Below are positions 1 to 41,046 of a stretch of DNA of 41,046 nucleotides, piece after piece. The first letter of the stretch is position 1. Each line of letters starts with the position of its first letter. A model generated the notes under the pieces. It was not told the DNA's origin, ran no database searches, and saw only the letters and a program-made list of their open reading frames with translations. The DNA is from Bacillota bacterium. Lineage in GTDB: Bacteria; Bacillota; SHA-98; UBA4971. The position numbers were made by a program, and so were the translations under genes. The stretch spans positions 1 through 41,046 of the forward strand of contig JAAYXB010000078.1 in the NCBI GenBank assembly GCA_012516125.1, written 5' to 3'.

Positions 1-140
1 GGGGTGTCAAAATCCGGCTGCCTAGCCGGACGGGCCGGATTTTGGCGAAGCGCGCCCCGCTTGGGGCGCCGTCCCCGAGTGCAACACCGGCAACCCGGCA
101 ACTACTGGAAGAGGGGCGAGGACTAATGCACCCTCACTTA
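1..140 (-). repeat. TAAGTG-family inverted-repeat element, copy 1 (cut by window edge)
   Basis: Read on the minus strand this starts TAAGTGAGGGTGC at 140 and runs to GACACCCC at position 1. It shares ordered blocks with the copies at 40618-41046: GTTGCCGGTG, then CGGGGACGGCGCCCC, then a TTCGCC-type block, then GACACCCC. The middle is diverged and carries its own small hairpin (AAAATCCGGC at 10-19 with GCCGGATTTT at 35-44). The distal terminal repeat would lie beyond the window. No coding capacity is evident. Confidence 0.7.
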
Positions 141-144
141 GGGG

Positions 145-166
145 ACGGGTGACATACATCACCCGT
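145..166 (-). terminator. Hairpin downstream of lemA
   Basis: ACGGGTGA (145-152) and TCACCCGT (159-166) form an 8-bp perfect stem with a 6-nt loop, about 75 nt beyond the lemA stop. There is no T-run, so intrinsic termination is not certain; mRNA 3'-end protection is an alternative. Positions 167-240 hold nothing else I recognise. Confidence 0.4.
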
Positions 167-240
167 GAAGCTCCTCCCGCTCCGCACGTCACGGACCTGT
201 GCCGAAGACCTGTGCCGAACAGGTGGCGGATCAGCCCGGA

Positions 241-876
241 TTAGCCCTTGGGCATCAGATCTTCCATGTTGAGCTTCGCCTTCTCGGCCTTATAGTAGTC
301 GTACGAAGCCGGGAAGTTCAGCGCGCCGCCGACGAAGCTTTGCGGCCACTGCGACCTGAAGGTGTTGTAGTTCCTGATGGCCACCTGCCAGTCGTCGAGC
401 GCGGTGCGGATCTCGTTCACCGCCTCCTCCAGGCCTCGCATGGTCTGCTGCACTATGGGCGGCGAGAAGAGTTGCGGGTATGCTTCGCGCAGGGCGTTCA
501 CGTTGACCGAGAACGCGAGACCCTCCGCGGCCTCGCGGAAGCGTGTCGCGGCCTCGATGGTCTTCTGCGGGTCCCCCTCAACCGTTGCTGCCGCGAACTC
601 CTGTCCGGCGCGGTCCAGCGCCTCGGCGCGGGCCCTTATGACGTCAGTTAGAGTGTCTTTCTCGTGCTCCAGGAAGTCCTTCTCTATCGCCCAGATCCCC
701 TTGATCTTCTCGCTCAGGGTCTCGAGTGCCGCGCCGTACCTCCCCTCCTGCGCGAGCACGCTCTGCTGGAGCCTGACCATGTCGCGCTGAATTCCCATGA
801 CCCAAGAGAACCCCGCAAGCACCACCAGGCCCACGATAATCAGGCCCACGATTCCATAGAGGCATCCCTTTCTCAA
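241..876 (-). CDS. LemA family membrane protein
   Basis: A 211-residue protein with one N-terminal membrane segment (about residues 8-28) followed by a long helical, charged domain. The C-terminal pattern (RNYNTF..., then NFPASYDYYKAE) matches the end of LemA proteins, where an YN motif and a P-rich F/Y-AE tail are typical. LemA proteins are membrane-anchored with a mainly helical soluble domain; their biochemical role is not settled, but they often sit beside TPM-domain proteins, as here. The start is TTG at 876 behind GGGGAGGGAGAGCA and overlaps the stop of the upstream gene (TTGA), so translation is probably coupled. Last gene of a three-gene operon. The family call is firm; the function is open. 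Confidence 0.85.
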   Translation of the reverse strand: MRKGCLYGIVGLIIVGLVVLAGFSWVMGIQRDMVRLQQSVLAQEGRYGAALETLSEKIKGIWAIEKDFLEHEKDTLTDVIRARAEALDRAGQEFAAATVEGDPQKTIEAATRFREAAEGLAFSVNVNALREAYPQLFSPPIVQQTMRGLEEAVNEIRTALDDWQVAIRNYNTFRSQWPQSFVGGALNFPASYDYYKAEKAKLNMEDLMPKG

Positions 877-2687
877 TGCTCTCCCTCCCCATAGATCTTG
901 CGAAGGATGTCATCGATGTTCCTTGCAATGGACACCACGGCCCCGTCGAGGTCGCCTGCGTGCGCGTAAGAGGCCGCTTCCTCGATGAGCGGCCCGAGGT
1001 CGGACGAGGTGAGACGCGGCAAGCCTCGCCCGACACTGTACCAGACCCGCCCCGCCTCGGGGCGGGCGTCGGGGATGACGAGAAAGACCAGGCCGTTGTT
1101 CTTGCGGGGACCATCGCGTTCCCCCAGCATGAGCCAGCGCCCGTAGTGGGTGGACCACTCTTGCGGGTGCTTCACGCCGCGCTGCACCACTATCACGGTC
1201 TCGGCGAAGCCATCGACTCGCAAGGCCTCCAGCGTCTGGTCTGCCGCCTCGACCGCGCGCAGCCCCACGAGACCCTCGGGGTCAACCACCCAGTAGTGGC
1301 CAAGGGCCGGGAATGCCGGGTCGCCGGAAGGCACCTCAACGTTCTCGTCGTACGGCCTCTCGCCGCGCGGCCTGTAGGATGCTGCTCCCGCAGACGGAGC
1401 AGGCGCGCGGCTCCCTCCAGGTTCGGGGCCGGCCGAATCCCCGGCTCCGGGGCGGCATCCTGCCGCGGTTGACAGCAGCGAAACGCAGACCGCGGCTGCT
1501 ACAAGCGCACATAACACCTGGAAGGACCGGCGGACCCGCACCTGTTCCCTTCTGTGCGTGCGTTCCACGTCGGTCGCACCGGGACCAGGAAACGCTGCCA
1601 TGTCTTCGGGGCGCGTCGCAGCCTGCGCCGGGCGGGCGCCGCCGAACTTGCGGGCACAGCCGGCCCCTCCGCCCCCCGCGCACGCGCACGCACAGGCGCA
1701 CGAGACACATGCGCACGCGCACGACACGCAGGCGCATCCGATGGACCTGCCTCCGAACCCACCTCCGCCGCCGGACCTGCGGGATCCGCCAGACGAACCC
1801 GAGCTTCCCGGCCGCGAGGACGGTCTGGATCCCCACGAGGACCTGCCCGCCGGGGGAACGGGGAAGTAGGTGCCATAGTAGATCCCGCGCCTGCCTGTAT
1901 AGCCGCCGCGGGAAGCGGTGACGAGAATGATAATGATGAGGGAGATGATGACGGTCAGGACGACCAGGGCGAATACGGCGGCTGCTGCGGCCGAGGCGCC
2001 ATCCGCTGGCCTTTCGTCCGTCGCCCCGGAACGCGAACCGCCTCCGGCTTCCAGCTCCGGGAAAAGGCGAGGCGAAAACGCGAAGGTGATCCTGAAGCGC
2101 TCGCCCGGCCCCAGGCGAGCTGTCCAGACCACCTGATCCCCAGCCCTCTCGGCAGGCTCCGGCGAGATATACAGCAGATCCCCGGGGTCTCCGGGGTGCC
2201 TCAGGCGCACCTCCAGCCGCTCCGTCTCGGCGCGGTCGTACCAGCCGGGGACGAACGCGAACTCGACCGCATCGTCCTTGCGGTGCCCCATGCCGCTCTG
2301 CTGCACTCGGAAGCTGAAACTGAAGGTCTCACCGGCCGCATAGTCACGGTCGAGGTCCACGCGCACCCCGCTCCAGGAGCCGTAGTCCGCGCGGGAGACC
2401 TGCGCGGCTGCGCCGCCGTGCGAGAGGATCGTGTAGTTGTAGTCCGGAAGGCCCACGGTGACCCAGGGGATGTGGCCGCCGGTCACCTCCCACTCCTGGG
2501 AGTACTCCGCTATCCAGCTTCCGTCCGGCTTGGGGACAATGGTCACGATGTAGTTGAGTATCCGGTATGTGCCGGTATCCCGGGCCGCATGTGCCCAACT
2601 CGCACGGGGGCCTGCAACGCCGGCCGCAACGCCGAGGATGCATACCAGCGCTATCACTACTATCACAGGGACAGGCGTGCGCCTCAT
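873..2687 (-). CDS. Secreted/membrane DUF2207-like protein with Cys-Ala repeat, fused to a TPM domain
   Basis: A 604-residue mosaic. Residues 1-30 form a signal peptide. About 38-210 is a beta-rich presumed extracytoplasmic domain resembling DUF2207-type proteins. About 232-257 is a strong membrane segment, followed by an Arg/Ser/Gly-rich linker and a GGGGGFGG run. Residues 318-344 hold ten cysteines in CAC/CACAC/CACACAC blocks, ending AGGGGAGC. A second hydrophobic segment (about 389-410) ends in a lipobox-like TAAGC (C411). About 455-600 is a TPM (YgcG/Psb32-type) domain. Start ATG 2687 follows GGGAGGGGG and overlaps the radical SAM stop by 4 nt (ATGA). Inferred topology puts the cysteine tract in the cytosol, between two membrane passes. 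It may be two genes fused in frame: an SD-like AGAAGGGA precedes an in-frame GTG at 1541. The domain calls are moderately sure; the role is unknown. Confidence 0.8.
   Translation of the reverse strand: MRRTPVPVIVVIALVCILGVAAGVAGPRASWAHAARDTGTYRILNYIVTIVPKPDGSWIAEYSQEWEVTGGHIPWVTVGLPDYNYTILSHGGAAAQVSRADYGSWSGVRVDLDRDYAAGETFSFSFRVQQSGMGHRKDDAVEFAFVPGWYDRAETERLEVRLRHPGDPGDLLYISPEPAERAGDQVVWTARLGPGERFRITFAFSPRLFPELEAGGGSRSGATDERPADGASAAAAAVFALVVLTVIISLIIIILVTASRGGYTGRRGIYYGTYFPVPPAGRSSWGSRPSSRPGSSGSSGGSRRSGGGGGFGGRSIGCACVSCACACVSCACACACAGGGGAGCARKFGGARPAQAATRPEDMAAFPGPGATDVERTHRREQVRVRRSFQVLCALVAAAVCVSLLSTAAGCRPGAGDSAGPEPGGSRAPAPSAGAASYRPRGERPYDENVEVPSGDPAFPALGHYWVVDPEGLVGLRAVEAADQTLEALRVDGFAETVIVVQRGVKHPQEWSTHYGRWLMLGERDGPRKNNGLVFLVIPDARPEAGRVWYSVGRGLPRLTSSDLGPLIEEAASYAHAGDLDGAVVSIARNIDDILRKIYGEGEH
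1539..1553 (-). promoter_or_regulatory. Possible internal ribosome binding site and GTG start for a separate TPM lipoprotein
   Basis: On the minus strand AGAAGGGA lies 4 nt before GTG (1541-1539), in frame with the 604-residue ORF at codon 383. Translation from here would give about 222 residues, beginning with a short basic stretch, a hydrophobic segment and a lipobox-like site: a complete lipoprotein signal. The large protein could therefore also yield a stand-alone TPM lipoprotein. This is inference from the sequence only. Confidence 0.35.
1656..1736 (-). other. Cys-Ala repeat tract, candidate substrate of the adjacent radical SAM enzyme
   Basis: Codons 318-344 of the TPM/DUF2207-like gene read CACVSCACACVSCACACACA, then GGGGAGC: ten Cys, with Ala or Val-Ser between them and a Gly block before the last. 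Codons alternate synonymously (TGC/TGT, GCC/GCG/GCA), so the pattern is held at protein level and is not a simple DNA slippage product. Dense Cys beside Ala/Ser/Gly is typical of thioether-forming radical SAM substrates and of metal-binding tails. Modification is inferred. Confidence 0.55.
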
Positions 2688-4162
2688 CTTGACCCCCTCC
2701 CGCTGCTGCTTTCGCTCCTGTTTTCGCTGCCGCTTTCAAGGCCAGGTTGCACCGGCGCAGCAGGCTTTCTCCGCGCCTGGTTCAGCCTCTCGAGGGGACA
2801 CGCCCCGCCGCAGACGGCAAAGTGCTCGCACTTCCTGCATTCGGGCGGCGCAAAGCTGTGTGTCCTGACCTTCCGGGCGAGCGGGTGGTTGAATATGCGC
2901 TTCCAGGGCGTCGTGAGGACGTTCCCAAGCCCTTCATCGTGCAGCCATGACTGGCATGGCACGACCACCCCGTCGGGCCTCACGGCCATGTTGGTGTGGC
3001 ACGCCGAGCACGATTTCGCCCCGAGGCCCATGGCCACCGGGTCGAGGTCCTTGTAACAAGTGGGCGTGAACCAGTTGAACTCGAGGCCAAGCTCACCCGC
3101 CAGGGCCGCCGCTCCGGCAATGATGGCCTTGAGGTCCTGGGGCCTCATCGCATCGGGATGCCCCACGCCCCGTCCGGCCGGGATGAGTGCGTTGCAGCCC
3201 ACGTACCTTACCCCGATGCCTGCGAGGAAGCGGAGAAGGTCGGGAAACCCGCGAGCGTTCGCCCTGGTCAGCGTCGTGTTGGTGGAGACGTACATGCCTG
3301 CATCGAGAGCAGCCCTGATACCGCCAACCGTTTCTTCCCACGCGCCCGCCGAGCCCACGATCGCGTCATGCACCGCCGGGTCCGCCGACTCGATGCTTAC
3401 CTGGATGTAGTCCAGGCTTGCTGCTTTCAATTCCCCCACAAGCTCTGCGAGTGCCCTGCCGTTCGTAATGAGTCCTGTCACGAACTTTTCCGCGTGGCGC
3501 ACGAGCTCCACCAGGTCCGGCCGCATCGTGGGCTCGCCCCCGGTGAAGTTCACCATCGGTATCCCGGCGTTCCACAGGCGGTCGAGCACCTGCTTCCACG
3601 ACGCGGTGTCGAGCTCACGCACCCTGGGCATATCCGAGGCGTAGCACCAGGCGCACGCGTTCTGGCAGCCTGAGCCGCCCATGGAGGAGATCATGAGATC
3701 GACGCGGGCAGGCGCCCGCCACTCGGCCTCGGCCATCACGCGTCCTGGGACGCCGCGTTCGCTGGGGCACGCGCCGCGTGAGAGCTCCACGATGAGCCCG
3801 TACAGGTAGTCGATATCTCCCTCTATCTCGGCCACGGGCACGCGCGGATACAGCTGGTGCACCCGGCGCGCAGTTTCGCGCTTGACCCCGAGCCAGGTTT
3901 CCTCCGATACCTCGGTGCCCGGCCGCGTGCGCTCGTGGGCAACCTCTATGAGGGCCTGCACCATGTCGGCGCAGCTCTCGTCCAGGAGCAGGAGCTGGCT
4001 GCCGTTGATCCACAGCAGGTTTCTGGGGCGCCTCGTGAGGGCGGCCAGCACGGGCCCTCCCGCCCGTCTGAGGTGGAGGCGGATCACCCCTGGTCCCTCC
4101 GGGTCTATGGTCACGTGGAACATCCCGGGGTCTCTGAAGAACCGTCGAGGTCTCGATGTCAA
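2684..4162 (-). CDS. Radical SAM/SPASM maturase with PqqD/RRE-like N-terminal region
   Basis: A 492-residue enzyme. C166, C170 and C173 (CQNACAWC) form the CX3CX2C site for the SAM-binding [4Fe-4S] cluster. TGGEP at about 207-211 is the SAM-contact motif. The C-terminal third holds C369, C385, C388, C403, C442, C445, C451 and C455, a SPASM-type set for auxiliary clusters. Residues 15-130 are a domain without Cys-motifs whose pattern (INGSQLLLLDESCADMV...) recalls PqqD-like peptide-recognition elements; this is tentative. SPASM enzymes of this build commonly modify ribosomally made peptides or proteins. It is first in the operon, starts at TTG 4162 behind GGAGG with 7-nt spacing, and overlaps the Cys-Ala repeat gene by ATGA, which points to that protein as its substrate. 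Chemistry not determinable here. Confidence 0.88.
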   Translation of the reverse strand: MTSRPRRFFRDPGMFHVTIDPEGPGVIRLHLRRAGGPVLAALTRRPRNLLWINGSQLLLLDESCADMVQALIEVAHERTRPGTEVSEETWLGVKRETARRVHQLYPRVPVAEIEGDIDYLYGLIVELSRGACPSERGVPGRVMAEAEWRAPARVDLMISSMGGSGCQNACAWCYASDMPRVRELDTASWKQVLDRLWNAGIPMVNFTGGEPTMRPDLVELVRHAEKFVTGLITNGRALAELVGELKAASLDYIQVSIESADPAVHDAIVGSAGAWEETVGGIRAALDAGMYVSTNTTLTRANARGFPDLLRFLAGIGVRYVGCNALIPAGRGVGHPDAMRPQDLKAIIAGAAALAGELGLEFNWFTPTCYKDLDPVAMGLGAKSCSACHTNMAVRPDGVVVPCQSWLHDEGLGNVLTTPWKRIFNHPLARKVRTHSFAPPECRKCEHFAVCGGACPLERLNQARRKPAAPVQPGLESGSENRSESSSGRGSR

Positions 4163-4207
4163 CTGCGTTCCTCCTTTCCTCCTCTCCGAAACGCACCGCT
4201 CTGCGAC

Positions 4208-4247
4208 TAAGTGAGAGTGCGCGGGGCCATTTCCGCACCTTCACTTA
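4208..4247. repeat. TAAGTG-family element, copy 2 (minimal, 40 bp)
   Basis: TAAGTGAGAGTGCG...CGCACCTTCACTTA is an imperfect terminal inverted repeat with almost no interior, lying between the divergent radical SAM and addB genes. The rest of the 4163-4554 gap is GC-rich with no convincing promoter or RNA motif; an open frame from 4324 is judged to be 5' extension of addB rather than coding. Confidence 0.65.
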
Positions 4248-4554
4248 GGCGCTTGTGTGGGCTTGCGCCGGTGCCGTGCCAAGCGGACAGTCCTGACTCG
4301 CTCGAGGCCGATCGGGGTGGCAGATGCCACGCTCACAGAATCAGAATGACGCAATGAGCGCCGCTCGTCAAGGGCGAGTTAGGAGAGGGAGGTGTGGTCC
4401 CAGGGAGGTGCAGGATTTTCAAGCGCGGCAAGGAAAACATAATACCAGGTGGCAATCTCGGTGGCCTCTTCCAGGCGCCGCCCGGGCAGGCGCCATCCGG
4501 GGCGGACCGGTAAGGAGACCGGGAGCGAAAGAGACCGGAAGCGGGGTGTGGCTT

Positions 4555-7500
4555 GTGAGCCTCAGATTCATCATGGGGCGTGCGGGAACGGGAAAGACCA
4601 CGCTGTGCTTGAATGAGGTCCGCAGCGCCCTTCGCGAGGATCCGTGCGGCCCTCCCATCATCCTTCTGGTCCCAGAGCAGGCCACGTTCCAGGTGGAACA
4701 CGCCCTCGTGAACACCCCCGACCTCCCCGGCTTCATGAGAGCACAGGTGCTGAGCTTCAAGCGGCTTGCCGGCCGCCTGCTCCAGGAGCTCGGCGGCGGG
4801 GCGCGTCGTGACATCGGCGAACTGGGCAAGCTTATGGTCCTGCGTTCGCTCGTGCTGCAGAAGTCCGGCGAGCTCTCTATCTTCGTGAAGGGGTCCGAGA
4901 AATATGGGTTCGCAGAGTGCCTTGCTGAGACTCTCAGGGAACTTACAATGTACCGGGTTGGCCCCGAGGACCTTGAAGCCAGGGTCGCCGACCTTGAGCG
5001 AGCAGGCTTCGGCACGACGGCCCTTGCCCTCAAGCTGCGTGACCTTGCGCTGATTGCGCGGGCTTACAGGGGGTACCTTGGCGACAGATTTCAGGACCCC
5101 GACGACCACCTCTCGCTTGCCGCCACGAAGATCGCCCGCTCTACGTTGACGAAAGGCGCCTTGATCTGGGTGGACGGGTTCCGCGGCTTCACGCCTCAGG
5201 AGTACTCCGTCCTCGAGGCGCTCTTCTCCGCGGCAAGCCGCGTGAGCGTCGCGCTATGCCTCGACCCGAACGCCCTTGGCCGCCCTCTCCAGGACACGGA
5301 GCTCTTCCGTCCAACGAGGGAGACATACGATAACCTGACCGCCCTCGCACGCAAACTGGGCATGGAAATCGAGCCTCCGGTGATCCTTCCGGCCGCCGGC
5401 CCCTGGGCGCTCGGCGGTGCCACCGGAACCCGGACCGGGGTCGGAACCAGGACTAGCACTGGGACTAGCAGTACCACTAGCACTTGGACTGGGACTGGGA
5501 CTGGGGCTGGGATCGGCACACGCTCGGCGCCCCTGAGCCATTTGGAACGCGAGTTTGGGTCCAGGAGACCGTCGCCCTTCGGCGAGGAACCCCATGGAGT
5601 GCGCCTCGTGGCCGCAGCGAACCCGCGCGCAGAGGTAGAAGCCGCGGCGCGGGAGATCCTGAGGCTCGCCCGCGAGGAGGGCATGAGGTTCCGGGACATC
5701 GGCGTGATAGTGGCCGATCTCGAGACCTACCACGACCTTATCCAGCCGATCTTCAAAGACCACGGCATACCGTTCTTCATCGACCGCCGACGTTCGGTGG
5801 GCCATCACCCCCTTATCGAACTCGTGAGATCGGCCCTCGACGTCGTGTGCGAGGACTGGGCTTATGATCCGGTGTTCCGCTACCTCAAGACGGACCTCGT
5901 TCCGGTCTCCCGCCGCGAGGTGGACCTCCTTGAGAACTTCGTGCTCGCCCGCGGCATCCGGGGCAGGCGATGGCTCGACAGCGACCCGTGGAAGTACCGG
6001 CGCGCCTTCGGCCTTGAGGATGTCGCGGAGGACGCCGCTCTCCGCCCCGAGGATGAGGAGATGACGCGCGCCATCGCCGAGGCGCGCTCGAAGGCCACCT
6101 CCGCGCTGGGCGCGTTCTATCGCAAGGTTGTGGGAGATGCTGGGGGGGGCGCTGTGGAGGGCAGAGTGAAGGGCACAGTGCGGGGCACGAAGCCCGTGCG
6201 CGACATGGCAAGGGCCCTCTTTGAGCTTCTCGCCGACCTCCATGTGCGCAAGCGCGTGGAGGAGTGGGCGCAGGAGGCGATGGGATCGGGCGACATCGAG
6301 GCCGCCCGCGAGCACCAGCAGGTATGGAACGCCGTGATCGGCCTGCTCGACGAGGTGGTCGAGGCCCTCGGCAACGAGACGACCGACGCCTCGGGCTTCC
6401 GGGAGGTCATCGAGGCAGGGCTTCAGGGAATGACGCTCGGCCTCATTCCGCCTGCGCTCGACCAGGTCATCGTCGGGTCCGTGGAGAGGTCCAGGCACCC
6501 GGGCCTCAGGGCGGCCTTCGTGCTTGGGGCCACGTACGATGCCTTCCCCCGGCGGGTGCTCGAGGAAACCATCTTCTCCGACTACGAGCGAGAGATGCTC
6601 GAGGAAAGGGGGCTCGTGCTCGCGCCGACCAGCCGCGTCGCGCAGTTTCACGAGCAATACAACGTGTATGTCGCCCTCACGAGGGCTCGGGAGTACCTGT
6701 GGGTGAGCTACCCGATGGCGGACGGCGAGGGGCGCGCTCTCCGCCCCTCGCCGGTCAGAGCGCAGCTCAAGGCGGTGTTTCCGAAACTCGTCGAGGAATT
6801 CGCGGGTGACGAGGCCTCATTCTCGCCGGAGGAAGCTCTCGATGCCATCACGTCCGAGGCGAGGGCAGCGGCCATGCTCGTCCGCCACTTCCGTGCCAGC
6901 GCCACCAGCCCCAGCTCGGGGGGTGCCGAAGGGCAGGACATTTTCTGGCTGAACCTCTACGAGTGGCTCGTGGAGGACCCCGAACGCCGGCTGCGGGCGT
7001 CGCGCGTGCTGAAAAGCCTCGCGTTCACGAGCCAGGTTGAGAGGCTACAGGAGGCCACGGTGCGCGCCCTCTACCCGAATCCAATCAGGACGAGCGTCTC
7101 GCGGCTCGAGAACTTTGCACGTTGCCCGTTCGCCCACTTCGCCGGGAACACCCTGGGCCTTGCCGAGCGCGAGCTCTTCCGGCTCGAGCCGCCCGGCATG
7201 GGGACTTTCATCCACGAGGCCCTTCGCAAGCTCATCGACGACCTGGGGGACGAGCGCACGCTCGCGAGCATGACGGATGACGACATAGCTGCCAGTGTGA
7301 CGAGGATCGTGGACGAGCTTGCCCCTCGTCTCCAGAACGAGATACTGCGGTCGTCGGCGAGATATCGCTATATTGAGCGGGTGCTCACTCGAATTCTGAA
7401 GCGTTCCGCCACGGTGCTGAAGGAACATGCTAACCGCAGCGAGTTCAGGTCCGTCCGCCGCGAGGTGGCCTTCGGTAGAGGCTACGGTGGGGGCGACAGC

Positions 7501-8235
7501 CTTCCCGGTCTTGAGCTGGAGATCGATGGTGGGCGGCATCTCTCGCTTGTGGGGCGGATCGACAGGGTGGACATGGCTAAGGCCGGGGACATCTCGTACC
7601 TGCGTGTGATCGATTACAAGAGCAGCCGACGCTCGCTGAATCTGTCCGATGTCTATTACGGCCTCGCCCTTCAGCTCCTTGTCTACCTCGCCGTTGCCGA
7701 GGTGCACTCAGACAAGCTGGCTGGGGCGTCCGCCAAGCCGGCCGGTGCTCTTTACTTTCCTGCCACAGACCCTGTTGTCAGCTTACCAGGTCCCGTAGAC
7801 GATAAAGCCCTGGAGAACAGGAGAAAACGTCTGCTCAAGATGACTGGGATCATCGTCGGCGACGCAGGCGTGGTAAAGCTCATGGATACGAAAGTCCAGG
7901 GTGCGTCCGACATCGTGCCGGCCCGCCTTACGAAGGACGGAGAAGTCGCAAAAAGCTCTGGAAACAGCGTGATCGACCACGGTAGGTATAGCGTCCTCCG
8001 CAAGTTCCTGCTGGGCAAGATCAGGGAACTCTCGTCGAGGATCGTCGCGGGCGAGGTCGCGCCGAGGCCGTACAGGCGTGGCAAATTCAGGGCCTGCCAG
8101 TGGTGCAGCTTCAAGCCTGTTTGCGGTTTTGACATCCTGTTGCCCGGCAACGAGTACCGGACCATCACGAACTTGAAGAACGATGAGTTCTGGGCGGCGG
8201 TTGAAAAGGACCTTTCGGGGGGGAGCGTGTCATGA
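4555..8235 (+). CDS. addB: ATP-dependent helicase/deoxyribonuclease subunit B
   Basis: With AddA this forms the AddAB helicase-nuclease that resects double-strand breaks to load RecA. A Walker A motif (GRAGTGKT, residues 7-14) sits at the N-terminus. The C-terminal nuclease domain shows GRIDRVD and VIDYKSS, the RecB-type metal-binding motif. C857 plus C1181, C1184 and C1190 (CX2CX5C) are the four ligands of the structural [4Fe-4S] cluster typical of AddB. The frame is open from ATG 4324, but family proteins begin at the SLRFIMGRAG segment, so GTG 4555 is preferred (upstream GGAAGCGGGG, weak). About 1226 residues, slightly long because of a Gly/Thr-rich insert at about 290-324. It overlaps addA by ATGA. 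Confidence 0.93.
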   Translation: MSLRFIMGRAGTGKTTLCLNEVRSALREDPCGPPIILLVPEQATFQVEHALVNTPDLPGFMRAQVLSFKRLAGRLLQELGGGARRDIGELGKLMVLRSLVLQKSGELSIFVKGSEKYGFAECLAETLRELTMYRVGPEDLEARVADLERAGFGTTALALKLRDLALIARAYRGYLGDRFQDPDDHLSLAATKIARSTLTKGALIWVDGFRGFTPQEYSVLEALFSAASRVSVALCLDPNALGRPLQDTELFRPTRETYDNLTALARKLGMEIEPPVILPAAGPWALGGATGTRTGVGTRTSTGTSSTTSTWTGTGTGAGIGTRSAPLSHLEREFGSRRPSPFGEEPHGVRLVAAANPRAEVEAAAREILRLAREEGMRFRDIGVIVADLETYHDLIQPIFKDHGIPFFIDRRRSVGHHPLIELVRSALDVVCEDWAYDPVFRYLKTDLVPVSRREVDLLENFVLARGIRGRRWLDSDPWKYRRAFGLEDVAEDAALRPEDEEMTRAIAEARSKATSALGAFYRKVVGDAGGGAVEGRVKGTVRGTKPVRDMARALFELLADLHVRKRVEEWAQEAMGSGDIEAAREHQQVWNAVIGLLDEVVEALGNETTDASGFREVIEAGLQGMTLGLIPPALDQVIVGSVERSRHPGLRAAFVLGATYDAFPRRVLEETIFSDYEREMLEERGLVLAPTSRVAQFHEQYNVYVALTRAREYLWVSYPMADGEGRALRPSPVRAQLKAVFPKLVEEFAGDEASFSPEEALDAITSEARAAAMLVRHFRASATSPSSGGAEGQDIFWLNLYEWLVEDPERRLRASRVLKSLAFTSQVERLQEATVRALYPNPIRTSVSRLENFARCPFAHFAGNTLGLAERELFRLEPPGMGTFIHEALRKLIDDLGDERTLASMTDDDIAASVTRIVDELAPRLQNEILRSSARYRYIERVLTRILKRSATVLKEHANRSEFRSVRREVAFGRGYGGGDSLPGLELEIDGGRHLSLVGRIDRVDMAKAGDISYLRVIDYKSSRRSLNLSDVYYGLALQLLVYLAVAEVHSDKLAGASAKPAGALYFPATDPVVSLPGPVDDKALENRRKRLLKMTGIIVGDAGVVKLMDTKVQGASDIVPARLTKDGEVAKSSGNSVIDHGRYSVLRKFLLGKIRELSSRIVAGEVAPRPYRRGKFRACQWCSFKPVCGFDILLPGNEYRTITNLKNDEFWAAVEKDLSGGSVS
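5424..5520 (+). repeat. GGACTG/ACTAGC-type hexamer microrepeat inside addB
   Basis: A degenerate run of GGAACC, GGACTAGCA, GGACTG and GGGACTGGG units translates to a Gly/Thr/Ser run with no charged core, placed between conserved helicase segments. Its composition differs from flanking codons and looks like replication-slippage expansion tolerated in a surface loop. Confidence 0.7.
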
Positions 8236-11200
8236 CCACGGTGACCGGGGGAAAGTCCACCCCGAAAGGGGCCGTGTGGACTCCGGAGCAGCTGGAAGCC
8301 ATAAGCGCGAGAGGATGCAATCTCCTGGTGTCCGCGGCCGCAGGCGCCGGCAAGACCTCGGTCCTAGTGGAGCGGGTGGTCGGTCGCATCACCGATCCCG
8401 CGCACCCCGTGGACATCGACAGGCTCCTTGTGGTCACGTTCACCGACGCTGCGGCAGCAGAGATGCGGGAACGAATAGCCGCGGCCCTGGACGATCTGCT
8501 CACGAAAGGCTCCGGGAGCGACGACACGAGGCTCGCCCGGCAGCTTGCCCTCGTCAAGAAGGCAGACATATCCACGGTCCACTCGTTTTGCCACAAGATC
8601 GTGCGCCAGCACTTCTACCGGCTGGACATCGATCCTGCTTTTCGCGTCATGGACGAGGTGGAGGCCGCCCTCCTGCGCCTCGAGGTTGCGGACGACCTCT
8701 TCGAGGCGTGTTACGCCGACTCGGAGGGCGGGAGGTTCGTCGACCTCGTGGATGCGTACGGGGGAGAGCGAGGGGACGAAGCGCTGCGAGACCTCGTGAT
8801 CCGCATGTACGACCATTCCCGCGGCCGGCCCAGGCCTGATGCGTGGTTCGAAGAGATCGCGCGAGCTTTTGACATTGAGCCTGGAACGTCCATAAACGAC
8901 CTGCCGTGGACCAGGACGGTTCTCGAGGCCATTGCCCGGGACCTTGCGAGGGCCCATCGTCTTCTGAGCCAGGCCCTGGAGCTTGCGGGCACACCGGAGG
9001 GGCCGGGGGCGTACGTTGCCACGCTGCAGGAGGACATCTGCGCGTGCTCGCGCATGCTGGAGGCAGCGAGACGGGGCGACTTTACCGAACTCAGTGGGCT
9101 TATGGCCGGATTTGCCTTTGGGAAACTTCAAGCTGTAAGGACTGGGACCTGCAACGACGTGGTCAAGAAAAGAGTAATGGGCCTTCGCGAGGATGCGAAG
9201 AAGCTGGTTTCCGGCATAAAGAACACGTGCTTCTCGCGCCCGCCGGAGGACCTTGTCGCGGACCTCCGCGGGGTCGCTCCACTCATGCAGGAGCTGGTAA
9301 GGATCGTTAAGGCGTTCGCGCATCGCTACGCCGAGGCGAAGCGCGCGCGGGGCCTCGTCGACTTTTCGGATCTCGAGCACCTGTGCCTCCAGGCACTTGG
9401 AACCTGGAACGACCAAAGCGGCCGGTTTGAGCGTTCGGACATCGCACGCGAGCTTGCGGAGCGATACGAAGAGGTGCTCGTGGACGAGTATCAGGACATC
9501 AATCCGGTGCAGGATGCCATTCTCACCCTTGCATCGCGCGGCGACAACACCTTCGTGGTCGGCGATGTGAAGCAGAGCATCTACGGGTTCCGCCTGGCTG
9601 AGCCTCGCCTCTTCACAGAGAGGTATCACGCTTATTCGACCGCGCCCTCGAGCACCTCGCGCAAGATCGACCTCTCAAAGAACTTCCGCAGTCGGAGGGC
9701 GATCATAGACGCGGTGAACTTCGTTTTCCGCCAGGTGTTCTCGGAAGCGGTCGCCGGGATAGCGTATGACCGGCCCGCGGAGCTCGTGTACGGCGCTGAC
9801 TACCCTGACGACCCCGGTACGGCCGACTCCCCTGTCGAGGTGCACATCATCGAGAGAAACGCCGGCATTACGCACGGGAGCAGCGGGGACGAATCCCCGG
9901 GCGGGCCGGGGAACTCTGGCGAGAGCCATTCACACAAGTCTCGCACCGATTGTAGCGATGGCGAGAACGAAGGTGGGGGTTCGACGGGAGAGGCGGGAAC
10001 GGACACAGGAGAAACAGAAGGACTGGAAACGGGAGAAGAGGGGCAGGGAGAGGAAGGCGAGCCCACGCCAGAGGAGGCGGAAGCCCTTGAGCTCGAGGGG
10101 CGCCTCATAGCAAGCCGAATCATGAGAATGGTGAAGGGCACCCTGGAGAGGCCGGGGCCGGAGTTTCAGGTGTGGGATCGGAGGTCGAAGGCGTACCGCC
10201 CGGTGTCCTACCGGGACATCGTCGTGCTCATGAGATCGACGCGGCATCGTGCGAACGTGCTCCTCGAGGTGTTCAGGCAGGCCGACGTGCCGGCGTACGC
10301 CGAGCTTGGCACGGGCTACTTCGAGGCGACCGAGGTCGAGGTCATGCTCTCGTTGCTCCAGGTCATCGATAACCCGATGCAGGACATCCCCCTGGCCGCT
10401 GTGCTGAGGTCACCGATATGCGGATTTACCGCGGACGACCTCGCGCGCGTCCGCATGTGCAGACCTGACGGGGATTTCTACGCGGCTCTCGAGGCCGCCA
10501 GCTCGGCTGCCAGTGCCAGCTCAGCCGATGGCGGCGGCCCGGCTGCTTGCCCAGATGATCTTCCCATGAGGGTCCAGAGGTTCCTCAGGGACCTTGACCG
10601 CTGGCGGACCCTTGCCAGGAGGGTCCCGCTATCAACTCTCATCTGGCATCTCTACCGCGAAACTCGCTACCTCGACTACGTCGGCGGCATGCCCGGCGGG
10701 GCTCAGCGCCAGGCGAACCTTCGGGCGCTCCACGAGCGTGCTCGGCAGTTCGACAGGTTCGCGCGGCAGGGCCTGTTCAGGTTCTTGCGGTTCATAGACC
10801 GGCTGCGGGATGCCGAAGGCGATCTCGGCACCGCGCGGGCGCTTGGCGAGGCCGAAGACGTTGTCAGGATCATGAGCATTCATAAGAGCAAGGGGCTCGA
10901 ATTCCCTGTGGTTTTCGTTGCCGACCTCGGGAAGAATTTCAACCTCGGGGACCTCACCGGTGACGTGCTCTTCCACTCTCGTGCCGGGCTAGGACCCGTT
11001 TTCTGCGATACAAACCGCAGGGTGAAATACCCGACCCTCGCCCACCGCGCCACGAGGGAGAGAGCAAGGGAGGATGCGCTCGCCGAGGAGATGCGCATCC
11101 TGTATGTGGCGATGACCCGCGCAAAGGAGCGCCTCGTCCTGGTGGGCTCTGCGCCGGACCTTGGAAAGCAGGCCGCTCGCTGGTGTGAGGGCATCTCCCG

Positions 11201-12344
11201 GCTCGGTTGGGAGCTGTCAGATGACGTCCTGCTTTCGGCCCGAGGCTTTCTCGATTGGGTGGCGAGCGCCTTGGCGCGGCACCGAGGCGGCTCGGATATC
11301 CGTGCCCTTGCGGGGGTGCGTGGCGAGCCACTGGACGCGGCGGTGCGCGATGATCCGGCCCGGTTCGAGGTCAGGATATGGAACCCGTGTGACGTGCCTG
11401 AAGCGGTCCAGCCACGGAGTGGTCGGCGCGCCGCGGCGGGCCTCGTCGTCCTGGACGAGATAGCCTCGGCGAGATCGCTCGGTCGCACGGTAGCGCCTGA
11501 TTTCAGACGCGCGATCGAGGAGCACCTCGGATGGAGCTATCCACATGCGGCGCTGGCTGGGCGCGCGGCCAAGGCGACCTGGTCTGAGATAAAGCGAAGG
11601 TTCGAGCCCGGTCGCGACGACGCCGAGTCCAGCAGGGAGGACGCAAGCGAAGTGCGTCCGGTGCCTGCGACTTTTTCGGAGCGACCCCGGTTCATGCAAG
11701 AGTTCGAGATCACGCCGGCCGAGCGTGGACAGGCGACGCACCTCGTGCTCCAGCACCTCGACCTCGGCGGCAGGCTCGATGCACCAGGCATTTGGGCCCG
11801 CGTGGACGAGATGGTGGCCTGTGATCTCCTCACCGCGGACCTTGCAGCTACCATCGACGTCGCGGCCATTGCGCGGTTCTTCGCGAGCCCGCTCGGCAAG
11901 CGCGTGGTGAACGCGAGAGATCGCGTCCGTCGCGAGGTCCCTTTCTACCTCGGCATCGATGCGAAGGCGCTCTACCCCGAGATCCCTGCGCATATGGGCG
12001 GCCACGAACGTGTGGTGGTGCAGGGTATCATCGACTGCCTCATCGATGAGGGAGACGGGTTCATCCTCATCGATTTCAAGACCGGTTCGCTGGCGCAGCA
12101 TGACCCAGATGCGGCGGCCCGGGCGTACTCAGGGCAGATCGCTGTGTACACCGCCGCCGTCGAGGCCGTCCACGGGCGCCCTGTCAAAGAGGCGTACCTC
12201 TATTTCCTCGGGGCCGGGATCGCCGTCCCAGTAGACTTGCGCCACGCCGCTCGCCGGCTTCTAGGGAACGACGACGGGGCGCCTTCTGATGACGTTGCCG
12301 AACCGGTCGATGACCGTTTCCACCTTGACGGTGAAATCTCCTAG
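8232..12344 (+). CDS. addA: ATP-dependent helicase/nuclease subunit A
   Basis: A UvrD/RecB-type superfamily 1 helicase with C-terminal nuclease, partner of AddB. Seen: Walker A (AAAGAGKTS, about 35-43), VDEYQD (about 417-422), GDVKQSIYGFR, the KGLEFPVVFV motif, YVAMTRAKERL, and a nuclease motif (GIIDCL...LIDFKTG) near residues 1265-1285. The 1370 residues exceed the usual 1200-1250, largely through a Glu/Gly/Ser/Thr-rich insert at about 546-620 that follows the VEVHIIER segment. Start ATG 8232 overlaps the addB stop. Its last 84 bp overlap the convergent gene on the other strand, so the two transcripts are antisense at their 3' ends. Confidence 0.95.
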   Translation: MTTVTGGKSTPKGAVWTPEQLEAISARGCNLLVSAAAGAGKTSVLVERVVGRITDPAHPVDIDRLLVVTFTDAAAAEMRERIAAALDDLLTKGSGSDDTRLARQLALVKKADISTVHSFCHKIVRQHFYRLDIDPAFRVMDEVEAALLRLEVADDLFEACYADSEGGRFVDLVDAYGGERGDEALRDLVIRMYDHSRGRPRPDAWFEEIARAFDIEPGTSINDLPWTRTVLEAIARDLARAHRLLSQALELAGTPEGPGAYVATLQEDICACSRMLEAARRGDFTELSGLMAGFAFGKLQAVRTGTCNDVVKKRVMGLREDAKKLVSGIKNTCFSRPPEDLVADLRGVAPLMQELVRIVKAFAHRYAEAKRARGLVDFSDLEHLCLQALGTWNDQSGRFERSDIARELAERYEEVLVDEYQDINPVQDAILTLASRGDNTFVVGDVKQSIYGFRLAEPRLFTERYHAYSTAPSSTSRKIDLSKNFRSRRAIIDAVNFVFRQVFSEAVAGIAYDRPAELVYGADYPDDPGTADSPVEVHIIERNAGITHGSSGDESPGGPGNSGESHSHKSRTDCSDGENEGGGSTGEAGTDTGETEGLETGEEGQGEEGEPTPEEAEALELEGRLIASRIMRMVKGTLERPGPEFQVWDRRSKAYRPVSYRDIVVLMRSTRHRANVLLEVFRQADVPAYAELGTGYFEATEVEVMLSLLQVIDNPMQDIPLAAVLRSPICGFTADDLARVRMCRPDGDFYAALEAASSAASASSADGGGPAACPDDLPMRVQRFLRDLDRWRTLARRVPLSTLIWHLYRETRYLDYVGGMPGGAQRQANLRALHERARQFDRFARQGLFRFLRFIDRLRDAEGDLGTARALGEAEDVVRIMSIHKSKGLEFPVVFVADLGKNFNLGDLTGDVLFHSRAGLGPVFCDTNRRVKYPTLAHRATRERAREDALAEEMRILYVAMTRAKERLVLVGSAPDLGKQAARWCEGISRLGWELSDDVLLSARGFLDWVASALARHRGGSDIRALAGVRGEPLDAAVRDDPARFEVRIWNPCDVPEAVQPRSGRRAAAGLVVLDEIASARSLGRTVAPDFRRAIEEHLGWSYPHAALAGRAAKATWSEIKRRFEPGRDDAESSREDASEVRPVPATFSERPRFMQEFEITPAERGQATHLVLQHLDLGGRLDAPGIWARVDEMVACDLLTADLAATIDVAAIARFFASPLGKRVVNARDRVRREVPFYLGIDAKALYPEIPAHMGGHERVVVQGIIDCLIDEGDGFILIDFKTGSLAQHDPDAAARAYSGQIAVYTAAVEAVHGRPVKEAYLYFLGAGIAVPVDLRHAARRLLGNDDGAPSDDVAEPVDDRFHLDGEIS

Positions 12345-13145
12345 CACCTTCAGCTTGTCTATGGATGACAGGTTCATGAACTGGTGGAGGGTCGTCTCGA
12401 GCTGGCTGTAAAGGTCGCTCAGCTCCTCCTCGCGCGCGTTTATACGCTGGACCTTCTTCTGCATCTCCTCCCTCATACGCTGGATTTCGCGTTCCTTCTG
12501 GGCGAGTTCCTCAAGGAGTTGCTGTTCGCGGTCGAGCTGCCTGTTGATGTCGATCAGCCGGTCTATGAAACCCTTGAGATCCAGCATCCCGGAAAGCCGC
12601 TTCTCGATGCGCTCCACCCTGGCGGGAAGGGTCAAGAGCTCCTCCATAGGGTCCTGCGCCGGGCGGCCCTGGCTCTCCTCAATCTGCTGACCCTGAGACG
12701 GCCCGGCGGTCACGGTTTCTTCGGTGTCCTCCATCACCTCGGTGAGTGTGCCTATGGACCCTTCAGAGGCCCTTCGTTTGATGACCGTGTAGAATCTGTG
12801 CCGCAAGGTAAGGTACGGCACTCCGAAGAGGCTCGCGAGGCGCTCCAGCTCCCTCTTTCGTTCACCCGGCCTTCTGTCGAGCACCTTCATCAGGAGCTTG
12901 TCTTCATACTCGGTGAAGATGTGTCGTCTCCTCCTCTGCTTCGTGGCCCGGGCGACCCCTTCCACCTCCGGGTCGGGGGCGGCGGGGGCGTTTTCCTGGA
13001 CCGCGTCCCCATGCTCGCTGGCTTCGACTTCGACCTGGCCTGCTACTTTGGCGGCAGGGATTCCTGACGTCGCCGGGGCCCTTTCATCGACTTTGGCCTC
13101 CACCCTGTCACCCTGTACCGTTGCAACCTCTCTCACGCTCTCCAT
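12261..13145 (-). CDS. Myb/SANT-like DNA-binding coiled-coil protein (function unknown)
   Basis: 294 residues. A basic stretch (KQRRRR, about residue 70) leads into FTEYEDKLLMKVL...LFGVPYLTLRHRFYTVIKRR, a tri-helical Myb/SANT-like pattern (WxxEED-like start with aromatic replacement, then a recognition-helix-like RHRFYTV). An acidic linker follows, then about 100 residues of heptad-rich coiled coil (about 185-265), then a conserved-looking C-terminal tail (VKVETVIDRFGNVIRRRPVVVP). The architecture resembles RsfA-type regulators and RacA-like DNA-anchoring proteins in outline only; I do not assign it to either. Start ATG 13145 has AGGAGGT 8 nt upstream. The region upstream holds operator-like sites and the 32-bp dyad array, so it may bind there. 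Convergent overlap with addA. Confidence 0.75.
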   Translation of the reverse strand: MESVREVATVQGDRVEAKVDERAPATSGIPAAKVAGQVEVEASEHGDAVQENAPAAPDPEVEGVARATKQRRRRHIFTEYEDKLLMKVLDRRPGERKRELERLASLFGVPYLTLRHRFYTVIKRRASEGSIGTLTEVMEDTEETVTAGPSQGQQIEESQGRPAQDPMEELLTLPARVERIEKRLSGMLDLKGFIDRLIDINRQLDREQQLLEELAQKEREIQRMREEMQKKVQRINAREEELSDLYSQLETTLHQFMNLSSIDKLKVLGDFTVKVETVIDRFGNVIRRRPVVVP

Positions 13146-13231
13146 GACATCATACCTCCTGTTCGTGTCTTGAGTTTGAGTGCACGGTTGCACGTGAGTT
13201 CCTAACAAACCGTAAAGTCCAACAACCTTTC

Positions 13232-13361
13232 CAGTATGGAAGGCGCTTCAGGCCGCGGGCGGCACGCTACTGCCCCACCATACTGCGCCGGCTCTCCAAA
13301 AGCGGCCGATATCAGTATGCCTTCTCATACTGGTCCTTATGCTCCCCATTTGCACAGTATG
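13232..13361. promoter_or_regulatory. Cluster of five CAGTATG/CATACTG sites (candidate operator)
   Basis: The 7-mer CAGTATG occurs at 13232, 13313 and 13355 and its complement CATACTG at 13279 and 13326. The pair at 13313-13332 forms a perfect 7-6-7 inverted repeat (CAGTATG-CCTTCT-CATACTG). The site at 13355 continues into the perfect palindrome GTATGCATAC. The cluster lies 87-217 bp upstream of the Myb-like gene start, in operator position for it. No other sequence in this gap explains them. Confidence 0.6.
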
Positions 13362-13481
13362 CATACCGACTGGTGTCCGGCAAATTCACTCAGAGCTGTT
13401 GCTGGCGAGCGTCCGCCGCAACTATGCCTGCGCCTTCTGGAGGCTGATGGTAGATTGACAGTGTCAGGAACGCGCAAGGGG

Positions 13482-13606
13482 ATGGGAAGTGTGATCGACG
13501 AGCTCTTCACCAGGCTCGGGGAGGAGCTTGTGGAGACCTGGCGGAGGGTGTACCGAGACCATCTGGTCACGGTCGCGGCATTCGGCTCTACCAGGCGTGG
13601 CACCCC
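13482..13606 (+). pseudogene. 5' fragment of a nucleotidyltransferase (MNT/KNTase-type) gene
   Basis: The frame from ATG 13482 (or GTG 13491, after AAGGGGATGGGA) encodes IDELFTRLGEELVETW..., then HLVTVAAFGSTRRGTP. The helix followed by a hydrophobic strand and GSxxRG is the start of a minimal nucleotidyltransferase fold. The family then needs an SDxD metal-binding motif within a few residues; here the sequence turns into Pro/Gly/Arg-rich nonsense and no other frame supplies the motif. The homology ends close to where the repeat-rich region begins, so the gene looks cut off by it. The open frame continues to 14087, but only through high GC content. Confidence 0.5.
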
Positions 13607-13747
13607 AGGGCCAAGAGCTGGTTTTGCGGGCGCGCCTGGTCATTATGGCACCCAGGGGTTATCGCTGCCTCCTGGTCGGCCCCATGTCAGGCCGCCCCCG
13701 CAGGCGTTGCCACGATGTGGCCACCTGGATGTAGTCGCCCGGGGAAC

Positions 13748-14219
13748 CGGTCTTGCCGCGACCAAGTCCCTGGACCTGGTTGGTCTGCCGAAGGCCAGCC
13801 CCGGGCTGATTCTGGATCGCTACAGACCACCCCCACGGTTCTCACGAGCGGACAATCGGCAAGTTGGACGGTTTACGACCAGGATTCGCCCACAGTTGGG
13901 CACGTGGCTACCAGTTTGGGAAATGTCCTGGTCGCTACGAAACCACCTTCGGGCGCAGGGCCGCGAGGATGGTCACCACGAAGCCAAGCTGGAGGCGAAC
14001 CTGGTCTCTTGCGGTCCAACCTTGCGCGGAAGTTGGTCTCTGCGCGACCAGGTTTCGCGCGCGGTTGGCTCCCCCGCGACTATGTGAACTCGCATTCTGG
14101 TCGTCTACGAACTACCCCCGCATGGCGACGTGCGGAAGTGGTTCCTAGGCAGCCAACGCGGAACGTGAAGCGGTGGTCTGGCGACTGCATTCCTGCGCTT
14201 CCTGGTCTCTACGAGCCCA
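13748..14219. repeat. Phased array of 14 imperfect 17-bp dyads (TGG-N11-CCA), 32/41-bp spacing
   Basis: Units start at 13748, 13781, 13813, 13865, 13897, 13929, 13970, 14002, 14034, 14066, 14098, 14139, 14171 and 14203. Most read TGGTC-N7-GACCA or close; the best are TGGTCTCTGCGCGACCA (14034) and TGGTCGCTACGAAACCA (13929). Intervals are 32 bp nine times, 33 once, 41 twice and 52 once (a likely decayed unit near 13836). Spacers of 15 or 24 bp are not conserved. Weaker TGGTC sites occur at 13564, 13637 and 13673. 32 and 41 bp are close to three and four helical turns, so sites lie on one face of the DNA. 32 is not a multiple of 3, which rules out a protein repeat. 14220-14384 holds nothing I recognise. 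Confidence 0.8.
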
Positions 14220-14384
14220 CCAGCTTAAGAGTCGAACAGACGCGCGAGCGCCCAGCGCGTGCGGCCGCCATCCATCGGCTGCCGTCCATGTTCCCCACGG
14301 CGCAGGGGGTCATGTCTTGAGCCTGGCCATCCACAACTACACAGCTAAACGCGAGGGAGCCGCGGGATCGTACCAGGTCGGCAC

Positions 14385-15011
14385 CTACACCCTGCGTGCG
14401 TGGGGCTGGCGCCTTGTCCCGCGCGTGAACCCGACTCTCAGGAACAGCATGACGAGCATGGCGATCACGACTTCGGGCACCATGTAAGTTGCGTTGTAGG
14501 TCAGGGAGTATACCCACACGTTTGAGCCTTCCGGAGCGTAGCTTGCGAAGAACACCACTCCAGACAGAACGTGCAGGAGGAATCTCGCCGCGCCGCCCAC
14601 GAGCACGCCCACCAGCGGCGCCCCGGGGAAGAACCCGGCGAGGCCCAGCGCTGCGAACGCGAGCGGGTAGTCCATGAGAAACTGAAGGGGGTGCACCACG
14701 TATGGCTCCAGGACAAGTTTCACCATGCCGAGGACGAGCCCGGCCAGGATGCCTGTCCCGCCTCCTCTCCGCAGGGCTACGTAGAAGATGGGCACCATTT
14801 CGAGGGAGATAGACCCGCCCTGGGGCATTCTGAATACCCTGATGAGACTCAACACGGCCGCGAGCGCGACGGCCACGCCAACCTCCGTCACGACCTGGGC
14901 CGGTCCGCGCCCCTGGCCCGCCTGCAGGGGCCTCGTGAGCCTGATGAGGACAACAAGCAGCGCCAGGGCTGCCACAGCTTCCGCCACGATCCGCCAGTCG
15001 ACGCCGTTCAT
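14385..15011 (-). CDS. thiT: Energy-coupled thiamine transporter ThiT
   Basis: 208 residues and strongly hydrophobic, with about six membrane segments. The stretch ALAAVLSLIRVFRMPQGGSISLEMVPIFYVALRRG, followed by G-rich membrane helices and FLMDYPLAFAALGLAG, matches the thiamine-binding S component of ECF transporters (ThiT/YuaJ). It needs the shared EcfAAT energising module, which is not in this window. Start ATG 15011 follows AAGGAGGG with 7-nt spacing; the longer open frame to 15347 runs through the riboswitch leader and is not coding. The TPP riboswitch upstream independently supports thiamine as substrate. Confidence 0.92.
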   Translation of the reverse strand: MNGVDWRIVAEAVAALALLVVLIRLTRPLQAGQGRGPAQVVTEVGVAVALAAVLSLIRVFRMPQGGSISLEMVPIFYVALRRGGGTGILAGLVLGMVKLVLEPYVVHPLQFLMDYPLAFAALGLAGFFPGAPLVGVLVGGAARFLLHVLSGVVFFASYAPEGSNVWVYSLTYNATYMVPEVVIAMLVMLFLRVGFTRGTRRQPHARRV

Positions 15012-15052
15012 GTGAGGACCCTCCTTGTGTCGTGGTGTCGCGGGTTCGCCAG

Positions 15053-15115
15053 GAGATACGAGATGGCTGCGAGGAGGTGCGAGACGGCCGTCACGAGGTG
15101 CGAGACGGCCGTGGA
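15053..15115 (-). repeat. Three 21-bp tandem repeats in the thiT leader
   Basis: Units at 15053, 15074 and 15095 share GAGGTGCGAGACGGCCGT plus three variable bases; the first is diverged. The palindromic core ACGGCCGT recurs at about 15141, and GACGGCCGTGGA/TCCACGGCCGTC form a 12-bp inverted repeat between 15103 and 15151. They lie between riboswitch and start codon, so they probably form the switchable stem of the expression platform. Confidence 0.6.
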
Positions 15116-15167
15116 ACCCGCCCGGAGTCGTCCGGAGTCCACGGCCGTCGAGATGTGGTCTTGCGAG

Positions 15168-15278
15168 CCGCTTCCCTACGCTGGTATTACCCAGACGGAG
15201 TCTTCCGATCAGGTTCGAAGGGTAGACGCCAAAACGCGCCTTCTCAGCCGCTTTCGCAGCACCCCTAGCGAGCTCCCG
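15168..15278 (-). promoter_or_regulatory. TPP riboswitch (thi-box)
   Basis: The minus strand shows the conserved blocks in order: CTAGGGGTGCT, GGCTGAGA, ACCCTTCGAACCTGATC, then GGGTAATACCAGCGTAGGGA, closed by a P1 stem. These are the pyrimidine- and pyrophosphate-sensing segments of the TPP aptamer. It precedes thiT by about 155 nt. By family precedent thiamine pyrophosphate binding would switch thiT off. The linker has stable stems but no T-run, so translation control is as likely as termination. Confidence 0.95.
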
Positions 15279-15297
15279 TGTGAACTTTTCAATCTTT

Positions 15298-15327
15298 ATT
15301 ATGCCACGGAGCCATGAATGAGCGCAA
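15298..15327 (-). promoter_or_regulatory. Candidate sigma-A promoter for the thiT riboswitch transcript
   Basis: On the minus strand TTGCGC (15327-15322), 18 nt, CATAAT (15303-15298) lie about 20 nt before the aptamer. If the dehydrogenase began at 15314, this promoter would overlap its first codons, which slightly favours the later start at 15350 for that gene. Confidence 0.5.
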
Positions 15328-16348
15328 GTGGGCGTGGCAAAATACACGCATGAAGGTCGCTTTTTTTGAAGTAGAGAAATGGGAAAAAGATAGGTTCCGC
15401 ACCCGTCTGCGAGATGTCGAGCCGTTTTTCTTCGCCGATACCGTGCAGGAGGTTGAGCGGGACAGCTTCAAGGACGCGGAGGGACTTTGCGTCTTCATAT
15501 ACTCGCGCCTGACAAAGGATGTCATCGCGTCCCTGCCGCAGCTCCGTCTTATTGCCACAAGGTCCACGGGTTTCGACCACATTGATCTCGAAGCATGCAA
15601 GAAGCGCAAGATCGCGGTCACGAACGTCCCATACTACGGGGAGAACACCGTGGCAGAGCACACATTCGGCCTCATCCTGTCGCTTGCCCGCAATATCCAC
15701 AAGGCATACATGCGCACGGTCCGCCAGGACTTCTCCCTGGAGGATCTTCAGGGGTTCGACCTTAAGGGCAAGACCATCGGGGTCATCGGCGCAGGCAGAA
15801 TAGGGCTTCACGTCATTCGCATCGCCAGGGGGTTCGGCATGGAGGCACTGGCATATGACGTCAGACGGGACAGGTTCATCGCAGAGATTCTGGGATTCAG
15901 ATATGTTCCCATGGATGAGCTTCTCGCCTCGTCCGACGTGATCTCGCTGCACGCTCCCTACAACGAGTCCACGCACCACATCATTAACCGGGACACCCTG
16001 GCGAAGGTCAAGCGTGGGGCGTTGCTCATAAACACTGCCCGCGGCGCGCTGGTGGATACCGAGGCCCTCTTGTGGGCGCTCGACGAGGGGATCTTGCGCG
16101 GAGCAGGCCTGGATGTGCTCGAGGGCGAGGAACTCATGATGGAGGAGGGGTACGTGCTCCGGAAAGAGTACTCCGCAGACGTCCTCAGGACCTTCGTGCG
16201 CAACCAGATGCTCCTGCGCCGCGAGGACGTGGTGGTGACCCCGCACAACGCGTTCAACAGCAAGGAAGCAGCCATGAGGATTCTCGAGACCACCATCGAG
16301 AATATCGAGAGGTTCATCGAGGGGCGCCCGCAGAACGTGGTGGTCTAA
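15314..16348 (+). CDS. D-isomer-specific 2-hydroxyacid dehydrogenase (D-lactate dehydrogenase-like)
   Basis: 344 residues. The NAD-binding fold shows GVIGAGRIGLHVIRIA (GxGxxG). Catalytic residues of the family are present: Arg in NTARGALVD, Glu in GLDVLEGE, His in VVVTPHNAF. The C-terminal part (EEGYVLRKEYSADVLRTF) resembles the D-lactate dehydrogenase branch, which reduces 2-oxoacids such as pyruvate with NADH; substrate not fixed by sequence. ATG 15314 has a GGAG only 2 nt away; ATG 15350 (MKVAFFEVEKWE) fits family N-termini better and would clear the opposing thiT promoter. The TAA stop is the first three bases of a TAAGTG-family repeat. Convergent with gmk, no operon partner. Confidence 0.88.
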   Translation: MNERKWAWQNTRMKVAFFEVEKWEKDRFRTRLRDVEPFFFADTVQEVERDSFKDAEGLCVFIYSRLTKDVIASLPQLRLIATRSTGFDHIDLEACKKRKIAVTNVPYYGENTVAEHTFGLILSLARNIHKAYMRTVRQDFSLEDLQGFDLKGKTIGVIGAGRIGLHVIRIARGFGMEALAYDVRRDRFIAEILGFRYVPMDELLASSDVISLHAPYNESTHHIINRDTLAKVKRGALLINTARGALVDTEALLWALDEGILRGAGLDVLEGEELMMEEGYVLRKEYSADVLRTFVRNQMLLRREDVVVTPHNAFNSKEAAMRILETTIENIERFIEGRPQNVVV

Positions 16349-16377
16349 GTGCGGGAGCACTTCTGCACTCTCACTTG
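16346..16377. repeat. TAAGTG-family element, copy 3 (32 bp), overlapping a stop codon
   Basis: TAAGTGCGGGAGCAC, a TTCT loop, then GCACTCTCACTTG form an imperfect inverted repeat. The first three bases are the TAA stop of the dehydrogenase gene. It could double as a transcription end between convergent genes. Confidence 0.6.
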
Positions 16378-16388
16378 GGAGGCTTATC

Positions 16389-16406
16389 GCCCCTCAGGGA
16401 AGGGGC
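16389..16406 (-). terminator. Small hairpin just after gmk
   Basis: GCCCCT-CAGGGA-AGGGGC forms a 6-bp stem 2 nt past the gmk stop, with the copy-3 inverted repeat beyond it. No T-run follows, so this is a weak call; the two hairpins together separate the convergent transcripts. Confidence 0.35.
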
Positions 16407-16408
16407 CT

Positions 16409-16981
16409 CTACGATTGCACTGGTGCGCCTCGCATCGCGCGGTGCCGGGCGATGATCTCCGCGATCTCCGCGACCGCCTGTTCCACTGACCTGTTCACCA
16501 CAATGTGGTCGCACGACGGGGCGAACGCCAGCTCTTCGTCGATGCGCGAAATCCGCGCCCTGAGCTCCTCGGGCGGGCAGTCCGCGCGTGACGCAAGCCT
16601 TTCACAAAGATCGTGCGCCTCGACAGGCATTATGAAGATGGATACGCACGACGGCCACTTCCTTGCGAACTCCTCTCTTCCGTATACGTCGAGGATTATC
16701 ACGAAATCAGTGTCGGACCGAATCGCCTTTTCCACCGCGGCCTTCGGCACGCCATAGTAGTTCCCGTAAGTCTTTTTCCACTCAACCAGCTCACCGGAGT
16801 CGATCATCCTGAGGAACTCTTCCTCAGAGACGAAACGATAGTCCTTGCCGTCCACCTCGCCTTCGCGGGGTGCCCTGGTGGTTGTGGTTGTGAGGCGGGC
16901 GAGGTTCGGGACGCGCCTTGTGAGTTCGTTCACTATGGTGGTCTTTCCCGCGGCGGATGGCGCCGAGATGATAAAGAGCAT
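16409..16981 (-). CDS. gmk: Guanylate kinase
   Basis: 190 residues. MLFIISAPSAAGKTT is the P-loop; TTTTTRAPREGEVDGKDYRFVSEEEF is the GMP-binding segment, and GNYYGVPKAAVE and RISRIDEEL are family signatures. It phosphorylates GMP to GDP with ATP in purine supply. Start ATG 16981 has AAGGAGGAG 4 nt upstream; the open frame to 17098 has no support. Transcribed divergently from the decarboxylase-type genes, with about 115 bp between starts. Confidence 0.95.
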   Translation of the reverse strand: MLFIISAPSAAGKTTIVNELTRRVPNLARLTTTTTRAPREGEVDGKDYRFVSEEEFLRMIDSGELVEWKKTYGNYYGVPKAAVEKAIRSDTDFVIILDVYGREEFARKWPSCVSIFIMPVEAHDLCERLASRADCPPEELRARISRIDEELAFAPSCDHIVVNRSVEQAVAEIAEIIARHRAMRGAPVQS

Positions 16982-17096
16982 TCGTCTCCTCCTTCCGCTT
17001 TGTCGTGCCACACCCGGCCGGCGCGGCGCGGCGGTTATGTCCTTTCTGTGAGAAGGAGTTTCCCCCATCCTGGCGAATTTCCTCCCAGGGTGAAAC

Positions 17097-17510
17097 ATGA
17101 TGCACTATTCCGCTGGGGGCCTGTACATAGCCGCGCTCGGATCGAGCGTGGTTTTCATTGGCCTTGTACTTCTTGGCGTCGCGGTCGGGGTCATCTATTT
17201 CTTGCTGAACCGTCGCAGGAGCAGGGCGCGGCGGCCTGCGGAAACCGTGGTGTCGGCTCTGCCTGCGGCGGAAGTTGCACCCGGCCTGGCTCCAGCGGCC
17301 GGCGTAGCCGATAGCGAGGCTGTCGCGGCTGTCGCGGCGTGCCTCGCTTGTGTGATGGACGGGCGCCTGGCGGAGGAGGCCGGGCCTGCAGGCCTTTCTG
17401 CGTCGCTTGTAGCTGCGATGACAGCGGCGATCATGGCCCGCGAAGAAGCTGGCGAAAGCCCCTGGTCAGGGCGCATAAGCATCAAGGTCCAGAAAGGAGC
17501 TCTGGGATGA
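17097..17510 (+). CDS. OadG-family small membrane subunit of a biotin-dependent (de)carboxylase
   Basis: 137 residues. One N-terminal membrane segment (about 9-37, SVVFIGLVLLGVAVGVIYFLL) is followed by basic residues, an Ala/Pro-rich linker and a short C-terminal domain (SGRISIKVQ). This is the layout of gamma subunits of sodium-pumping oxaloacetate/methylmalonyl-CoA decarboxylases, which hold the complex together. Start ATG 17097 (or 17100) follows AGGGTGAAAC. It overlaps the biotin carrier gene by ATGA and is followed by the carboxyltransferase, so the three act together. No beta (ion-pump) subunit gene is in the window. Confidence 0.8.
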   Translation: MMHYSAGGLYIAALGSSVVFIGLVLLGVAVGVIYFLLNRRRSRARRPAETVVSALPAAEVAPGLAPAAGVADSEAVAAVAACLACVMDGRLAEEAGPAGLSASLVAAMTAAIMAREEAGESPWSGRISIKVQKGALG

Positions 17511-17977
17511 GGAAGTTCAAAGTCGTCGTGAACGGAAAGGAGTACAACGTCGAGGTCACGGAGGTGTCCGAAGTCCAGGCGCCTGTTGCGGCAGCCGCAC
17601 CCGTACCCGCACCCACACCCGCACCCGGACCCGCATCTACACGGGTCGGCCCGCCTGAACCAGCCGCTCCCGCGACCGCAGCCGGTGGCTCACCTCCCGT
17701 GACGCCGGCGGCAGCGCAGGCGCAGACGCCGCCGAGCGGGGCGGTCAGGGAAGTGGAAGCCCCGCTGGCCGGCACAATACTGTCGGTCCGGGTCAAGGAA
17801 GGGGACCGCGTCAAGGTGGGCGACGTGCTCGTGACCCTGGAGGCCCTTAAGCTGGAGAACGAGATCGCCTCGCCATACTGCGGCGTGGTCCGCTCCGTGA
17901 ACGTAAGCGCGGGCGAATCCGTCCGGGCAGGCGCGGTGCTCGTGACGGTGGAAGAGATCACTTCACAGGCCAATTGA
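17507..17977 (+). CDS. Biotin carrier protein (biotin/lipoyl attachment domain)
   Basis: 156 residues. A short N-terminal beta segment (MRKFKVVVNGKEYNVEV) is joined by an Ala/Pro hinge (about 27-80) to a C-terminal biotinyl domain (about 83-153). The acceptor lysine lies in EALKLENEI; most carriers have EAMKMENEI, so both Met flanking the Lys are Leu here. Biotin ligases often tolerate this, but it is atypical. It would ferry carboxyl groups between the carboxyltransferase encoded next and a decarboxylase or carboxylase partner. Start ATG 17507 follows AGAAAGGAG. The first codons overlap the preceding gene, and a TTGA overlap or the 17992 start links it to the next. Confidence 0.88.
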   Translation: MRKFKVVVNGKEYNVEVTEVSEVQAPVAAAAPVPAPTPAPGPASTRVGPPEPAAPATAAGGSPPVTPAAAQAQTPPSGAVREVEAPLAGTILSVRVKEGDRVKVGDVLVTLEALKLENEIASPYCGVVRSVNVSAGESVRAGAVLVTVEEITSQAN

Positions 17978-17991
17978 GGGGGATGGTTGAC

Positions 17992-19383
17992 ATGCACCAG
18001 GTTCCCGGCGGGGATTCGGGCGTGCGCCCGGCCGCTGCAATGCGTGTCAGGATCACTGAGACGGCTCTTCGTGACGCCCACCAGTCGCTCCTTGCGACGA
18101 GAATGAAGACCGATGACATGCTCGCCATAGCCGAGAAGCTCGATGAGGTCGGCTACTTCTCGCTGGAGGTCTGGGGCGGAGCGACGTTCGACACCTGTCT
18201 GCGCTACCTCGACGAAGACCCCTGGGACCGGCTTCGCGCTCTGAAAGCGATGATCAGGAAGACGCCCCTTCAGATGCTCCTTCGGGGCCAGAATCTGGTG
18301 GGATACCACCACTACCCTGACGACGTGGTCGATGCTTTTGTCACTCATGCCATCGAGTGCGGAATCGACGTCATGCGCATTTTCGATGCCCTCAACGACG
18401 TGCGAAACATGGAGAAGCCCATGGAGGTGGCGAAAAGAGGGGGCGCGCACGTTCAGGCTTGTGTTGTATACACGCTAAGTCCCGTCCATGATATCGATCA
18501 CTACGTTAACACTGCAAGAACGCTCCAGGACATGGGCGCGGATTCCATATGCATCAAAGACATGGCCGGGCTCATCACGCCGTATGCCGCGTATGAGCTG
18601 GTCGGGCGACTGAAGGAGACGCTCTCCGTGCCGGTTCAGCTCCACAGCCACTACACCAGCGGGATGGCGTCGATGGCGTACCTCAAAGCCATCGAAGCCG
18701 GCGTGGACTGCGTGGACACGGCCATATCCACGCTCGCCCTGGGCCCGAGCCAGCCTCCGACCGAGTCCATCGTTGCCGCCCTGCAGGGCACCCCGTACGA
18801 CACTTTGCTCGACCTCGCGGCGCTCGCGGAGATCAACGCCCATTTTGCTCGCATCAAGCCCAACTATCAGAAAACCGCCGCTCCCGTCACAGTGAACGCC
18901 GAGGCTCTGAGGTGGCAGATCCCTGGAGGCATGCTTTCGAACCTGCGCGCCCAGCTTGCGAGCCAGGGCATGCTCGACAGGCTCGACGAGGTCCTCGCCG
19001 AGGTGCCGAAGGTGCGTGAGGAGATGGGATACCCGCCTCTCGTCACGCCTATGAGCCAGATCGTGGGCACGCAAGCCGTGCTGAACGTGGCAACGGGCAA
19101 GCGGTACAGCGTGAAGTCCCGCGAGATCAAGGACTACGTACGGGGGCTTTACGGCAGGCCCCCCGCTCCCATCTCTGACGAGGTCCGAAGGATGGTCATC
19201 GGGGATGAGGAGGTCGTCACGACGAGGCCCGCAGACCTTCTCGAGCCGGAACTGGAGACCGCGCGCGAGACGGTGAAAGACTACATCCAGAAAGACGAGG
19301 ACGTCCTCACCTACATCATGTTCCCCGAGGTCGCGATGGACTTCTTCCGGAGGCGGGCGGAGAAGGCTCGGGCCGGATCTTGA
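17992..19383 (+). CDS. Carboxyltransferase subunit (OadA/PycB-like)
   Basis: 463 residues. ETALRDAHQSLLATRMKTDDM, IFDALNDVRNM, ADSICIKDMAGL and LHSHYTSGMA are the conserved elements of the TIM-barrel carboxyltransferase of oxaloacetate decarboxylase alpha and pyruvate carboxylase B subunits: metal ligands Asp and two His, and the active-site Lys of IKDM. The biotinyl domain that alpha subunits often carry at the C-terminus is absent and supplied by the separate carrier just upstream. ATG 17992 is 9 nt after GAGGGGG; TTG 17974 is possible. The set could move a carboxyl group between oxaloacetate/pyruvate and biotin. Whether it pumps sodium cannot be said without a beta subunit. Confidence 0.88.
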   Translation: MHQVPGGDSGVRPAAAMRVRITETALRDAHQSLLATRMKTDDMLAIAEKLDEVGYFSLEVWGGATFDTCLRYLDEDPWDRLRALKAMIRKTPLQMLLRGQNLVGYHHYPDDVVDAFVTHAIECGIDVMRIFDALNDVRNMEKPMEVAKRGGAHVQACVVYTLSPVHDIDHYVNTARTLQDMGADSICIKDMAGLITPYAAYELVGRLKETLSVPVQLHSHYTSGMASMAYLKAIEAGVDCVDTAISTLALGPSQPPTESIVAALQGTPYDTLLDLAALAEINAHFARIKPNYQKTAAPVTVNAEALRWQIPGGMLSNLRAQLASQGMLDRLDEVLAEVPKVREEMGYPPLVTPMSQIVGTQAVLNVATGKRYSVKSREIKDYVRGLYGRPPAPISDEVRRMVIGDEEVVTTRPADLLEPELETARETVKDYIQKDEDVLTYIMFPEVAMDFFRRRAEKARAGS

Positions 19384-19484
19384 CGCTACGCTGCGCCGTG
19401 CATGCACCGGCAAGTTGTGGAGGTGTAGCAGCGATTCTTTAAAGTTTCCAAGCAACATTTGATTCGAAAAGGGGGCGAGGGCGG

Positions 19485-21287
19485 ATGTTAGGAAAGGCCG
19501 GGCGGAGACCTCTTCATGAGGCGGGCCGCGAGCTTGTGGCGACCGCCATGGGTCGCGAACCTGCGGACGTGGTCATCCGCGGAGCGAAGCTCGTCAACGT
19601 GCACACCGCCGAGATCCAGGATGGCGTGGATGTGGCGGTGCGTTCCGGCAGGGTGGCCATGGTTGGGGACGCCTCGCGGTGCATCGGAGAGGGCACGCGC
19701 GTCATCGAGGCTGAGGGCTATTATCTTGTCCCCGGGTTCCTGGACGGGCATGTCCACGTCGAGAGCAGCATGATGACGGTGGGCGAGTTCGCCAGGGCGG
19801 TGCTCCCCTCCGGCACGACGGCGATATTCATGGACCCCCACGAGATCGCGAACGTGCTGGGCGTAGAGGGCGTGCGCCTGATGCTGGAGGAGGGGCGCGG
19901 GCTACCGCTCAAGGTCTTCGCCACGATGCCCTCGTGTGTGCCGGCGGCGCCGGGGTTTGAGGACGCCGGCGCGGACATCGGTGCCGATGACATCCGCGAG
20001 GCCATGGCCTGGGACGGGGTGGCCGGCCTGGGAGAGATGATGAACTTCCCAGGGGTCCTCGCAGGCGACGAGGGGGTACACAAAGAGATCCAGGAGACCC
20101 TGAGGGCCGGCAAAGTGGTCACCGGGCATTACTCAATTCCGGACACAGGACCTGACCTTGCAGCATACGTGGCTGCGGGGATCGCGTCTGACCACGAGTC
20201 CACCCGGCCCGAGGACGCCCTCGCCAAGCTGCGCCTGGGCATGTACGCGAAGCTGCGCGAGGGATCGGCGTGGCGCGACATCAAGCCAACCATAAAGAGC
20301 TACACGGAGACGGGGGTCGATCCCAGGCACATCGTGCTCGTGACCGATGACGTGCACCCTGACACGCTGATCACCCTCGGGCACGTGAACCATGTGGTGA
20401 GACGGGCCATCGAAGAGGGCGTGCCGCCGATACGGGCGATCCAGATGGCAACCATCAACGCGGCCGAATGCTTCAGGATGAGCCAGGACCTCGGAAGCAT
20501 TGCTCCGGGCAGGATGGCGGACATCCTGTTCATTCGCGACCTTGCCGATCCGCGCCCGGACAGGGTCATGGCTGACGGGGAGGTCGTGGCCGAGGGTGGG
20601 CGGCTTGTGGTCGACATCCCTGCATTTACGTACCCCGAGTTTGCTACGCGGTCGGTGCGCCTTGCAAGGCGCCTCGAGCCGGGGGACTTTTGTATCAAGG
20701 CCCCTGCCGCGGCGGGGGGTACCGTCCGGGCGCGGGTCATTGAGGTCGTGGAGGCCAGTGCCCTGACCAGGCACGTGGAGATCGACCTCCCGGTGGGCGA
20801 ACGTGGCGATGTGCGCGCGTCTCGCGAGAAAGACGTGGCGAAGGTCGCGGTCGTGGAGCGACACAGGGCGTCAGGGAGCATGACAGTGGGGCTGGTGCGG
20901 GGGTTCGGGCTTGCGGATGGCGCGGTGGCGTCTACTGTCGCTCACGACAGCCACAACCTTCTCGTGGTGGGCATGGACGACCGCGACATGGCTGCGGCCG
21001 GCAACGCCCTTGCCGATGTCGGCGGCGGGATGATCGTGGTGAGAGGCGGCGAGGTGCTGGCCATTCTGCCGCTTCCGATCGCAGGTCTCATGTCAAGTGA
21101 GCCGGTGGAGAAGGTCCGGGCCGGGGTGGAGGAGCTTGCGCGGGCATGGAGGGCACTGGGCTGCACCATGGCATCGCCCTTCATGACCATGGCTCTCCTT
21201 GCCCTCCCTGTGATCCCTGAACTCCGCATTACGAACAGGGGCCTCGTTGACACGCTCACGTTCAGGTTCGTGGACCTGTTCGTGTAG
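19485..21287 (+). CDS. ade: Adenine deaminase
   Basis: 600 residues of the amidohydrolase superfamily. GFLDGHVHVESSM gives the HxH metal site (about residue 88), MDPHEIANVLG, GHYSIPDTGPDLAAY, SDHEST and VTDDVHP follow in the order of microbial AdeC proteins; the C-terminal half holds the family-specific domain (SHDSHNLLVVGMDDRDM). It converts adenine to hypoxanthine and ammonia in purine salvage. Start ATG 19485 follows AAGGGGGCGAGGGCGG. The 100-bp gap after the carboxyltransferase gene shows no purine-riboswitch blocks. Followed by a strong hairpin. Confidence 0.95.
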   Translation: MLGKAGRRPLHEAGRELVATAMGREPADVVIRGAKLVNVHTAEIQDGVDVAVRSGRVAMVGDASRCIGEGTRVIEAEGYYLVPGFLDGHVHVESSMMTVGEFARAVLPSGTTAIFMDPHEIANVLGVEGVRLMLEEGRGLPLKVFATMPSCVPAAPGFEDAGADIGADDIREAMAWDGVAGLGEMMNFPGVLAGDEGVHKEIQETLRAGKVVTGHYSIPDTGPDLAAYVAAGIASDHESTRPEDALAKLRLGMYAKLREGSAWRDIKPTIKSYTETGVDPRHIVLVTDDVHPDTLITLGHVNHVVRRAIEEGVPPIRAIQMATINAAECFRMSQDLGSIAPGRMADILFIRDLADPRPDRVMADGEVVAEGGRLVVDIPAFTYPEFATRSVRLARRLEPGDFCIKAPAAAGGTVRARVIEVVEASALTRHVEIDLPVGERGDVRASREKDVAKVAVVERHRASGSMTVGLVRGFGLADGAVASTVAHDSHNLLVVGMDDRDMAAAGNALADVGGGMIVVRGGEVLAILPLPIAGLMSSEPVEKVRAGVEELARAWRALGCTMASPFMTMALLALPVIPELRITNRGLVDTLTFRFVDLFV

Positions 21288-21342
21288 GCTGGCACAGAGT
21301 GGACGGAGGCGACGGCGCGGACAAAGACACGCCGAACAACGA

Positions 21343-21369
21343 AGCCGGGTGGTCTACCGCCACCCGGCT
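21343..21369 (+). terminator. Strong hairpin after ade
   Basis: AGCCGGGTGG (21343-21352) and CCACCCGGCT (21360-21369) make a perfect 10-bp stem with a 7-nt loop, then CTTGGCTGC without a clean T-run. It lies between convergent ade and the YIP1 gene and could end both transcripts. Confidence 0.6.
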
Positions 21370-21408
21370 CTTGGCTGCGCTGCTCTGCTGACCAGGCATC
21401 AGGTGCCC

Positions 21409-22095
21409 TTACTGCGGCACCTGGAACATCTCCGAGAACTGCTGCCCAAGGTGCGCCCCCCCGGCGGATATGGCCACCACGATAAGCCAGAGGATGATGG
21501 TTGCCGTTGCAGACTTCGAGGCGCTGACCTTCCACAGTTTAGCAAGGGCCACGGTGCTAAGGACGATGTAGATCAGCCCGAACACGTTTACGGAGTTCAG
21601 CACGACTCCCCACATCGTCGTCGACTGCTCCGGAGAAAGCGCCATCCCAAGGCCGAGTGTTACCGCACGTCCCGTGGTGGCGAAGGCGATGGCCGCGACC
21701 AAGGTGGAGAGCACCTGGGTCACGTTAAGATAGCCCGACACTGCCAGGCTCTGCGAGAACGTGGCCTTTCCCCCGAAGAGCGACCCTATGCCCATGAAAA
21801 CCAGGGCGCGGATGGGCCACCAGATCAGAAGGCCGATGATGAGCCCGATTATGCCGCTTGCCACCGTGAATGCGGGCGGGGGCATGGGGACTCCTGTCGG
21901 GGTTGTCTCCGGAAGGGTGCCCAGGGTCGAGATCATCGACACGGCTGAGAGTGCTCCGGTGATAAGGATGAAGAGTATCGGCCCCGCGGCGTCGGGTTTT
22001 TGAACTATGTCCTCGAACGTCGCGCCCGGGTCGGTCAGCACACCTACCATGCGGGTGATGAGTCCTTTTCGAGGCCTTACGCTGATATCCGTCAT
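21409..22095 (-). CDS. YIP1-family membrane protein (YknW-like)
   Basis: 228 residues. A soluble N-terminus (RMVGVLTDPGATFEDIVQKPD, the typical YIP1 start) is followed by five to six membrane segments. It is divergent from a periplasmic-adaptor/ATPase/permease set. In Bacillus subtilis the YIP1 protein YknW works with YknXYZ against the SdpC toxin, so the same partnership is likely here; this is inference from family and neighbourhood. ATG 22095 is 9 nt after GGGGAG; ATG 22104 is possible. The frame stays open to 22758 through the opposite gene, which is not coding. The 277-bp gap to the next gene holds no promoter I can defend. Confidence 0.82.
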   Translation of the reverse strand: MTDISVRPRKGLITRMVGVLTDPGATFEDIVQKPDAAGPILFILITGALSAVSMISTLGTLPETTPTGVPMPPPAFTVASGIIGLIIGLLIWWPIRALVFMGIGSLFGGKATFSQSLAVSGYLNVTQVLSTLVAAIAFATTGRAVTLGLGMALSPEQSTTMWGVVLNSVNVFGLIYIVLSTVALAKLWKVSASKSATATIILWLIVVAISAGGAHLGQQFSEMFQVPQ

Positions 22096-22372
22096 TTCAG
22101 GCATCTCCCCTTTGCTTTCGCTTGGCCGGGATTCGGCCCTTACAATATGGAGTGTATTTCGCATGCGGCACGCAGTTTCCTTCATGTTCGACGCAACGTA
22201 GCCCACATTGATTCGACGTGAGGGAGTTCCGCATAGCTTTACCGTCCGGGGCGGCATGAGAAGAGGACGTGGTGCAGAGGAGGCAGAGAGTGCCTGTGGG
22301 GCGAATAAGTTCTGAAGGGGCGACGTCAAAACAAGTTGGGTATACGGTGCTGCCCGAAGGGAGTGTGCTGGG

Positions 22373-23860
22373 TTGTCGCAGAGACGAAGAACGATCCTTG
22401 TCGTGGTTGGGCTCGTGGGCATTGTGGCCCTGACCATAGTGAGCAGTAAGATGGTTGGCGAGAAGAAGCCTACATACACAGTAGATATCGTGAAAGTGGA
22501 GCCGAAGGAGTTTCGAGTCACGGTGTCCGCGCAAGGCACGGTGGAGCCCATCTCCACGGTCGAGGTGAGGGCGCAGGTGGCCGGGCGCGTCGCGGAGGTG
22601 CTGGTGAAGGAGGGCGACGTGGTGCGGGCGGGGCAGGAGATCGTCCGGCTCGACCAGTCTAGCCTCCTCGCCCAGTTACAGCAGGCCAGGGCCGCGATGG
22701 CCTCCGCGGAGGCGGACCTCGCCCAGCTTGGCACATCGGCCCTCCGCGGCGAAGCCAAGCCGCTCGAAGTGCAGCAGGCCGAGGCGCAGCTCGCTGCCGC
22801 GCGGGCCAGGCTCGCTGAAACGGAGCGCGGCCCGTCGGAGGCCCAAGTTGCTCAGGCTCGCGCCCAGCTTACCCAGGCTGACACGGCTCTCAAAGACGCA
22901 GAGAGGAATCTCGAGGCGATGGAGGCCCTCTATAAGGAAGGGGCGGTCGCTAAGTCCGTGGTTGAGGAGGCGAGGGCGAGGCTTATCAATGCCAGGGCGG
23001 CGCAGGACTCGGCGAAAAGGCAATACGATGCCCTCCTCGCAACTCCCACCGCCGAGCAGCTGGAGATGGCCCGCGCACAGGTGAAAGAGGCCGAGATCGC
23101 TCTCGCCATGGCGCACGAGCGTGAGGTCTCCAGGGAGAAGAGCAGACAGGCTGCTAGGGCCCGCCTGGAGCAGGCCAGGGCAAACCTGGCTCTCATCGAG
23201 GCCGAGCTTGCGAGAACTTCCATCACCGCGCCGGGTGACGGCACTGTCATAAGCGTGCCGGTCAAGAGGGGAGCCGTGGTGACCGACGGAATGCCCGTGG
23301 CGACGCTGGCGCGGCGGGGCGGCGTGAGGGTCAGGGCGCGCGTCGATGAAACGGACATTACAGCTGTTGCCGTGGGCCAGAGAGCCACCTTCACGACGGA
23401 CGCCCTCGCAGGCACGGAGTTTAGCGGCAGGGTGGCCGAGATCGCGCCTGCGGCGGTTACAGACGGCACGATCCCCCGGTTCCCGGTGCTCATCGACGTG
23501 GACGATGCGCCGTCGCGGCTTCTGCCAGGGATGACCGCCGATGTCGAGATCGCTACTTACTCGAAGCCGGATGCCCTTGTGGTGCCCCTCCAGGCGGTTC
23601 TTGAGAAGGATCGAGAAAAGGTGTTGTTCGTCATAGACCCGGAAAGCTCCACTGCGAAAGAGGTTCATGTGGTGATCGGGCGGGAGAGCCTCATGGAAGC
23701 CGAAGTGCTCGAGGGAATCCGTTCGGGTGACGAGGTCGTGGTCGGCGATGCGGCTGTCTTGAAGAAGCTCAAAGACGGCGCCCGTGTGAAGCGCAGGATT
23801 GAGAAGAAGGAAGAGAAGAAGACTTCGGGCCTGGAGGTCCAGGTGCATGCTGCGCCGTGA
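22373..23860 (+). CDS. HlyD/MacA-type membrane fusion protein (YknX-like)
   Basis: 495 residues. A membrane anchor (about 7-25) is followed by a split biotinyl-lipoyl domain (AQVAGRVAEVLVKEGDVVRAGQEIVRLD, with its second half at ITAPGDGTVISVPVKRGAVV), long antiparallel coiled coil between them (about 95-270, Ala/Glu/Gln/Arg-rich with QAxAQL heptads), then beta-barrel and C-terminal domains (AEIAPAAV..., VVVGDAAVLKKL). It is an adaptor linking an ABC permease to the cell exterior. The start is TTG 22373 after AAGGGAG with 9-nt spacing. It begins an operon with the ATPase and permease that follow. Confidence 0.9.
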   Translation: MSQRRRTILVVVGLVGIVALTIVSSKMVGEKKPTYTVDIVKVEPKEFRVTVSAQGTVEPISTVEVRAQVAGRVAEVLVKEGDVVRAGQEIVRLDQSSLLAQLQQARAAMASAEADLAQLGTSALRGEAKPLEVQQAEAQLAAARARLAETERGPSEAQVAQARAQLTQADTALKDAERNLEAMEALYKEGAVAKSVVEEARARLINARAAQDSAKRQYDALLATPTAEQLEMARAQVKEAEIALAMAHEREVSREKSRQAARARLEQARANLALIEAELARTSITAPGDGTVISVPVKRGAVVTDGMPVATLARRGGVRVRARVDETDITAVAVGQRATFTTDALAGTEFSGRVAEIAPAAVTDGTIPRFPVLIDVDDAPSRLLPGMTADVEIATYSKPDALVVPLQAVLEKDREKVLFVIDPESSTAKEVHVVIGRESLMEAEVLEGIRSGDEVVVGDAAVLKKLKDGARVKRRIEKKEEKKTSGLEVQVHAAP

Positions 23861-23891
23861 AGCAGAGTGTCGGGAAGAAAGGTGAAAAGAA

Positions 23892-24590
23892 GTGATCGTC
23901 GTACAGGACGTTGAGAAGATATACAGGACGGGCGCGGTCGAGGTGGCCGCGCTGCGCGGGGTGTCCCTCGAGGTTCGGTCCGGCGAGTTCGTCTCCATTA
24001 TGGGCCCGTCCGGCTCGGGGAAGTCAACCCTCATGAACATCCTGGGTTGCCTCGACAGGCCTACCCGGGGCATCTACCGCCTCGACGGGAGGCTTGTGAG
24101 CGATCTTTCCGACGACGAGCTTGCCGAGGTGAGAAACAGGAAGATAGGCTTCGTGTTCCAGACGTTCAACCTGCTTCCGAGGGCGACTGCCCTCGAGAAC
24201 GTGGAATTGCCACTCATATATGCGGGGGTTCCGCCCGCAGAGCGCAGGCGTAGGGCACTCGAGGCGCTCGAGGCGGTGGGCCTTGGCGAACGCACGAAAC
24301 ACAGGCCGAACGAGCTTTCTGGAGGCCAGGCCCAAAGGGTGGCCATCGCGCGGGCGCTCGTGACCGCGCCCGCTATCATCCTCGCGGATGAGCCTACAGG
24401 CAACCTCGATAGCAGGGCCGGGGAGGAGGTCATCCGTATACTTGAAACCTTGAACGAGCGCGGGATGACGATCGTGGTCGTCACGCACGATCCTGATGTT
24501 GCGGCGCACACGGACCGCACCATCCGGATAAGGGATGGTAGAGTCGTGGGTGGGGACACCGTGGAGGAAAAGGAGGAGGAAAAGAGGTGA
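23892..24590 (+). CDS. ABC transporter ATP-binding protein (MacB/LolD/YknY type)
   Basis: 232 residues. Walker [11 protein letters not shown]-loop [10 protein letters not shown], signature [15 protein letters not shown], Walker [14 protein letters not shown] and the H-loop THD are all intact. The GNLDS sequence and '[17 protein letters not shown]' are typical of the MacB/LolD/FtsE group that drives mechanotransmission rather than transport through the membrane. Start GTG 23892 after AAAGGTG; the C-terminus is a charged KEEEKR tail. Its stop overlaps the start of the permease (GTGA). Confidence 0.95.
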
Positions 24591-25783
24591 GCCTCTACGA
24601 GTGCATCAGGCTAGCCCTCGGCAGCCTGCGCGCGAACAAGATGCGCTCTGCCCTGACGCTGCTCGGCATCGTAATTGGCATCGCGTCCGTCATCACCATG
24701 ATGTCCGTGGGCGAGGGCGCGAGGAAGCTGGTGACCGGCGAATTCGTGGGCATGGGCGTGAACCTCCTTTTCGTCCAGCAGGACTACACTCGCCAGGAAG
24801 TGCTTTGGGGCCACGTGAAGCCACTCACCATCGAAGACGCGGATTTCATACGGAGAGCATGCCCTGCGGTGGCCGACGTCAGCGTCACCAAGGTGGGGCC
24901 TGCCGTCGTGAAGTACGGCACGAAGCGTCAGAACATCAACGCCATCTTTACAGACGACGGCCTTTCTTCGACACAGGGTGGCGCGCTTGCCGAGGGAAGG
25001 CTCCTGACCGAACTTGATGTCAGAGGCCGCCGCCCTGTTGTCGTCCTTGGCGGAAGCCTGGCCCGTAAGTTGTTCGAGGAGAGAAACCCTGTCGGCGAGA
25101 AGGTCAAGATAAACGGGCTCTCCTTTGTCGTCGTCGGGGTGATGCAAGAGCAGGGGAGGACCATCTTCGGGGATAACACCGCGGACATGTCGGTCTACGT
25201 CCCGATAAGCCATGCGCGGCGCATGACCGGCAATGACGATGTGGCCATGATCACCATTGAAGCTAGAGACGTAGCCCGTGTCAAGGAGGCGACGGACCAG
25301 GTTAGCGCCATCCTGGCCCGCAAGTATGGCGAGAACCCTCCCTTCATGGTGATGAGCAGCTCAAGTATGCTCAGAGTCACCGAGACCGTGACGACCATAC
25401 TCACCGTGATACTAGCGGGCATAGGGAGCATATCGCTGCTGGTCGGCGGGATCGGCGTCATGAACATAATGCTGGTATCGGTGACCGAGAGGACCCGTGA
25501 GATCGGTATAAGGAAGGCGGTGGGAGCAAGGAGAGGCGACATACTGAGACAGTTCATCGTAGAGGCCGTCGCGCTTTGTCTCGCCGGAGGGGCCATGGGG
25601 ACTCTGCTTGGGAGCGGCGGCGCGGCCCTCGTGGCAAAGCTGGCGAAGTGGCCCACCTATGTGTCGCCGCTAGCGGTGTTCGTGGCGTTCTTCTCGGCGA
25701 CCGCCGTGGGGCTGGTCTTCGGCGTGTACCCGGCCTACAAAGCCGCGAACCTTGACCCAATCGAAGCGCTTCGGTACGAATAG
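24587..25783 (+). CDS. MacB/YknZ-type FtsX permease
   Basis: 398 residues. An N-terminal membrane helix with [18 protein letters not shown] is followed by a large extracytoplasmic MacB-PCD domain (about 50-240) and three C-terminal helices. [31 protein letters not shown] is the FtsX signature, and [11 protein letters not shown] the standard C-terminus. It works with the preceding ATPase and adaptor to export or detoxify peptides or small molecules; the YIP1 neighbour favours a YknWXYZ-like role. Start GTG 24587 after GGAGGAAAAGAG. Confidence 0.94.
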
Positions 25784-25897
25784 AGGGCAGCGGAAGTTCC
25801 TGCCGCACCTCGCAAGTCCTGGCGATTTGTTGCCGGGCGTGTCGGTCGATTCCTCCAGGGCGGGTACAATTTCCGTCAGGTTCTCCCCATCCCCCTG

Positions 25898-25906
25898 TGG
25901 TATCAT
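25898..25906 (+). promoter_or_regulatory. Extended -10 element upstream of spoIIE
   Basis: TGgTATCAT lies 56 bp before the spoIIE start, matching the extended -10 form seen ahead of tilS, ftsH and the GGDEF gene. There is no good -35, as expected for an activator-dependent promoter; I could not find a clear Spo0A box (TGTCGAA). The rest of 25784-25961 shows nothing else. Confidence 0.4.
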
Positions 25907-25961
25907 CCTCGCGGACGCCGAATAGCCGCAAGGTGTGAGACTCGAAAAGGGGGAACGAGCA

Positions 25962-28643
25962 ATGGCAAGACGCACCATACACTGGTCTTCCGGCGGTCCT
26001 GCGGACCTGTGGCGAACGGGGTGCGGGACGGCGTGCGGCCCTGATGCGGACGAGCCCGCGGTACGCAAAGTCTATATCTCGCGCGCACAGGCGCGTAGAC
26101 GGCGATCGCTGCTCACACGGGCCGGCCGGCGCGACGGGGTGGGCAGTGGCGGTCGCGGTGGCGGTGGAGCCGGTGATGGTGGACGAGTCCTCGCTTTCCT
26201 GCTAGGAGCACTCTCGCCCGAATCGGTGGTATCCAGCCTGATCGGCTTTCTCCTTGGCAGGGCGACGCTTCTGGGCGCAGCCTCACCGTTTGGAATCGCT
26301 TATCTTGCGCAGGTCGCCGCGTCGCGAAGCGATGCCGTCGTGCTGACCGCCATCGGGGTCTTTCTCGGTATGACAGGACCTGTCGTGAACGTGCACACCA
26401 TCTGGCCGGCGCTCCCCGTGGCCCTCGTCGCCGTTGCAGGTCGCTCGATGTCGGACAGGATGAAGGCGAGGCCTCTCGTTCTGCCCGGCATGGTCTTCTT
26501 GCTCGGATTCGTGATCCCCTGGGCCGTGAAGACCCTCGTGCACATATCCGTGCCCTCGCTTCCGGTGGCTGCGCTCGAGGCAGTGATCGGCACCATGGGT
26601 GCAGCCGTGCTCGCCTGGGGCCGGGGTGGCCGGCACGCTGGCCCGGCCCTGACCCGCCAGGACGCCGTGGGCCTCGAGGAGGTCGCGTCCTTCGGCTTGC
26701 TCTGTGCCGGAATAACCATGGGTTTTGCGGGGATCGGGTTTCGCGGGGTGGCCGTCGGCGCAGTGGCGGCCGGCCTTGCGACCATTGCTATGGCATACGC
26801 GGGCGGCGGGGCCCTGGGGGCGGCCTCCGGCGCCTTGATGGGCCTCGCGTGCGCCATGTCCGGGCAAGGTGGAACGCCTGTCGTGGGGGCATACGCCATA
26901 GGCGGGTTCGTCGCGGGTGCCCTTCGCCAGTATGGTAAGATCGCCGCTGCCGGGGGGTTTTTTGCAGGCGCAGGCCTCCTGGTGTTCCAGGTCGCGACGG
27001 GCACCGATGTGCCGGCGTTCATGGGTCAGCTTGCCGCTTCGGGCATCGCGTTCATGTGCATTCCCCGCCGGTACCTTTACAGGGTCAGGACGCTCCTCCC
27101 GTCAACTGCTCACAGGTCCGCGGACGGAGACGCGCACGCGCGGCGCGTCCAGGAGCTTCTCTCGGGAAAACTGCGGGATTTCTCGAAGGTCTTTGACGAT
27201 CTCTCCTCGATGCTGAAACAGGCTCCCTATGACCCTGATCTCGCGGAGCGTGCGGATGTTGCGTACGTCCTCCACAAGGTGGCGCAGCTTGCCTGCAGCC
27301 GGTGCCGGTCGTACCTTTTCTGCTGGCAGGACGTGTTTCACAGGACGTTCCGCGACGTGCTCGACCTGGTTGCGCTCGCCGAGCTCAAAGGGAGCGTGGA
27401 TCCGTCCGAAGTCAAAGGCCGGTTGCGGCGGCGATGCATCGACATCCCCGGCCTGGTGGCCGCCGTGAACAGCACCACCGGAGCGTTTCGACAGAACCTC
27501 GCCTCCGCAAGGCGTCTCGCGGAGGGCCGCCAGATGCTGTCCGGCCAGTTGCAGGGAGTGGCCGCCATTCTGCGCGGGCTGGGGGAGGACGTATGGCAGC
27601 GCGTGGAGTTCGAAACCTGGTCCGAGGAACGGATCGCGAAGGAGATTTCCCGTTTCGGGCTTGGGGTGTCTGAGGTAAGCGTGGTGGCGAGGAACAGGGG
27701 GCGGCTGGACGTAACCATAAGGAAGAGCGCCTGCTGCGGAGAGGAGGAATGTAGGAAAGCTATAGCCCCCCTTGTGTCGCGGTTATTGGGGCGCCACATG
27801 GAGGCGTCGAAGGTCCGGTGCGGGGCGAGGGGCGGTCTTCCCACGTGCGAGGTGCTCCTGTCGCAGGCCCGCGTTTTCGGTGTTGCAACGGCGGCGAGCG
27901 TGCTCGCCAGGGGTGGCGGCGCTGTGTCAGGGGACACTCACTCCGTGCTTGAGCTGGCTGATGGCAGGATAGTGTTCGTGCTGAGCGACGGCATGGGCGC
28001 GGGCGAGGCCGCTGCCCTCGAAAGCTCCACGGCCGTCAGCATGCTCGAGCGGCTCCTGGAGGCCGGATTCGACGACGAGTTCGCCGTGAAGACCGTGAAC
28101 CTCATACTCCTCCTACGGTCCCACGGCGAGACCTTCGCCACCCTCGACGTGGTCACCGTGGACCTCGGTACGGGCGATGCCCAGTTCATAAAGGTCGGCT
28201 CGCCTCCGAGCTTCATAAAGACCGCACGCGGCGTGAAGGTGATCGAATCGGCAACACTACCTGCCGGGATCTTCGACGCGATAGATGTGGAGAAGGCCCA
28301 CGTGAAGCTGGGCGATGGCGATATCCTCGTCATGGTGAGCGACGGCTTGCTGAACTCCATAGAGCACTCGCAAGAAAGAGGCGAGTGGGTTGCATCGGCC
28401 CTCTCGCGGCTTCCGTCCGAGCAGCCTGAAGAGATAGCCCGCTTCATCCTCGATAGGGCCCGCCAGCACGGCAAGGGGAGGGCGCCTGACGACATGACAG
28501 TCCTCGTCGGTCGGGTGTACCGCCGGTTTCCCGAGAAGAAGCTTGTGCGCAACTCTAGCGCACCTGGTCGTGTAGCTCCGCAGGTCGGCGGGAGGATGCC
28601 GGAGCGCGGTCGGGCCGTCATGCCGAGGACGGCGAATGCGTAG
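25962..28643 (+). CDS. spoIIE: Stage II sporulation protein E
   Basis: 893 residues. A basic N-terminus precedes about ten membrane segments (roughly 60-360), a central FtsZ-interacting/regulatory region (about 370-620, with a CSRCRSYLFCW cysteine patch) and a C-terminal PP2C phosphatase domain (about 640-860) with SDGMGAGEAA and MVSDGLLNSIE metal-binding motifs. SpoIIE sits at the asymmetric septum and dephosphorylates SpoIIAA to release sigma-F in the forespore. Its presence shows the organism is, or recently was, an endospore former. Start ATG 25962 follows AAAAGGGGGAACG; ATG 25935-frame starts lack a site. Longer than the B. subtilis protein by about 65 residues, mostly Gly/Arg-rich sequence near residue 40. 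Confidence 0.95.
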   Translation: MARRTIHWSSGGPADLWRTGCGTACGPDADEPAVRKVYISRAQARRRRSLLTRAGRRDGVGSGGRGGGGAGDGGRVLAFLLGALSPESVVSSLIGFLLGRATLLGAASPFGIAYLAQVAASRSDAVVLTAIGVFLGMTGPVVNVHTIWPALPVALVAVAGRSMSDRMKARPLVLPGMVFLLGFVIPWAVKTLVHISVPSLPVAALEAVIGTMGAAVLAWGRGGRHAGPALTRQDAVGLEEVASFGLLCAGITMGFAGIGFRGVAVGAVAAGLATIAMAYAGGGALGAASGALMGLACAMSGQGGTPVVGAYAIGGFVAGALRQYGKIAAAGGFFAGAGLLVFQVATGTDVPAFMGQLAASGIAFMCIPRRYLYRVRTLLPSTAHRSADGDAHARRVQELLSGKLRDFSKVFDDLSSMLKQAPYDPDLAERADVAYVLHKVAQLACSRCRSYLFCWQDVFHRTFRDVLDLVALAELKGSVDPSEVKGRLRRRCIDIPGLVAAVNSTTGAFRQNLASARRLAEGRQMLSGQLQGVAAILRGLGEDVWQRVEFETWSEERIAKEISRFGLGVSEVSVVARNRGRLDVTIRKSACCGEEECRKAIAPLVSRLLGRHMEASKVRCGARGGLPTCEVLLSQARVFGVATAASVLARGGGAVSGDTHSVLELADGRIVFVLSDGMGAGEAAALESSTAVSMLERLLEAGFDDEFAVKTVNLILLLRSHGETFATLDVVTVDLGTGDAQFIKVGSPPSFIKTARGVKVIESATLPAGIFDAIDVEKAHVKLGDGDILVMVSDGLLNSIEHSQERGEWVASALSRLPSEQPEEIARFILDRARQHGKGRAPDDMTVLVGRVYRRFPEKKLVRNSSAPGRVAPQVGGRMPERGRAVMPRTANA

Positions 28644-28649
28644 CCGCAC

Positions 28650-28679
28650 GGGACATCGGGAGTCCGGGCATGGTATAAT
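28650..28679 (+). promoter_or_regulatory. Promoter upstream of tilS
   Basis: GGGACA (28650-28655), 18 nt, then TATAAT (28674-28679) preceded by TGG gives a perfect extended -10 with a moderate -35. It follows the spoIIE stop by only 6 bp and lies 128 bp before tilS, so tilS can be expressed independently of sporulation. Confidence 0.65.
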
Positions 28680-28806
28680 TGGTTTGGAAGGAGCGCGCTC
28701 GATCAGGAGACAGGTGCCAGGCTGCGAAGAAAGGTAGGAGGACGTTGCGTGCTTTGCGGCCTGCGCTGTCGGAGGGCGACAGGTCCTGAGAGCCGCTGGC
28801 ATCGCA

Positions 28807-30432
28807 GTGAGTGGGACAGGCTTCATCGAGAAAGTGAGGTCCACCATAAGGCGGCACGAGATGACGAGGCCGGGTGACCGGGTGCTGGTCGGAGTGTCAG
28901 GCGGCCCCGACTCTGTCGCGCTTCTGCATGTCCTCTGGGTCCTTTCAGAGGAGCTTGAGATCCTCTTGCACGTGGGACACCTTAACCATATGCTCCGTGG
29001 CGAAGCGGCCGACGAGGATGCCGCATATGTGCGGGACCTCGCCGGGCGCCTCGGCCTTCCTGTAACCATCGAGTCCAGGGACGTCGCGGCCGTCGCTCGC
29101 AAAGAGCGTATTTCGGTGGAGCTTGCTGCGAGGAAGGTCCGCTACGAGTTCTATCGTCAGGCGGCAAGCTCCATGGGGGCGGCCAGGGTAGCGCTCGGTC
29201 ACCACGCGGGCGACCAGGCCGAGACCGTCCTCCTCAGGCTTGTCCGCGGCGCGGGCACCACCGGACTCGCAGGGATCCCCCCGGTGCGCCCCCTGGAGAG
29301 CGGCGGGAACGGCGATAATGGTGAGAGCATTGGCGGCTCAAGCGGCCTCGTCGGCCCCATCGTCATCCGCCCTTTCATCGAGGTCACCCGACAGGAGATC
29401 GAGGACTATTGCCGGGAGAACAGCCTCCGACCCAGGGTGGATGCGTCGAACCTTACTTCAGCGTACGCAAGGAACAGGGTGAGACACGAGCTTATCCCCC
29501 TTCTTGAGCGCCACTACAACCCGCGCGTCGTCGAGAGCATCGCGAGGACCGCCGAGCTTGTCAGGGAGGATGACGCGTTTATATCCTGTGAAGTTCGGCG
29601 AAGGGTGAAGCGCATCGTGCGGAGCAGGTCCTCTGGGAGCGTGTCGCTCAGCATCGAGCGCCTTCTTGCCGAACCCCTTGCCGTCCAGCGGCGGGTCATC
29701 CGCGAGGCCGTGGCGCTTGTCGGGCGGGGCGCAGAGGATATCGAGTTCGAGCATGTGGAGATGGTGCTCGAGCTTGCCCGGAGCGGCTCCCTGGAGGCAA
29801 GCGCCAGCCTGCCGCGGGGGATCCGGGTGAGGAAAGTCCGCCGCGCGGTCGAGCTTGGTGGGGCGGTCGAGCCTGGTACGCGGCATGAAGAGCGGCGCAA
29901 GACCAGAGCGCCTGGAGCGCCTCATGAGCTTGTTCTAGAGATCGGAACTGAGCTCGAACCTGAGCCTGGCGCCGATGGCATGCCGGGGGTTCCGGGCACG
30001 CGCGGCCCGGCTGCGCCTGAGCCGTTCGAGCGCAGGCTGGATGTGCCCGGTGCGACGTTCGTCCCCGAGCTTGGGGTGACCGTCGAGGCGGAGGTCCTCG
30101 AGAGGGGCGCGCAAGGCGACGCCTATGAGGCTTGCGCCGGGGCGGGCGCTTGTGAGGCCTACTTCGACCTGGACGCACTGGGGATGGATCTTGTGGTGAG
30201 GACCAGGCGGGAGGGGGACAGGATCTCACCCTTCGGCATGGACGGCCACAAGAAGCTGAAGGAGCTTTTCATCGACGAAAAGGTCCCGAGGAACATGCGG
30301 GATCGTGTACCCGTTATAGTAGCCGGGAGGGACATCCTATGGGTTGTGGGGGTCAGGCGAAGCAATCTCGCCAGGGTGAATCCGTCCACGCGCAGAGTGT
30401 TGCGCCTTGTGGTGCGGCCGAACCGGCCTTAA
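28807..30432 (+). CDS. tilS: tRNA(Ile)-lysidine synthase
   Basis: 541 residues. SGGPDSVAL (about 31-39) is the PP-loop ATP pyrophosphatase motif; HLNHMLRGEAADEDAAYVR, ALGHHAGDQAETVLLRLVRG and ENSLRPRVDASN are TilS signatures. The C-terminal TilS domain (RRGDRISPFG-like, KKLKELFIDEKVPRNMRDRVPVI, VVGVRRSN) is complete. It converts C34 of the AUA-reading tRNA-Ile to lysidine and is essential. An unusual Pro/Glu/Gly-rich insert at about 350-420 lengthens it over the usual 450-480. Start GTG 28807 keeps the family N-terminus (GFIEKVRSTIRRHEM) but has a poor SD. Its TAA stop is the first three bases of a repeat element. Confidence 0.93.
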   Translation: MSGTGFIEKVRSTIRRHEMTRPGDRVLVGVSGGPDSVALLHVLWVLSEELEILLHVGHLNHMLRGEAADEDAAYVRDLAGRLGLPVTIESRDVAAVARKERISVELAARKVRYEFYRQAASSMGAARVALGHHAGDQAETVLLRLVRGAGTTGLAGIPPVRPLESGGNGDNGESIGGSSGLVGPIVIRPFIEVTRQEIEDYCRENSLRPRVDASNLTSAYARNRVRHELIPLLERHYNPRVVESIARTAELVREDDAFISCEVRRRVKRIVRSRSSGSVSLSIERLLAEPLAVQRRVIREAVALVGRGAEDIEFEHVEMVLELARSGSLEASASLPRGIRVRKVRRAVELGGAVEPGTRHEERRKTRAPGAPHELVLEIGTELEPEPGADGMPGVPGTRGPAAPEPFERRLDVPGATFVPELGVTVEAEVLERGAQGDAYEACAGAGACEAYFDLDALGMDLVVRTRREGDRISPFGMDGHKKLKELFIDEKVPRNMRDRVPVIVAGRDILWVVGVRRSNLARVNPSTRRVLRLVVRPNRP

Positions 30433-30554
30433 GTGAGGGCGCAGAAATGCTCCCGACTTTTCGGAGGGGTTGCCGGTCGCTGAAAGAGATATGACACCGG
30501 CAACTTACCAGATGCCGGCGCACTGGGAGGAACTAGCGAACCCTCACTCACTTA
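30430..30554. repeat. TAAGTG-family element, copy 4 (125 bp), overlapping the tilS stop
   Basis: Ends TAAGTGAGGG and CCCTCACTCACTTA are terminal inverted repeats; inside, GTTGCCGGT and ACCGGCAAC form a second stem, the same internal block as in copies 1 and 5. The terminal TAA is the tilS stop codon. The element occupies the place where hpt usually lies in related genomes. Confidence 0.7.
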
Positions 30555-30585
30555 GGGGCGCCAGGTGGGGATGAGAGGCCGTCGG

Positions 30586-30614
30586 TTGTGATTGAGTGGC
30601 CCCTGTGCTATAAT
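30586..30614 (+). promoter_or_regulatory. Sigma-A promoter of ftsH
   Basis: TTGTGA (30586-30591), 17 nt, TATAAT (30609-30614) with an upstream TGc (extended -10): a near-consensus housekeeping promoter. About 110 nt of leader follow before the TTG start, with no hairpin or CIRCE-like repeat seen. Confidence 0.8.
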
Positions 30615-30731
30615 GTGCTTGCGTATAGTGGGGATTTCTGAATTCTGGGTCTTCATGAGGAAACGAAAGGGCCCGGTGCTGACGGAAGTTGCGCGCCGGA
30701 CGCGTGGTGATGACCAGTGGGAGGAGATCAA

Positions 30732-32696
30732 TTGAACAAAGCGCTACGAACGCTTGGCCTGTGGCTTCTGCTCGGCCTGATGACCGTGTCCATCGCCAGC
30801 AGCTTCTACGGTCAGAGAGAGCAGCCCAAGAAGGTCAGCCTGAGCACGTTCATGGAGAAGCTCGACGCAGGCAATGTGTCGCAGCTTCATATTATTGGCA
30901 ACGATAAGGTGGAGGGGCGGTTCACCGACGGCACCGAGTTCGAAACGTATGTGCCTGACATCAGCCTCGTCACCGACAAACTGAAAAGCGCCCAGGGGCC
31001 GCTGGCCCGGGTTGAGGTCACCGCGGACCCGAAGCCTGGGCCGCCGTGGTGGTACACCGTCCTGCCCCAGATAATCTCGATTCTGTTCTTCGTGGGCCTG
31101 TGGCTGTTCATCCTCAACCAGATGCAGGGAGGCGGCAACAAGGCGCTGTCGTTCGGAAAGAGCAGGGCCAGGCTCCACGTTGAGGAGCGGGGTAAAACCA
31201 CATTTGCAGATGTGGCCGGCGTTGACGAAGCCAAGGAGGAGCTTGCCGAGATAGTCGAGTTCCTCAAGCACCCGAAGAAGTTCGCGGACCTGGGGGCCAA
31301 GATACCGAAAGGCGTGTTGCTCGTAGGCCCCCCTGGAACCGGCAAGACGCTTCTCGGGCGGGCCATCGCGGGTGAGGCCGGCGTGCCGTTTTTCATCATA
31401 AGTGGCTCCGACTTCGTAGAGATGTTCGTCGGCGTTGGAGCCGCAAGGGTGAGAGACCTTTTTGACCAGGCGAAGAAGAACGCGCCGTGCATCGTATTCA
31501 TCGATGAGATAGATGCGGTGGGCAGGCAGCGTGGTGCAGGCCTCGGCGGGGGGCACGACGAGAGGGAGCAGACGTTGAACCAGCTCCTCGTGGAGATGGA
31601 CGGGTTCGAGCCGAATACCGGCATAATCCTGCTCGCCGCGACCAACAGGCCTGACGTGCTCGACCCGGCGCTCCTGCGGCCGGGCAGGTTCGACAGGCAG
31701 GTGGTCGTCGATATGCCCGACCTCCCGGGCAGGGAGGCCATCCTGAAGGTGCACGCCAGGAACAAGCCTCTCGCGCCCGACGTCAACCTCAGGGTGCTTG
31801 CTCAGAGGACGCCGGGATTCACCGGCGCAGACCTTGAGAACCTTCTGAACGAGGCCGCCATACTGGCGGCTCGCCGGGGCAAGCGGAAGATAACGATGGC
31901 CGAGTGCGACGAGGCCATCGACCGCGTGGTGGCGGGCCCGCAGAAGAAGGGGCGGGTCATGAGCGAGCGCGAGAAGAACCTCGTAGCGTTCCACGAGGCG
32001 GGACACGCGCTCGCGGCGAAGCTATTGCCGCATGCCAACCCCGTGCAAAAGGTCTCGATAATCCCGCGTGGCAGGATGGGTGGGTACACCCTGATGCTCC
32101 CTGAGGAAGACCGGCACTTCCTGACGAAGTCAGAGATCCTCGACGAGGTCGTGGTGGGGCTCGCGGGCCGCGTGGCCGAGGAGATCATGCTTGGCGAGAT
32201 ATCCACCGGGGCTGAGAACGACCTCAACGGAATCACCAAGGCCGTCCGCAGGATGGTGACGGAGTACGGTATGAGCGAGAAACTCGGTCCGCTCACGTTC
32301 GGCAGGAGGCGCGAGGAGACCGTGTTCCTCGGGCGAGACCTCGCGCACGACCGCGACTACAGCGAGGAGGTCGCCGCAGCCATCGACCGCGAGGTGCGGC
32401 GGATCGTTGATGAGTGCTACACGAGGGCGAAAGAGCTTATTGCCGGCAACAAGGATAAGCTGGTGAGGCTGGCGAACGCTCTCAAGGAGAAAGAGACCAT
32501 CGAGGGAGCCGAGCTGGATGCGCTTCTCTCGGAGACGGCGCCGTCCGAGGAGGGAGGTGCAGCCGAGACGGTGCCTGCAGCTGCGGCTGCAACCCTGGAC
32601 GACCAGGAAGGCAGCGCATCAGAGCAGGCAGGCGGGGTCAAGGGGCGCATCCCGTCGAGGCCCCCCAAGCTTGCGGAGAGTCCGGGCAGGGCTTAG
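30732..32696 (+). CDS. ftsH: ATP-dependent zinc metalloprotease FtsH
   Basis: 654 residues. Two membrane segments (about 8-25 and 111-129) flank an extracytoplasmic domain. The AAA+ module has Walker A GPPGTGKT (about 199-206), Walker [16 protein letters not shown] and the RPGRFDRQ arginine-finger region. The peptidase has HEAGH (about 420-424) and the distal Asp in ENDLNG. It degrades membrane and regulatory proteins, and in bacilli aids sporulation. TTG 30732 has GGAGGAG with 5-nt spacing, far better than GTG 30717. The C-terminal 60 residues are Ala/Glu-rich and unconserved. Follows tilS as in most Bacillota, but without hpt between. Confidence 0.96.
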
Positions 32697-32705
32697 AGGA
32701 ACAAT

Positions 32706-32757
32706 CGGGCCAGGTGCTCCCGTGCGCGACGCGGAACAACGGGAACCTGGCCCGTTT
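32706..32757 (+). terminator. Rho-independent terminator of ftsH
   Basis: CGGGCCAGGT...CTCCCG (32706-32722) pairs with CGGGAACCTGGCCCG (32740-32754), an approximately 15-bp stem with a bulge, followed by TTTC. It begins 10 bp after the ftsH stop and only 28 bp before the urocanase start, so hutU needs its own expression signal or read-through. Confidence 0.7.
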
Positions 32758-32784
32758 CAATCTCTCATTGGAGGGGGAGGACCT

Positions 32785-34440
32785 GTGGCAGAGGTGGTTC
32801 GTGCCCCGAGAGGGCGGGAGCTATCGTGCAAGGGGTGGCAGCAGGAAGCTGCCATGCGGATGCTCATGAACAACCTTGACCAGGAGGTAGCTGAAAAGCC
32901 GGAGGAACTCGTAGTGTACGGCGGGCGAGGCAAGGCGGCGCGCAACTGGGAGGCGTTCCACGCCATAGTTGAGTCGCTCAAGAACCTTGAGAACGACGAG
33001 ACTCTCCTGGTGCAGTCCGGCAAACCCGTAGGGGTGTTCAGGACGCATCGGCTTGCTCCGAGGGTGCTCATCTCCAACTCCATGCTCGTGCCCGCGTGGG
33101 CCACATGGGAGAAGTTTTGGGAACTTGAGGCGAAAGGCCTTACCATGTACGGCCAGATGACGGCCGGAAGCTGGATTTACATAGGCACGCAGGGGATTCT
33201 GCAGGGGACCTACGAGACGTTTGCAGAGGCCGCGCGCCAGCACTTCGGCGGCAGCCTTGCCGGGAAGCTGGCTCTGACGGCCGGGCTGGGCGGTATGGGC
33301 GGCGCCCAGCCGCTCGCGGTCACCATGAATGGCGGCGTCATCATTGCCGTGGAGGTTGACGAGGAGCGTATCAGGCGGCGGCTTGCGACGAAGTACTGCG
33401 ACGTCATGGCGCGCACCATCGACGAGGCGATGGCGCTCGCCCGTAAGGCCCTGGAGAAGCGAGAGGCTCTCTCCATCGCTCTTCTCGGGAACGCCGCCGA
33501 AACGCACCCGGAGTTCGTGCGTCGCGGTATCATCCCCGACATCGTGACCGACCAGACGTCCGCCCACGACCCGCTGGGCGGGTACATCCCGGCCGGCCTC
33601 TCCGTGCAGGAGGCGGCTGAGCTGCGCAAGCGCGATCCCAAGCGGTACATCGACCGCGCCATGAGATCCATGGCCACGCAGGTGGAGGCCATGCTCGAAA
33701 TGAAGCGGCGCGGTGCGGTGGTCTTCGACTATGGGAACAATCTGAGACAGCAGGCGTTTAACGCCGGAGTGAAGGAGGCCTTCAGCTATCCCGGGTTTGT
33801 GCCCGCCTACATACGGCCGCTATTCTGCGAGGGCAAGGGGCCGTTCAGGTGGGTGGCGCTCTCGGGCGACCCCGAGGACATTTACAAGACCGACGAGGTG
33901 GTGCTGCGGGAGTTCCCCGAAAACGAGCACCTTGCCCGCTGGATCAGGATGGCCCGCGAGAAAGTGCAGTTCCAGGGGCTGCCTGCCAGGATATGCTGGC
34001 TTGGCTACGGTGAGAGGGCGAGGTTCGGCAAGGCCATAAACGAACTCGTCCGCCGGGGCGAGATCTCGGCGCCCATCGTCATCGGCCGCGACCATCTCGA
34101 TACCGGATCGGTGGCCTCGCCTAACCGTGAGACCGAGGGCATGCGCGACGGGAGCGATGCCATCGCGGACTGGCCCATCCTGAATGCTCTCCTCAACGCC
34201 GTCTCAGGTGCGTCGTGGGTGTCGGTCCATCACGGCGGCGGCGTCGGGATCGGCTACTCCATCCATGCTGGAATGGTAGTGGTGGCCGACGGCACCGACG
34301 AGGCTGACTGGCGGCTCGAGCACGTGCTCACGACGGACCCCGGCTCAGGCGTCGTCCGCCACGCTGACGCTGGCTACGAGAAAGCCATCGAGACCGCGCG
34401 CAGGCATGGGATCAAGATACCGATGCTGCCGGAGAAATGA
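32785..34440 (+). CDS. hutU: Urocanate hydratase
   Basis: 551 residues, the usual family length. The start is GTG 32785 behind TTGGAGGGGGAGG; it gives [10 protein letters not shown], then [20 protein letters not shown], the standard urocanase N-terminus. The tightly bound NAD+ site is at [11 protein letters not shown]; the active-site Cys region is [14 protein letters not shown]. It hydrates urocanate to imidazolone propionate in histidine degradation. No hutH, hutI or formimidoyl-glutamate genes are near, so the pathway is dispersed or partial here. The open frame back to 32518 overlaps ftsH and is rejected. Confidence 0.96.
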
Positions 34441-34509
34441 TCCTGACATCGCCCCGCTCGGCCAGGGGCAACAGGAAGTCGAGTGTTGCGAAAACGAAGA
34501 CTAAGTCGA

Positions 34510-34540
34510 GGCCGGGCGGAACAGTACGTTTCGCCCGGCC
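34510..34540. terminator. Bidirectional hairpin between hutU and the chemoreceptor gene
   Basis: GGCCGGGCG (34510-34518) and CGCCCGGCC (34532-34540) form a perfect 9-bp GC stem with a 13-nt loop between convergent genes. No T-run on either side; likely ends both transcripts. Confidence 0.6.
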
Positions 34541-34563
34541 CTGTCAAGTGCTGGGATGCATCG

Positions 34564-36486
34564 CTAGACTGTAAAGGATTCCACCAGCTTGCGGAGATCT
34601 GCCGCGAGTTCTGCGAGCTGTTTCGCAGAATTCGCTATCTCTCCGATTGTTGCCGCCATCTCCTCGGTGGAGGCAGAGACCTGTTCTGCAGAGGCAGCTG
34701 TTTGACTGGACACCGAGGCCACTGTCTCTACGGCCTTTCGCACTTCCTCGCTGGCCGCAGCCATCTCTTCGGTGGCAGCCGTGTTTTCCTCTGTTATGCT
34801 GGCGGCGCTCTCGATGGCTTTGATGGCCAGCGAGCTATGGGACGTCATCTCCTGAACAAGGTCCACGATGCTATCAACCTCCGCCGCCACATGTTCGACG
34901 GCGTCCGTTATGTCTGAGAGCGCCCTGCCGGCCTCACCGGCGAGTACGTTGCTGCCTTGCGCCTCGGTGGCTGTTACCTCCATAGATCTGTCGGCCGTTC
35001 CGACGCTCTGCTGCATCTTGCCGATTATGGCGGAGATCTCCTTCGTGGCCTCGCTGGACCTTGTTGCGAGTTTGCCGACCTCGTCGGCGACCACGGCGAA
35101 CCCTCTGCCGTGCTCGCCTGCCCTTGCGGCTTCTATAGCGGCGTTCAGGGCAAGAAGGTTGGTCTGTTCGGCTATCTCGTCAATGACCTCAACGATGTTA
35201 CCGATCCTTGTGGAGTCTTCCCCAAGCTGCTTTGTGGCCCTGGCTGTCTCGGCAATGAGATCTGCGATCCTTCTCATGCTGCCTATCGCCTTGCCAACAG
35301 CCTCTTTTCCGGAGAGGGCCGTAGCCCGCATTCCGTCAAACGCGTGAACAAGGGAATCCGCGCTCTTCGCCACCCTGTCGATGGCGCTCACCACCTGCGA
35401 GACGGTATTGCTTGCCTCTGTCACCGACGCGACCTGGTCTTCGGCCCCCCTGGCTATCTGGTTTATGGCCTCACCCAGTTGATTCATGGTCCTGTACGTC
35501 TCGTGGGCACGGCGGGTTTGCTCCGCTGCTCCGGTGGCCACGTTCTGCATGATCCCGGTGATCTGGGTGGTTGCTTCGTTTGCACTGGCGGCGCTCTTTG
35601 ACAAGCTCTCGCCTGTCGAAGCGAGCTCGCGCGAGGACTCCCCGATCCGCGAAACGAGAGTCCTCAGGCTTTGCAGCATGTCTGCAAACGCCTGCGACAG
35701 GGCGGCGATCTCGTCGCGGCCTTTCACCGTGGGGATCTGCTGTGCTAGGTTCCCCCTGGCGACCTCCGATGCCGCTCTTGTCAACCTCGAAACCGGTCGA
35801 GTGATGTTCCACGTGAGGGTGATTCCTACGGCGAGACCCGCAAGGGCAGCTACCGCCAATCCTCCAATGAGGATCATCCTTACACGTCTGCTCTCGCTTC
35901 TCGCTGATGATACCTGTCTTGCGTGCTCTTCGCTGGTGGAAGCGATCCACTGATCAGCGATGGAGCTCAGCTTCGCGATGAGCGGCAGCCCGTCAGTGCG
36001 GATGAACTCGAGGGCTTTCTCGGAGTCTCCGGCCTGGACCAGCATTTTGGCGATATTCGCGCGTGATGCGAAGCTGGTGTTGGCGTCGCCGAGTTCCTGA
36101 AGATAGTCCGCCATGCTGCTGTCGTCAGGCATCACGGTGAGTATGTTACGGATCTCTGTCTTGGAGACCTCATCGGCCGCTTCAAACTCCTTGAGCACCT
36201 GTTCATCCTGGCTGAGGGCATATGAAAGGATCGTCGCAGCCTTCTTCCAGGTAGCAATTCGCAGGCTGTCAATATGTCTCTGCAGAGGTACGCCGGAGTC
36301 GAGGATCTTCGAGTACATGCTCTCCTGTACCTGCATACCCCGAACGCCGAGATATGCTACGCCACCCATCAGGAGTAACAGTAACACGACCAAGCTCATG
36401 ACTTTTGAGCCTATGCCCGGCCTTAGCGCAATCCTCGGTCTCCGGAGTCCGGGCAGGCGTCGGGTGGAAAAAGGTCTGCTTCTCAC
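34564..36486 (-). CDS. Methyl-accepting chemotaxis protein
   Basis: 640 residues. A basic N-terminus is followed by TM1 (about 36-54), an extracytoplasmic helical four-helix-type sensor (about 55-235), TM2 (about 240-262), HAMP ([20 protein letters not shown]) and the MA signalling domain. The hairpin tip reads [34 protein letters not shown] with a minor change (IDEIAEQTN), the CheA/CheW contact site. The ligand cannot be predicted. Start GTG 36486 follows GGAGG with 7-nt spacing; the frame stays open to 36939 without support. Divergent from a diguanylate cyclase gene. Confidence 0.94.
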
Positions 36487-36911
36487 GGGATCGCCTCCAT
36501 GTATGCAGGTTGTTGTAGAGGGTGGGATACGTTGCCTGTGCGACCATTGTTCGACATCAGCGATGGAAATTCGCCGCAAGTTGCCGATTTCCTCCCAAAG
36601 ACCCTGCTCCGGGCGGCAGGGCATCTCTGACACCCTCTGCCGGGCGCGAATCTTCTCAAGGCGCGGGTTTGCACCAGCGCGCAGTCGGCTGCGGTGTACC
36701 CGCTTCAGCGTTGCCCAGGACCGCATGAAGCAGCAAGCTGGCTTGCACGTCCAATGCCCGGCCATCACGGTCACCCCTGAGAGTAGAGGGTATTGGAACA
36801 TCTCAAACAGAGTGATAGCTGCTCCCCTGCGTCCCTGTATCCCTGCCTCCCTGCTGGCTTGGGTCATTACCAGGAGGTGTTGTCTACTGGTAACCGTCGT
36901 GACGGTTGCCA
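36487..36911. promoter_or_regulatory. Divergent intergenic region with operator-like inverted repeats
   Basis: A region of about 650 bp without a gene separates the chemoreceptor from the diguanylate cyclase. At 36867-36893 TTACCAG-13-CTGGTAA is an inverted repeat; directly adjoining, GGTAACCGTC and GACGGTTGCC (36889-36910) form a 10-bp dyad with one mismatch, ending 2 bp before the -35 of the GGDEF gene. These look like sites for a dimeric regulator. I looked for c-di-GMP aptamer blocks on both strands and did not find a convincing set. Confidence 0.5.
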
Positions 36912-36940
36912 TTGCTTTCCTCCAGACACTATGGTACAAT
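36912..36940 (+). promoter_or_regulatory. Promoter of the diguanylate cyclase gene
   Basis: TTGCTT (36912-36917), 17 nt, TACAAT (36935-36940) with an upstream TGg. It has the same extended form as the tilS and ftsH promoters. A leader of about 190 nt follows. Confidence 0.65.
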
Positions 36941-37141
36941 CAATCTAAACATCTGGGGGAGCCAGGCATACTTCCGGTGTTGTCTTTACAAGCATATAGA
37001 AACGAAAGTGCGATCAGGCGCCTCTGAACGAGGCAGCTCATTCACGCACCAGTCTAAGTGCTGCCACCGGGTGGATTGGCGTGGATGTTTTCGCAGGCGC
37101 AAGCAGGCTCCCCGGAGTTACGGCAAGGCGAGGTCAGAAAT

Positions 37142-38290
37142 GTGACCCGGGAAAGACTTGAGCCAGAAGGCATTCTTACGGAGCGCGACACGCAGGTCAT
37201 CGACAGGCTCTGGATGTCGGCAGTCATTGTGTGCATAGTGCTGGGCGCTGCGTTTTTCGATGAGATCGACTGGAAACCCGGCTCCCTTCCTGTCGCGCTC
37301 GCGCTGAGCGGCCTTGCTTACGGTTGGATCAGGCACGCCCTCGCCACCACTGCACGGGGGAACAGGGTTTGGCTGAGCCTGCTCCTCACCGGCGCCGATA
37401 TCGTGGCAGTCGTAACGGTGGTATACGTATCAGGCGGGCCTGCAAGCCCTTTCTGGCCCATGTTTGCGTTGCCGATACTCGCGGCCACGCTGAGGTTCGG
37501 GCTCAAGGTCGGACTTGGGGCAACTTGCGCGGCGTGCGGCCTTTCTCTTGCCGTCCTGGCGACGGGGAGGTTCGCAGACGGACTAACAGGGCTGAACCTC
37601 TTCAGGTTCATGTTCATGATCGCCATGTTCCTGCTTTTTAGCTTCTTCTTGGGCACTCTGATGGAAGAGGAAAAGAAGCTGAGGCAGGAGATCCTTGCCC
37701 TTTCGAGGACTGACCCTCTGACGGGGATCTACAACCATCGCTACCTGCTCGAAGTCCTTCGGAATGAGCTCAAGAGGGCCGGCCGGTATGACGAGCCGCT
37801 GGCGGTCGGCATGATAGACCTCGACCTCTTCAAGAGCGTGAATGATACTTTCGGGCACCTTGCGGGCGACAAGATCCTCACTCAGCTTGTGGATACGCTG
37901 AAAAGGATATTCCGGACCACCGATTGCCTAGCCCGGTACGGCGGCGACGAAATAGCCGTCGTGATGCCAAAGACCGGGCAGCACGAGGCTCGCGCTGCGC
38001 TTGAAAGGGCCAGGGACGCGGTTGCGAGGGCCAGCTTTTCGGGGCCGAACGGCCAGAGCCTGCGGATCACGATAAGCGCCGGGGTTGCCGTCTTCCCCGA
38101 TCACGGCGAGGATGCCCTAACCCTCCTCGACAGGGCGGACCGAGCTATGTACGCCGCGAAGAACTCCGGCGGCAACCGCGTGCAGCTCTACGATCCATCT
38201 CTTGCGGAAATGGCCCTCGAAGCAGCCTCGATTCTACACTTGCGCTTGCAGCAGCTTTCCACGGCACAGAAGGATTTCAGCGCGACTTGA
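37142..38290 (+). CDS. Membrane-bound diguanylate cyclase (GGDEF)
   Basis: 382 residues. About five membrane segments (roughly 20-175) lead through a short charged helix (EEEKKLRQEILALSRTDPLTGIYNHRYL) to a GGDEF domain. The A-site reads RYGGDEIAVV; GGDEI replaces GGDEF, a change in a position usually tolerated, with the catalytic Glu kept. IDLDLFKSVNDTFGH, GD-K and the C-terminal YAAKNSGGNRV are standard. No RxxD inhibitory site is obvious ahead of the motif. It makes c-di-GMP from GTP. GTG 37142 follows GCGAGG with 8-nt spacing; ATG 37085 and GTG 37058 are alternatives with weaker sites. Divergent from the chemoreceptor, which suggests shared control of motility. Confidence 0.88.
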   Translation: MTRERLEPEGILTERDTQVIDRLWMSAVIVCIVLGAAFFDEIDWKPGSLPVALALSGLAYGWIRHALATTARGNRVWLSLLLTGADIVAVVTVVYVSGGPASPFWPMFALPILAATLRFGLKVGLGATCAACGLSLAVLATGRFADGLTGLNLFRFMFMIAMFLLFSFFLGTLMEEEKKLRQEILALSRTDPLTGIYNHRYLLEVLRNELKRAGRYDEPLAVGMIDLDLFKSVNDTFGHLAGDKILTQLVDTLKRIFRTTDCLARYGGDEIAVVMPKTGQHEARAALERARDAVARASFSGPNGQSLRITISAGVAVFPDHGEDALTLLDRADRAMYAAKNSGGNRVQLYDPSLAEMALEAASILHLRLQQLSTAQKDFSAT

Positions 38291-38332
38291 AGAAATTGTG
38301 TAGTAAAAATGAGAAGAAGGAGGGACGGTGCC

Positions 38333-38815
38333 TTGGAGAAGGTCCTGCTAGTGGAGCACGAGAAGTGCACAGCGTGTCGTATCTGTGAGCTTGTGTGTTC
38401 GGCTAGACATGCAGGGTCGTTCAACCCCGCGAAAGCGCGGATCACCGTGGCGACGTTTCTCGAGGACAACTTCTTCTTTCCGCTGACATGCCAGCATTGC
38501 GAGGAACCTCTCTGTGAGGACGTTTGCCCCACCGGTGCCATATCGCGGCACCCGGAAACGGCAGCAGTGGTGATCGACGATGCGAAGTGCATAGGGTGCA
38601 GAATGTGCCAGGCTGCGTGCCCCTTTGGGGCGATCGCTTACTCCCCGTCGGAGGATAAGATGGTAAAGTGTGATCTATGTGGCGGCGAGCCGGAGTGCGT
38701 GTTGTTCTGCCCGTGGGACGCGATCAAGTATGTGAAGGCTGACGACGCCTCGTTGCGCAAACGCAAAGCCGTGGGCGAGAAGCTGAAGAAGGCCCTGCAG
38801 GAGGTGAAACTGTGA
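38333..38815 (+). CDS. Polyferredoxin with four [4Fe-4S] sites (AOR partner)
   Basis: 160 residues. Sixteen cysteines fall into four groups: [37 protein letters not shown] and [15 protein letters not shown]. This is the HycB/AorA-like electron-transfer fold that accompanies oxidoreductases. TTG 38333 has AAGGAGGG with 8-nt spacing and is preferred to ATG 38309. The stop overlaps or abuts the AOR start, so the two are co-translated and very probably form a complex, moving electrons between the tungsten enzyme and the cell's ferredoxin pool. Confidence 0.9.
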
Positions 38816-40620
38816 TGTACGGGTGGACGGGAAAGATCCTTCGGGTTAACCTCAGCGCGAGGTCCGTATCCGTGGAGGACCTGTGCCCTGAGATCGCCGA
38901 GAACTACCTTGGGGCGAGAGGCCTCGGCACAAAGATCCTCTATGACGAGCTCAAGCCCGGTGTGGACCCGCTCGGCCCGGACAACAAGATCATCTTCGCT
39001 ACAGGCCCTCTCACCGGCACCGCAGCCACCTCCGCCGGGCGCTACAACGTCGTCACGAAGTCGCCGCTCACAGGGTTTATTGCCGCGTCGAACTCCGGCG
39101 GGTATTTCCCTGCGGAGCTGAAGTATGCCGGTTTTGACGCCATCATCGTGGAAGGCGCCGCCGACGAGCCAGTATACATCTGGGTACACAACGGCAAAGC
39201 CGAGCTCCGCTCCGCAAAACATGTTTGGGGCAAGAACACGGCGGAGACAACGGATATCCTTGTCGCGGAGACTGACCCTGACGCCAAAGTCGCGTGCATC
39301 GGGCCCGCCGGCGAGAAACTCGTGCTCTTCGCGTGCGTGGTGAACGACAAAGGCCGAGCCGCCGGGCGCTCGGGGGTTGGCGCGGTCATGGGTTCGAAGA
39401 ACCTGAAGGCCATCGCGGTGAGAGGCACGGGAGATGTGAAGGTGGCCGACCCGGCGAAGTTCAGGGAGGCTGTGCTCGCGGCCTTCAAGAAGATTAAAGA
39501 GTCTCCGGTCACGTCGCAGGGCCTTCCCACGTACGGGACGGCAGTCCTCGTGAACGTTATCAACCAGCATGGGGCGTTCCCGACGCGCAACTTCCAAACG
39601 GGCGTGTTCGAGGGTGCCGAAAAGATATCAGGTGAGACACTGGCCGCCACGCTTCTCGTGAGAAAGCGCGCGTGCTTCGGATGCCCCATAGCATGCGGGC
39701 GGCCCAGCGTCGTGAAGAGCGGGAAATACAAGGGAGAGGGCGAAGGCCCTGAATATGAGACCATCTGGGCGCTTGGGGCAGCATGCGGCGTCGACAACCT
39801 CGAGGCGGTGACCAAGGCCAACTACCTCTGTAACGAGCTCGGCCTTGACCCGATAAGCATGGGCTCGACGATCGCATGTGCCATGGAGCTATACGAAAAA
39901 GGTTATCTCCCGAAGAGCGCGACCGACATCCCACTCAGGTTCGGCGACGCTGATGCCGTGGTTGAGGCCACGCGCAAGACGGGATATCGGGAGGGCGTCG
40001 GTGACCTGCTTGCGAAGGGGTCATATCGTCTTGCGGCAGAGTTCGGCCATCCGGAGCTTTCGATGAGCGCGAAGAAGCAGGAGTATCCGGCGTACGACCC
40101 GCGCGGTGTGAAAGGTATCGGGCTGAACTACGCCACATCGAACAGGGGCGGCTGCCACGTGAGAGGCTACACCATTTCGCCCGAGGTCCTCGGTGTTCCG
40201 GAGAAGATAGATCCACTGTCCAAGGATGGGAAAGCCGCCTGGGTCAAAGCGTTCCAGGACGTGACCGCCCTAGTGGACTCGGTCGGGATGTGCCTCTTTA
40301 CCACGTTCGCGCTGGGCGCGCCGGATGTGGCGAGCATGCTTGAGTCCGCGACAGGTATCCCATTCCCCGCGGAGAAAGCGGTGTTGGCGGGCGAGCGTAT
40401 CTGGAACCTAGAGCGCCTCTTCAACCTGAGAGAAGGGCTCACAAAGGCGGACGATGCTCTGGCTCCAAGGCTGCTCACCGAGCCCATGCCGGAGGGGCCT
40501 GCCGCCGGACAGGTGGTGGAGCTTGCCGACATGCTGGCTGATTACTATGCTGCCAGAGGGTGGAGCGAAAACGGCAAGCCTTCGGCAGAGACGCTAGAGC
40601 GACTCGGGCTTGCCGTTTAA
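38815..40620 (+). CDS. Aldehyde ferredoxin oxidoreductase family protein (tungsten enzyme)
   Basis: About 601 residues. [21 protein letters not shown] and [16 protein letters not shown] form the AOR N-terminal domain; [27 protein letters not shown] and [20 protein letters not shown] bind the bis-tungstopterin. CFGCPIAC (from about residue 287) plus a late Cys in VGMCLFTTF give the four ligands of the [4Fe-4S] cluster. The family oxidises aldehydes to acids or reduces acids; the substrate is not predictable. ATG 38815 is 10 nt after AGGAGG, GTG 38812 is 7 nt after it. The TAA stop is the first codon of the terminal repeat. Anaerobic metabolism is implied. Confidence 0.93.
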
Positions 40621-40826
40621 GTGTGGTGTCACAATCACTTCTACTCTGGCAGAGTCTGGGTTACTCGCGGTTGCCGGTGCTCCGCTCCGGGGACGGCGCC
40701 CCGCTTGGAGCGCCTTGGCGAAATCCCTCCCGTAGGCAAATGGCGGAGTTTCGCCACCCCGCCGCGTCAGCCCCGGCAACCTGAAACCCCCTGTAAAACT
40801 GGTGCGGAGTTCTGCATCCACACTTA
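40618..40826 (+). repeat. TAAGTG-family element, copy 5L (209 bp, complete)
   Basis: TAAGTGTGG at 40618 and CCACACTTA ending 40826 are terminal inverted repeats. Inside are the family blocks GGTTGCCGG...CCGGCAACC, CGGGGACGGCGCCCC and TTCGCCACCCC. TA at each end is what a TA-target transposon (IS630/Tc1-type MITE) would leave. The first three bases are the AOR stop codon. Short open frames inside show no family features and are not annotated. Confidence 0.75.
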
Positions 40827-40842
40827 GCCCGCGTCCGCGGGC

Positions 40843-41046
40843 TAAGTGTGGATTCAGAACTCCGCACCAGTTTTACAGGGGGTTTCAGGTTGCCGGTGCT
40901 TACGCGGCGGGGTGTCGAAACTCCGCCATTTGCCTACGGGAGGGATTTCGCCAAGGCGCTCCAAGCGGGGCGCCGTCCCCGGAGCGGAGCACCGGCAACC
41001 GCGAGTAACCCAGACTCTGCCAGAGTAGAAGTGATTGTGACACCCC
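40843..41046 (-). repeat. TAAGTG-family element, copy 5R (inverted, cut by window edge)
   Basis: The mirror copy of 5L, 16 bp away across GCCCGCGTCCGCGGGC. Positions 40836-41044 pair with 40833-40625 with only four mismatches, making a 420-bp palindrome. It ends GACACCCC at the window edge, like copy 1 at the other edge. Confidence 0.75.

Follow-up and report, generated by a model that had tools for sequence, protein, structure and literature searches.

Antibiotic-like peptides and redox cofactors are the best-known products of radical SAM peptide maturases. SPASM enzymes can also act on a protein, as QhpD does, and the TIGR04340 enzymes are paired with Ala-Cys-Gly repeats. An RRE combined with a radical SAM core and a SPASM or Twitch domain is the architecture of sactisynthases (PMC6231123). 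Here, a gene pair comprising an enzyme with this type of architecture and a membrane protein with a Cys-Ala repeat was identified in the window, i.e., the whole stretch of 41,046 nucleotides that was analysed. The pair is widespread, from gut bacteria to Asgard archaea, and apparently uncatalogued; no account of it was found among the openly licensed papers searched. It probably represents a dedicated maturase and its substrate.

The locus and the domains of the enzyme

Three minus-strand genes, each overlapping the next by exactly 4 nt, make up the window operon, and their coordinates agree with the layout given in a preliminary description of this DNA: a radical SAM/SPASM enzyme (2684..4162; 492 aa), a Cys-Ala membrane protein whose frame is fused in frame to a TPM-domain region, as judged from Pfam and from relatives (873..2687; 604 aa), and a LemA family protein as local operon partner (241..876; PF04011, 4.4e-15). 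The true start of the enzyme is uncertain, since its listed start is TTG, yet the open frame reaches position 4240. Elsewhere in the window, an AddB/AddA-like pair (4297-12344) runs in the direction away from the operon, its first large ORF having a Thr/Gly-rich insertion near 5400-5530 and its second encoding a UvrD helicase with a PD-(D/E)XK nuclease domain. An aldehyde ferredoxin oxidoreductase (AFOR_N and AFOR_C) is encoded at 38743-40620; this family is known mostly from anaerobes.

The radical SAM core of the enzyme is evident from a Pfam match (PF04055, 8.8e-25) and from the CX3CX2C motif CQNACAWC (residues 166-173; 3644..3667, minus strand) of the SAM-binding 4Fe-4S cluster, whose three Cys are invariant in a 46-member alignment of the enzyme family. 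The SPASM domain (PF13186, 2.2e-09) has cysteines 385, 403, 442, 445, 451, and 455 (2798..3010, minus strand) in the pattern CX9-15GX4C...CX2CX5CX3C, which is present in the window enzyme and in 33 of the 46 members; no seventh Cys follows this pattern in the window enzyme. These Pfam matches uphold the initial naming of the gene as a SPASM radical SAM enzyme, which had overlooked an RRE-like (PqqD-type) N-terminal domain at approximately residues 13-128 (3779..4126, minus strand). PqqD (PF05402) is matched by 16 of the 46 family members (best 7e-07), the window enzyme itself being below Pfam reporting for it. In the structure model, the region consists of strands followed by three helices, and the family profile aligns first with SkfB, from residue 21 on and through the SkfB RRE region. 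The presence of an RRE-like domain implies a peptide substrate.

The model of the whole enzyme (mean pLDDT 87.9) has SkfB as its top fold match (6efn, 2.1e-16), followed by BlsE, SuiB, PqqE, and CteB. No named NCBIfam radical SAM equivalog was reached by the window enzyme (the best, NirJ2, gave 107.7 bits against a cut-off of 500), and its relatives likewise exceeded none of these cut-offs. One branch of the family, from gut Clostridia (L060, L023, L039, L090), is without the CX2CX5C cysteines of SPASM, suggesting that its auxiliary clusters differ; these enzymes may be Twitch-like, as SkfB is. A role in defence was considered and rejected: the PADLOC pVip profile gives 60 bits over the core region only, below the maturase families, reflecting merely generic similarity to the viperin core rather than membership in the anti-phage viperins.

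Co-occurrence and distribution of the enzyme and the tail protein

An exact DNA pattern for CACACAGG was scanned over ~85,000 species genomes and returned at least 118 stretches; at least about 90 genuine tail proteins are among the matches listed. When only tails with enough flank were counted, and a homologue of the enzyme that scored at least 70 bits and lay no more than ~4.5 kb away was taken as a partner, an enzyme was found near 63 of 70 tails and near none of 29 chance (non-tail) pattern matches among the matches listed, as expected from the co-occurrence proposed at the outset. Three of the seven misses (L068, L100, L101) fall in a subgroup with the enzyme on the upstream side, where the stretch is truncated. 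Whole-genome searches of these seven and of three others with short flanks, all lacking an enzyme in their stretch, showed that nine of the ten encode a family enzyme (361-557 bits); the assembly of L114, a small genome, has the tail and no enzyme. By both counts, the tract does not occur widely without the enzyme among the matches listed. Conversely, when 149 genomes from the phylum were searched with the enzyme profile, ten matches of 298-565 bits emerged, followed by a gap down to scores of at most 210 bits confined to the core region. All ten of these family-level enzymes adjoin a tailed membrane protein; four of the tails read CACACACACASSGGCT or CACACAGGGGCT, and two are CHSA repeats. 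In the 17 nearest genomes, both genes are present in 12 and neither in 5.

Tailed proteins occur in many bacterial phyla and in Asgard, Bathy-, Thermo-, and methanogenic archaea, and their tails end in ...CACACAGGGR, ...CACACAGGGRAGC, or ...CACACAGGGGAGC; three main types can be told apart (all among the matches listed). Type A, ending in CACACAGGGR or GGGVG/GGGAG, is found in Chloroflexota, Asgard archaea, Bathyarchaeota, Thermoproteota, Thermoplasmatota, and several candidate phyla; type B (CACACAGGGRAGCSxKDFY) in Lachnospiraceae, Oscillospiraceae, and their kin; and type C (CACACAGGxGAGC) in the family of the window, Aminicenantes, Krumholzibacteria, and Chitinivibrionia. The outside domains of type A (archaeal/Chloroflexi) and types B/C are homologous (hhalign 99.9%, E 2.9e-36), and the cytosolic linker differs between them. 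Tail type tracks the enzyme tree, on which it requires 10 changes versus 29.5 with shuffled labels. Two tail proteins (L142:1663-3132 and L143:4121-5710) carry CHSA rather than CACA repeats (CHSACHDACHSACHS...ACVSGGAR) and are encoded next to a diverged member of the enzyme family, offering a natural test of the specificity of enzyme for repeat. Spread by plasmids was rejected, as a plasmid collection contained no match at E 1e-30.

The genes surrounding the pair differ among lineages. In type A operons, the order is often a small zinc-ribbon-like membrane protein, the tail protein, the enzyme, a second radical SAM protein with PqqD, and a methyltransferase, while in types B and C the enzyme gene comes first. 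The second radical SAM protein, the methyltransferase, and the small membrane protein are the recurrent neighbours outside the window's relatives, along with an ABC-like cluster in 6 loci. In Chloroflexota (L022, L062, L063, L083, L096), the pair is followed by a second radical SAM protein, which in L062 carries PqqD, and by a methyltransferase, which may mean that the tail undergoes stepwise modification. The small membrane protein upstream of the tail protein has a zinc-ribbon-like CxxC...CxxC arrangement (L029:3558-4067, L062:785-1153, and eight more loci); the two that were scanned have no Pfam family. The window operon genes include no export or leader-peptidase gene by Pfam.

TPM and LemA accompany the pair only in the relatives of the window and in a few type C loci among the matches listed. 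They were accordingly rejected as core components, and the coupling of LemA to the enzyme and tract in the preliminary description is here reduced to a local partnership of LemA and TPM in few loci. Their presence in the window could nevertheless suggest that the two genes are neighbours through a shared envelope-stress or membrane-lipid operon, with the enzyme acting on a small molecule and the tail left untouched; other radical SAM families do use small molecules, and BlsE and heme enzymes score well. This reading is very improbable, given that the pair alone stays constant across differing gene orders, neighbours, and host lineages, that the enzyme and the tail protein are both absent from a congener (G004) in which TPM and LemA are kept, and that the RRE-like domain argues for a peptide as substrate.

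The membrane protein and its Cys-Ala tail

The structure model of the Cys-Ala protein comprises a beta-sandwich and a helix, followed by disorder. According to this model, together with hhalign, an extracytoplasmic beta-sandwich domain (approximately residues 38-210; 2058..2576, minus strand) would follow a signal peptide; hydrophobicity and the model place a transmembrane helix at residues 232-259 (1911..1994, minus strand). Two hydrophobic segments had been described initially (approximately 232-257 and 389-410); both are present, the first coinciding with the model helix. Basic residues follow this helix, suggesting that its C-terminal side is cytosolic. A cytosolic location of the tail, as originally proposed, is therefore supported by the predicted topology—signal peptide, outside domain, one transmembrane helix, and basic residues after it—and by the structure model.

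The TPM domain occupies residues 467-593 of the middle ORF (Pfam, 3.5e-07). In two genomes (G001, G016) and in the sister genus, TPM has a gene of its own and the membrane protein stops after the tract; most relatives encode the TPM half as a separate lipoprotein. Three genomes of the genus (that of the window, G005, and G002) have a frame that continues into TPM. A lipoprotein, VRVRRSFQVLCALVAAAVCVSLLSTAAGC, with the lipobox LSTAAGC would start in the window at a GTG at position 1541, which has AGAAGGGA upstream. The TPM half (873..1541, minus strand; PF04536) is thus likely a separate lipoprotein made from an internal start. Region 873-1541 may also be produced in two forms, one fused and one a separate lipoprotein. 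Members of the broad family, among the matches listed, carry the repeat at the C-terminal end, followed by no more than ~40 residues. The tract is normally a C-terminal tail, with a predicted cytosolic location, and becomes an internal loop only if the TPM fusion is translated. The placement of the tract in an internal loop, as first described, was demoted in view of the separate TPM genes, the C-terminal repeats, and the internal GTG. Were the fusion translated, the second hydrophobic segment would put TPM outside, leaving the tail cytosolic either way.

Ahead of the TPM domain, the middle protein has no Pfam family above cut-off, and in the members scanned the tail protein, the TPM part apart, falls under no Pfam or NCBIfam family. 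DUF2207 is not reached by the window protein and is approached by one gut tail protein below threshold (17.5 bits versus a cut-off of 24.4, E 0.005). Weak fold likenesses of the ectodomain (TM ~0.3-0.38) to the N-terminal beta domain of M1 aminopeptidases and to oligosaccharyltransferase subunits were not used.

The conserved tail itself, GCACVSCACACVSCACACACAGGGGAGC (28 residues, 317-344; 1656..1739, minus strand), is the presumed substrate and contains ten Cys, encoded by 7 TGC and 3 TGT, and eight Ala, encoded by 4 GCG, 3 GCC, and 1 GCA. In the structure model, it is disordered, as is everything from residue 261 onward. The repeat is GC-rich in the window and might on that ground be regarded as a low-complexity DNA artefact of a GC-rich genome. 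In comparison with 11 homologous tails, however, the window tract differs by 155 synonymous and 4 non-synonymous codons, showing that selection acts at the level of the peptide, as the mixed synonymous codons had first been taken to indicate. The same peptide also recurs in unrelated phyla and in archaea, and the Cys and Ala columns of the repeat core are invariant in both tail alignments. An artefact has next to no probability on this evidence, and a chance repeat was rejected on the same two grounds, codon usage and recurrence across phyla.

Proposed modification and comparison with known systems

In the mechanism proposed here, the beta-sandwich of the membrane-inserted tail protein would face outward and the Gly/Ser-rich Cys-Ala tail would lie in the cytosol, where a cytosolic radical SAM/SPASM enzyme would probably dock on the tail protein via the RRE-like domain. 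The enzyme would then modify the repeat, the likeliest products being thioether links between Cys sulfurs and residues nearby, each with a mass change of -2 Da. The membrane protein would thereby gain a polycyclic tail that is rigid and resistant to proteases and to redox change, and TPM and LemA would be putative envelope partners of this protein in the branch of the window. What the data show is the pairing itself, the domains present, the conserved tail, the joint absence of both genes, and the match between tail type and enzyme tree; the other parts of this scheme carry different degrees of confidence. It is very probable that the tail is the substrate of the enzyme. A bond between Cys sulfur and a neighbouring residue is plausible by analogy, and on balance thioether cross-links are the product to expect. 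That the tail would serve as a stable cytosolic scaffold or sensor is a guess, made with low confidence.

The sequence taken by itself would fit thioether formation, C-C links, epimerisation, and oxidation alike. It could be that the enzyme modifies the tail without forming thioethers, through C-C cross-links, epimerisation, dehydrogenation, or modification of Ala or Gly, the Cys being otherwise used: SPASM enzymes with an RRE carry out several reactions, one of the top fold matches (SuiB) makes a C-C link, Ala is no less invariant than Cys, and the second radical SAM protein with PqqD and the methyltransferase of type A operons would allow a richer tail chemistry. Such a product appears unlikely, as the closest characterised relative by both sequence and fold, SkfB, is a thioether former and the repeat is built on Cys. 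Closely spaced Cys can also bind metals, and the zinc-ribbon-like protein upstream in type A operons would suit a tail that holds a metal or Fe-S cluster—as a redox relay, metal buffer, or sensor—with the enzyme loading or maturing that center and making no covalent links. Most tails, however, are without His and acidic ligands, strict Ala spacers are unneeded for metal binding, and the enzyme, with its RRE and SPASM domains, is built like a peptide maturase, making a metal center improbable.

A broader proposal is offered tentatively, at slightly less than even odds: that an ancient class of bacterial and archaeal membrane proteins could have a cytosolic C-terminus poly-cross-linked by a dedicated radical SAM enzyme, forming a permanent part of the envelope (a scaffold, sensor, or gate) and not a secreted peptide. 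If true, maturase chemistry would also build ordinary membrane proteins, in gut Clostridia, Chloroflexota, and Asgard archaea. Direct testing is feasible because the candidate substrate is evident from its sequence, the repeat varies by lineage in step with the enzyme (CACA, CHSA, GGGR, GGCT), and the pair has cultured hosts, including Gemmiger formicilis and Ornatilinea apprima.

Among known families, TPM and LemA are part of the window operon, yet they, like the DUF2207-type membrane proteins, are not defined by a Cys-Ala tail. The ACGX system of TIGR04340 shares a radical SAM/SPASM enzyme with the pair described here; however, this family is absent from the best 25 NCBIfam families for the window enzyme, and an archaeal family member (L042) scores 69.3 against its cut-off of 400. 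The anSME and QhpD type enzymes show that a SPASM enzyme can work on a protein that goes on to serve another function, but anSME matches the fold of the window enzyme more weakly, and neither a sulfatase nor an amine dehydrogenase was found by Pfam among the window operon genes. The sactipeptide and ranthipeptide maturases (SkfB, AlbA, and CteB/SCIFF) have several features in common with the pair: an RRE, a radical SAM core, and a SPASM or Twitch domain, together with a Cys-rich substrate segment encoded by a gene adjoining that of the maturase. The window enzyme scores far under every cut-off of the NCBIfam maturases, and in place of a short leader-core precursor, the Cys-rich segment is the end of a protein that crosses the membrane once and exceeds 300 residues. 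Unlike in those systems, where the substrate is a short secreted peptide, the presumed substrate here is the tail of a protein anchored in the membrane and folded on the outside, and the pair spans many phyla, including archaea.
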